A DNA stretch of 40,896 nucleotides, from NCBI RefSeq assembly GCF_003013815.1, contig NZ_PRLH01000056.1, positions 1 through 40,896 on the forward strand. The letters run 5' to 3'. The translations under genes and the position numbers were made by a program. The notes under the pieces were generated by a model. The model saw only the letters and a list, made by a program, of their open reading frames with translations. It searched no databases and was not told the origin of the DNA. Below, piece by piece: positions 1 through 40,896 of the stretch; the first letter of the stretch is position 1, and each line of letters opens with the position of its first letter. This DNA comes from Cyanothece sp. BG0011. Lineage in GTDB: Bacteria > Cyanobacteriota > Cyanobacteriia > Cyanobacteriales > Microcystaceae.

Positions 1-98
1 GCCAACAAATAAACCGACCAGCGGGAGACAACTTACACGAGTTGACATTGTGTGTAGATTAATTTAAACTAGGGAAAGTATTAATAGTGGTCGAACTA

Positions 99-1373
99 AT
101 GCTTACATTAACTTACGAATTTAAGCTAATCCCAAATAAGCAACAAATTGAGGTAATTGAACATACTTTAAATGTTTGTCGCTCCGTCTGGAATTATGCT
201 TTAAGAGATCGTAAGGACTGGCTAAGTTCTAGAAAATCCCCTGTTAATTCTTGCTCATTAATTCAGGAATATATTATTTCTCCTGACGTACCTTACCCTA
301 ATTATCACAATCAAGCTAAAGCATTAACAAAGGCCAAGAAAACTAATGACATACTCAAATCAGTAAACGCTCAAGTTTTACAACAAGTCTTGAGGACTTT
401 AGATAGAGCTTTTGCCGATATGCAGTCCAAAAAGTTAGGCTTTCCGCGCTTTAAAAATAGGGATAGAATGCGGTCTTATGTATATCCTCAAATGCTAAAA
501 GATTGTATTAAAGGTAACGAAATTAAATTACCACACCTAGGATGGGTAAAGTTTAGAAAGTCTAGAGAAATACCTGATGGGTTTGAGTTAAAACAAGCTC
601 GCATTGTAAGGAGAGCTAATGGTTACTTCATGATGCTTTCTTTACAGTTAGATGTTAATATTCCTGACGTTTCTTTTCATGGACATCCTTTAGGTATTGA
701 CTTAGGTTTAGATAAATTCTTGGCTACTTCCGATGGTGAACTTGTGGATAGACCTCGATTCTTAAATCGACTACATCGTAAGCTGAAATTGCTACAGCGT
801 AGATTAAGAAATAAGAAAAAAGGCTCTAATAATAGACACAAGTTAAACAAAAAGATAGCTAGATTACATCAACGAATTTCTGATACTCGTAAAGACTGGC
901 ATTTCAAGTTAGCTCATCGTCTTTGTGACCAATCACAATCAATATTTATTGAAGATATTGATTTTAGGTCATGGGCTAAAGGAATGTTATCTAAACATTG
1001 TCTTGATGCTGGTTTTAGACAATTCATAACCATTCTTAAATGGGTAGCATGGAAAAGAGATGTTTTTGTTAATGAAGTTGACAAGAATTTTACATCTCAA
1101 ATTTGCCCTAATTGTGGGTTTCATACTGGTAAGAAAACCCTTGATGTTAGAGAGCATAATTGTCCTGAATGTGGGTATAAAACCCACCGAGACGTGGCAG
1201 CAGCGCAAGTTATCAGAAATCGTGGTGTAGAAGAATATGCGCTAGGGCATAGCGTATCTGAAAATGCCTGTGGAGATGATGGGACGGGGGCTTTGCCTAG
1301 TTACCAATCTGTGAAGCAGGAAATCTTAAGCGCGAGTTTAAGAATCCCTCGTTATAGCGACGTAGGAGCTTAA
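99..1373 (+). CDS. tnpB: TnpB RNA-guided nuclease (OrfB), intact
   Basis: TnpB is the RuvC-fold nuclease of IS200/IS605 elements. It binds an RNA made from the element's right end and cuts matching DNA, which helps the element persist. The protein has about 424 residues. The N-terminal OrfB helix-turn-helix region starts MLTLTYEFKLIP. The RuvC acidic triad is complete: Asp in GIDLG (about 201), Glu in FIEDID (about 285) and Asp in HRDVAAA (about 365). The zinc ribbon CPNC...CPEC (about 336-358) is intact, so the nuclease is probably active. ATG 99 matches the usual family start. A GTG at 87 in the same frame, nearer to AGGGA at 71, is an alternative. The last codons overlap the predicted guide-RNA scaffold, and the stop codon lies in its hairpin. 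Confidence 0.92.
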   Translation: MLTLTYEFKLIPNKQQIEVIEHTLNVCRSVWNYALRDRKDWLSSRKSPVNSCSLIQEYIISPDVPYPNYHNQAKALTKAKKTNDILKSVNAQVLQQVLRTLDRAFADMQSKKLGFPRFKNRDRMRSYVYPQMLKDCIKGNEIKLPHLGWVKFRKSREIPDGFELKQARIVRRANGYFMMLSLQLDVNIPDVSFHGHPLGIDLGLDKFLATSDGELVDRPRFLNRLHRKLKLLQRRLRNKKKGSNNRHKLNKKIARLHQRISDTRKDWHFKLAHRLCDQSQSIFIEDIDFRSWAKGMLSKHCLDAGFRQFITILKWVAWKRDVFVNEVDKNFTSQICPNCGFHTGKKTLDVREHNCPECGYKTHRDVAAAQVIRNRGVEEYALGHSVSENACGDDGTGALPSYQSVKQEILSASLRIPRYSDVGA

Positions 1374-1390
1374 CGAGTGGAGTATGTCAA
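1340..1390 (+). ncRNA. Predicted 3' end of TnpB omega (re)RNA scaffold
   Basis: AAGAATCCC is followed by a perfect 7-bp stem, CTCGTTA (1348-1354) with TAACGAG (1371-1377), and then GGAGTATGTCAA. In TnpB systems the scaffold RNA comes from the 3' end of tnpB and the right end, and the guide is whatever lies just beyond. Here the guide would start at 1391 and read ATAACCATCCCATTGA, which is phoD sequence. The start of the RNA cannot be seen; it usually lies about 100-200 bases upstream. The assignment rests on the recurring layout at 15366-15400 and on family knowledge. Confidence 0.55.
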
Positions 1391-2524
1391 ATAACCATCC
1401 CATTGATCCATATTAAAGATCCCCTGGTTAGGACGAGGATCAACATCGTATTGAGCCATCATAATTTGTTGTGCAATAATATTCCAAGAGGCTGAACTAT
1501 TCGATAATTGGGACTGTAACCATTGTTCTTGTTGGGTTCCCAATAAGTTTATTGTTTCACTTTTAACTTCTTGACAACGAGGTTTTGCCCCATCTCCACA
1601 GGGTTGATCACTCCGATATTGTCTCGTATCCAATACCATTAACTTTCCTAAGTTTCCTAGATCAAAGCTTCGATATAGGGTGATGTCTTCCCCTGGTTGG
1701 AAAGCAACACGGATAGGAGTATGTTCATAATAAGCTTGATAAGCTGCTTTGCGTCTAGCTTGAAACGCCTCTAAACTTTGATTATCTTCTGGATTTAGGT
1801 TAGCGTAATTATTGTCAACTTCGTGATCATCCCAAGTCATGATCCAAGGAAAGCGATGATGAGCAGCTTGTAAGTTAGGATCACGCTTATATTGAGCGTA
1901 ACGGTTACGATAATCTTCTAGGGTTAAACAATCCTTTCCTTGATGTTGACGAACAGGCTTTTTATGACCCGATCGCTCATAAATATAGTCTCCTAAAAAC
2001 ACCACAAAATCAAGGTCTTCTCTAGCTAGATGTTTATGAGCAACATAATAACCATTTTGCCAGTCTTGACACGAAGCAAAAGCAAAACTTACCTTGTCAA
2101 CGGAAGTATTGGGGTTAGGTAGGGTTTTTGTTCTAGCGATCGCACTTTGATAGTCCCCCACTTGAAACTGATACCAGTACACTTGATTTGCGTCGAGTTG
2201 AGTCACATCCACATGAACAGAATGACCTAATGCTGGGGTAGCCATAACCGTCCCTTGACGGACGATTTCGGTCATTTTCGGGTCTTTAGCGACTTTCCAT
2301 TGAACAGGAACCCTTTTATTAGGCATTCCGCCCCCTTTTAGGGGATCAGGTGCTAATCTTGTCCAAATTATCACGCGATCGCTTAGAGGATCTCCCGAAG
2401 CGACTCCGAGGGTGAAAGGAGAGTTCGAAAAGTCTGGGATAGCAGCAGCTTGAGTGTTTAATTGATCCCTAATAATTAAACCCGAACTTAAAAGGGTTGT
2501 GATTAAAAAGTCTCTTCTTTTCAT
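1370..2524 (-). pseudogene. phoD: PhoD-like alkaline phosphatase, 3' truncated by the tnpB element
   Basis: PhoD enzymes are exported phosphomono/diesterases that release phosphate outside the cytoplasm. The protein begins KRRDFL followed by a hydrophobic stretch, a twin-arginine export signal. The N-terminal PhoD domain (GVASGDPLSDRVIIWTR) is followed by the metallophosphatase core with FASCQ, FLGDYIYE, TWDDHEVDNNYA and VLDTRQYR. The frame stops after WDGY plus five codons supplied by the inserted element. Family members usually run to about 500 or more residues and carry a further metal-binding GDxHS-type motif after WDGY; this one has 384 and lacks it. The gene is therefore expected to be inactive unless the rest is rejoined. 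True phoD sequence starts at about 1391. The remainder is not visible at 1-86 and may lie left of the window. Confidence 0.88.
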
Positions 2525-2611
2525 GGTTGGATTAAACTTTTTTGTTTAGACAAAATATAGCAGTTTACGGAATCATCATTGCATACAAAATACAGCGAAT
2601 TGCGACAAGCG

Positions 2612-2825
2612 TAAAACTCATATCTTGCACCTTCGATAACACCCCCCACACCCCCCACACCCCCCTTTATAAGGGGGGCAGGGGGGGTAGGGGGCAGGGG
2701 GGTGTAGGGGCAGGGGGGTAGGCAAGAGGCAATAGTATTTTATTTTCAGGCTAACTGCTTCAGGATTGACTGTCTTCTTTTCAGCTATTAAGTTATCTTG
2801 TAAGGCGTGCAAGATGTCAGTAAAA
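2612..2825. repeat. MITE-like element, copy 1 (2617-2820) with 5-bp target duplication
   Basis: Terminal inverted repeats CTCATATCTTGCAC (2617-2630) and GTGCAAGATGTCAG (2807-2820) match at 12 of 14 positions. They are flanked by a direct repeat TAAAA (2612-2616 and 2821-2825), the signature of a transposition event. The right 85 bases align with the element at 15091-15267, including AAGGYGTGCAAGATGTCAG. There is no coding capacity, so it would be moved by a transposase in trans. The family name is unknown to me. Confidence 0.75.
2641..2730. repeat. G-rich low-complexity tract inside MITE copy 1
   Basis: The tract has about 25 bases of C-runs broken by ACA, then TTTATAA, then six or more runs of four to seven G separated by CA, TA or TGTA on the + strand. 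The C6 and G6 runs around TTTATAA can form a hairpin, and the later G runs could form G-quadruplexes. An open frame across it encodes only a Pro/Gly/Cys low-complexity product and is not a gene. Confidence 0.7.
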
Positions 2826-2829
2826 GACA

Positions 2830-2871
2830 AAAATTGATAGGGGCATAATATATTATGCCCCTATCAATTTT
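2830..2871. terminator. Perfect 42-bp palindrome, bidirectional terminator candidate downstream of smpB
   Basis: The 21-base arm 2830-2850 (core GATAGGGGCATAATA) is exactly complementary to 2851-2871, with no loop bases. Read on the minus strand it ends in ATTTTTG, so it could terminate smpB. Read on the plus strand it ends in ATTTTATT. It starts five bases after the MITE target duplication. Confidence 0.7.
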
Positions 2872-2893
2872 ATTAAGTTATTAAGTGGCAAGA

Positions 2894-3361
2894 TTAGTAA
2901 CGCTTCATTGCCCGTGACATTTCCCTTTGATCTTGACGACGTTTAACGGTTTCTCGTTTGTCATGGAGTTTTTTACCTCGTCCTAAGCCAAGGCTCACTT
3001 TTACCCAACTTCCTTTAAAATAGAGTTTAAGTGGCACTAACGTTAACCCTTTTTGCTCTATTTTCCCAATCAATTGACTAATCTCTTTTCGATGCAGTAG
3101 CAATTTACGGGTACGCTTCGGATCGTGATTGAAATATTGACTACTGCCTTGGTAGGGAGAAATATGAACATTGGTTAACCAAGCTTCGCCATTTTTGATG
3201 AAGGCATAGCCATCAGCCAAGTTAACCCGTCCGGCACGAATAGACTTAACTTCTGTTCCCACCAGTTCAATTCCCGCCTCATAGGTCTCTAGAATTTCAT
3301 AGAGAAAGCGAGCTTTACGATTATCACTAATAATTTTGATAGCTTTTTTTTCATTTCCCAT
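2894..3361 (-). CDS. smpB: SsrA-binding protein SmpB
   Basis: SmpB binds tmRNA and carries it to stalled ribosomes for trans-translation. The 155-residue length is normal. Visible family motifs are the N-terminal beta-barrel (DNRKARFLYEILETYEAGI, VGTEVKSIRAGRVNL, GEAWLTNVHISPY), LLLHRKEI, the G-rich GLGRGKKLHDKRE segment and the basic C-terminal tail KRRQDQREMSRAMKRY that enters the mRNA channel. The start ATG is preceded by AGAAAGG inside a small hairpin (TAGCC/GGCTA, 3361-3376), which may partly hide the ribosome site. No tmRNA gene is seen in the window. Confidence 0.97.
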   Translation of the reverse strand: MGNEKKAIKIISDNRKARFLYEILETYEAGIELVGTEVKSIRAGRVNLADGYAFIKNGEAWLTNVHISPYQGSSQYFNHDPKRTRKLLLHRKEISQLIGKIEQKGLTLVPLKLYFKGSWVKVSLGLGRGKKLHDKRETVKRRQDQREMSRAMKRY

Positions 3362-3455
3362 AGCCTTTCTAGGCTAACATTTTTTTAAACTTTTAGCAAT
3401 ATCAAATAAAACAGGTTTAAGCCCCTAGGGGATAGAGGCTCAAAACCCATGTAGG

Positions 3456-4076
3456 TTAATCGATGAGAGCATTTAACAAGACATCGGTCAAAGACATCCC
3501 TTTCATATCATCCACGGTGACCGTATCAACGATATCAAATTTCGCCCCAGCCGATTGAAGATCGTCATCTAATGCCTTATAAAAACGAGTTGCGCTTTTA
3601 TCCGTTCCCACTTGAATAAAGGAAATACCTAACTCATCTTCTCGATCAACTTTCTGAGACGCATCCATTATCAAACTGATCACGGCCTTGCGATCGGTGG
3701 GTTCTCCATCCGTAATAACAATAAAGGTTTCTCCATTGGCTTGTGTTGTCCCGGCTGCTTTGCGTTCAAAATAGTTGTTTAGACCATCTTCTAAAACGGC
3801 AGCTAAGTCCGTTTGTCCCATGGGTTCGTTTTCTTCGTACACTTTGGTCACCTTATCCGATGTGACGTTATCGTACCGTCTAAAACGACCAGAAAATAGA
3901 TAGACTGTAATCCCATCAGGATCAATTTCTTCGCACTTTTTCGCTAAGGCTAAGGTTGACTCCTGGGCAATTTGCCAACGGGTTTTGCCCTCAGGACCAT
4001 CAGAAGTAGCCATACTGCTGCTTTTGTCGATCATCAGGGTGTAATCCCGATTTTCGATACGTGAGTCTCCTGACAT
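3456..4076 (-). CDS. von Willebrand factor A domain protein
   Basis: This is a cytoplasmic single-domain vWA protein of 206 residues with no signal peptide or membrane segment. The metal-ion-dependent adhesion site is complete: DKSSS (Asp17, Ser19, Ser21), Thr89 in GQTDL and Asp123 in ITDGEP. Such proteins mediate metal-dependent protein-protein contacts, and the partner cannot be named from context. AGGAGG lies ten bases before ATG 4076 and fixes the start. It is separated from smpB by about 95 bases and is probably its own unit. Short stand-alone vWA proteins occur next to tellurium-resistance or ATPase genes elsewhere, but none is seen here. Confidence 0.85.
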   Translation of the reverse strand: MSGDSRIENRDYTLMIDKSSSMATSDGPEGKTRWQIAQESTLALAKKCEEIDPDGITVYLFSGRFRRYDNVTSDKVTKVYEENEPMGQTDLAAVLEDGLNNYFERKAAGTTQANGETFIVITDGEPTDRKAVISLIMDASQKVDREDELGISFIQVGTDKSATRFYKALDDDLQSAGAKFDIVDTVTVDDMKGMSLTDVLLNALID

Positions 4077-4197
4077 ATCTTAAAACAACCTCCTAATAAA
4101 TCTTACATCATCTGAATGACTCTGCTTTCTAGCCTATTATGACCTTTGAGAATTACCCACAAATATCCTGATTTTCATCATAATTGAAACGACCCTG

Positions 4198-4237
4198 GAA
4201 GGATTTGAAGTTAGCGATCGCTGACATAAAATCCTTC
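4198..4237. repeat. 9-bp inverted repeat enclosing a HIP1 site
   Basis: GAAGGATTT (4198-4206) pairs perfectly with AAATCCTTC (4229-4237). The loop contains AGCGATCGCT, a HIP1 site. It lies between the divergent vWA gene and the small membrane protein at 4351, so it could be an operator or a leader structure of either. Function is unproven. Confidence 0.4.
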
Positions 4238-4350
4238 AATTGTAAAGTCATATTGCGACACTTTATAAAAATCTTTAAATCTTGTCCTTTTAGCCATGAT
4301 TGTTATTAACGTAGAACATCAGAAGCAGCTAAATTGTGGAAATTTTTATA

Positions 4351-4671
4351 ATGGACAAAGAATCTCAAAAATACCGTATGGTTTGCACCCTAACCTTCGG
4401 TGATATTTACGGTCAAATTATTGTGTGGTTAATTGTTATTTTCTTAACCTTAGCCAGTGTTCTAGGATTATGGAGTAGCACTCGTCAAATTTACGCCCTC
4501 GCTGTGGTGGGACTGGTTTTAGTCTTGTCTTTACCCTTCTTACTGTTTGCTTTCGTTACCACTTTACTCAATCATATTGAGTTCACTCCCCTCGAAGCAA
4601 CAGAAAGCACTCGTTCTTCTTCTCGTAGAAAAATCAAGGCCAACCAACAACCTGCCGAAGCAGCCGGCTAA
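4351..4671 (+). CDS. Small conserved membrane protein, function unknown
   Basis: The protein has 106 residues from ATG 4351; an in-frame GTG at 4336 would add five. Two hydrophobic stretches of about 22 residues (IYGQIIVWLIVIFLTLASVL and YALAVVGLVLVLSLPFLLFA) form a helical hairpin. They are followed by a polar, basic C-terminal tail rich in Ser/Arg/Lys. No catalytic motif is seen and I do not recognise the family, although the N-terminal KYRMVCTLTFGDIYGQ looks conserved rather than random. It is followed by a large nested inverted repeat. Confidence 0.7.
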   Translation: MDKESQKYRMVCTLTFGDIYGQIIVWLIVIFLTLASVLGLWSSTRQIYALAVVGLVLVLSLPFLLFAFVTTLLNHIEFTPLEATESTRSSSRRKIKANQQPAEAAG

Positions 4672-4680
4672 TTTATGATT

Positions 4681-4857
4681 GTGGAAACGTTCAGCGTTTA
4701 TGGGTTAAGTGAATCTTAAAGTAGCAATAAGATAAAGATGAGTTTTAACTAATGAGGGTTAAGGATTTTATTTTCCTTAATCCAAAACCCTAATTATACT
4801 CATTTTTTAACAAAAGCTCACAGTTCTAACCCATGCTCTCTGACGAAACGTTTCCAC
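4681..4857. repeat. Nested inverted repeat of 177 bp (MITE or structured RNA)
   Basis: Outer arms GTGGAAACGTT (4681-4691) and AACGTTTCCAC (4847-4857) are perfectly complementary. Moving inwards, TCAG pairs with CTGA, ATGGGTTA (4700-4707) with TAACCCAT (4827-4834), ATGAGT (4738-4743) with ACTCAT (4798-4803), and TTAAGGA (4759-4765) with TCCTTAA (4774-4780), flanked by AGGGTT and AACCCT. The whole segment folds on itself in register. It could be a palindromic mobile repeat or a stable 3' RNA. No target duplication is evident. Confidence 0.6.
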
Positions 4858-5202
4858 TCAGTGATCCTGATTAAGCCTAAACCGTAAAATTTTTGTTTAT
4901 TTTTATTTAGTTCCGTCTCAACCTTCGACATAATGAAGTTAGTCAAGGTAAGGACAACTAAAAATTAAGGAACATTGAGGGCTTAGGTCTTTTCTAAGTT
5001 AACCTTTTGTTTTTGTTGCTTAACCTTTTGGACAACTCAAGGGAGAATTAATATTCTCTTGAAGATAAGCATTAATGAGCGGAAAATGCTCATCTTGTTC
5101 TTCCTTAAAACTGAACGAATCACTCTTACCCTTAGCTCTATTTTAACTGGGCTACGGAAGTAATATCTTTGAAAACCTCTACCAATATTTGGAGAGAAAA
5201 TA
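4858..5202. other. Non-coding interval upstream of the exported protein gene
   Basis: No gene is seen. There are small hairpins (GAGAAT TAAT ATTCTC near 5045 and AGCATT/AATGCT near 5070-5090), AT-rich stretches and a Shine-Dalgarno-like GGAGAG at about 5191. The promoter of the gene at 5203 should lie here but no unambiguous box can be named. Confidence 0.4.
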
Positions 5203-5568
5203 ATGAATATGTTTAATACTTTAGCACAGTTTTCTCAAATCGCCATCGGCACTGTAACGTTGGGAATAACTACCCTCGTTTTTATTCCTTCTGTTAGCGC
5301 GCAAACTGAGATTATTACCGACCCTAAACCCTTAGAAACCTATACAGGAACCCGACAAGATTTAGAGGGAACAGAATCAAGAACCAGGGCTGAAAGCTTA
5401 GCGGTAGGGGGAGAATATCCTCGCAATATTGAGATTCCTTCCCTAGAACCTGATAAAAATTCCCTTGAAGCTAAAACCGAGGCTCTCAACGAAACTTTAG
5501 AAGACCGCGATTACAATTTAGGGGATGTCAAACGACCCACTTATCGAGTTCCTTTGATTAATTTTTAA
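5203..5568 (+). CDS. Predicted exported protein, function unknown
   Basis: The protein has 121 residues. Its N-terminal hydrophobic segment (IAIGTVTLGITTLVFIP) ends with SVSAQ, a good signal-peptidase I site near residue 33. The mature part is about 88 residues, acidic and without cysteine or recognisable domain motifs (LETYTGTRQDLEGTESRTRAESL and similar). GGAGAG before ATG 5203 supports the start. It would be released to the periplasm or thylakoid lumen. I do not recognise a family. Confidence 0.65.
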   Translation: MNMFNTLAQFSQIAIGTVTLGITTLVFIPSVSAQTEIITDPKPLETYTGTRQDLEGTESRTRAESLAVGGEYPRNIEIPSLEPDKNSLEAKTEALNETLEDRDYNLGDVKRPTYRVPLINF

Positions 5569-5821
5569 ACATTAAAACATTATAAAAATCGGTTCAATAG
5601 CCGCCAGAACTTATAAAGTAATATCAATTTTTGTTAAAACTTATTGATTTCTGGCGACTTATTGCTATCAATTTATAAATTTTTTTTACAATAAAATTAT
5701 TGAATGCTGACATTTCGCTTCAATTTGGATAATTATTAATCACCCATAAGAGACTCGCTATAGATAGATAACTAACAATTAAGCGGAAAAAAGCCTATTA
5801 GCTGAATCGGAGAAAGCAGTC

Positions 5822-6352
5822 ATGAAAGAGAGACAATTATTTACTAACTATCTTAAAAATCAACGAAATTTTCAAGGAGCTAGTTTACACCAAGCCAACT
5901 TAGAAGGGCTTAATTTACAACGAATTAATTTAAGTCGTGCAGACTTAAGTGGAGCCAACTTAAAAGAAACCGATTTAAGTGGTGCTTGTTTAGCTCAAGC
6001 CAATTTAACCGATGTGGACTTAACAAAAGCTCATTTAGTTGGGGCTAATCTCACAGAAATTAACCTCATTGGAGCCGATTTAACCGGAGCCGATTTAACT
6101 GGGGTTGATTTAACAAAAGCGGACTTACGTTGTGCTAATTTACATAACGCTAATCTCAATAAAGCTAAACTCCAAGAGGTCAATTTAGATGGGGCAGATT
6201 TAAGCGGAGCGAAGCTTTGCGGTGCTACGATTATTAACACTGATTTAAGTGTAGCTGATACCCAAGCAATATCTTTAGATAACACTGAAAAATGTGAATC
6301 AGAAGAACCGTTATCAGCAACATCAGCGAATTGGGTGAGTTGGGCTGGTTAA
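5822..6352 (+). CDS. Pentapeptide-repeat protein
   Basis: The protein has 176 residues. From about residue 20 to 145 it consists of tandem A(D/N)LXX repeats (NLEGL NLQRI NLSRA DLSGA NLKET and so on). This forms a right-handed quadrilateral beta-helix. A short N-terminal segment and a C-terminal non-repeat tail cap it. It has no signal peptide, so it is cytoplasmic. Cyanobacteria carry many such proteins, most without a known role. The repeats give a false antisense open frame. A strong terminator follows at 6384-6417. Confidence 0.9.
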   Translation: MKERQLFTNYLKNQRNFQGASLHQANLEGLNLQRINLSRADLSGANLKETDLSGACLAQANLTDVDLTKAHLVGANLTEINLIGADLTGADLTGVDLTKADLRCANLHNANLNKAKLQEVNLDGADLSGAKLCGATIINTDLSVADTQAISLDNTEKCESEEPLSATSANWVSWAG

Positions 6353-6383
6353 ATTTAAGTTAAATTCAATCTAAAAAAGATTT

Positions 6384-6417
6384 AAAAATCTCTTGGTAAA
6401 AAACAGGAGATTTTTTT
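6384..6417 (+). terminator. Intrinsic terminator of the pentapeptide-repeat gene
   Basis: AAAAATCTC (6384-6392) pairs with GAGATTTTT, and the stem is followed by a run of seven T. It lies about 30 bases after the stop codon. Confidence 0.85.
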
Positions 6418-6524
6418 ATCCCAATAAAAGAAAAACCAGAAATACAAAAATTTTGACCATGCTAGTCACTCAATCGATACAAATTATACGAGATCTGCTT
6501 TAGATAGTATAGTATCAAGTCTCG

Positions 6525-6578
6525 AAGCAGGGAGAAGGGAGCAGGGAGAAGGGAGCAGGGAGCAGGGAGCAGGGAGAA
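6525..6578. repeat. Tandem GGGAGCA/GGGAGAA minisatellite
   Basis: There are about seven 7-base units alternating GGGAGCA and GGGAGAA. The same unit appears in reverse orientation at 39033-39058. It lies just upstream of the ISAs1 element. Confidence 0.85.
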
Positions 6579-6636
6579 AAAACGTTACTCTACTAAAATA
6601 AGCGGATTTGGTATTAGGATGATTCCTAAATATAAT

Positions 6637-6646
6637 GGTCGTTATT
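6637..6646. repeat. Target-site duplication, left copy (GGTCGTTATT)
   Basis: This 10-bp sequence abuts the left inverted repeat of the ISAs1-family element and recurs exactly at 8651-8660. ISAs1-family elements generate duplications of this size. Confidence 0.93.
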
Positions 6647-6756
6647 CAGGGCGAACGCATCTTAAATATTTTGATATGAGGCCTTTAATTCTAATTAGCG
6701 ATCGCGGCCAGAAAAGAAATTTTGGCAACCCCCTTGACCATCATCATGACTGAACC

Positions 6757-7590
6757 CTATTTATGCCTAAATTTGGCGGACTCATTTCCGAATTTAATTA
6801 GGGGAAGAGTTAAGCTATTGTAAATCGGAGAAATTGGTAGCAAGTAATAAGGAATTGGATCAATGATTAAGTATCGGGTTTCACCACTATTAAGAGCTTG
6901 GTCAATCAAAATGTTTTTCTGATTTAAACTAAAAATTTTAATGCCTTTGCGCCACAATCTTTGGAATAAATAGGCAGCTTGAATTTTTAAAACTTGACGC
7001 TGCTTATCTCTGTCTAGATATCGATACAAGCTAAATTGAGATAAAGTCCGGATTTCTTCAAGACTAGGAATCTTAAAAACTTCACAAAATTGAGGACTAA
7101 ATCCCAACTTGGTATTTCCCAAAGTTCTGTCACCCTTGACCCTTTGCATAAATAAAACTTGCTTGAACAAGGAACTTGGAGAGCTAATTTGGACATAGAG
7201 ATAGACTGGACAAATCTGGAGGAGAGCTTTTTGGTCATTATTTAGTTGCTTTTTAAATTTCTGGGTAAGTTGAAGACTTCGGTAGAATTGTTTTCCCAAG
7301 TCTTCTGCTAAAGGTTTCATTTGCGAACATTTAAGTGCCAAATGAGAATTGGGAAAAATTCCTAGCTTAGAGTCCTCTTTGCCCAAAATATAAATACCGC
7401 TCTTAATTTTGTCAGGAGAAGGGTTAATATTATATTCAGTTTTATTACTCTCCAGGTTGATAATGAAAGATTGTAACCTGTTAATAAATTCTGTTAGAGT
7501 TCCATACTCAGAGCTTAATCTGTCATAAATACTGTGAGCAAAATGAAGAGATATTTGACCTATGATTAGTTTTTTGGTAGTGATTCCCAT
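6757..7590 (-). CDS. Passenger gene in the ISAs1 element, unknown (possible degenerate kinase fold)
   Basis: The protein has 277 residues, no signal peptide and no membrane helix. I do not recognise the family. The C-terminal part contains LFQRLWRKGIKIFSLNQKNILIDQ followed about 10 residues later by RYLIIDPIPYY. The spacing recalls the catalytic loop and DFG region of aminoglycoside- or RIO-type kinases (HxDxxxxN, then IDF). Here the catalytic Asp would be Asn and DFG would be DPI, so if it is a kinase fold it is probably not active as such. This is inference only. It is transcribed away from the transposase from a 78-bp shared spacer, has no strong Shine-Dalgarno sequence and ends about 94 bp inside the left end. 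Confidence 0.6.
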   Translation of the reverse strand: MGITTKKLIIGQISLHFAHSIYDRLSSEYGTLTEFINRLQSFIINLESNKTEYNINPSPDKIKSGIYILGKEDSKLGIFPNSHLALKCSQMKPLAEDLGKQFYRSLQLTQKFKKQLNNDQKALLQICPVYLYVQISSPSSLFKQVLFMQRVKGDRTLGNTKLGFSPQFCEVFKIPSLEEIRTLSQFSLYRYLDRDKQRQVLKIQAAYLFQRLWRKGIKIFSLNQKNILIDQALNSGETRYLIIDPIPYYLLPISPIYNSLTLPLIKFGNESAKFRHK

Positions 7591-7668
7591 CTAGTTAAAA
7601 CTTTACTTTATAATGAATTTAACTCTGATGGTGGTGTATCTTGATACAAAATTAGTTAGTAAGATGTA

Positions 7669-8430
7669 ATGAAATTAAAACCGAAAATAACGCTTATTGA
7701 CCATTTTGAGCAATTGAGTGACCCAAGAGTTGATAGAACTAAAGACCATAAGCTGATTGATATTATTGTTATCGCACTGTGTGCCATGATTTGTGGGGCT
7801 GATAACTTTGTGGCCATGGAAACTTACGGAAACTCAAAATACGAATGGTTGAAGCAGTTTTTGGAATTAGAGAGCGGAATCCCCTCTCACGACACTTTTG
7901 CACGGGTGTTCGCTCGAATTGACCCAGATGAATTTGAAAAATGTTTTCGCGATTGGGTTAGTTCAGTCGCGGAATTGATGCCAGGAGAAGTGATCAATAT
8001 TGATGGAAAAACAGTAAAGCATTCAGTCAATAAAGCAGAGGGAAAAAAAGCGATTCACTTGGTAAATGCTTGGGCATCTGAACAAAGATTGGTTCTTGCA
8101 CAACAAAAAGTCCACGAACGGACGAATGAAATTACGGCTATTCCCCATCTCATCAAAGTTTTGGAACTTAATGGATGTTTAGTTACCATCGACGCAATGG
8201 GGACTCAAACGGATATTATTGAAAATAGTCTCCATTGGGTTTTGGATGTGTCTTTTTCAGAAGATGATTGTCCTGTATATAAAGATAATGCCCCTGAGAA
8301 TTTAGCTATGGTTAGACAGATATCTCTTAATCTTCTCTCAACTGAAAAAACTGCTAAAATAGGGGTAAAAAATAAACGACTCAAAGCAGCTTGGGATGAT
8401 AAATATCTGGCTAAAGTTTTGGGTATTTAA
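7669..8430 (+). pseudogene. ISAs1-family DDE transposase with internal deletion
   Basis: The protein has 253 residues against about 370-380 for the family. The N-terminal DUF4277-like region (LSDPRVDRTKDHKLIDIIVIALCAMICGA) and the first part of the DDE domain are normal, with Asp112 in NIDGKT and Asp175 in TIDAMG. After MGTQTDI the frame jumps directly to IENSLHWVLDVSFSEDD, which normally lies about 120 residues later and carries the catalytic Glu (Glu185). The missing segment normally contains the LKGNQ and RRHW regions. The deletion is in frame near 8212-8222, so a product could be made but is unlikely to transpose. A terminator lies at 8451-8517. Confidence 0.92.
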
Positions 8431-8450
8431 TATTAGCGATTGCCACTATT

Positions 8451-8517
8451 AAAATAGCCCAATAGCTTATGACAATGATCTCGGTGTGAGGTCAACAATC
8501 ACATGGCTATTTTTTTC
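8451..8517 (+). terminator. Terminator of the ISAs1 transposase
   Basis: AAAATAGCC (8451-8459) pairs with GGCTATTTT, and the stem runs into seven or more T. The 45-base loop is long, but the pairing and U-run are clear. It lies within the element, before the right end. Confidence 0.6.
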
Positions 8518-8650
8518 CTAAATTGTCTTATAAACCAGATTTTTTCCTTTGGTAAAAGTTTTTGGAAGTGTTTTTCAAATTACCTGGTAATTGGAAACCT
8601 TCAACACATTATAACTCACTTTTGCTAACATTTTAGATGCGTTTGCCCTG

Positions 8651-8660
8651 GGTCGTTATT
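8651..8660. repeat. Target-site duplication, right copy (GGTCGTTATT)
   Basis: Identical to 6637-6646, directly after the right inverted repeat. Confidence 0.93.
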
Positions 8661-8668
8661 TTGTAGTT

Positions 8669-10180
8669 CTATAAGTTTCTTAAATGTTTTCCGACTCGTA
8701 AAGCGTTGGCAATAATGGTTAGGGTGGGATTAACACTCGCACTTGAGGGAAAAAAGCTGCCATCAACCACATACAAATTCTCAACATCATGGGTGCGACA
8801 ATTGAGATCAAGTACAGAAGTCGTCGGATCTTCTCCAAAACAACAGGTTCCGCAATGGTTAGCCGTAACTTGAACTGGGATTTCGCTACGGGGATAAATA
8901 CTACTTCTTTTAAACAGAGAATGTTCCAGGGTTTTTTCGACTTGTTTTAACGTGCCGATCCAACGATGAACTAAGCGATCATGAGATTCAATGTTGTTAG
9001 GAGTATAATCGATGTACAATTTTTCTCCTTTAAGTCTGACTCGATTATGATGATTGGGTAAGGTTTCAGTTTGTACCCACCAACCAATAGAACGCTTGGC
9101 TAACTGTTCTAGGGCAATATCGGGGACGAGTTTGGCTAAAACCGATAAAATAGGCGGAGATTCAGCAAAAATAAGCTCTTGGAGTAATCCCCCTGTATTT
9201 TGGATGTGACCCATGGGATAGGGAAACTCGCCCTCTCCCCAGTAAAAATCATTGAGATAAACGGTTCTCGGAAATTTGCCAGAATTAGGGGTGGTACTGA
9301 GTTGTACCATAGCTGTCATCAGGGGTTTCATCAGATTGCGTCCCACCTGATCAGAACTGTTGGCAAGTCCATTCGGATGTTTTTCATTAGCAGAACGCAA
9401 AAGTAGCGCAGCGGAATTAATTGCACCACAAGCTAAGACGACGACATCAGAAGAAAACAGATATTTTTGTCCCTTTATCTCTGTTTCTACTGATTTTACT
9501 TGAGTTCCTGAAGCGTTCGTGTGTAAACAAACCACTTTAGCATCGGTTTTTAGGGTAACGTTAGGAAACCCTAGCACTAGACTAATGCCAAACACTTCTG
9601 CGTCTCCTGTGGGATCATCGGTTTGACGGGTTAAGGATAAAGGTAGAGTAGCAGGGTGTAATCCAAGGGTGGCGATCGCATCGACAATTTCTTGAATCGG
9701 GGGTTCATGATTGACCGCAGGATAGGGATAATCCATACTACGGAGAGGATCAGTCGGATCTTGACCTGATTTTCCGTGAACTTTGTAGAGTTGTTCAGCT
9801 TCGGTGTAATAGGGTTCAAAATCTTGGTATTTTAGGGGCCATTCTGGGGAAATCCCGTCTTGGTGTTGGACGGCTTCAAAGTCTTTTTCCCGCATCCTTA
9901 AGAGGGCTGCGCCGTAGATTTTAGTATTGCCACCCACAGCATAATTAGTTTGAGGAGAAAAGGGTTCCCCTGCATTGTCGTACCATTTTTCGGATGGATG
10001 ATACCATTCTCTTTTAAAAACATCTACGTTGCTTCTATTTTGGTCTTCTAGGGGCATAAAATTACCCCGTTCTAAAATCAATATTTTTTTTCCAGTTGAG
10101 GCTAATTTATAGGCTAAGGTTCCGCCACCTGCTCCAGTTCCAATGATAATAATATCATAAGTTTGATCATCAATAATCAT
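8669..10180 (-). CDS. GMC-family FAD-dependent oxidoreductase
   Basis: The protein has 503 residues. An N-terminal FAD-binding Rossmann motif (IIIGTGAGGG, residues 12-19, then ILERG about 20 residues on) is followed by the GMC signature region YAVGGNTKIYGAAL. The C-terminal GMC domain reads HCGTCCFGEDPTTSVLDLNCRTHDVENLYVVDGSFFPSSASVNPTLTI, where the conserved active-site His/Asn positions lie. The family oxidises alcohol groups of sugars, sterols or small alcohols; the substrate here is unknown. It has no export signal. It starts 54 bp after ctaE on the same strand with no obvious terminator between, so it may be co-transcribed with the terminal oxidase operon. The ISAs1 insertion begins 9 bp downstream of the stop. 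Confidence 0.9.
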   Translation of the reverse strand: MIIDDQTYDIIIIGTGAGGGTLAYKLASTGKKILILERGNFMPLEDQNRSNVDVFKREWYHPSEKWYDNAGEPFSPQTNYAVGGNTKIYGAALLRMREKDFEAVQHQDGISPEWPLKYQDFEPYYTEAEQLYKVHGKSGQDPTDPLRSMDYPYPAVNHEPPIQEIVDAIATLGLHPATLPLSLTRQTDDPTGDAEVFGISLVLGFPNVTLKTDAKVVCLHTNASGTQVKSVETEIKGQKYLFSSDVVVLACGAINSAALLLRSANEKHPNGLANSSDQVGRNLMKPLMTAMVQLSTTPNSGKFPRTVYLNDFYWGEGEFPYPMGHIQNTGGLLQELIFAESPPILSVLAKLVPDIALEQLAKRSIGWWVQTETLPNHHNRVRLKGEKLYIDYTPNNIESHDRLVHRWIGTLKQVEKTLEHSLFKRSSIYPRSEIPVQVTANHCGTCCFGEDPTTSVLDLNCRTHDVENLYVVDGSFFPSSASVNPTLTIIANALRVGKHLRNL

Positions 10181-10233
10181 AATGAATTCTACCTGTACGA
10201 GATTATTTATACTGAGTCAACGGTCGTTGAACT

Positions 10234-10848
10234 CTACTGCCAAAGATAAAGCAGGACAAATAAGATAATCCAAATAACATCAACAAAATGCCAAAATAAG
10301 GAAGTTGCCATAATCCCAAAATGCCCTGTATCATAATTACCTGGAATAAAGGAACGACCTAACATAATGCCTTGCAAAAGAATTCCTGTAAAAACGTGCA
10401 AACCGTGAAACCCTGTTAATAAATAAAACATTCCTCCAAATACACCAGAAGTAAAGCCAAATTTTAACCCATGCCATTCAATGCCTTGACCAACTAAAAA
10501 GTAAGTTCCCATTGCCATAGTTGCTAAAAGAAATACTCTAAAACCCCATAATTTATGACGTTCCAAAAATTGCTCAGCAACATAAATAACAAAACTACTA
10601 GACACTAAAATTACTGTATTAATGGCAGGTTCTTTAATTTCTAATCCTGATACTCCAGTAGGCAACCAGTCAACGGTCGTTGTTTTATAGATAATATACC
10701 CTGCAAAAAAACTCAGAAAAATGATACTTTCTGATAACAAAAACACAATAAAACCAAACAGACTATTAGCTTGTTCATCATGTTCATATTCTTGACTAAG
10801 ATGATGCTCTAAATGGTGTAACTTTTCTGAGCTTAAAGAACTATCCAT
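10234..10848 (-). CDS. ctaE: Cytochrome c oxidase-type subunit III (ARTO operon)
   Basis: This membrane subunit of a haem-copper terminal oxidase has 204 residues and five hydrophobic helices. Recognisable family features are FLLSESIIFLSFFAGYIIY near the N-terminus, TGFHGLHVFTGILLQ and the C-terminal FWHFVDVIWIILFVLLYLW. AGGAG lies 11 bases before ATG 10848. It begins 20 bp after ctaD and is clearly in the same operon. Subunit III is not catalytic and stabilises subunit I. Confidence 0.95.
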   Translation of the reverse strand: MDSSLSSEKLHHLEHHLSQEYEHDEQANSLFGFIVFLLSESIIFLSFFAGYIIYKTTTVDWLPTGVSGLEIKEPAINTVILVSSSFVIYVAEQFLERHKLWGFRVFLLATMAMGTYFLVGQGIEWHGLKFGFTSGVFGGMFYLLTGFHGLHVFTGILLQGIMLGRSFIPGNYDTGHFGIMATSLFWHFVDVIWIILFVLLYLWQ

Positions 10849-10867
10849 AATTCAATTTTTCTCCTAA

Positions 10868-12556
10868 TTATTCAGATTTAACATGACCATTTGCAGTCAA
10901 CGGTTCAGATTTTCCATAACTATAGGGTTCGGAAATAACAATAGGAATTTCCTCAAAATTCTCAACATCTGGAGGTGAAGTGGTTAACCATTCCAAACCA
11001 ATAGCGTGCCAAGGATTATCCCCTGCTTCTTGACCTTGTATCCAAGAACTAACCATATTTAAAATGAAGGGTAAGGTAGACATTCCTAACAAAAAGCCCC
11101 CTAAACTTGCTATCACATTCCAAAAGGTATATTGAGGGTCATAGGAAGACACACGACGCAACATTCCTTGTAACCCCAAGGGGTGCATCGGTAAAAAATT
11201 GAGATTGGTTCCAATAAAAGCTAACCAAAAATGTAACTGACCTAAGCCTTCGTAATACATACGTCCTGTCATTTTAGGAAACCAATGATAAAGGGCTGCA
11301 TACATCCCCATCGTCACCGTTCCATACAAAACATAGTGAAAATGACCCACCACAAAATAGGTATTATTAACATGAATATCTATCGGAACTGCAGACAACA
11401 TAATGCCTGTAATACCCGCAAAGACAAACATAATTAATGCCCCCAACGCAAACAACATCGGAGTATTCAAACGCAGTTTACCGCCCCAAATTGTCCCAAC
11501 CCAAGCAAATACTTTAATCCCTGTGGGAACGGAAACACACATGGTAGACAACATAAACACCATTCTCATCCATCCTGGTGTCCCACTCGCATACATATGA
11601 TGCACCCAAACTAACCCACTCACTCCCGCAATAATTAAAGAAGAAATTGCCACAACTTTGTAACCAAACAGAGGTTTACGGGAATAAACAGGAAATATTT
11701 CCGAAAAAATGCCAAAGATGGGCAAAATAATCACATAAACCGCAGGATGAGAATAAAACCAGAAAAAGTGCTGAAATAAAACCGCATTACCTCCCTTTGC
11801 AGGGTCAAAAAAGCTGGTTCCAACCGTTAAATCAAATAACAACATCACGGCCCCGGCAGTTAAGGCAGGGAGTCCAAACAATTGAATAATCTGTGCGCTG
11901 AAGACTGTCCACACAAAAGCCGGCATTCGGAAAAAGGTCATACCTGGGGCCCGCATTTTGACGATAGTGGTGACAAAATTAACCGCCCCCATAATAGAAG
12001 ATACACCCGATATGGCAACGGCTAAAATCCACAAAAATTGTCCACTAATTAAGTCTCCAGAGGGGTTTTGCAGACTGACAGGGGGATAAGACCACCATCC
12101 CGCTTGGGCCGAACCACTGGGGACAAAAAAGCTGGCCATGACCAAAATACCCACTACAGGAACCATCCAAAAAGCGGCTGCATTGAGACGGGGAAAAGCC
12201 ATATCTCGCGCCCCTATCATCAAGGGAACTAAATAATTAGCTAACCCGACTAAAGAGGGAAATGTCCACAAAAACAGCATAATTGTGCCGTGCATGGTAA
12301 ACATTCCATTGTAAAAAGTGCGGTCTACTAAATCAGATTCAGGGGTGATTAATTCTCCCCGAATAATCATGGCGAAAATACCTCCTACTAAGAAGAAAAA
12401 GAAGGAAGTGACAAGGTATTGAATACCAATGACTTTATGATCGGTACTAAAACTAAAATATCGCTTCCAATCTCTTGCTGATGCTTGATGATGGTGTTCT
12501 ATGTGAGTTTGGATCACTATTTTTTCCTGGGAACTATTATTATTAATTGTGGTCAT
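10868..12556 (-). CDS. ctaD: Haem-copper oxidase subunit I (ARTO operon)
   Basis: This is the catalytic oxygen-reducing subunit, 562 residues, with 12 predicted helices. Haem and CuB ligands are all present: His in TMHGTIMLFLW, His and Tyr in FYSHPAVYV, the His pair in VWVHHMY, and two His in VVGHFHYVLYG. The D-channel start lies in GARDMAFPRLN. The YS motif with HPAVY instead of HPEVY is the A2-type oxidase variant usual in cyanobacteria. ATG 12556 is chosen because AGGAG stands about 11 bases before it; a TTG at 12592 in frame would add 12 residues. It lies between ctaC (44 bp) and ctaE (20 bp). Confidence 0.96.
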   Translation of the reverse strand: MTTINNNSSQEKIVIQTHIEHHHQASARDWKRYFSFSTDHKVIGIQYLVTSFFFFLVGGIFAMIIRGELITPESDLVDRTFYNGMFTMHGTIMLFLWTFPSLVGLANYLVPLMIGARDMAFPRLNAAAFWMVPVVGILVMASFFVPSGSAQAGWWSYPPVSLQNPSGDLISGQFLWILAVAISGVSSIMGAVNFVTTIVKMRAPGMTFFRMPAFVWTVFSAQIIQLFGLPALTAGAVMLLFDLTVGTSFFDPAKGGNAVLFQHFFWFYSHPAVYVIILPIFGIFSEIFPVYSRKPLFGYKVVAISSLIIAGVSGLVWVHHMYASGTPGWMRMVFMLSTMCVSVPTGIKVFAWVGTIWGGKLRLNTPMLFALGALIMFVFAGITGIMLSAVPIDIHVNNTYFVVGHFHYVLYGTVTMGMYAALYHWFPKMTGRMYYEGLGQLHFWLAFIGTNLNFLPMHPLGLQGMLRRVSSYDPQYTFWNVIASLGGFLLGMSTLPFILNMVSSWIQGQEAGDNPWHAIGLEWLTTSPPDVENFEEIPIVISEPYSYGKSEPLTANGHVKSE

Positions 12557-12599
12557 TAGTTGTTGTCTCCTAAGTGCTTGATCTCGGAACAAACGACCT

Positions 12600-13481
12600 T
12601 TACTGATAATTCACGAGAGGCGGTTGGGCAGGTGTAATAGACGGCCACCCTGTTTTAATCATTTTTGGAGATTGTTGATTGTATTCAGAAAAAGCTTGAT
12701 TATCGGCTAAAAAAGGGGTTTGTTTGGCTGCTTTTTTTAACCAGGTTTCATAATCTTCTTTTGATTGCACCACCACATTAGCGGTCATGGTGGCAAAATA
12801 AGTTCCACTAAATTGAGAGTCGGTTAATTGATAGTTTCCTTGACGAATGGGGGTAAATTCTAAGGCAATAGTTTCCTGGGGAATCATATCTTGTTTGACC
12901 CGAAAGGCAGGAATATAAAAACCGTGGAGAACATCTTGCGATCGCAGTGCCAAATGCACTCTTTGATCAATGGGCAAATGTAATTCTGTACTGGTAATAT
13001 TGCTCTCAGGATAATGAAAAATCCAAGCCCATTGTTTGGCAATGACTTCTATAGTTTCAAAAGGTTTATCGACTGTTGTAACAGTTTCTATATCTATCGA
13101 TTGATGGGAGTGATGATGACCGCCTTGAATGCCCATTTGCTGATAAATTTGGTAGCTATATCCTGCAATCCAAAAAACTAATAAGATGGGGATTACTGTC
13201 CAAATAATTTCTAAGGTAACATTGCCTTCAATAGCAGGTCCGTCACTCCAATCATATTTTGCGGCTCGATTAAACATCACAAAATAAATGACAACTCCCG
13301 TTACACCGAGAAAAATAAATGACCCCAAACTTACCAAAAAGGTAAATAAATTATCAATTAAAATGGCTTCTGTTGTTCCTTGGGGTGGCAACCAACCATA
13401 AGATAATTGTCCTATCCAAAGACTAATCAAACTTAAGGCGATCGCCATTGTCATTAGTAACAAAATCCGTCGTTTTTCCAT
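12600..13481 (-). CDS. ctaC: Oxidase subunit II lacking the CuA centre (ARTO-type)
   Basis: The protein has 293 residues: two N-terminal transmembrane helices and a periplasmic cupredoxin domain. The family motifs AKQWAWIFHYPE and DVLHGFYIPAFRVKQDMIP are normal. The CuA loop, usually CSExCGxxHxxM, reads DSQFSGTYFATM (221-232): both Cys and the second His are gone, and Met232 and His186 remain. An enzyme without CuA cannot accept electrons from cytochrome c or plastocyanin in the normal way. Cyanobacterial alternative respiratory terminal oxidases (ARTO), thought to use plastoquinol, share this loss. A histidine-rich stretch GGHHHSHQS lies at 120-128, before the cupredoxin domain. Confidence 0.94.
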   Translation of the reverse strand: MEKRRILLLMTMAIALSLISLWIGQLSYGWLPPQGTTEAILIDNLFTFLVSLGSFIFLGVTGVVIYFVMFNRAAKYDWSDGPAIEGNVTLEIIWTVIPILLVFWIAGYSYQIYQQMGIQGGHHHSHQSIDIETVTTVDKPFETIEVIAKQWAWIFHYPESNITSTELHLPIDQRVHLALRSQDVLHGFYIPAFRVKQDMIPQETIALEFTPIRQGNYQLTDSQFSGTYFATMTANVVVQSKEDYETWLKKAAKQTPFLADNQAFSEYNQQSPKMIKTGWPSITPAQPPLVNYQ

Positions 13482-13522
13482 GTAGCCTCTAAGATGTAGT
13501 TCTGCTATTGCGATATCAAACG

Positions 13523-14128
13523 TTATTGAAGTAAGAAATTTGCCTGTTTTCCTAATTTCAATAAACCCGTAGCCGTATTATGAACCCCAAATTCAGCCGC
13601 TAATTGGGCGCCTAGTGTTCCGTGTAAAAACATTAAAAACAGAATAAAAACCCCTGTTAATAAATAACTCCACTGCACTTGTATAGCTTCATCATTGCGC
13701 CACAAATAGCGTTGAAATCCTCGCCAGACAGTCATACCAATGATTAAACCTAAGAGAAAAACACCCCCTACTCCATGCCATAACATGGTTTCCATTCCCT
13801 GCAAACCCCAAGCACTTTTTACCCCAGGAATGGGTTCAGCTAACATAATTTCATAGAACCCTGCTGCCACTGTAAAAAACGTAATAATTGCTGAAGCCAG
13901 CATATTGTACCAACCCACATCAAAAAAATTAGACCGAGTAGCCCGAATCGCTAACAGTTTGAACATAGGTTTTTCTAAGGGAAAGAAAACGCCAACGAAA
14001 TCAAAACCAATGGCAATAATAAACAACCCTAATGTGAAATGAACTAGGTTAGGATGGATAGGAATAGTATAGGGAAGTCCATTCGCTCCTAGATGAGATT
14101 TAACTTGATTAATTAAGTCGGGGTTCAT
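13523..14128 (-). CDS. DUF2231 membrane protein, second of pair
   Basis: The protein has 201 residues and four or five hydrophobic helices. The N-terminal IHPNLVHFTLGLFIIAIGFDF matches the DUF2231 signature (P-x-HP-x-x-VHF), and LWHGVGGVFLLG follows later. Conserved His residues near the membrane edge could bind haem or metal, but no function is established. It overlaps its upstream paralogue by 4 bp (ATGA), so the two are translationally coupled. It lies 42 bp before ctaC. Such pairs accompany ARTO operons in other cyanobacteria, which suggests a role in assembly or electron entry. Confidence 0.85.
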   Translation of the reverse strand: MNPDLINQVKSHLGANGLPYTIPIHPNLVHFTLGLFIIAIGFDFVGVFFPLEKPMFKLLAIRATRSNFFDVGWYNMLASAIITFFTVAAGFYEIMLAEPIPGVKSAWGLQGMETMLWHGVGGVFLLGLIIGMTVWRGFQRYLWRNDEAIQVQWSYLLTGVFILFLMFLHGTLGAQLAAEFGVHNTATGLLKLGKQANFLLQ

Positions 14129-14625
14129 TGTAAAATTCCCTCCTTAGTTGCTTCAACGATGGGAACTGTATGGAGTCCATAGATCCAAACTAATTCATCA
14201 CCAAGATAGACTTGAAAACTGACTAAAATTACTAAAATTAATCCCATTCCTAAATAGGCAATAGGTAATTTATGTGGACTGCGTAACCGAATCACATAAC
14301 GCCACCCTGTAAGAGTAGCAATAACCCCTGAAAGCGACCATCCTATTAGGGTGTGTAAATTTAAAACAGGTTTAACAGCAGCATAAGGTTGGGCTAAACC
14401 TGCTTCATATTGTCCAAAAACAATGGCAATAAAAATTGCAATGGTAGCAAAAAACATATTCCACCAACTTACTTCATATAAACGAATATTATGGCTAAAA
14501 TAGCCGATAATATCGCAAATAAAAGCAAATACCACCATTGCAATTACAAAATGGACAACGATAGGATGAATCGTATCAGGATAGGGTAAATTGTGATCGT
14601 TTAAAACAAGAAAATAGGTAATCAT
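14125..14625 (-). CDS. DUF2231 membrane protein, first gene of the ARTO operon
   Basis: The protein has 166 residues and four hydrophobic helices. Near the N-terminus it has PDTIHPIVVHFVIAMVVFAFICD, the DUF2231 signature with two conserved His, and later NLHTLIGWSLSGVIA. It is a diverged paralogue of the next gene, and the 4-bp overlap points to a heteromeric pair. It follows a 770-bp non-coding stretch that holds three copies of an 11-bp palindrome, so the operon promoter most likely lies within about 190 bp upstream. Confidence 0.85.
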   Translation of the reverse strand: MITYFLVLNDHNLPYPDTIHPIVVHFVIAMVVFAFICDIIGYFSHNIRLYEVSWWNMFFATIAIFIAIVFGQYEAGLAQPYAAVKPVLNLHTLIGWSLSGVIATLTGWRYVIRLRSPHKLPIAYLGMGLILVILVSFQVYLGDELVWIYGLHTVPIVEATKEGILQ

Positions 14626-14744
14626 TCTACATTTCTAGATACGATCAATAACCTGAACGAAGATTCTTTTCACTCTCTCAATTTAGTCAAATATATTTAA
14701 TAAATCAGTATCCTTTAATACTAATTAAGTAACTAATTTAGATT

Positions 14745-14812
14745 GACAAACTGTCTTATTTAAAGACATAAAAGTAAGACAGTTTGTCTTACTTTAAATT
14801 TGACAGTTTGTC
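14745..14812. promoter_or_regulatory. Three-copy operator candidate GACAnnnTGTC upstream of the ARTO operon
   Basis: GACAAACTGTC (14745-14755) and its reverse complement GACAGTTTGTC (14778-14788 and 14802-14812) occur within 70 bp. The middle copy extends to the 17-bp TAAGACAGTTTGTCTTA. Start-to-start spacings are 33 and 24 bp. The sites are 120-190 bp before the first operon gene, and the next gene upstream (accC) points the same way and ends over 580 bp away, so they serve this operon if anything. GACA/TGTC half-sites resemble those of BlaI/CopY-type winged-helix repressors. That link is inference. Confidence 0.65.
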
Positions 14813-14813
14813 A

Positions 14814-15090
14814 TAGTTCAGGAAGATATCTATAAAGAAAATGTCCTCATATTTGACAATAGGTCTTTTGACTACACTCAATGATTCTGTCAGAATCTAC
14901 AATAAAATTGTCAAATCATTATTGATTGTGGGAGTGGCTAAACGTGAATTTAAATTTTCATCGTACAGACTTCTCAGTAGGTGATACACCCCTATCTGTT
15001 GCGTCAGGCAACTTTAAAGTCATCAGCTATTTTCAGATAATATTGACTGCTGAGTGCTGAATACTGAATGCTTAAATTGTTTAGTTTTTA
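14814..15090. other. Non-coding interval between operator array and MITE copy 2
   Basis: No gene is seen. There is a hairpin GATTCT GTC AGAATC (14883-14897) and a wider inverted pair TTGACAAT (about 14854) with ATTGTCAA (about 14908). AT-rich repeats of the type CTGAGTGCTGAATACTGAAT lie near 15050. One of these may be part of the ARTO promoter region. Confidence 0.4.
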
Positions 15091-15267
15091 CTCACATCTT
15101 GCACCTTCGCTAAAACTAGCTAGTTTAGAGAGGGAACAGGGAACACTTCGACAAGCTCAGTGCTTCGCCGGCAACGGGGAACAGGGTTTATTTTAACTGT
15201 AACTGATTAAGAATTGATTTCCTTGAGTTTCTTCTTAAGTTTTTATGTAAGGTGTGCAAGATGTCAG
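15091..15267. repeat. MITE-like element, copy 2
   Basis: Ends CTCACATCTTGCAC (15091-15104) and GTGCAAGATGTCAG (15254-15267) are inverse repeats at 13 of 14 positions. The right half aligns with copy 1 at 2733-2820. A different low-complexity insert (GGAACAGGG units around CTTCGACAAGCTCAGTGC) sits where copy 1 has its G-runs. No target duplication is found; the right end runs straight into the tnpB-type relic. Confidence 0.75.
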
Positions 15268-15400
15268 TCATGGGGGTTCCCCCCATGAGCGACTGCATCA
15301 AAAAGCTTCTGGAGGCGTTCTATCGAGGTCAATCACTGATTGGCTAGACAAGAGCCTTTAAGAGAAGAATCCCACACGGTTCTACCTGTGGGAGGGTCAA
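15268..15400 (+). mobile_element. Relic of an IS200/IS605 right end with omega-RNA-like tail
   Basis: AAGAATCCC is followed by a perfect 6-bp stem (CCCACA/TGTGGG, about 15369-15392) and then AGGGTCAA. This matches the layout at the end of the tnpB element (AAGAATCCC, hairpin, GGAGTATGTCAA). No tnpB is left. The segment starts with another hairpin, CATGGGGG TT CCCCCCATG (15269-15287). The tail overlaps the accC stop codon. Any guide RNA made from it would read accC sequence from about 15401. Confidence 0.55.
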
Positions 15401-16752
15401 GATTGAGGCATTAAATGTTCTGCCACAAAATTAGTATACACATCCCCTGCTAAAAAGGCGGGGGTTTCTAATACCCGTTTATGAAAATCAATGGTAGTAG
15501 GAACTCCTGTAATGGCACATTCTCTTAAAGCCCGTTTCATGCGTTTAATGGCTGTATTTCTATCAGGACCCCAGACAATTAATTTACCAATTAAAGAATC
15601 ATAATAAGGGGGAATTTCGTAATCAGTGTAAACATGGGAATCCATTCTCACTCCTGGACCACCGGGGGGAAGATAACCGCTAATTTTCCCAGGATGGGGT
15701 CGAAAATTGAGATCGGGATCTTCAGCATTAATGCGACATTCAATGGCATGGCCTTTTAAGGCAATTTCTGATTGTTTGAATTGTAATTTTTCTCCTTGGG
15801 CGATACGAATTTGTTCGGTAATTAAATCCAATCCCGTGATCATTTCTGTCACCGGGTGTTCCACTTGGATACGGGTATTCATTTCCATAAAATAGAAATT
15901 CCCCTGATTATCCACTAAAAATTCTACGGTTCCGGCACCGACATAATTAATGGACTTAGCCGCTTTAACGGCGGCTTCTCCCATTTTTTTGCGGAGTTGG
16001 GGGGTTAAAAAAGGACTAGGGGCTTCTTCTAACAATTTTTGGTGACGACGTTGAATGGAACAGTCCCTTTCCCCTAAATGAATGACATTACCATAACTAT
16101 CCGCTAATATCTGAAATTCAATATGACGGGGCCGTTCGATAAATTTTTCTAAATAAACGCCAGCATTGGCAAAGGCCGCTTCGGCTTCTCCCTGGGCTGC
16201 TTGAAAAAGGCGAGAAAACTCACTTTCTTCTCGCACTAAGCGCATTCCTCGCCCACCCCCTCCGGCGGTTGCTTTAATCATCACAGGATAACCCACGTCA
16301 CGGGCGACCTTTAAGGCTTCTTCTTCATTATCCAGGAGTCCGGCACTACCAGGAACCGTGGGAACCCCTGCTTTTTGCATGGTTTTTTTAGCTGTGGACT
16401 TATCACCCATGGCACGAATGGCCTCCGGAGACGGGCCAATAAAAACAAGTTGGTGATCGGCACAAATTTCTGCAAAACGAGCATTTTCCGCCAAAAATCC
16501 GTATCCTGGATGAATTGCCGTAGCGTTGCGCGTTAGAGCAGCCGAGATAATATTGGGAATATTGAGATAACTTTTACCACTGGCCGGCGGACCAATACAC
16601 ACACTTTCATCGGCTAGTTGAACATGGAGGGCTTGGCGATCGATGGTAGAGTGAACCGCAACCGTCCCAATACCGAGTTCTTCGCAAGTGTGTAAAATTC
16701 GTAAGGCGATCTCCCCGCGATTGGCAATTAGGATTTTGGAAAATTGCATCAT
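15397..16752 (-). CDS. accC: Biotin carboxylase subunit of acetyl-CoA carboxylase
   Basis: AccC carboxylates biotin on AccB using ATP and bicarbonate, the first step of fatty-acid synthesis. The 451-residue length is normal. The N-terminal biotin carboxylase domain begins [16 protein letters not shown], the ATP-grasp loop reads GGGGRGMR, and the catalytic region [16 protein letters not shown] and the C-terminal domain RINAEDP are all present. The TGA stop comes from the end of an IS200/IS605-type relic, so the last residue or two may differ from the ancestral protein; the enzyme core is untouched. Two adjacent Met codons make the start uncertain by one residue. Confidence 0.97.
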
Positions 16753-16835
16753 TTAACCTGTGCATAAACAGTCCTATCTAGTAGGATATCTGGTTTTGTC
16801 CTTCTGAGGATAGTCACGGGGAGAGACAAGGATTA

Positions 16836-17606
16836 TTAATTCACCAACTGAGGGGTTAAATCAATGGTTTCTCCAGGTTTAGGAGTCATCACTTGAGTGG
16901 CAAGGTCATTCTTTTGTAGCTGCTGACGAAACTTCTCAATGGTTCCTTCTTGTCGCAATAAAGAGACTAATAGTCCTTGATATTCGGTTTCTTTGGCATC
17001 AGCCGTGGGTAAGACAAACTTAGGTTTTAGGGTTTGACATAATTTAAGGGTGGTTTGTTGACCCTGTAACACGGGAAGAAGATGTAAAATACTGATTCCT
17101 ACCACTGGGGTTAAAATAATGTCGACAGGGGCTTCTTGTTGTAACTCAGTGCTATGATTACCGTGGGGTTCGTAGTAGAGTTTTTGCCCTTCTTTTAAAT
17201 CGCTAATAATATAAGCATTTTCTACCAATTGCGGACCAACAAGCGATCCAGGGAAGGCTTTAATCTCAATGGTTTCATCGAAGGTGTAACTATCTCCGTG
17301 ATCCAGGGTACGGATGTCTGTGTAGCCTAATTCTTTGACCACTTTTGTAGCGTTGGGAGAGGCAACCACTGGAATATTATGATCCAGTTCTTTTAAACTA
17401 GGAATATGAGCATGATCGTCTAATCCTTGGGATAAAAGAATCAAATCAATGGGCTTATTAAGCTCATAACTGTTTGATTTAACCCCTTTGAATAACCAAT
17501 CTAAATTACCAAAAACTAACGGACCGACTAACCAGGGATCAAGAAGGATTCTTTTCCCTGAAATTTCCATTAACCAAGAGTTATTATCAAGCCAGGTAAG
17601 TTTCAT
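16836..17606 (-). CDS. Metallo-beta-lactamase-fold protein with degenerate metal motif
   Basis: The protein has 256 residues and resembles UlaG-type metallo-hydrolases: MKLTWLDNNSWLMEISGKRILLDPWL at the N-terminus is the typical LxGxxxxLIDP region. The metal motif that is usually HxHxDH reads QGLDDH (60-65): the first two His are Gln60 and Leu62, while Asp64-His65 remain. A later PHGNH could supply another ligand. It may hold one metal or none, and its substrate is unknown. It lies 83 bp upstream of accC on the same strand. Confidence 0.82.
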   Translation of the reverse strand: MKLTWLDNNSWLMEISGKRILLDPWLVGPLVFGNLDWLFKGVKSNSYELNKPIDLILLSQGLDDHAHIPSLKELDHNIPVVASPNATKVVKELGYTDIRTLDHGDSYTFDETIEIKAFPGSLVGPQLVENAYIISDLKEGQKLYYEPHGNHSTELQQEAPVDIILTPVVGISILHLLPVLQGQQTTLKLCQTLKPKFVLPTADAKETEYQGLLVSLLRQEGTIEKFRQQLQKNDLATQVMTPKPGETIDLTPQLVN

Positions 17607-17697
17607 AAAAATTCTAATTATTGATTGTTTTCAAAAAAATGACAATACTACTATTATTCTGACATAACCAGAAACTATTTTTCAAAAAAATTTTTGA

Positions 17698-18177
17698 TTA
17701 TTCTATTTTATTTAAGAGGTTTTTTAACTTTTCTTCCACCAATTCATGGCTATATTCATCATTAGGATGGGCTTTTTGTCCTGGAGATTGAAAATAAGGA
17801 CGCTCATCATACATTTGTCCCCATTTGAAGTCAACTTGTCTGACTAATTCATAAAATAACTCAGAATTAGTTAAAATCTTATCTAGCAGTTGTTTTAACC
17901 CTTGTAGCGGACGGTTTAAATGTTGACTGATTTGTCCTTCGTCTCCCTTTACCCACGTCTGTAAAATAACTTGTAAGGCCCCAGATGAATCCTCTAGATT
18001 TAGAGCAATAAATGTATTAATTTCTGTGGTTGCTTGCACAAATTTGGGAACAGGAGATTCCCCTTTTAAAAAGTCTCCCCCCTCTCGACCAATGGCTTCG
18101 GCTAAAGAAAATTTACGTCCTGCTAAAATTTCTTGCTGAATGGCTTTATTTTTAGCTTGTTCTTGCTTATCTTCCAT
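17698..18177 (-). CDS. Conserved hypothetical protein
   Basis: The protein has 159 residues, is charged and soluble, and has no signal or membrane segment. Predicted mostly helical, it has KFVQATTEINTFIALNLEDSSGALQVILQTWV in the middle and ends in a coiled-coil-like VEEKLKNLLNKIE. I do not recognise a domain. It lies about 90 bp upstream of the metallo-beta-lactamase-fold gene on the same strand and diverges from the cupin gene at 18382. Confidence 0.65.
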   Translation of the reverse strand: MEDKQEQAKNKAIQQEILAGRKFSLAEAIGREGGDFLKGESPVPKFVQATTEINTFIALNLEDSSGALQVILQTWVKGDEGQISQHLNRPLQGLKQLLDKILTNSELFYELVRQVDFKWGQMYDERPYFQSPGQKAHPNDEYSHELVEEKLKNLLNKIE

Positions 18178-18381
18178 CAGTTGTATTGAATGGCTCTAAA
18201 TTAAAAATATTATAACTCTGACTTCTCATTCCGTGACACTGCATTAAGCTGAATGGTCAAGAAAAGTTAAATTTCATTGAACTCTGGGCAAATCCTCTGT
18301 TACTGTAACCTATGATGAGTTAAGTAGGCTTGAATCAAGCTTTAAACCATAGGGTTTGGCTGTTTATGGAGTAATGATGAT

Positions 18382-19011
18382 ATGCCACAACAAGATTGGT
18401 TGATTCAAGATCATGGGGAATGTCTGTCTTTTTCATCTCCTCGACAGTGGGACTTATTAAGCGCAACGACATCCTATCGTCTACATCGCTTTTTAACAGA
18501 ATTAGATGATGTGGTTAACCAAGCAGAAATGAGTCAACAACCAGAAACAGAATATCTTCCGACCCTGCGTCGTTTGGTACGGAAGTTACTGTTGAATGTT
18601 TATTGGATAAGTCAAGAGATTCCTACTCCTTCGACAACTACTGGAAGCGAGGTAAAGTTACTCTACGATGAACCGGGTTATCCTTTAACTTTGCAAACGG
18701 AGATTATGTTACCAGGAACTAGCACCCCCATTCATAACCACGGAACCTGGGGCGTTGTGGCTACTTTACAAGGACAACAGAAAAATACCTTTTGGAAACC
18801 TGTCCCCACAGAAGAATACCCCCAAAACATCGAAAAAGTAGGTGAAAAGACGTTTCAAACAGGGGATATTATTAGTTTTACAACAGAAGCTATCCATTGT
18901 GTTGAAGCGACAGGCAATAAACCCACTGTTACCTTGAATCTTTATGGAGATACTCATGCCTCGAAACGGTTTAAGTTTGACCCTAAGACTCACAAAGCTT
19001 ATCACTTTTAA
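18382..19011 (+). CDS. Cysteine-dioxygenase-like cupin protein
   Basis: The protein has 209 residues. The cupin core shows TPIHNHGTWGVVATLQGQ (metal-binding HxH and the following G-rich strand) and the second motif IHCVEATGNKPTVTLNLYG with the third His. This order is typical of cysteine-dioxygenase type I relatives that use mononuclear iron to oxidise a thiol. The N-terminal 75 residues are helical and less conserved. The exact substrate cannot be told. GGAG about ten bases before ATG 18382 supports the start. Confidence 0.8.
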   Translation: MPQQDWLIQDHGECLSFSSPRQWDLLSATTSYRLHRFLTELDDVVNQAEMSQQPETEYLPTLRRLVRKLLLNVYWISQEIPTPSTTTGSEVKLLYDEPGYPLTLQTEIMLPGTSTPIHNHGTWGVVATLQGQQKNTFWKPVPTEEYPQNIEKVGEKTFQTGDIISFTTEAIHCVEATGNKPTVTLNLYGDTHASKRFKFDPKTHKAYHF

Positions 19012-19076
19012 GTTAAGTCCGTTGGGAAAGTTGCCAGGAAACTGAACATGAGAATGAATCGAATGATTCGGTTAGT

Positions 19077-19301
19077 CTAGTTAGGAGATTCTTCAGTGGT
19101 TAAGTGATTGAGTCGATCAATCACTAAAGGAATAGCAATAATACTCAACTTCAAAATCCAAGGAGCAAACAGAAGCGTTAACAGAGATGCCAGGATAGCA
19201 ACACATCCCATAGCAGCTTTCACCACATCCTCTTTTAAGTTATAACTCAAAAAAGCTGACACTGAAGCGATCGCTAAAGTGATTAAAGAAATGATAAGCA
19301 T
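19077..19301 (-). CDS. Small membrane protein, unknown
   Basis: The protein has 74 residues and two hydrophobic helices (ISLITLAIASVSAFLSY and AMGCVAILASLLTLLFAPWILKLSIIAIPLVI). It starts at ATG 19301 with GAGG about 15 bases upstream. The hydrophobic pattern and isolated position suggest a real gene, but the family is not recognised. Its 3' end faces the cupin gene. Confidence 0.55.
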   Translation of the reverse strand: MLIISLITLAIASVSAFLSYNLKEDVVKAAMGCVAILASLLTLLFAPWILKLSIIAIPLVIDRLNHLTTEESPN

Positions 19302-19474
19302 TGTTATGTTACAACCTCATGTTTTCGACAGTTTGAGCGTTCCTTCGGCTAAGGATAAAAGCCTACTTCCGTCCCTTCACTGCGTTTGTTCCTAACAATG
19401 TAGAGATGAACGACAAAGCTATTTGCATTTCTTAATAATACATAACTTTTAACATCAGTGTCAACCCTTAGGAA

Positions 19475-19525
19475 CCTGTTGTCAAGGTTTCATGGTTTTT
19501 TGGTCATTAACCCCTTGACAACAGG
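19475..19525. repeat. 13-bp perfect inverted repeat, possible terminator
   Basis: CCTGTTGTCAAGG (19475-19487) and CCTTGACAACAGG (19513-19525) are exact complements around a 25-base loop. It sits just past the stop codon of the minus-strand gene at 19537, where a terminator would be expected, but no clear U-run follows. Confidence 0.5.
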
Positions 19526-19536
19526 CAATAGAGTGA

Positions 19537-19935
19537 TTAGAACCTAAATTGAGAATCATCCATTTCAAAAGACGGTACTGTATCACGATTGGTATTTTGA
19601 GGGACTTCTCTGGTGGGTAACCCTTGCATCCACAACGCCATAACTAATAAAGCGACTGTCATCAACACTTCCCAGAAGAATACTGGATAAGAAGAAGTTG
19701 AGCCTTTTTGTGTCGATGATGGGTTAATCCGGTTCCAGGAATTTTCTTGAAGACTCATTTTTTCAGAAGTTAATCTAGAAACGGAGTCTTTGGTTAGGGA
19801 AGTTTTGTTTACAGTAATAATTTTCGTGGTTTCGTCTGTTTGGGAACTGTTACAACACTTAGAATGGGTTTCTTTGGATTGAGATTTAACAACAGGCGAT
19901 CGCTCTATATCAGAATTAATGGGTCCGTGATTCAT
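19537..19935 (-). CDS. Single-pass membrane protein, unknown
   Basis: The protein has 132 residues. Residues 1-82 are polar, Ser/Thr/Lys-rich and probably disordered. One helix (VFFWEVLMTVALLVMALWM, about 85-103) is followed by a short polar tail. With no signal peptide, the N-terminus is probably cytoplasmic. GAGGA lies nine bases before ATG 19935. Family not recognised. Confidence 0.6.
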   Translation of the reverse strand: MNHGPINSDIERSPVVKSQSKETHSKCCNSSQTDETTKIITVNKTSLTKDSVSRLTSEKMSLQENSWNRINPSSTQKGSTSSYPVFFWEVLMTVALLVMALWMQGLPTREVPQNTNRDTVPSFEMDDSQFRF

Positions 19936-20242
19936 CGGTTATAGTCCTCGTCGATAGCAAGCTGAGATAGCGATAACCCTACGTTCACGGCTTACGATGG
20001 GAATCTATGCTATCCCTAATAGTAGACATCAGTTATTCTTTGAAACCTCTCACACCCACTCAAGATAATTTCTAATGTCTGTAATATTTTTTAATTAAGA
20101 GATGTATTATCTACTATATCTAGTATGCCTCATAATTCCAAATAGACAACCGAAGTTTAGGATCTTAGAGAAAATATAGAGACAGTTCTGATCAAAAATT
20201 TAGAAGGATCACTTTTTCTCCGTAAATGTACATAATTCAGTG
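19936..20242. other. Non-coding interval between ribE and the membrane-protein gene
   Basis: It holds the promoter side of the minus-strand gene at 19935 and the 3' side of ribE. GGTTAT (19937-19942) can pair with ATAACC about 35 bases on, a possible leader hairpin. No RNA gene or riboswitch is recognised. Confidence 0.4.
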
Positions 20243-20932
20243 TTAAAGATAACCATGTTCTGTCAAAAAACTTAAACTAATCTCAGCCGAAGACTGATCA
20301 CCATTGAACTGTTTTCCTAATAATTTCGCCACATATTTCCCCAAAATATCCCCCTCAATATTGACCCAATCTCCTGTTTTTAGATAACACAGATTGGTTT
20401 GACTGTAAGTATGAGGAATAACCGCCGCTTTAAACCAAGTTCCGGCTGAGTCACATTCAGCTACTGTCAAACTAATGCCATTAACCGCCACGCTGCCTTT
20501 AGGAATCAGATAAGGTTGAATATAATTGTGCCATTGTTCCTGACGAGAAGAAGGGGCTTGAAAGGTCATCTCCCAGGCTTTGTCTGTAGCGATCGCTTCA
20601 ACCAACGATCCTAACCCATCCACATGGCCCGTGACAAAATGACCTCCCAGTTTACTCCCCACCCGTAAAGAAGGTTCTACATTAACATAACTAGCTGTAT
20701 CAATTTTTTGAGTTAAAGTAGTACGTTGTAGGGTTTCTGGGGAAGCGGTGGCCACAAATCCATTAGTCACAATTTCTTCTACCGTTAAACAAACCCCATC
20801 GACGGCCACACTATCCCCAATGGCCAAATCTGATAAAATAGAGGAGGAATAGCTATCGGGAATCGAGAGGGTAAAGCGATCGGATTCGAGGGGACGAATA
20901 ATGCCAAGACCTTGAATTAAACCAGTAAACAT
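20243..20932 (-). CDS. ribE: Riboflavin synthase alpha chain
   Basis: The enzyme converts two 6,7-dimethyl-8-ribityllumazine molecules to riboflavin. The family start MFTGLIQ is at ATG 20932, preceded by AGGAAAG ten bases upstream; a longer frame from 20965 is unlikely to be used. The 229 residues form two lumazine-binding repeats: GDSVAVDGVCLTV...FVATASPETLQRT...LGGHFVTGHVDG in the first and KGSVAVNGISLTV...KTGDWVNIEGDILGKYV in the second. No FMN riboswitch is seen upstream. Confidence 0.96.
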   Translation of the reverse strand: MFTGLIQGLGIIRPLESDRFTLSIPDSYSSSILSDLAIGDSVAVDGVCLTVEEIVTNGFVATASPETLQRTTLTQKIDTASYVNVEPSLRVGSKLGGHFVTGHVDGLGSLVEAIATDKAWEMTFQAPSSRQEQWHNYIQPYLIPKGSVAVNGISLTVAECDSAGTWFKAAVIPHTYSQTNLCYLKTGDWVNIEGDILGKYVAKLLGKQFNGDQSSAEISLSFLTEHGYL

Positions 20933-21115
20933 TAACTCAGCTTTCCTAAATAACATCTCCCCCATGTTTTATACAAGAATCTTATCTACATTTGGGGCAT
21001 ACTGTGAGTATAACCCATTGTTCAACTGACCTGATTAATCGATTAATACAGGGTCAATGATGAGGTTAAACAGCAAAAATAATCGTTTTTTAAAGATATT
21101 AAAGAGGATAGGTCA

Positions 21116-21622
21116 ATGATTGAAATGAAAGTGGCAGGCATTGCTTTAGACGCAGTTAGTCGCAGTCCCATTGTTTTGTTAAAAGATGGGTCTGAACGTC
21201 GTGCTTTACCGATTTATATCGGACAAGATCAAGCCAAGTCAATTATTGGGGCGATCGAAAATCAAAAACCTCCTCGTCCTTTGACCCATGATTTAATTGC
21301 TAACTTATTTGATGCTTGGGGAATGTCTTTGGAGAAAATTATTATTCATGCTCTTCAAGATAATACCTTTTATGCCCTTCTTTGCCTAAAACAAGGAAAA
21401 ACAAAAAAGAAAATTGATTGTCGTCCCAGTGATGCCATTTCTATCGCTTTACGAACAAATAGTCCCATTTGGGTCATGGAAGAAGTGATCGCCGATGCCT
21501 CAATTCCAGTTGATAGAGAAGCAGATGAAGAAGAACGTCAAGCGTTCCGAGATTTTTTAGACAAGTTACGGCCTGAGGATTTAATTCAACGGGGAAAATT
21601 AGAAAAAAATGATGAACAATAA
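21116..21622 (+). CDS. Bifunctional nuclease (BFN, DUF151) family protein
   Basis: The protein has 168 residues and the family start MIEMKVAGIALDAVSRSPIVLLKD. The core PIYIGQDQAKSI and the conserved CRPSDAISIALRTNSPIWV segment match DUF151. Members were named after a plant protein with DNase and RNase activity; the bacterial role is unclear. A C-terminal acidic extension (ADEEERQAFRDFLDKLRPEDL) is typical of the family. AGGATAGG before ATG 21116 supports the start. The aldo/keto reductase gene follows 20 bp on and may be co-transcribed. Confidence 0.9.
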   Translation: MIEMKVAGIALDAVSRSPIVLLKDGSERRALPIYIGQDQAKSIIGAIENQKPPRPLTHDLIANLFDAWGMSLEKIIIHALQDNTFYALLCLKQGKTKKKIDCRPSDAISIALRTNSPIWVMEEVIADASIPVDREADEEERQAFRDFLDKLRPEDLIQRGKLEKNDEQ

Positions 21623-21642
21623 GCATTAAAAGTTAGTTTACA

Positions 21643-22773
21643 ATGCAATATCGGCGTTTTGGTAAAACTAATCTAAACTTGTCTATATTTTCTTTGGGAA
21701 CGATGCGTTGTCTAGCATCTCCAAGCCTCTTTAATGACACTTTAACAACAGGAATTTCTCTCGGTATCAACCATTTAGAAACAGCTAAAGGATATGGCAA
21801 AAGTGAAGAATTTTTAGGTCACTTTTTGCAACAACAAACGTTAGTTTCTAGAGAAGAATTGTATATCACCACCAAGTTGAATCCTACCCCTGATGCTGAG
21901 TTAATGGCTCAATGGATTGATGAATCATTAAAACGGTTAAAATTGGATTATATTGATTGTGTGGCCATTCATGGGATCAATACTTGGGAACACCTAGAAT
22001 GGATAACCGGAGCAAATGGCTGTTTTTTGCCCCTACAACGAGGGTTAGAAGAAGGTAAGATAGGTCACCTAGGTTTCTCTACTCATGGTAGCTTAGACGT
22101 TATTTTAGCAGCCATAGAGACCGATTTATTCGAGTTTATTAACCTACACTATTACTACTTCTTTCAACGGAATGAGCCAGCCATTGCTTTAGCGGCTCAA
22201 AAGGATATGGGCATTTTTATTATTTCTCCTGGGGATAAAGGGGGTTTACTCTACACACCACCTGCTTTACTTCAGGACTTATGTGCGCCGTTTTCACCCT
22301 TAGAATTAACCTATCGTTTTCTACTGAGCGATGGCCGAATTAGCACCCTAAGCACAGGAATGGCTAATCCTAGGGAATTCGAGCCTATCCTATCCCTATT
22401 TGAGAAAAATGACAAGTTAACCCCTGAAGAAAGTCAAAAATTCAATCAATTAGAAGAGCATTTAAACACCGTTTTAAACACAGATAAATGTAGTCAATGT
22501 TATCAATGTTTACCTTGTCCTGAGTCCATTAATATTCCTGAGATTTTGCGCTTAAGAAATTTAGCCGTTGCTTATGAGATGAAAAATTATGGACAATATC
22601 GTTATGGAATGTTAGAAAATGCGGGACATTGGTTTCCTGGAAAGAAAGGACATCGTTGTACAGACTGTGGTGACTGTTTACCTCGTTGTCCTGAAAATTT
22701 AGACATTCCCCAATTATTAAAAGATGCTCATCAGAGACTAAACGGCAGTGAAAGACGACGGTTATGGGAATGA
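21643..22773 (+). CDS. Aldo/keto reductase with C-terminal 4Fe-4S ferredoxin domain
   Basis: The protein has 376 residues. The N-terminal TIM barrel (1 to about 270) starts MQYRRFGKTNLNLSIFSLGTMR. It carries three of the four catalytic residues (Tyr in KGYGKSEE, Lys in YITTKLNP, His in VAIHGI). The usual Asp (DTAxxYG) is Glu in LETAKGYG. Two cysteine clusters follow, CSQCYQCLPCP (near 285) and CTDCGDCLPRCP (near 345), each fit for a 4Fe-4S centre. This links NAD(P)H-type chemistry to a one-electron carrier such as ferredoxin. The substrate is unknown. Confidence 0.9.
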   Translation: MQYRRFGKTNLNLSIFSLGTMRCLASPSLFNDTLTTGISLGINHLETAKGYGKSEEFLGHFLQQQTLVSREELYITTKLNPTPDAELMAQWIDESLKRLKLDYIDCVAIHGINTWEHLEWITGANGCFLPLQRGLEEGKIGHLGFSTHGSLDVILAAIETDLFEFINLHYYYFFQRNEPAIALAAQKDMGIFIISPGDKGGLLYTPPALLQDLCAPFSPLELTYRFLLSDGRISTLSTGMANPREFEPILSLFEKNDKLTPEESQKFNQLEEHLNTVLNTDKCSQCYQCLPCPESINIPEILRLRNLAVAYEMKNYGQYRYGMLENAGHWFPGKKGHRCTDCGDCLPRCPENLDIPQLLKDAHQRLNGSERRRLWE

Positions 22774-22990
22774 TGCGTAAGGATAGGAACTTACGGAGAA
22801 CAACACAGTCTAATCACCTTGAGTGTCCCTGTTTGAGAATCTTTAAGAATGAATTGAGATCGTCAACCAAGGCACTCTTAAACTAAATCTGATAAGGTAA
22901 AACAGTTATCCGATGATCAACAGAGTCGCTACAACTCTAAAATTAGACTCTAGTATATAAAGATAGTTATAAAATGCGAGGTTAATTTTT

Positions 22991-23737
22991 ATGAAATCAT
23001 TAATTCGTTGGAGTGCCACCCTAGGCTTAGTCGGTAGTACCCTAATGACCTCTTGGTTTGGTCAAGTTCCCAAAGCTTTAGCCCTACCTGAAGCCGAAGT
23101 CATTAAGGTATTACAGGGGGTTCCAGTTTTTACCATTACCACAGAACAGGGGGGGCCTTTAATCGCTACCCTAGAAGATAATCAGAGAGTAACACAAGTT
23201 TTTATGAGTCAGCAAGATGCTAACCAGTTTCTCGCTAAACTCAAAGAAAATCAACCCGATATCGGCAATAGAGTAAAAGTTCAACCCGTCTCCCTAGGAG
23301 AAGTTTATCGTTTTGCCCTAGCCAACAATACAGAAACAGAGTCGTTACAATTCGCTTATATTCCCATGGCAAGCGCGGTAGACTCGGCGAAAAAGGTGTT
23401 AAATGATAACGGGCAGCAATATCAAGGGGGTGTTCCCCTATTTACCTTAAGAGGAGGACCCGATAATAGTATTTTAACTATTCAACAAAACGATCAAGAA
23501 GTGATTCCCTTCTTCTTTGAAAAAGCCCCCATTCAGGCGATCGCTGAGCAAATGAAGAAAGATCAGCCCGATATTGCCCAAACCATGCAAATTGAAGTAA
23601 TTGCCCTAGAAAATGTCATCGGTTTATTACAAACTAAAGACGATGCGATGCTCAAGCAAATACAATTAATTCCTTCCCAGGAAACGATGAAATTTATTCA
23701 AGAAACTATCAAATCTCAACAAAATCAAGGCCAGTAA
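22991..23737 (+). CDS. tic22: Tic22-family protein, first of tandem pair
   Basis: The protein has 248 residues. A signal peptide of about 31 residues (positively charged start, ATLGLVGSTLMTSWF, cleavage after ALA) exports it. The Tic22 core has two similar halves: LQGVPVFTITTEQGGPL...VFMSQQDANQFLAKLK and GGVPLFTLRGGPDNSILTIQQNDQEVIPFFFEKAPI. Tic22 proteins are soluble periplasmic chaperones linked to outer-membrane biogenesis in cyanobacteria and to protein import in chloroplasts. A paralogue follows 86 bp downstream. Confidence 0.9.
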   Translation: MKSLIRWSATLGLVGSTLMTSWFGQVPKALALPEAEVIKVLQGVPVFTITTEQGGPLIATLEDNQRVTQVFMSQQDANQFLAKLKENQPDIGNRVKVQPVSLGEVYRFALANNTETESLQFAYIPMASAVDSAKKVLNDNGQQYQGGVPLFTLRGGPDNSILTIQQNDQEVIPFFFEKAPIQAIAEQMKKDQPDIAQTMQIEVIALENVIGLLQTKDDAMLKQIQLIPSQETMKFIQETIKSQQNQGQ

Positions 23738-23823
23738 CGGGGTAATTTAACCCAAAATGAAGATCCCCAGATGTGTCAGTTTGGGGATTTTGTCTAATTG
23801 TTATACTAATTACCAAAAACGCC

Positions 23824-24561
23824 ATGAACAGTTTAATTCGTTGGAGTTTAACCCTAGGAATCCTGATCAGTCCCCTAAGTCATCTCAGTATAATCCACCC
23901 TACTCCTGTGGTCGCCCTACCCCAGGGGGAAATTATAGAATTTTTGTCGGGAGTACCAGTTTATAGCTTACTTGATCGGCAAGGCTTACCCATCGGTCGT
24001 CAACTAGAGGATGGTAGCATCATTACTCCTGTGTTCATGAGTCGCAGAGAAGCCCAGGCCTTTTTGAGAGAGTTAACCGAAATCGATTCTCAGACGGCTA
24101 ACTCTTATCGCATTCAAATTCTTCCCCTCAGTCGGATTTATGAAATTGCACGGGAAACCTCAACCGCTTCAACCCGTCTCTTTCTTGATTATATTCCCAG
24201 TGGGACAGAATTACAGAGGGCTCGTGAATTAGTTCAACAAAAAGGTCAAAAGTATCCAGGGGATGTTCCTTTATATGTAGCTAAAATTGAATCCGATCAA
24301 TCCTATTTGACCATTAAACAAGAAGATGAGGAAGTGGTTCCCATTTTCTTTGAAAAAGCTACCATTGATCGATGGATTGCCACCGTTACTCAAACGCGGC
24401 CAGAGTTGGGTCAAGACGTTAGTATCAATGTTATTTCGTTGAGTAGTCTAATTGCCAATTTAGAAAACAATGATAACGCTTTACTGAGAAGTCTACGGTT
24501 TTGGCCCTCTCAGGAAATGATGAAAATTATCCGCTCTAATACTGAGAATCAAAATCAATAA
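23824..24561 (+). CDS. tic22: Tic22-family protein, second of tandem pair
   Basis: The protein has 245 residues from ATG 23824, whose MNSLIRWSLTLGI mirrors the MKSLIRWSATLGL of its neighbour; an upstream ATG at 23773 would spoil the signal peptide. Cleavage is expected after VVALP-type residues near 33. The same two-part core is seen (LSGVPVYSLLDRQG...VFMSRREAQAFLREL and GDVPLYVAKIESDQSYLTIKQEDEEVVPIFFEKATI). It arose by tandem duplication and has since diverged clearly. prmC starts 7 bp downstream. Confidence 0.88.
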   Translation: MNSLIRWSLTLGILISPLSHLSIIHPTPVVALPQGEIIEFLSGVPVYSLLDRQGLPIGRQLEDGSIITPVFMSRREAQAFLRELTEIDSQTANSYRIQILPLSRIYEIARETSTASTRLFLDYIPSGTELQRARELVQQKGQKYPGDVPLYVAKIESDQSYLTIKQEDEEVVPIFFEKATIDRWIATVTQTRPELGQDVSINVISLSSLIANLENNDNALLRSLRFWPSQEMMKIIRSNTENQNQ

Positions 24562-24568
24562 ATAACTT

Positions 24569-25474
24569 ATGGCCTTTCGGTTCACTATATCAGGCCCAGA
24601 ATTAGAACAATGGTATGATTGGGCGAAACAAGAAGGGATGTCTGCTCAGATATCGCCCTCGGAGTTAGACTGGTTGATCATGGCCATGACTCCATTAGAT
24701 AGTTTATCTTTGCGTCTAGGGTTATTTAAAGAGCGATCGCAGATTCCTATCAACTGTCCCCTATCAGAATTAACCCAACTCTGGCAACGCCGGGTCAAAC
24801 AAAGAGTTCCCCTACAATATTTAGTCGGAGTGACCCCCTGGCGACGTTTTTCTTTAAAAGTTTCCCCTGATGTCTTAATCCCTCGTCCTGAGACCGAATT
24901 AATCATTGATTTTGCCCTCAAAGCGGCTCAACACAGTCCGAACCCTCATCTATCCTCTGGCCATTGGGTGGACTCAGGGACTGGGAGTGGTGCGATCGCT
25001 CTTGGTTTGGCTGATAGTTTTCCCCAAGCAACCATTCATGCTGTGGATACTAGCATGGAGGCGTTAACCATTGCCCAAGAAAATGCTATAAAAGAAGGTT
25101 TTTCTTCTCAAATTAATTTCTATCAAGGATCGTGGTGGACACCTCTAGAACATCTTAAAGGACAAGTTAGTGCAATGGTTTCTAACCCTCCCTATATTCC
25201 CACTTCCCTATTATCTCAACTACAACCAGAAGTGAAAGAACATGAACCCATACTTGCTTTAGATGGAGGAAATGACGGGTTAGAGTCAATTAATTATCTG
25301 ATTAATACTTCCCCTCATTATCTTATATCAGGGGGCATTTTTTTAGTAGAAATGATGGCTGGACAAGGGGAAAAAGTAGCAAAATTATTACAAGAATCTT
25401 CTCACTATCAAGACATTGGTATTTTACCCGATTTAGCAGGAATTGGTCGTTTTGCATTGGCTTATCGTTGTTAA
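24569..25474 (+). CDS. prmC: Release factor glutamine methyltransferase
   Basis: PrmC methylates the GGQ glutamine of peptide-chain release factors using SAM. The protein has 301 residues. The N-terminal helical domain (to about 95) is followed by PRPETELI, the SAM-binding motif DSGTGSGAIALGLA and the substrate-binding SNPPYIP, then ALDGGNDGLESI. All are diagnostic for the family. It starts 7 bp after the second tic22 gene and is probably co-transcribed with it. Confidence 0.95.
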   Translation: MAFRFTISGPELEQWYDWAKQEGMSAQISPSELDWLIMAMTPLDSLSLRLGLFKERSQIPINCPLSELTQLWQRRVKQRVPLQYLVGVTPWRRFSLKVSPDVLIPRPETELIIDFALKAAQHSPNPHLSSGHWVDSGTGSGAIALGLADSFPQATIHAVDTSMEALTIAQENAIKEGFSSQINFYQGSWWTPLEHLKGQVSAMVSNPPYIPTSLLSQLQPEVKEHEPILALDGGNDGLESINYLINTSPHYLISGGIFLVEMMAGQGEKVAKLLQESSHYQDIGILPDLAGIGRFALAYRC

Positions 25475-25558
25475 AGATCCTATGTTTATTGAATTAAGTC
25501 TAATTTAATATCAATAAAATCAAAGCGTAATTTTCATATTGGGATAAACAGACCAACC

Positions 25559-25795
25559 CTAACTAATTGATAATAATGCTTCTTCTACTGGTTTAGGTAA
25601 TTCCATTGGATAAAATCGATTACTGGAAAAGGCATAATCTTCTCCACTTTCATCAATGACTCGAATTAATCCATTAATCTCTGCTGTTTCATCGGGGATA
25701 ATGCGGTATATTTTACCAATTTCTAGAGAAGCTTCGTAACCTTTATTATTGAGACAAACTGCAAAATAATTGACTTGAGAGGGTTCTGTTTTCAT
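25559..25795 (-). CDS. Small conserved protein, second of a coupled pair
   Basis: The protein has 78 residues, soluble and beta-rich (NYFAVCLNNKGYEASLEIGKIYRIIPDE, GLIRVIDESGEDYAFSSNRFYPMELP). The start lies 2 bp after the stop of the preceding gene, so the two are co-translated. I do not recognise a family. A toxin-antitoxin role was considered but nothing in either sequence supports it. Confidence 0.65.
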   Translation of the reverse strand: MKTEPSQVNYFAVCLNNKGYEASLEIGKIYRIIPDETAEINGLIRVIDESGEDYAFSSNRFYPMELPKPVEEALLSIS

Positions 25796-25797
25796 GG

Positions 25798-26040
25798 TTA
25801 ATCTAAAAAGGGTAATTTAAGTTTAAATTCTTTTTTGCCAATACCATGCGCTTCATACCAATGGATTTCAGCTAATCTGATTGTACCATTAGGTAATTGA
25901 ACTTGGGCAATTCCTTTTAATTTTCGCCACTTTCCCTTACCATACTTTTTCTGTAAGTTTGAGCGATTACGAATTCCTGTACCAGTGGCAATAATTTCAA
26001 TATTGCTAATCTCGCCGATAATTTCAAAGTCCACAATCAA
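25798..26040 (-). CDS. Small conserved protein, first of a coupled pair
   Basis: The protein has 80 residues, with a basic middle ([28 protein letters not shown]) and a C-terminal [20 protein letters not shown]. It looks like a small nucleic-acid- or ribosome-associated beta protein of a kind common in cyanobacterial genomes, but I cannot name the family. It lies 52 bp downstream of the mechanosensitive-channel gene on the same strand. Confidence 0.65.
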
Positions 26041-26092
26041 GTAATTTCGTAAAATAGAGTTTTATTATTACATTTTATCTTTTTTGTATTCA

Positions 26093-27829
26093 CTAATTTT
26101 CATGACTTTCTACAGAACCATTGATTGGATTATTATTTTGGTTTAATAAATTAGTGATCGGATCAACACGAAAGCCGGGGGCTGTATAATTTTCGGGTAA
26201 ATAATCGGCTGGAATTGTGTTATGATTGCCGTCACGAATAGCACTATAATGAGGGGATAAAATTTCGATATCAGCCTCGTTACATTTGTCTTGAATATTT
26301 TGATGTAACTCAGAATAAATTTCTGCCATTTTTGTTGATTCATTCGTATAAGCATTAATTTCGTAGCTAACATAAAAATCACTTAACCCTGTTTGTAAAA
26401 CAAAGGGTAACGGTGTTTTTAAGATATATTTAGTCGATTGGGCAGCAACAATTAACACCTCGTGAACTTTTCGCCAAGGAACATCATAACCGAGGGTAAT
26501 GGTAGTATGTAAAATTAAAGGCCGTTGTAAGTCTCTTTTTAAAGCACTATAATTGATAACATTACTATTAATTATAACAGAATTAGGGATGGTAATGACA
26601 ACATTTTTAATTGTTCTAATTCGAGTTACTAAGAGGTTTTTTTCTAAAACATCCCCGACAGCATCCCCAATTTTTACCCGATCAGAAAGTTGAAAAGCAC
26701 GAGTATAAATCAAGACTAAACCTGATACTGTATTAGAAATAACTCCCGTTGAACCTAACGTAAATAATAGGGCTGCAAAAGCAGAAACCCCTTTAAATGC
26801 AGGAGAATTAAAACCGGGTAAATAAGGGAATGCAAACACCGCAGCTAACATAATAGTTAACCAAGTTAACAGTCGATAAGTCGGTTGCGCCCATTCAGGA
26901 TAAAAGCCAGAAAACTGTAGATTTCCTGTTTCGATTGCATCAAAAATAAATTTCAAAAATCGTAAAATATAATAAGTTAAATAAACAATTACCCCCACCA
27001 CAAAAATATTAGGTAAATAGCCTATTAGTCCACTGAATACCGTATTAACTGCTTTAATCAAATAATCAAATAAGATGTTACCGATTTGTCTTGTTTGTGG
27101 AAAAAACCCTAAAACAATGGGAACAAAAATATAAAGGATAAAACAAGTTAAAATAATGCGAATAACTTTAACAATTGTTTTAAATATCTTGGTTAATTGC
27201 GCGGCTGATAAAAGTTCTAAATTTTTAATTCTGATTGATGGAATAATAGTTCCTTGCCAACTATCTAAACGAGAATAAAGATAAGGAAAAGTAAAACTAA
27301 ATATTTTGAATATTAACCATAAAATCAATAAACTAATTACCGTAGAAACAGCACCGATAACCCAATAAAAAGGACGGCGTTCAAGTCGATAAGTTTTTAA
27401 GGCTTTTGTCATAACCTTTAAATATTCTTCTGCTAAATTTTCCCGAGATGTTTCTGCTGCTACTGCATCATCTCCTGTGACCGTCATTAAGGTCTTATTA
27501 TTAAATAAAATAACAATAACATTGCCTCGATCATCTAGATCAAACTTATCATCAGCGATGTCAATATTATTATCATTAGCAATACGGTTTAATCGACGAG
27601 TTACAATATCGGCTCTTTCTTCTGCTGATAAAGAACCATTACCCTTATAAATAGAAAAAAGCGTGCTATGATCCAAAACAACAGGAAAACTCTGATCACT
27701 AGACGTATCTGTTAAGCTATAACTAGGAAAGAAACTACTTTGAAATAGCACCAATAATAAGGTAACAATAGCTAAAATTACCCTTTGATAAGTCTTGTTT
27801 AGTTGGAAATTGAAAAAATAACATTTCAT
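26093..27829 (-). CDS. MscS-family mechanosensitive ion channel
   Basis: The protein has 578 residues. A signal-like N-terminal helix is followed by a periplasmic segment of about 110 residues, four or five membrane helices, and the MscS pore region: AFAALLFTLGSTGVISNTVSGLVLIYTRAFQLSDRVKIGD around 350-390. The cytoplasmic beta and alpha/beta domains follow (VITIPNSVIINSNVINYS, then YDVPWRKVHEVLI). It opens under membrane tension to release solutes. It is longer than E. coli MscS (286 residues) owing to the extra N-terminal domain. The C-terminal 40 residues are Asn-rich. Confidence 0.93.
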   Translation of the reverse strand: MKCYFFNFQLNKTYQRVILAIVTLLLVLFQSSFFPSYSLTDTSSDQSFPVVLDHSTLFSIYKGNGSLSAEERADIVTRRLNRIANDNNIDIADDKFDLDDRGNVIVILFNNKTLMTVTGDDAVAAETSRENLAEEYLKVMTKALKTYRLERRPFYWVIGAVSTVISLLILWLIFKIFSFTFPYLYSRLDSWQGTIIPSIRIKNLELLSAAQLTKIFKTIVKVIRIILTCFILYIFVPIVLGFFPQTRQIGNILFDYLIKAVNTVFSGLIGYLPNIFVVGVIVYLTYYILRFLKFIFDAIETGNLQFSGFYPEWAQPTYRLLTWLTIMLAAVFAFPYLPGFNSPAFKGVSAFAALLFTLGSTGVISNTVSGLVLIYTRAFQLSDRVKIGDAVGDVLEKNLLVTRIRTIKNVVITIPNSVIINSNVINYSALKRDLQRPLILHTTITLGYDVPWRKVHEVLIVAAQSTKYILKTPLPFVLQTGLSDFYVSYEINAYTNESTKMAEIYSELHQNIQDKCNEADIEILSPHYSAIRDGNHNTIPADYLPENYTAPGFRVDPITNLLNQNNNPINGSVESHEN

Positions 27830-28073
27830 CTTAGTTTTATTCCCTGGGTCGCATTGAATCAGCCCATAAAGTAATTGTGCCTAATCTTTAAGGAAGAAGA
27901 CCCATTATTTTAGATTAATTTCAGAAGTTCTTAACAGTTCATCATCACTTTTTCCAGTTAATTTGATCCCCCTAAATCTAAAGATGTTGTAAAAATAATT
28001 GTTAAACCAAGAAAAAACGTTTACAAAGGAAAACGAAGCTAAATTAACACAAACAAGCTTTTACTTACTTTTT

Positions 28074-28799
28074 ATGGAACCAATCATACAAAATTCACTG
28101 TTTACTCCCTATTTGGCCTTACATATTCCTGACGGCTTTTTAAGTCCTGGTGTCAGCGTATTTTGTTGGGTGATTACCCTTGTTTTAATCGCTGTTTCTT
28201 TGAACAAAGTACAAAAAGACTATCAAGAAAAAGCCGTTCCTTTGATGGGGGTTTGTGCAGCTTTTATTTTTGCAGCACAAATGATTAACTTTCCCATTCC
28301 TGGGGGAACCTCAGGCCATTTAGTGGGAGGAGTCCTCGCGGCTATTATCCTCGGACCGTGGGCCGGAACCTTAGTCGTTACGGTGGTGTATATCGTTCAA
28401 GCTGTTTTATTTCAGGATGGTGGTTTAACAGTTTTAGGGGCAAATATCTTAAATATGGGCTTAATTGGAACGTTTGGCGGATATTATCTCTATAAAGCCA
28501 TTCGTTTCGCTCTAGGTCGAAATTCTTGGAAAAGCATGACCATTGCAACCGCGGTAGCTTCGTGGTTGAGTGTTATGATCGCTGCGATCGCAACTGCCTT
28601 ACAACTGGCCTTATCAGGAACCGTTCCCTTAATGGTATCAATGATTGCCATGGTATCCTGGCACATTTTCATTGGAGTTGGAGAAGCTATCATCACTGTG
28701 ATTGCCATAGGATTCGTTTGGCGATCGCGTCCGGATCTCATTTACGACAGTCCTCTCTCTCTGAAGGTAGATGCTAGAGAAAATGTTCATAGTTCATAA
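28074..28799 (+). CDS. cbiM: Cobalt/nickel ECF transporter substrate-binding membrane subunit CbiM
   Basis: CbiM/NikM is the metal-specific membrane component of an energy-coupling-factor importer. The motif HIPDGFLSPGVSV lies near the N-terminus, and the conserved FPIPGGTSGHLVGGVLAAIILGPWAG and GGLTVLGANILNMG follow. In most members the HIPDGF His is residue 2 and binds the metal; here about 17 residues precede it, so the N-terminus may be processed. ATG 28074 is preferred to a TTG at 27999. No cobalamin riboswitch is seen upstream, and co or ni cannot be decided. Confidence 0.93.
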   Translation: MEPIIQNSLFTPYLALHIPDGFLSPGVSVFCWVITLVLIAVSLNKVQKDYQEKAVPLMGVCAAFIFAAQMINFPIPGGTSGHLVGGVLAAIILGPWAGTLVVTVVYIVQAVLFQDGGLTVLGANILNMGLIGTFGGYYLYKAIRFALGRNSWKSMTIATAVASWLSVMIAAIATALQLALSGTVPLMVSMIAMVSWHIFIGVGEAIITVIAIGFVWRSRPDLIYDSPLSLKVDARENVHSS

Positions 28800-28834
28800 A
28801 AATATTAACCCGTAACCAAAGAATAATTCTGAAA

Positions 28835-29191
28835 ATGACAAATCAACATTCTAATACAAAGGGTAATCGTTCTTTTATCCTAGCTGGAATAGGTATTGCT
28901 CTCATTGTCGCTGTATTTGTTTCTCCCTTTGCCAGTTCTGATCCCGATGGTTTAGAAAGAGTCGCCCAAGACTTGGAATTTGAGGATAGAGCCATAGAAG
29001 ATGCGCCGGCCAATAAATTGCCCTTCTACACCGTTTTTGAAGAATACGCTTTACGGGGGGTTCCTGAAGGGGTAGCCACCCCTCTCGCTGGTTTAGTCGG
29101 AACTGTGGTCACCTTTGGGGTGGCCTGGGGCGCCGGTAAATTATTTATTCGTCCCTCTGCACAAACTAATATTGAACAAGGGGAAGAGTGA
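28835..29191 (+). CDS. PDGLE-domain (CbiN-like) subunit of the metal transporter
   Basis: The protein has 118 residues. An N-terminal helix (ILAGIGIALIVAVFVSPFA) is followed by the eponymous SSDPDGLERVAQDLEFED motif and a second helix (LAGLVGTVVTFGVAWGAGKLF). PDGLE proteins replace or accompany CbiN/NikN, the small subunit needed by CbiM. It lies 35 bp after cbiM. A 15-bp inverted repeat separates it from cbiQ. Confidence 0.9.
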   Translation: MTNQHSNTKGNRSFILAGIGIALIVAVFVSPFASSDPDGLERVAQDLEFEDRAIEDAPANKLPFYTVFEEYALRGVPEGVATPLAGLVGTVVTFGVAWGAGKLFIRPSAQTNIEQGEE

Positions 29192-29202
29192 TAGGGGAAA
29201 TG

Positions 29203-29270
29203 TAGAATTAAGAATTTGGAAGGGTAACAGTATTTTTATTCTAAATTCTTAATTCTAAATTCTTAATTTA
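29203..29270. repeat. 15-bp inverted repeat in the cbiN-cbiQ gap
   Basis: TAGAATTAAGAATTT (29203-29217) is the exact inverse of AAATTCTTAATTCTA (29243-29257), and the right arm is repeated directly at 29257-29270. The hairpin lies in the mRNA between two subunits of one transporter and could act as an attenuator or RNase processing site. It may also be a mobile repeat. Confidence 0.5.
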
Positions 29271-29272
29271 AG

Positions 29273-30043
29273 ATGTTGTTACATATTCATTCTTTCATCA
29301 ATAATCAAGAACAACAACCCGATACTTTTTGGCATTCTTTGAATGTTCAAGCAAGGCTTTTATGTGCCTTTATAAGTGTTTTTGCCATTGCCCTAACTCC
29401 CAATGGACAATGGAAAACTTGGGGAGTTTATGGGGTTGGCGTATTAGTTGTGATTTTAATGAGTCGAGTTTCTTGGCTTACTTTATTATCCAGAGTTATC
29501 ATTGAATTTTCCTTTGTGGGAGTGGTGTTATTAGGGACGTTATTTCGTCCGGAAGGAGATGTGATTTGGTCTTGGTGGATACTACAAGTTACCACCACTG
29601 GGGTCATGGTCTTAGGCAGTGTCACAACTAAAGTAATATTATCTTTATTGATGTTAAATACATTAATTCTTACCACAGAGATTCCTGATTTATTTAAAGC
29701 ATTATTAGCCTTAAAAATGCCTCCTTTATTAGTCGCGATTATGGCTTCTATGTATCGCTATATAGATGTGTTAAATCGAGAATTTACCGCAATGAAACGG
29801 GCAGCTATTTCTCGCAATTTAATGAGTAATGGTAAAATGATTCGTTATGTGATGGGTAATGCGATCGGTGCTTTATTTATTCGTAGTTATGAACGGGGAG
29901 AATTGATTTATCAGGCGATGTTATCAAGAGGGTATAAGGGGATTCCTGTTATTCCTGAAAAGATGTCTTATAAAAAACAAGATATTATAGTTTTAATTGT
30001 TACTGTCATAATCGTTTTGTGGGGTCAAGTCATTTATCTTTAA
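29273..30043 (+). CDS. cbiQ: ECF transporter transmembrane coupling subunit CbiQ
   Basis: The protein has 256 residues and five or six membrane helices. The cytoplasmic coupling region AAISRNLMSNGKMIRY...RSYERGELIYQAMLSRGYKG carries the Ala-Arg and Ser-Arg-Gly signatures that dock to the ATPase subunit. The partner ATPase CbiO is not in this operon: the next gene, 6 bp on, is an octanoyltransferase-type protein. The ATPase must be encoded elsewhere or shared. Confidence 0.92.
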   Translation: MLLHIHSFINNQEQQPDTFWHSLNVQARLLCAFISVFAIALTPNGQWKTWGVYGVGVLVVILMSRVSWLTLLSRVIIEFSFVGVVLLGTLFRPEGDVIWSWWILQVTTTGVMVLGSVTTKVILSLLMLNTLILTTEIPDLFKALLALKMPPLLVAIMASMYRYIDVLNREFTAMKRAAISRNLMSNGKMIRYVMGNAIGALFIRSYERGELIYQAMLSRGYKGIPVIPEKMSYKKQDIIVLIVTVIIVLWGQVIYL

Positions 30044-30049
30044 AATTTT

Positions 30050-30787
30050 ATGGATAAAAAACAATGGCGTTTCATTCCCCCAATGGAAGCGTCAGGAACC
30101 ATACAAATGGCCATTGATTCTTGGTTTTTTCAACAATATGAAAAGGGGTTAAGTCTTCCCATTTTACGCTTTTATACTTGGTCAAAACCGACTATTTCTT
30201 TAGGCTATTTACAAAAAAAATATCCTAAATCTTGGAACCATTTAACTTGGAAAAATGCCCCATTCGATTTAGTTATTCGTCCCACCGGAGGCAGGGCAGT
30301 TTTACACCAAGGAGATTTAACTTATATGGTGATTATGTCCTTAGATCATCGTAAAACATTGGATATTTATCAACATATTTGTAACTTTTTAATTCAAGGT
30401 TGGGAAACTTTGGGGATTACTTTAAATTATGGCACAGCAAAACGGGGATATATTCATAATTCGAGTTGTTTTAATACAGCAACCATAGCTGATTTAATAA
30501 CAGCAGATGGGAGTAAATTAATTGGTAGCGCGCAAAAACGGGGAAAAAAGTCAATTTTGCAACATGGTTCTATGGTTTTGTCAACGGATAAAGCTTTATT
30601 TGAAATGATTTTTAATCAAGTTGCCCCTTGGCATTTAACCTTAACCGAACAATTATTTCAAGATTATTCTATAGACCATATTATTGAGGTTTTAACCCAG
30701 GCAGCAAAGAAACATTTTGACATAGAATTAATAACACAACCTTTATTAGAAAAAGAATGGCAAGAAATTTTGAGGGTTAAAAATTAA
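30050..30787 (+). CDS. Lipoate-protein ligase/octanoyltransferase LipM-like protein
   Basis: The protein has 245 residues of the BPL/LplA/LipB fold. [18 protein letters not shown] is the lipoyl-binding motif. [12 protein letters not shown] (Cys140), then [10 protein letters not shown] (Lys156) and [10 protein letters not shown] match LipM, where a Cys carries the octanoyl group, better than ATP-using LplA. The family loads octanoate onto lipoate-dependent carriers such as GcvH. It lies 6 bp after cbiQ, and its stop overlaps the moaC start by one base, so it belongs to the operon. Confidence 0.88.
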
Positions 30788-31275
30788 TGTCTAATCAACC
30801 TAAATCTAAATTATCTCATCTGAATGAAAAAGGGGAAGCGCAAATGGTGGACGTTTCTTCTAAGAAGGTAACCCGTCGCCAAGCTGTTGCCAAAGGAGAA
30901 ATAAAAATGAAATTAGAAACCTTTGAAGCCATCAAAACAGGAAACACCCCAAAAGGTGATGTTTTAGGAACCGCTAAAATAGCCGGTATTATGGCAGCCA
31001 AACAAACAGCCAACTTGATTCCATTATGTCATTCCTTACCCTTACATAAAATAGACGTAAACTTAATCCCAGACGAAACCTTACCCGGTTATCACATCGA
31101 AGCAACCGTAATTACCAAAGCAGAAACAGGAGTAGAAATGGAAGCTTTAACCGCCGTTTCTGTGGCGGCTTTAACCCTTTATGATATGGCCAAAGCCTTA
31201 GAAAAATCAATGAAAATTGACAATATACGTTTAATGAGTAAAACAGGAGGCAAATCAGGAGATTATACTGTTTAA
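30787..31275 (+). CDS. moaC: Cyclic pyranopterin monophosphate synthase
   Basis: MoaC completes the first step of molybdenum-cofactor synthesis. The protein has 162 residues. Family motifs run throughout: [63 protein letters not shown] and the C-terminal [11 protein letters not shown]. It shares one base with the stop of the upstream gene, so it is translationally coupled. It ends 4 bp from the convergent glutaredoxin gene. Confidence 0.97.
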
Positions 31276-31279
31276 ATAG

Positions 31280-31591
31280 TTAGTTTTCTTGGGTTAAAAG
31301 GGGATCTAACTTATTTTGTTGATCGAGAGAATAGAGGTCGTCACATCCTCCAATATGTTGATGATTGATGAAAATTTGGGGAACCGTTCGTCTTCCGTTA
31401 GAACGTTGGGCCATTTTCTCCCTAGCGGTTTCATCCCCATCGATTTTATACTCAGTAAAATTAACCCCTTTCCACCATAAAAGTAATTTAGCACGGATAC
31501 AAAATGGACAAGTTTGCCACGTATAGATTTCCACATCCGCTTTCATTTTTTCAGGATGACGACCCAATAAAGAATTAAAAATATTAAACAT
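31280..31591 (-). CDS. grxC: Glutaredoxin
   Basis: The protein has 103 residues with a single thioredoxin fold: VEIYTWQTCPFCIRAKLLL contains the CPFC dithiol centre, and RTVPQIFINHQHIGGCDDLYSLD carries the cis-proline loop and glutathione-binding GGCDD. It reduces disulfides with glutathione in the cytoplasm. It has about 18 more residues at the N-terminus than minimal glutaredoxins. Confidence 0.95.
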   Translation of the reverse strand: MFNIFNSLLGRHPEKMKADVEIYTWQTCPFCIRAKLLLWWKGVNFTEYKIDGDETAREKMAQRSNGRRTVPQIFINHQHIGGCDDLYSLDQQNKLDPLLTQEN

Positions 31592-31760
31592 AGTAAGCTG
31601 TGATGTTTTTACGTTTATTATTATATAAAGATTAGAGAGGTCTGAGGTGAACCGAGAATGGGGAGGTTATCGATCCTTATCCCTTGTCTGTGGCCGACTT
31701 ACCTAATTCTAGAAAATGTTTAGCTGATCGACAAAAGAAATGATATAAAGGTCATAATAG

Positions 31761-32417
31761 ATGATACAAAGAAATTCACATCGTTTGAAAATTAACTGGG
31801 AAAAAGTTGTGGACTGTTGTGGGTTATCGTCATTAATGGGGGACGGTTCAGAGTTGGAGAAAAATCCGCCCTGTACCGTTTCTGTTACCATTAGAGAAGC
31901 GCAATTACAGGATATTAAAGCCTTAAGCGAGGTTCTTACCCTGAGTTTTCATCCGGCTAAAGGGTGGCTATCTTTTTTACAACCTATCTTGAAATTAGGG
32001 GTTTATGAAGATTTGCGATCGCGTCTTCGGGGAACCGTTCCCTACTATTGCTGTTTAGTGGCAGTGGAAACCACCTCAACCCTGACCAACACCACAGAAA
32101 AAATAATTGGAACCATTGAATTAAGTCTTAAAAGTGGATTTAATTCTCATTATCTCTATATTAGTAACTTGGCTGTTATCCAAAGTCATCGACGGCAAGG
32201 AATTGCCAAACAGCTACTACAACAATGTGAAGAAATTGCTTCAAAATGGGGACATAATACCCTAAACCTTCATGTTTTAGATGAAAATTACGTCGCCAAA
32301 AAACTATATTTAAGTAACGGTTATCAAGTATCTGAAACCGAACTAACCTGGCCAAGTTTGCCCCTATTTCGTTCTCAAAGATTGCTCTTAAAAAAACACC
32401 TAAACCCCCATGTCTAA
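31761..32417 (+). CDS. GNAT-family N-acetyltransferase
   Basis: The protein has 218 residues. The acetyl-CoA site lies in LYISNLAVIQSHRRQGIAKQLLQQCEEIA (RRQGIA is the pyrophosphate-binding RxxGxA motif), followed by NLHVLDENYVAKKLYLSNGYQ. The first 40 residues are not part of the fold and the true start could be a later codon. The substrate is unknown. The next gene overlaps its end by 8 bp. Confidence 0.88.
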   Translation: MIQRNSHRLKINWEKVVDCCGLSSLMGDGSELEKNPPCTVSVTIREAQLQDIKALSEVLTLSFHPAKGWLSFLQPILKLGVYEDLRSRLRGTVPYYCCLVAVETTSTLTNTTEKIIGTIELSLKSGFNSHYLYISNLAVIQSHRRQGIAKQLLQQCEEIASKWGHNTLNLHVLDENYVAKKLYLSNGYQVSETELTWPSLPLFRSQRLLLKKHLNPHV

Positions 32418-32892
32418 TGATGTTTTAAACCGAGAAATAAACCCCAAAAAACGACAACAAATTGATGAAATTCTACAGCATTTGCACAATAAAGAACTGC
32501 TAGTCATTAATCCTCGTCGTAAAAATGGTTTAATTCTCTATAAACCCTATCACGCTGAATTTGCTGGCCCCGGGGCAGCCATTGGGGCTGATTTTGATCA
32601 CGATGTCCTCGATGTTCTTCCTGTGGGTAAATTATCCCTGAGTACCCCGAGAACCTCTAAAGAACGAATCAATAGTTATTTAATTCGGCGACAATGGGTG
32701 AAACTCGCTAAACAAATTAGCGATAATACCGTGTCTCAACAAAGGGCCCAGGTGATTTTAAATCAATTTGAACATTGGTTTGATCTCGAAACCGCCAGTT
32801 TGTTACCGGATGAAACCTTTGCTTTATTAGTCGGGGTACTGCCTCAAACTATGAAAAAAGTCCGCACCCAAAGCGAATTATTGTCCCAATAA
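32410..32892 (+). CDS. Conserved hypothetical protein
   Basis: The protein has 160 soluble residues with a central GLILYKPYHAEFAGPGAAIGADFDHDVLDVLPVGKLSLSTPRTSKERIN, a dense stretch of His/Asp/Gly. The rest is helical. I do not recognise the family. The 8-bp overlap with the acetyltransferase gene indicates translational coupling, so the two may work together. Confidence 0.7.
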   Translation: MSNDVLNREINPKKRQQIDEILQHLHNKELLVINPRRKNGLILYKPYHAEFAGPGAAIGADFDHDVLDVLPVGKLSLSTPRTSKERINSYLIRRQWVKLAKQISDNTVSQQRAQVILNQFEHWFDLETASLLPDETFALLVGVLPQTMKKVRTQSELLSQ

Positions 32893-32969
32893 CTTTTCAA
32901 AGAAAATTAAGATTTCTTTGCTAAATTCCCTCTTATCATAGGGTTAGGTCAACATAAGGATTGATTTTC

Positions 32970-33623
32970 ATGGAACTCCTACCCTCAGAAATTCTAGCAA
33001 CCAATAAATTTGATCAATGTGTGCTTAGTCTTGCCCTCATCAATATCTGTAATCAAGATAGTCCTGTAGGTCAAGCCATGAAAGAACGTTACAACGCTTG
33101 GAAATCTGAGACAGATGACCCGATTAATAATCCTTGGTTAGATTTGCATCAATTTACCATTTATGTCCCTCATCCTGAGCAAACCTACGAAGAAATTACC
33201 CTAGAAGAAGGACTAACCCTAGGCTATAACGTTGAGGTTGAACCCATTGTGGATCATGACAGCATTCCCTACAATATTCCCGAGGGAGGTCACTTCGTTG
33301 CTGTTTTGAAACAAAAGAAGATCAACGGAGAATTTAAGATTGCAGCCACCGGAATGTTTATTCAGCCATTAGCTGCTTTAAGTTTAGATATTGTCACGGA
33401 CCCCGATGAAGGTAAATATGAATCAATGGTGATTAAACATCCCATTATTCGAGATTATCCCCAAGATTTTGTACAACAAATTAGTCAATATCTCAATAAA
33501 GAAATTCACTTTAAACAACTGCCCAATTTAGTGGGATACGTCGATCAAAGTCAAAACCCCGATTATCGTCAACCGTCTTGGCAAGAACTTTATTTAGAAG
33601 GTCAAGGAATAAAATTATTTTAA
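32970..33623 (+). CDS. Conserved hypothetical protein
   Basis: The protein has 217 residues from ATG 32970, with AAGGA ten bases upstream; a TTG at 32961 is in frame but less likely. It is acidic and soluble with no signal peptide. Features such as TYEEITLEEGLTLGYNVEVEPIVDHD and IPEGGHFVAVLKQKK suggest a beta-rich fold, but no family or catalytic motif is recognised. Confidence 0.65.
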   Translation: MELLPSEILATNKFDQCVLSLALINICNQDSPVGQAMKERYNAWKSETDDPINNPWLDLHQFTIYVPHPEQTYEEITLEEGLTLGYNVEVEPIVDHDSIPYNIPEGGHFVAVLKQKKINGEFKIAATGMFIQPLAALSLDIVTDPDEGKYESMVIKHPIIRDYPQDFVQQISQYLNKEIHFKQLPNLVGYVDQSQNPDYRQPSWQELYLEGQGIKLF

Positions 33624-33645
33624 TGATATAGATAAGGAGAAATGG

Positions 33646-34398
33646 GTGGAAGATTATCAACTGTTGATAGACCTTCATAACAGTGCCAATCGGCAGGGGC
33701 CAGGGGGTGATGCTGAGACGAAAATGGCTCTCGACCTGTCTATGATAGATCAGTCTGCCCCATTAAAGATTGCTGATATCGGTTGCGGTACCGGAGCCTC
33801 TACACTGCTACTTGCTCAACGATTGGAAGCTCAGATTACGGCAGTGGATTTCCTTCAGGCGTTTCTTGACGTGCTTGAAGGTAAAGCGGAAAATATGGGG
33901 CTTTCTGAAACAATAACCACCCTTTGCTGTTCAATGGAGAACCTGCCCTTTGAAAATGAGGAATTTGATCTTATCTGGTCCGAGGGAGCGATCTATAATA
34001 TGGGCTTTGAAAGAGGGGTAAAAGACTGGAAACCTTATCTGAAAAGGGGCGGCCTCCTGGTTGTTTCGGAGATTACCTGGATTACAGGCTCCCGTCCGTC
34101 GGAAATTCAAAAATATTGGGACGAGGAATACCCCGAAATAGATGTGGCATCCTCAAAGATCGGCATACTGGAGAAAAATGGCTATTCTCCCATTGGCTAC
34201 TTTATTCTACCAGAGCATTGTTGGCTGGCTAATTATTATCGGCCGATGCAAAATAGCTTTAAGGATTTTCTAGATCGAAACGGCAACAGCGAAGAAGCAC
34301 AGGCAATCGTGGAAGCGGAAAATCGAGAAATTGAACTGTATGAGAAGTATAAAAGTTACTACAGTTATGGTGTCTATATTGCCAGAAAGTTGAATTAA
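33646..34398 (+). CDS. SAM-dependent methyltransferase, probably acquired by transfer
   Basis: The protein has 250 residues with a class I Rossmann fold: IADIGCGTGASTLLLA binds SAM, ITAVDF ends strand two, and FDLIWSEGAIYNMGFERGV follows. The methyl acceptor is unknown. GTG 33646 is used, with AAGGAGA six bases upstream; the ATG at 33642 is out of frame. The gene is visibly richer in G and C than its neighbours (for example around 33690-33720 and 34040-34100), lacks the local codon style, and faces panC/cmk with a 14-bp gap. Transfer is an inference from composition. Confidence 0.88.
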   Translation: MEDYQLLIDLHNSANRQGPGGDAETKMALDLSMIDQSAPLKIADIGCGTGASTLLLAQRLEAQITAVDFLQAFLDVLEGKAENMGLSETITTLCCSMENLPFENEEFDLIWSEGAIYNMGFERGVKDWKPYLKRGGLLVVSEITWITGSRPSEIQKYWDEEYPEIDVASSKIGILEKNGYSPIGYFILPEHCWLANYYRPMQNSFKDFLDRNGNSEEAQAIVEAENREIELYEKYKSYYSYGVYIARKLN

Positions 34399-34412
34399 AC
34401 ATTGATAATGAA

Positions 34413-35939
34413 CTATTCATTGATTTGACAAAAATGAACAATTTTGTTGACCACCTCTTCAATAGTTAAGTCATCGGTGTTTAATTCCATCGCATCATTA
34501 GCCTTACGAAGAGGGGCTAAAGTACGATGACTATCTCGATAATCTCTTTGTTCAATCTCCCGTTCTAGTTGTTGAAGATCAAGATTATCTTGTCCTTGAG
34601 CTTGAAAATCCAGTAACCGTCGTCTTGCTCGTTCTTGGACTGAGGCGGTTAAGAAAATTTTAACCTCGGCATCCGGGAACACATTAGTACCAATGTCTCG
34701 CCCTTCGGCCACAACACCACCCAATTTCCCTAATTCCTGTTGATAGTTGACCAATTTTTGACGAACCGCAGGATAAGCAGAAATGGGGGAGACCAAGGCA
34801 GTAACTTGAGGGGTGCGAATGGCATTCGTCACATTTTCTCCATTAATGATCACTTGTGGCGGTTGCTCATCGGAGGAGGGGATAAATTTTAAATCCGCTT
34901 GGGAGACTAATTCTGCGATCGCACTTTCATCCTCCACGGAGATCCCTGAGTGTAACACTAACCAGGCCATCCCTCGGTACATGGCCCCGGTGTCTAAATA
35001 GGTAAAATTTAAAGCTTTAGCCACTCGACGGGTAACAGTGGATTTTCCGGCACCGGCTGGGCCATCAATAGCAATAATGGGTTTTCGGACTCGTAAAATC
35101 ATGTTATCAATGAGTCGAGTGGAACCGACATAAGCGGCGATCGCCAATAACCCGGCTTCTTCAATCGTTTCTAGAGGTTGTAGGGTTTGAGGATGGACAC
35201 ATTCAACATATTGAATGGTGATACCAGAATAAGCGCTGATGGTATCTTTGACGCAACCTACTAAGACATTAGTTTGTCTTTCTCCAGCCAGAAAAGCTTG
35301 TTTCGCCGCTTGTAACCCTTGATATAGGGCGATCGCTTCTTCTTTTTGGGCTTCTGAAAGATATTGATTGCGAGAACTATAAGCCAGTCCCGAAGGCTCT
35401 CGAACAATGGGACACCCTTTAATCCTAACGGGTAAGTTTAAATCCTGAACCAACTGACGAATAATCGCCAACTGCTGCGCGTCTTTTTCCCCAAAGTAAG
35501 CCACATCGGGGCTAACAATATTAAGCAGTTTCGTGACGATGGTGGCCACCCCTTGAAAATGGCCCGGACGAAACGGCCCGCACAAAGACGAGATCATGCT
35601 CTTAGGAGGAATGACTTGAGTGGGTTGGTCAAAGGGACTATTAACCCCCATTTCTTCGGGGGTTGGGGCAAAAATTGCCGTCACCCCTAATTCCTGACAC
35701 CGTTGAGCGTCTGTTTCGAGTTGGCGGGGGTATTGGTCTAAATCTTCGTGAGGGGCAAATTGTAGGGGGTTAACAAAAATGCTCACCACCACCACATCTA
35801 CCTCAGCCATAGCACGACGAATGAGACTCAGATGACCTTGATGTAAGGCTCCCATGGTAGGGACTAAGCCAATGGTTTGCTTGTCCCCCCTAGAAGCTAA
35901 ATAGGTACGTAACCCGGCCACAGTTTTCAACAGACGCAT
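34413..35939 (-). CDS. panC/cmk: Bifunctional pantothenate synthetase/cytidylate kinase
   Basis: This natural fusion is known from cyanobacteria. Residues 1 to about 283 are PanC, which joins pantoate to beta-alanine with ATP: PTMGALHQGHLSLIRRA, FGEKDAQQLAIIRQLV and SSRNQYLS. From about 287 to 508 is cytidylate kinase, which phosphorylates CMP/dCMP: the P-loop IDGPAGAGKST (291-301), YLDTGAMYRG and GRDIGTNVFPDA. All catalytic motifs in both halves are intact. It lies 14 bp downstream of rlpA on the same strand. Confidence 0.97.
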   Translation of the reverse strand: MRLLKTVAGLRTYLASRGDKQTIGLVPTMGALHQGHLSLIRRAMAEVDVVVVSIFVNPLQFAPHEDLDQYPRQLETDAQRCQELGVTAIFAPTPEEMGVNSPFDQPTQVIPPKSMISSLCGPFRPGHFQGVATIVTKLLNIVSPDVAYFGEKDAQQLAIIRQLVQDLNLPVRIKGCPIVREPSGLAYSSRNQYLSEAQKEEAIALYQGLQAAKQAFLAGERQTNVLVGCVKDTISAYSGITIQYVECVHPQTLQPLETIEEAGLLAIAAYVGSTRLIDNMILRVRKPIIAIDGPAGAGKSTVTRRVAKALNFTYLDTGAMYRGMAWLVLHSGISVEDESAIAELVSQADLKFIPSSDEQPPQVIINGENVTNAIRTPQVTALVSPISAYPAVRQKLVNYQQELGKLGGVVAEGRDIGTNVFPDAEVKIFLTASVQERARRRLLDFQAQGQDNLDLQQLEREIEQRDYRDSHRTLAPLRKANDAMELNTDDLTIEEVVNKIVHFCQINE

Positions 35940-35953
35940 TGTTTTGCTTCTTA

Positions 35954-36964
35954 TTAACGTCCCAAAATTTCCAATTGTACCGGAGCCACGCCACTGTTGA
36001 GTAAACCGATAACACTGGCCGCCCCTCTTGATAAGTCTATCACTCGGCCGTGGATATAGGGACCGCGATCGTTGATACGGACGATAACAGAACGACCATT
36101 ATGGAGATTCGTCACCCTTACTTGAGTCCCAAAGGGTAGGCTTTTGTGGGCTGCAGTCAAGCCGTTTTGATTATACCGTTCTCCGTTAGCGGTTAAACGG
36201 CCATGAAACCCTGGTCCATACCAAGAAGCCATTCCTTTACGACGACTGGTGACAGGGCGAACACTGGCTAAGCCGGATTCTTGGTTAGCGTCTTGCTCGG
36301 GCTTGACTATGGCAGTTAAAGGAGGAGCATCTCCCATTAATCTTCGTAGCCGGTTCGTGGCTTGTAGCGCGTCTACCGCTTCATTTCGGGTGGTATCAGG
36401 TAAAATAACTCCTTTATCGAGTTTGATAAGTTCTTCAGAATCTAATTTAATACTATGAGTTTGGTCAGAATTTAAGCTGACAGTTAAGTTTTCTGCTTTA
36501 AAATTATTATCTTGGCTGAGTTGATTTAGACGTTTAGCGAAGGCTTTAGCGCGCTTGAGGGCTTCGCTTTCGATTTGACTGGGATCGATGTCATCTCCCT
36601 GTTCTTTAAGGGCTGCTAAGTCGGCTTTTGACCCTAAGAAGGTTAACACAGGAATCTGACGAATTCTTAACGTCACTGCCAGTTGATATTGCCATTGATG
36701 AAGATGAAGTTTAGCTATCTCCTGTGAAGAAGTTTGACCATTGGCATTGGTTTTAATGGGCCCTAAACTGACAACATTCTTGGTCTCGAAATCGGAACTT
36801 TCCTGGGGGAGTAGCGTCCCTATTCCTAAGATTTCTCCTATTTGCTCCACCTTTCCACTGGTGTCAGATGCTTCTGAATTTTGTAGGGAAATGCCAATGA
36901 CGGCAGTTGTTCCTACAGTGGTCAATAAGGCAGTTGTTAGTCCGGTCCAAAATTTCTTATTCAT
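35954..36964 (-). CDS. rlpA: RlpA-like septal ring lytic transglycosylase/expansin-like lipoprotein family
   Basis: The protein has 336 residues. ATG 36964 follows AAAGGA and opens a signal peptide (KKFWTGLTTALLTTVGTTAVIG); a TTG at 37027 would add 21 polar residues before it. A long linker of about 215 residues precedes the double-psi beta-barrel: GMASWYGPGFHGRLTANGE, LPFGTQVRVTNL, VIVRINDRGPYIHGRVIDLSRGAA. These are the RlpA motifs including the catalytic-type Asp and His. It acts on peptidoglycan in the periplasm. No lipobox cysteine is seen and the SPOR domain of E. coli RlpA is absent. Confidence 0.93.
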   Translation of the reverse strand: MNKKFWTGLTTALLTTVGTTAVIGISLQNSEASDTSGKVEQIGEILGIGTLLPQESSDFETKNVVSLGPIKTNANGQTSSQEIAKLHLHQWQYQLAVTLRIRQIPVLTFLGSKADLAALKEQGDDIDPSQIESEALKRAKAFAKRLNQLSQDNNFKAENLTVSLNSDQTHSIKLDSEELIKLDKGVILPDTTRNEAVDALQATNRLRRLMGDAPPLTAIVKPEQDANQESGLASVRPVTSRRKGMASWYGPGFHGRLTANGERYNQNGLTAAHKSLPFGTQVRVTNLHNGRSVIVRINDRGPYIHGRVIDLSRGAASVIGLLNSGVAPVQLEILGR

Positions 36965-37552
36965 AGATCCTTTGTTAAGTGAGTTGTTCAACCCCTGGAA
37001 ATTCTTTTGATTCAATGGATTTTCCAACTTTGACTCCTCACAGAACTGCGTTTTACATTTCTTAAACCTTTACACAGTAGCATGAATTTTTCGGGGGGTG
37101 TCCTATTCCTAATAATCATTCGGAATGGTTTTCATTGAATCTTTAAATAAAGGTTTACACGAAAACGCAGATCCATTACGATAGTGAGTTTACTGAAATC
37201 GCCCCATAAACGATCCGTGAAACTGATGTGATCTAGTTGACCCTTAAGAAAGGGTTAATGGTGAAACCTTCGACTCTGTAGGAGACTCAACCCTGTAACA
37301 TCTCAGATGACATGGGAAAAAAAATTCAGTATTTATACGGAAAAATAACTGTGACATTTTAAACATTGTCACCCTGAAAAGTCTAAAAATCTTGATCGTT
37401 AGTCAGTGTTTCTATCAGATTTTCAAATCATCTCTTGACAAATAACAATAAAGAGCATGAAGCATCGAAACATTAATGTAGACTCCTCAGACTATCCATC
37501 TTCCTTAAGATAGATTAAACTAGACGAAGCAACCCCCCTTTGGATTTGTATT
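36965..37552. other. Non-coding interval between rlpA and the small membrane-protein gene
   Basis: This is a divergent promoter region. There is a small hairpin ACCCTT/AAGGGT (37240-37255) and a TTGACA at 37435-37440 that could be a -35 box for the plus-strand gene, without a convincing -10 at the right distance. No gene or RNA is recognised. Confidence 0.4.
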
Positions 37553-37759
37553 ATGTTAGCCATCGCCATCAGTTATTATTGGGTTATAGCTTTAATTGTC
37601 TTCTGTGTATGGTTTAAGACATTTTGGACGGATCAAACAACAGCTAAAAACGATATCTACTCTTGGATGGTGCTCGTTATTGGTGCTAGTTTCTGGGTGG
37701 TAGTCATTCCTTTTGCTAACTTGGAATTAGTATTGAAAGCTTATTCAATTCATCATTAA
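37553..37759 (+). CDS. Small membrane protein upstream of tocopherol cyclase
   Basis: The protein has 68 residues and two hydrophobic helices (IAISYYWVIALIVFCVWF and WMVLVIGASFWVVVIPFANL) joined by a polar loop. Its stop is 3 bp before the GTG of the tocopherol cyclase gene, so the two are very likely co-translated. Family not recognised. The position suggests a membrane or thylakoid role. Confidence 0.7.
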   Translation: MLAIAISYYWVIALIVFCVWFKTFWTDQTTAKNDIYSWMVLVIGASFWVVVIPFANLELVLKAYSIHH

Positions 37760-37762
37760 GCA

Positions 37763-38875
37763 GTGAAAAGCGAGAATTATCTTTTTTTAGAAAAATTGTT
37801 TGTTAAAGATAAATTATGGAAAACACCCCATTCTAGCTACCATTGGGATGGGACTTCGCGACGTTTTTTTGAAGGTTGGTATTATCGGGTTACTTTACCT
37901 AAACAGGGTCAAAGTTTTGCCTTTATGTATTCTATTGATGATCCAATAGGAGAAAAATATTATAGTGGTGGTGCAGCCCAGGTTTTAGGAGAAAATAATC
38001 AATATTTATACCGACTTTTTCCCGATGTTAAAAAATTTTGGGCGAGTCAAAAAGAATTAGCTTTATGTCATTGGAAACAAAATAATTTTAACCGAAAACC
38101 TCAAATTCTTGAGCCGAGTATTTTTCCAGAAATAGTAACAGAAGGATATCAAGCAACCCCTACTTTAAATCAGGGATATATTAAAGATCCTACTACTAAC
38201 AATTATTGTCGTTGGTGTTATGATATCAACCCTATAGATGGTTGGGGGAACCGTTTTTTTCCTCAACAAGCAACAGCAGGATGGTTATCGTTTTTACCAA
38301 TTTTTGACCCAGGATGGCAAGTTTTAATGGCACAGGGATGGGCAACCGGTTATATTGATTGGAATGGGAATAAGTATGAATTTAAGGACGTTCCTGCTTA
38401 TAGTGAAAAAAATTGGGGACATTCTTTTCCGAGTAAATGGTTTTGGATTAATTGTAATAGTTTTAAAGAAGAATTAGAGTTATCTTTAACGGTTGCTGGT
38501 GGAATTCGACAAGTTTTCAACTGGCAAGAATCAGTAGGTATTATTGGATTACATTATCAAGGAAAATTTTATGAATTTACTAGAGAAAATAGTCAGTTGT
38601 CTTGGCAGATTAAACCGTGGGGAAGTTGGATGATGGAAGGAAGAAATACAGACTTTTTAATAAAAATTGAAGGAAAAACAGAAGACATTGGGAATTATGT
38701 TAGGGTTCCAACTGCTGAAGGTTTACAGTTTCTTTGTCGTGATACCACTCAAGGAAATTTAAGCCTAGAATTATATGATAATGAAGGAAAACTAATCTTA
38801 AAAGCCACCAGTTCTTTAGGGGGTTTAGAAATTGGGGGATCTCCTTGGGAGCAAGATTGGATTTATGGAAAATAG
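37763..38875 (+). CDS. Tocopherol cyclase
   Basis: The enzyme closes the chromanol ring in vitamin E synthesis. The protein has 370 residues. Family features are the N-terminal TPHSSYHWDGTSRRFFEGWYYRVTLP, the FAFMYSIDDP strand, PAYSEKNWGHSFPSKWFWINCNSF and the C-terminal LGGLEIGGSPWEQDW. GTG 37763 is the only in-frame start near the family N-terminus; translation probably depends on the upstream small gene. An AT-only hairpin follows at 38898-38925. Confidence 0.93.
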   Translation: MKSENYLFLEKLFVKDKLWKTPHSSYHWDGTSRRFFEGWYYRVTLPKQGQSFAFMYSIDDPIGEKYYSGGAAQVLGENNQYLYRLFPDVKKFWASQKELALCHWKQNNFNRKPQILEPSIFPEIVTEGYQATPTLNQGYIKDPTTNNYCRWCYDINPIDGWGNRFFPQQATAGWLSFLPIFDPGWQVLMAQGWATGYIDWNGNKYEFKDVPAYSEKNWGHSFPSKWFWINCNSFKEELELSLTVAGGIRQVFNWQESVGIIGLHYQGKFYEFTRENSQLSWQIKPWGSWMMEGRNTDFLIKIEGKTEDIGNYVRVPTAEGLQFLCRDTTQGNLSLELYDNEGKLILKATSSLGGLEIGGSPWEQDWIYGK

Positions 38876-38897
38876 TATAAATTACATCAGAAAATTT

Positions 38898-38925
38898 GTT
38901 ATTTTAAAGTTATATTTAAAATAAC
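38898..38925 (+). terminator. AT-only 11-bp hairpin after tocopherol cyclase
   Basis: GTTATTTTAAA pairs exactly with TTTAAAATAAC around a 6-base loop. With no GC content it is a weak terminator candidate; transcript processing is an alternative. Confidence 0.4.
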
Positions 38926-39032
38926 TAAATTCATGAAGAAAGATTCTAAAACTTACTTTTTAGATTAATAATCAGACATAAATATAATTAACTGAGCTAA
39001 GGAAATACAAGATAAGTTAAAAGTTTTCTCCC

Positions 39033-39058
39033 TGCTCCTTACTCCCTGCTCCCCTGCT
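39033..39058. repeat. CTCCCTGCTCC repeat, reverse of the 6525-6578 minisatellite
   Basis: It contains three TCCCTGCT/CCCCTGCT-type units, the inverse complement of GGGAGCA. It lies about 40 bp upstream of the gene at 39101. Confidence 0.7.
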
Positions 39059-39100
39059 AACTTAACCAGTAGCATTAATGTTTATCTAAGGACTTAATTG

Positions 39101-40310
39101 ATGAAAGTTGGTATTATTCGAGAAGAAAAAAATCCTCCAGATTCTAGGGTTCCTTTAACTCCAGAACAATGTCAATATTTAATCGAAAATAACCAAGATT
39201 TAGACATATTTATTCAATCAAGTAAAAAGCGATGTTTTTCTGATTTGGAATATCAAGAAAAAAATATTTCTGTGGTTGAAGATGTTAGCAACTTTGACAT
39301 TTTGCTAGGAGTAAAAGAAGTTCCTGTTAATTCTTTGATTGCTAATAAAACCTATTTATTTTTCTCTCATACTCATAAAAAACAACCTTATAATCGTAAA
39401 CTATTACAAACAATTTTACAAAAAAAATATTCGTTTAATTGACTATGAATGTCTCTGTGATGCACAAGGAAAAAGAGTGATTGCGTTTGGTCATTGGGCT
39501 GGTGTTGTTGGGGCGCATAATGCTATATTAGCTTGGGGAAAACGTCAGCAAACTTTTGATTTAAAACCGATGCACCAATGTTATGATTTTGCTGAGGCGA
39601 AGACTTATTATAAAAATTTATCCCTTCCTAACTTTAAAATTGTGATTACTGGAGATGGAAGAGTTAGTAATGGTGCAGCAACGGTTTTAAATTTAATGAA
39701 TATACAAAAAGTTTCACCGCAAGACTTTTTAAATCAAGAATTTTCTGATCCTGTTTATACACAATTATCAGTTAAAGATATGTATGCTAAAAAAGAAGAA
39801 AATATATTTGACGAATCAAATTATTATGAACACCCAGAACAATATTATTCTATCTTTGAACCTTATACGAAAGTCAGTGATATTATGATCAATGGTATTT
39901 ACTGGGAGAAAAAAGTCCCGATTTTCTTTACAAAAGAAGATATGAAAAAAGATGATTTTAAAATAAAAGTTATTGCAGACGTAACTTGTGATATTGCCCC
40001 AAATGCTTCTATTCCTTGTACCATAAGGCCATCTACTATCGAAAATCCTATTTATGGTTATGATCCCAATTTAGAAACAGAAATAAATCCATTTGAACCT
40101 CATAGTATTGATATTATGGCTGTTGATAATTTACCCAATGAATTACCCCGTGATGCTTCAGAAGACTTCGGAAATCAATTAATTGAAAGAGTTTGGGATG
40201 AGTTGAAAAAAACTGATAGTCAAATGATTAAGGAGGCGACTATTGCTATCAATGGACAATTAAATAAACCCTACGAATATTTACAAGATTTTGTTAATTT
40301 TGAGAAATAA
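39101..40310 (+). pseudogene. Saccharopine/alanine dehydrogenase-family protein, frameshifted at A8
   Basis: The N-terminal frame (39101-39442, MKVGIIREEKNPPDSRVPLTPEQC) is the AlaDH/PNT N-terminal domain. It ends in out-of-frame residues at a run of eight A (39420-39427). Reading it as seven A joins TILQKN to IRLIDYECLCDAQGKRVIAFGHWAG and restores a protein of about 403 residues, with the NAD-binding region FKIVITGDGRVSNGAA and a C-terminal PNASIPCTIRPSTIENPIYGY. It resembles lysine-type saccharopine dehydrogenases, but the substrate is not certain. The cause may be a sequencing error, a true null allele or slippage on poly-A. Confidence 0.82.
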
Positions 40311-40390
40311 GTATAAATGTTTATTTTTGTTATCTATTCTAAAATATCTTATATAAAATATCGTTATTTATATCAAATATAAACTACATT

Positions 40391-40724
40391 TTAATCATTA
40401 TAATTCTGTTCAGAAGATATATCTTTTGATGGCATAATAGTTTCCGATATGGCTCTAAGAATACTAGCAAAACGGTCATAATCTACATAAGTTACTATAT
40501 GTTCTTGAGTCAAAATCTTTTGTAAAGATTCCCAGTCATCAACTAAAGAACCTACGGCTGCGTCTGGGGGAGAATCAGAATTAAAATTGTCCCATTCATC
40601 ACTCATTATTATCCAATAATAATCTGTATCAATGGATAAAGTTTCTATTTGGTCATTTTTTGCTTTTTTCAATTAAAAGTTTAAAAATAGATTCTAGTTG
40701 CTCGATTCTAATATTAATACTCAT
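40391..40724 (-). pseudogene. Small acidic conserved protein, frameshifted at A6
   Basis: ATG 40724 starts MSINIRIEQLESIFKLLIEK, which ends after 23 codons at 40653. In another frame, 40672 to 40391 reads NDQIETLSIDTDYYWIIMSDEWDNF and onwards. Removing one A from the run in GCAAAAAATGAC (about 40656-40661) joins EKSK to NDQIET and gives one protein of about 110 residues with no gap. I do not recognise the function. It is acidic and rich in Asp/Glu/Trp, like an immunity or adaptor protein. It and the gene at 39101 show the same kind of one-A change. Confidence 0.7.
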
Positions 40725-40813
40725 GGATTACATTGTAAGATTAGGTTATTACGCTATTCTATAATACGACAAGGAATTTACTAACCAAAAATTTTTAACC
40801 AATAGTATGAAAG

Positions 40814-40896
40814 TTAATTATATAGTTTATCAAGAATCTCTAAATGTTCCCTTACTCTTTCACGAGTAATTTCGCCATCTATTTCTGGTGATGACA
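40814..40896 (-). CDS. Partial gene, C-terminal end only
   Basis: An open frame enters from the right edge and ends SSPEIDGEITRERVREHLEILDKLYN at TAA 40814. The charged helical tail looks like real coding sequence. It is too short to assign a family. It lies 90 bp upstream of the frameshifted small gene on the same strand. Confidence 0.5.
   Translation of the reverse strand, partial: SSPEIDGEITRERVREHLEILDKLYN

What the first reader, a model, noticed from the sequence alone, without database searches (positions are those of the whole stretch)
6637..8660. ISAs1-family transposon with a cargo gene and a perfect 10-bp target duplication
The ends CAGGGCGAACGCATCT and AGATGCGTTTGCCCTG are inverse repeats (15/16), flanked by exact GGTCGTTATT copies. 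This proves a unit of 2004 bp. ISAs1 elements normally hold only a transposase. Here about 1 kb between the left end and the transposase carries a divergent 277-codon gene, so the element may be a cargo-bearing derivative.
Basis: partly seen in the sequence, partly recalled or inferred. Interest (0 to 1): 0.72.

Follow-up and report, generated by a model that had tools for sequence, protein, structure and literature searches.

The report
Jumping DNA carrying a borrowed gene
A small bacterial jumping element in a cyanobacterium holds, beside its now damaged jumping gene, an intact gene that looks borrowed from another cyanobacterial group, a probable single example of how such simple elements pick up ordinary genes.

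Summary
Confirmed: a 2004-bp unit (6647-8650) with inverted ends (15/16; 21/24 extended) and exact 10-bp GGTCGTTATT duplications. It sits in a tnpB remnant; four tnpB copies in the genus read GGTCGTTATT once at the matching place. The ISAs1 transposase lacks 122 codons in frame, and no other was found in this genome, so this copy is probably not autonomous. Four resolved ISAs1 elements of relatives are 1.20-1.50 kb with 85-166 bp before the transposase; here it is 1022 bp. The extra DNA is a gene of a conserved, unnamed cyanobacterial family, predicted kinase-like with a changed catalytic loop. Nearest kin are Hyella, Pleurocapsa and Xenococcus (73-75%); grouping with homologues of its own family is rejected. 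It was not found in eight other genomes of the genus, nor beside ISAs1 in 25 other places. Best reading: one capture of a foreign-lineage gene by an ISAs1 element. That gene and element move together is inferred, not shown.

The parts
6411..6646 (+). remnant of a tnpB (OrfB_IS605) element, the insertion target; its start (MLVTQSIQI...) near 6460 and a ...IPKYNGRY fragment at 6614-6646, other DNA between
   Evidence: intact copy in L035 is OrfB_IS605, E 6.1e-23
6637..6646 (.). left target-site duplication GGTCGTTATT
   Evidence: one copy at the matching place in tnpB of L035, L037, L038, L039
6647..6670 (+). left terminal inverted repeat
6671..6756 (.). spacer between left end and passenger stop; no likeness seen to ISAs1 subterminal DNA of the genus; 6710-6752 resembles DNA in three places of other genomes
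6757..7590 (-). passenger gene, 277 codons, kinase-like protein family
7591..7668 (.). intergenic: about 25 bp weakly resembling DNA upstream of the Hyella-group gene, then about 50 bp of unknown origin before the transposase
7669..8430 (+). ISAs1 transposase, 253 codons, in-frame loss of 122 codons at about 8217
8431..8626 (+). right untranslated part, alike to other ISAs1 copies in the genus
8627..8650 (-). right terminal inverted repeat
8651..8660 (.). right target-site duplication; the next four bases TTGT also fit tnpB, then DNA like that downstream of the GMC gene

Best explanation
An ISAs1-family insertion sequence enlarged by one captured host gene. The gene encodes a kinase-like protein of a conserved cyanobacterial family and comes from the Hyella/Pleurocapsa/Xenococcus lineage or a close unsampled one. 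The enlarged unit transposed as a whole into a tnpB remnant and made a 10-bp duplication (duplication and ends shown; joint movement of the gene inferred). Before or after that, an in-frame deletion removed the middle of the transposase, so this copy probably moves only if an ISAs1 transposase is supplied in trans (inferred). The passenger gene kept its reading frame and family motifs.
For: Ends and exact duplication; tnpB copies with one GGTCGTTATT; ISAs1 profile E 6.7e-80; four resolved ISAs1 elements of relatives are 1203-1497 bp with 85-166 bp left parts and 10-bp duplications; passenger family, own genome counted, in 1 of 9 genomes of the genus, 5 of 50 of the family, 16 of 291 of the order, 2 of 386 of the phylum sample; grouping with four Hyella-group rows 100/99, grouping with own-family rows rejected p-AU 0.004; Hyella also holds a related ISAs1 with a left end sharing 18 of the first 19 bp, 77% DNA in the transposase; pairwise dN/dS 0.16-0.19 against the Hyella group.
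Against: Only one copy was found, so movement of gene plus element together is not shown. No passenger homologue examined elsewhere lies by ISAs1. The transposase is nearer to a same-genus copy (88% DNA) than to Hyella's (77%), so element and gene need not have come together. The gene differs by 19-22% in DNA from every Hyella-group row. 8 of 105 positions invariant in six relatives are changed in the window protein, and its branch is longer than theirs (0.24 against 0.05-0.12), a hint of relaxed constraint. Its codon score (0.007) is below those of the 12 other window genes listed (0.037-0.171), which helped train the score, and near the transposase's (0.004).
Confidence: 0.7

Rival explanations
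1. An ordinary ISAs1 copy landed here first; the gene entered between its left end and the transposase afterwards by illegitimate recombination or another element. The duplication then dates the IS, not the passenger.
For: The duplication cannot tell the order; the transposase is nearest to a same-genus ISAs1 while the gene is of the Hyella group.
Against: No ISAs1 left-part remnant is recognisable on either side of the gene, though these parts diverge fast; the repeat search of 6500-8800 showed no second pair of repeats bracketing the gene.
Confidence: 0.2
2. Two ISAs1 copies once flanked the gene (composite transposon) and the left copy eroded to its outer end.
For: The left end differs from most same-genus ends beyond 16 bp and reads ATCTTAA as in the Hyella copy.
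Against: No left transposase fragment remains; the left-end likeness is a few bases and one same-genus end (L079) also reads ATCTTAA. It is a route to the best explanation rather than a separate outcome.
Confidence: 0.08
3. Chance enclosure or assembly artefact.
For: None found; the genome is a 227-contig assembly.
Against: Exact 10-bp duplication plus 15/16 ends, none in 20 simulated windows; the element lies inside a 40,896-bp contig; duplication length fits ISAs1 (PMC6305408 passage).
Confidence: 0.02

Closest known systems
ISAs1-family insertion sequences (e.g. ISArsp11, 1306 bp, IR CAGGGC..., 10-bp DR, no passenger; PMC6305408 Table 3 passage; ISAs1 of 1200-1500 bp in Ralstonia, PMC7371123 table passage)
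   Same: Transposase family, ends beginning CAGGGC, 10-bp duplication.
   Different: 2004 bp, passenger gene in an enlarged left part, internally deleted transposase.
Passenger-bearing insertion sequences of other families (ISArsp12 of IS481, ISPst2 of ISL3, ISArsp9/14/16 of ISNCY; PMC6305408 section 27 read)
   Same: Single IS unit with extra genes between its ends.
   Different: Another IS family; ISPst2 recurs in several copies and strains, this one is seen once.
Kinase-fold proteins: Pfam YrbL-PhoP_reg and Kdo/WaaP (nearest, sub-threshold matches)
   Same: Predicted kinase fold; Lys87, Asn226 and Asp244 are invariant where kinase motifs are expected (motif positions recalled).
   Different: Matches are weak (4 of 17 and 1 of 17 members, best E 0.012 and 0.007); the catalytic-loop Asp appears replaced by Ser221 in all 17 members aligned.

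Membership tests
ISAs1 family IS | ISAs1 transposase | tested here: met
   NF033564 E 6.7e-80, 268.6 bits against cut-off 70; profile positions 1-153 and 275-314 only
ISAs1 family IS | ends starting CAGGG and a duplication of about 8-10 bp (8-10 recalled; 10 bp in PMC6305408) | tested here: met
   15/16 ends, exact 10 bp; four relatives also 10 bp
ISAs1 family IS | complete DDE transposase | tested here: not met
   122 codons missing between the second putative Asp and the Glu; the three DDE letters remain by alignment (DDE assignment recalled)
ISAs1 family IS | only a transposase gene, about 1.2-1.5 kb | tested here: not met
   2004 bp with a 277-codon passenger
passenger-bearing IS (tIS, name recalled) | non-transposition gene between the ends of one IS | tested here: met
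passenger-bearing IS (tIS, name recalled) | gene moves with the element (several loci or hosts) | tested here: not met
   one copy in own genome, none found in 8 other genus genomes, none by ISAs1 in 25 places; sampling limited
protein kinase-like fold | kinase fold | tested here: inconclusive
   model pLDDT 78, pTM 0.78; all 15 PDB matches at E<=0.001 are kinases but TM only 0.15-0.37; profile search of PDB sequences found none (best ClpB, E 0.8)
protein kinase-like fold | catalytic loop Asp | tested here: not met
   SLNQKNI[LM] in place of HxDxxxxN in 17 of 17 members (motif recalled)
ribbon-helix-helix N-terminus | RHH domain match | tested here: inconclusive
   5 of 17 members match RelB/DinJ at best E 0.0097, among unrelated families of like E; no RHH match in Pfam for the 10 N-terminal pieces given of 17 in A3

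The most novel reading that the evidence does not exclude
A minimal one-gene IS acts as a gene-transfer vehicle between cyanobacterial families: it took a whole chromosomal kinase-like gene out of the Hyella/Xenococcus group, delivered it to a genus that lacks it, and then became fixed by transposase loss while the passenger stays under selection, i.e. an IS domesticated for its passenger.
Probability: 0.25. Interest if true: 0.6.

Novelty: new variant of a known kind. Interest (0 to 1): 0.4.

Why it matters
It is a compact case of a simple IS holding an ordinary host gene of another family's lineage, with identifiable donor relatives, target and ends. If the gene moved with the element, even small ISs without resistance genes contribute to transfer of chromosomal genes. 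It also points to a kinase-like protein family in cyanobacteria that the libraries searched here do not name.

Tried and rejected
No family for the single 277-residue protein in Pfam, NCBIfam or PADLOC, and one weak PHROG match (E 0.21); phmmer on PDB gave one match at E 0.3; the single-sequence model was useless (pLDDT 31). The first genome-contig scan, with the single protein, confirmed no relative among 60 pattern matches; the family alignment gave 19 loci. An orthologous empty site was sought: in G291 the pentapeptide and GMC genes lie about 9 kb apart, and G296 has a match to the first but none to the GMC gene, so I have no clean empty locus. The stretch 6710-6752 was suspected of being a genome repeat; not supported, since its 24-bp core within 2 mismatches occurs once in the own genome and once in the eight others (a second copy in G295 with an extra base, L094, escapes that pattern). 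A ribbon-helix-helix N-terminus was suspected and not supported. Consensus promoters in 6600-8700 are no more than chance (5 against a mean of 6.6). A first idea that the transposase deletion arose at a 7-bp repeat (overlap, written in my note) was dropped: at most 3-4 bases are shared at the junction. The isolated end-like 21 bp at G000:C14:22301 was not pursued beyond.

Papers: searches for ISAs1 with passenger gene or cargo, with cyanobacteria, for tIS and for captured host genes in ISs listed no ISAs1 element with a passenger that I recognised; this rests on listings, on passages of four papers and on one section read. A search for YrbL and kinase fold found no paper.

Full report
Observation. 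The window holds a 2004-bp unit at 6647-8650. The ends match 15/16 (21/24 when extended) and the flanking GGTCGTTATT copies are exact. The same combination did not arise in 20 simulated windows. Inside lie a 277-codon ORF on the minus strand (6757-7590) and a 253-codon ISAs1 transposase ORF on the plus strand (7669-8430). The longer ORF exceeds the longest open frame of 2000 simulated stretches (maximum 170). Its codon score is higher in its own frame (0.007) than in the five others (-0.08 to -0.13), but lower than that of the 12 other window genes listed (0.037-0.171), and near the transposase's (0.004).

Target. The left flank resembles repeated DNA in the genus. In four such loci (L035, L037, L038, L039) the match lies in one and the same reading frame (...IPKYNGRYFV...), and each reads GGTCGTTATTTTGT at that place (the 3-kb stretch of L038 holds a second GGTCGTTATT elsewhere that I did not look at). 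The full-length frame of L035 is OrfB_IS605; the other three were not scanned. The window has a matching tnpB start near 6460, a later piece up to the duplication, and four more fitting bases after the right duplication. So the element landed in a tnpB remnant. These are paralogous, not orthologous, empty sites; the locus is arranged otherwise in the relatives looked at.

Transposase. It matches the ISAs1 profile at positions 1-153 and 275-314 only. Alignment with an intact 375-residue copy of the same genus (L059, G291) and two others shows an in-frame loss of 122 residues between the second putative catalytic Asp and the Glu (the catalytic letters are assigned from recalled knowledge of DDE enzymes). 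The missing part includes much of the catalytic domain, so activity is unlikely. In the own genome both searches for ISAs1 transposases returned only the two pieces of this copy, and the element was found once; one isolated 21-bp end-like sequence lies at G000:C14:22301.

Normal structure. Of 19 ISAs1 loci examined (a few are the same place twice), four were resolved with ends and duplications: 1237, 1497, 1341 and 1203 bp, left parts of 94, 166, 156 and 85 bp, all with 10-bp duplications; fifteen did not resolve (cut by contig or fetched ends, decayed, or another reason). Two of the unresolved elements have one recognisable end: left part 201 bp in the L059 copy and 66 bp in the Hyella copy L116. 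The window element, resolved by the same script, has 1022 bp before the transposase. Published ISAs1 sizes agree with the normal form: ISArsp11, 1306 bp, ends CAGGGC..., 10-bp duplication, no passenger (PMC6305408, passages), and 1200-1500 bp in Ralstonia (PMC7371123, table passage).

Passenger. Own genome counted, relatives occur in 16 of 291 genomes of the order, 2 of 386 of an even phylum sample, 5 of 50 of the family and 1 of 9 of the genus, the window itself (three of these genomes are 79-89% complete). A genome-contig scan with the family alignment gave 19 named loci: Hyella patelloides and Pleurocapsa 75%, Xenococcaceae and Xenococcus 73%, Hydrococcus 53-55%, Nostoc and Scytonema 52-54%, others 47-52%. 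In 15 neighbourhoods clustered the gene has varied neighbours; upstream proteins printed for 12 of them look like ordinary chromosomal genes to my eye (four loci share a P-type-ATPase-like cluster, three a lipid-kinase-like one); no family search was run on them. In 34 loci (15 unnamed, 19 named; 25 distinct places) no ISAs1 transposase was found at E 0.01; four sequences within 2 mismatches of the ends are GCGATCGC-type or near it and unpaired. Several loci reach a contig end within 1 kb of the gene, so an end could be missed there.

Origin. In a tree of 19 rows (window plus 18 homologues; the decayed G091 copy and the short second G272 match were left out) the window protein groups with the four Hyella-group rows at 100/99. 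Holding it with the four own-family (Hydrococcus) rows lowers the likelihood by 36.5, p-AU 0.004. Its branch is longer (0.24) than those of the four (0.05-0.12). Pairwise dN/dS against these is 0.16-0.19, like that among them (0.16-0.21); dS is high (0.69-0.94) and much of this history may predate capture. Against continued constraint, 8 of 105 positions invariant in six relatives are changed in the window. DNA likeness ends close to the gene at both sides, with about 25 bp of weak upstream likeness. The transposase is nearer to the same-genus L059 (88% over 555 bp) than to Hyella's (77% over 550 bp), so where the capture happened is open.

Protein. Members share LALKCS, SLNQKNI[LM] and IIDP-type blocks. 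Four of 17 members match Pfam YrbL-PhoP_reg and one Kdo/WaaP, all weakly. A model from the 17-sequence alignment has pLDDT 78 and pTM 0.78. All 15 PDB matches with E<=0.001 are protein kinases (ULK1/2, IRE1, TBK1), but TM-scores are low, at most 0.37; in a library of viral models the 6 matches with E<=0.001 are kinases by name. I read it as a kinase-like protein whose catalytic-loop Asp is replaced by Ser in the family, so perhaps a pseudokinase. The profile search of PDB sequences found no kinase (best E 0.8, ClpB), and NCBIfam gave only weak scattered matches, which is against a close link to a known kinase family.

Conclusion. The most likely account is an ISAs1 element enlarged by a captured host gene and inserted as one unit, now probably immobile. 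That the gene travelled with the element is inferred from enclosure, from not finding it in the rest of the genus, and from its foreign kinship. A second site would settle it. Passenger-bearing ISs are known in other families (PMC6305408 section 27, read); I recognised no ISAs1 case in the listings. Hence a new variant of a known kind, moderate interest.

Noticed in passing
window 6710-6752: 43-bp stretch between left end and passenger resembles DNA in three places of other genomes (L093, L094, L095) with TTGAC and ATCATCATGACTG in common; possibly a shared promoter or operator.
   Followed up: partly
window 6526-6580: GGGAGCAGGGAGAA tandem repeat, many similar stretches across the genus.
   Followed up: no
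window 87-1373: A separate TnpB gene of 428 codons (OrfB_IS605, Cas12f1-like TNB, HTH_OrfB_IS605).
   Followed up: no
L061 4866-5423 (G291:C164): 558-bp stretch with two inverted ISAs1 ends and the last 49 codons of the transposase, a short internally deleted derivative; its printed 12-bp flanks show no duplication by eye.
   Followed up: partly
L150 (G279:C1): One same-family genome holds at least 31 ISAs1 transposases at full profile length (31 of 157 candidates were scored); the one copy resolved has 16-bp ends identical to those of the window element.
   Followed up: no
L146: Contig titled Candidatus Gracilibacteria SU_1_2 has the same length as contig G307:C110, whose genome is placed in one genus with Hydrococcus records, and carries the cyanobacterial gene; the record name is probably wrong.
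   Followed up: no
window 34413-35939: One 508-codon ORF looks like a fused pantothenate synthetase and cytidylate kinase (read by eye; recalled as known in cyanobacteria).
   Followed up: no
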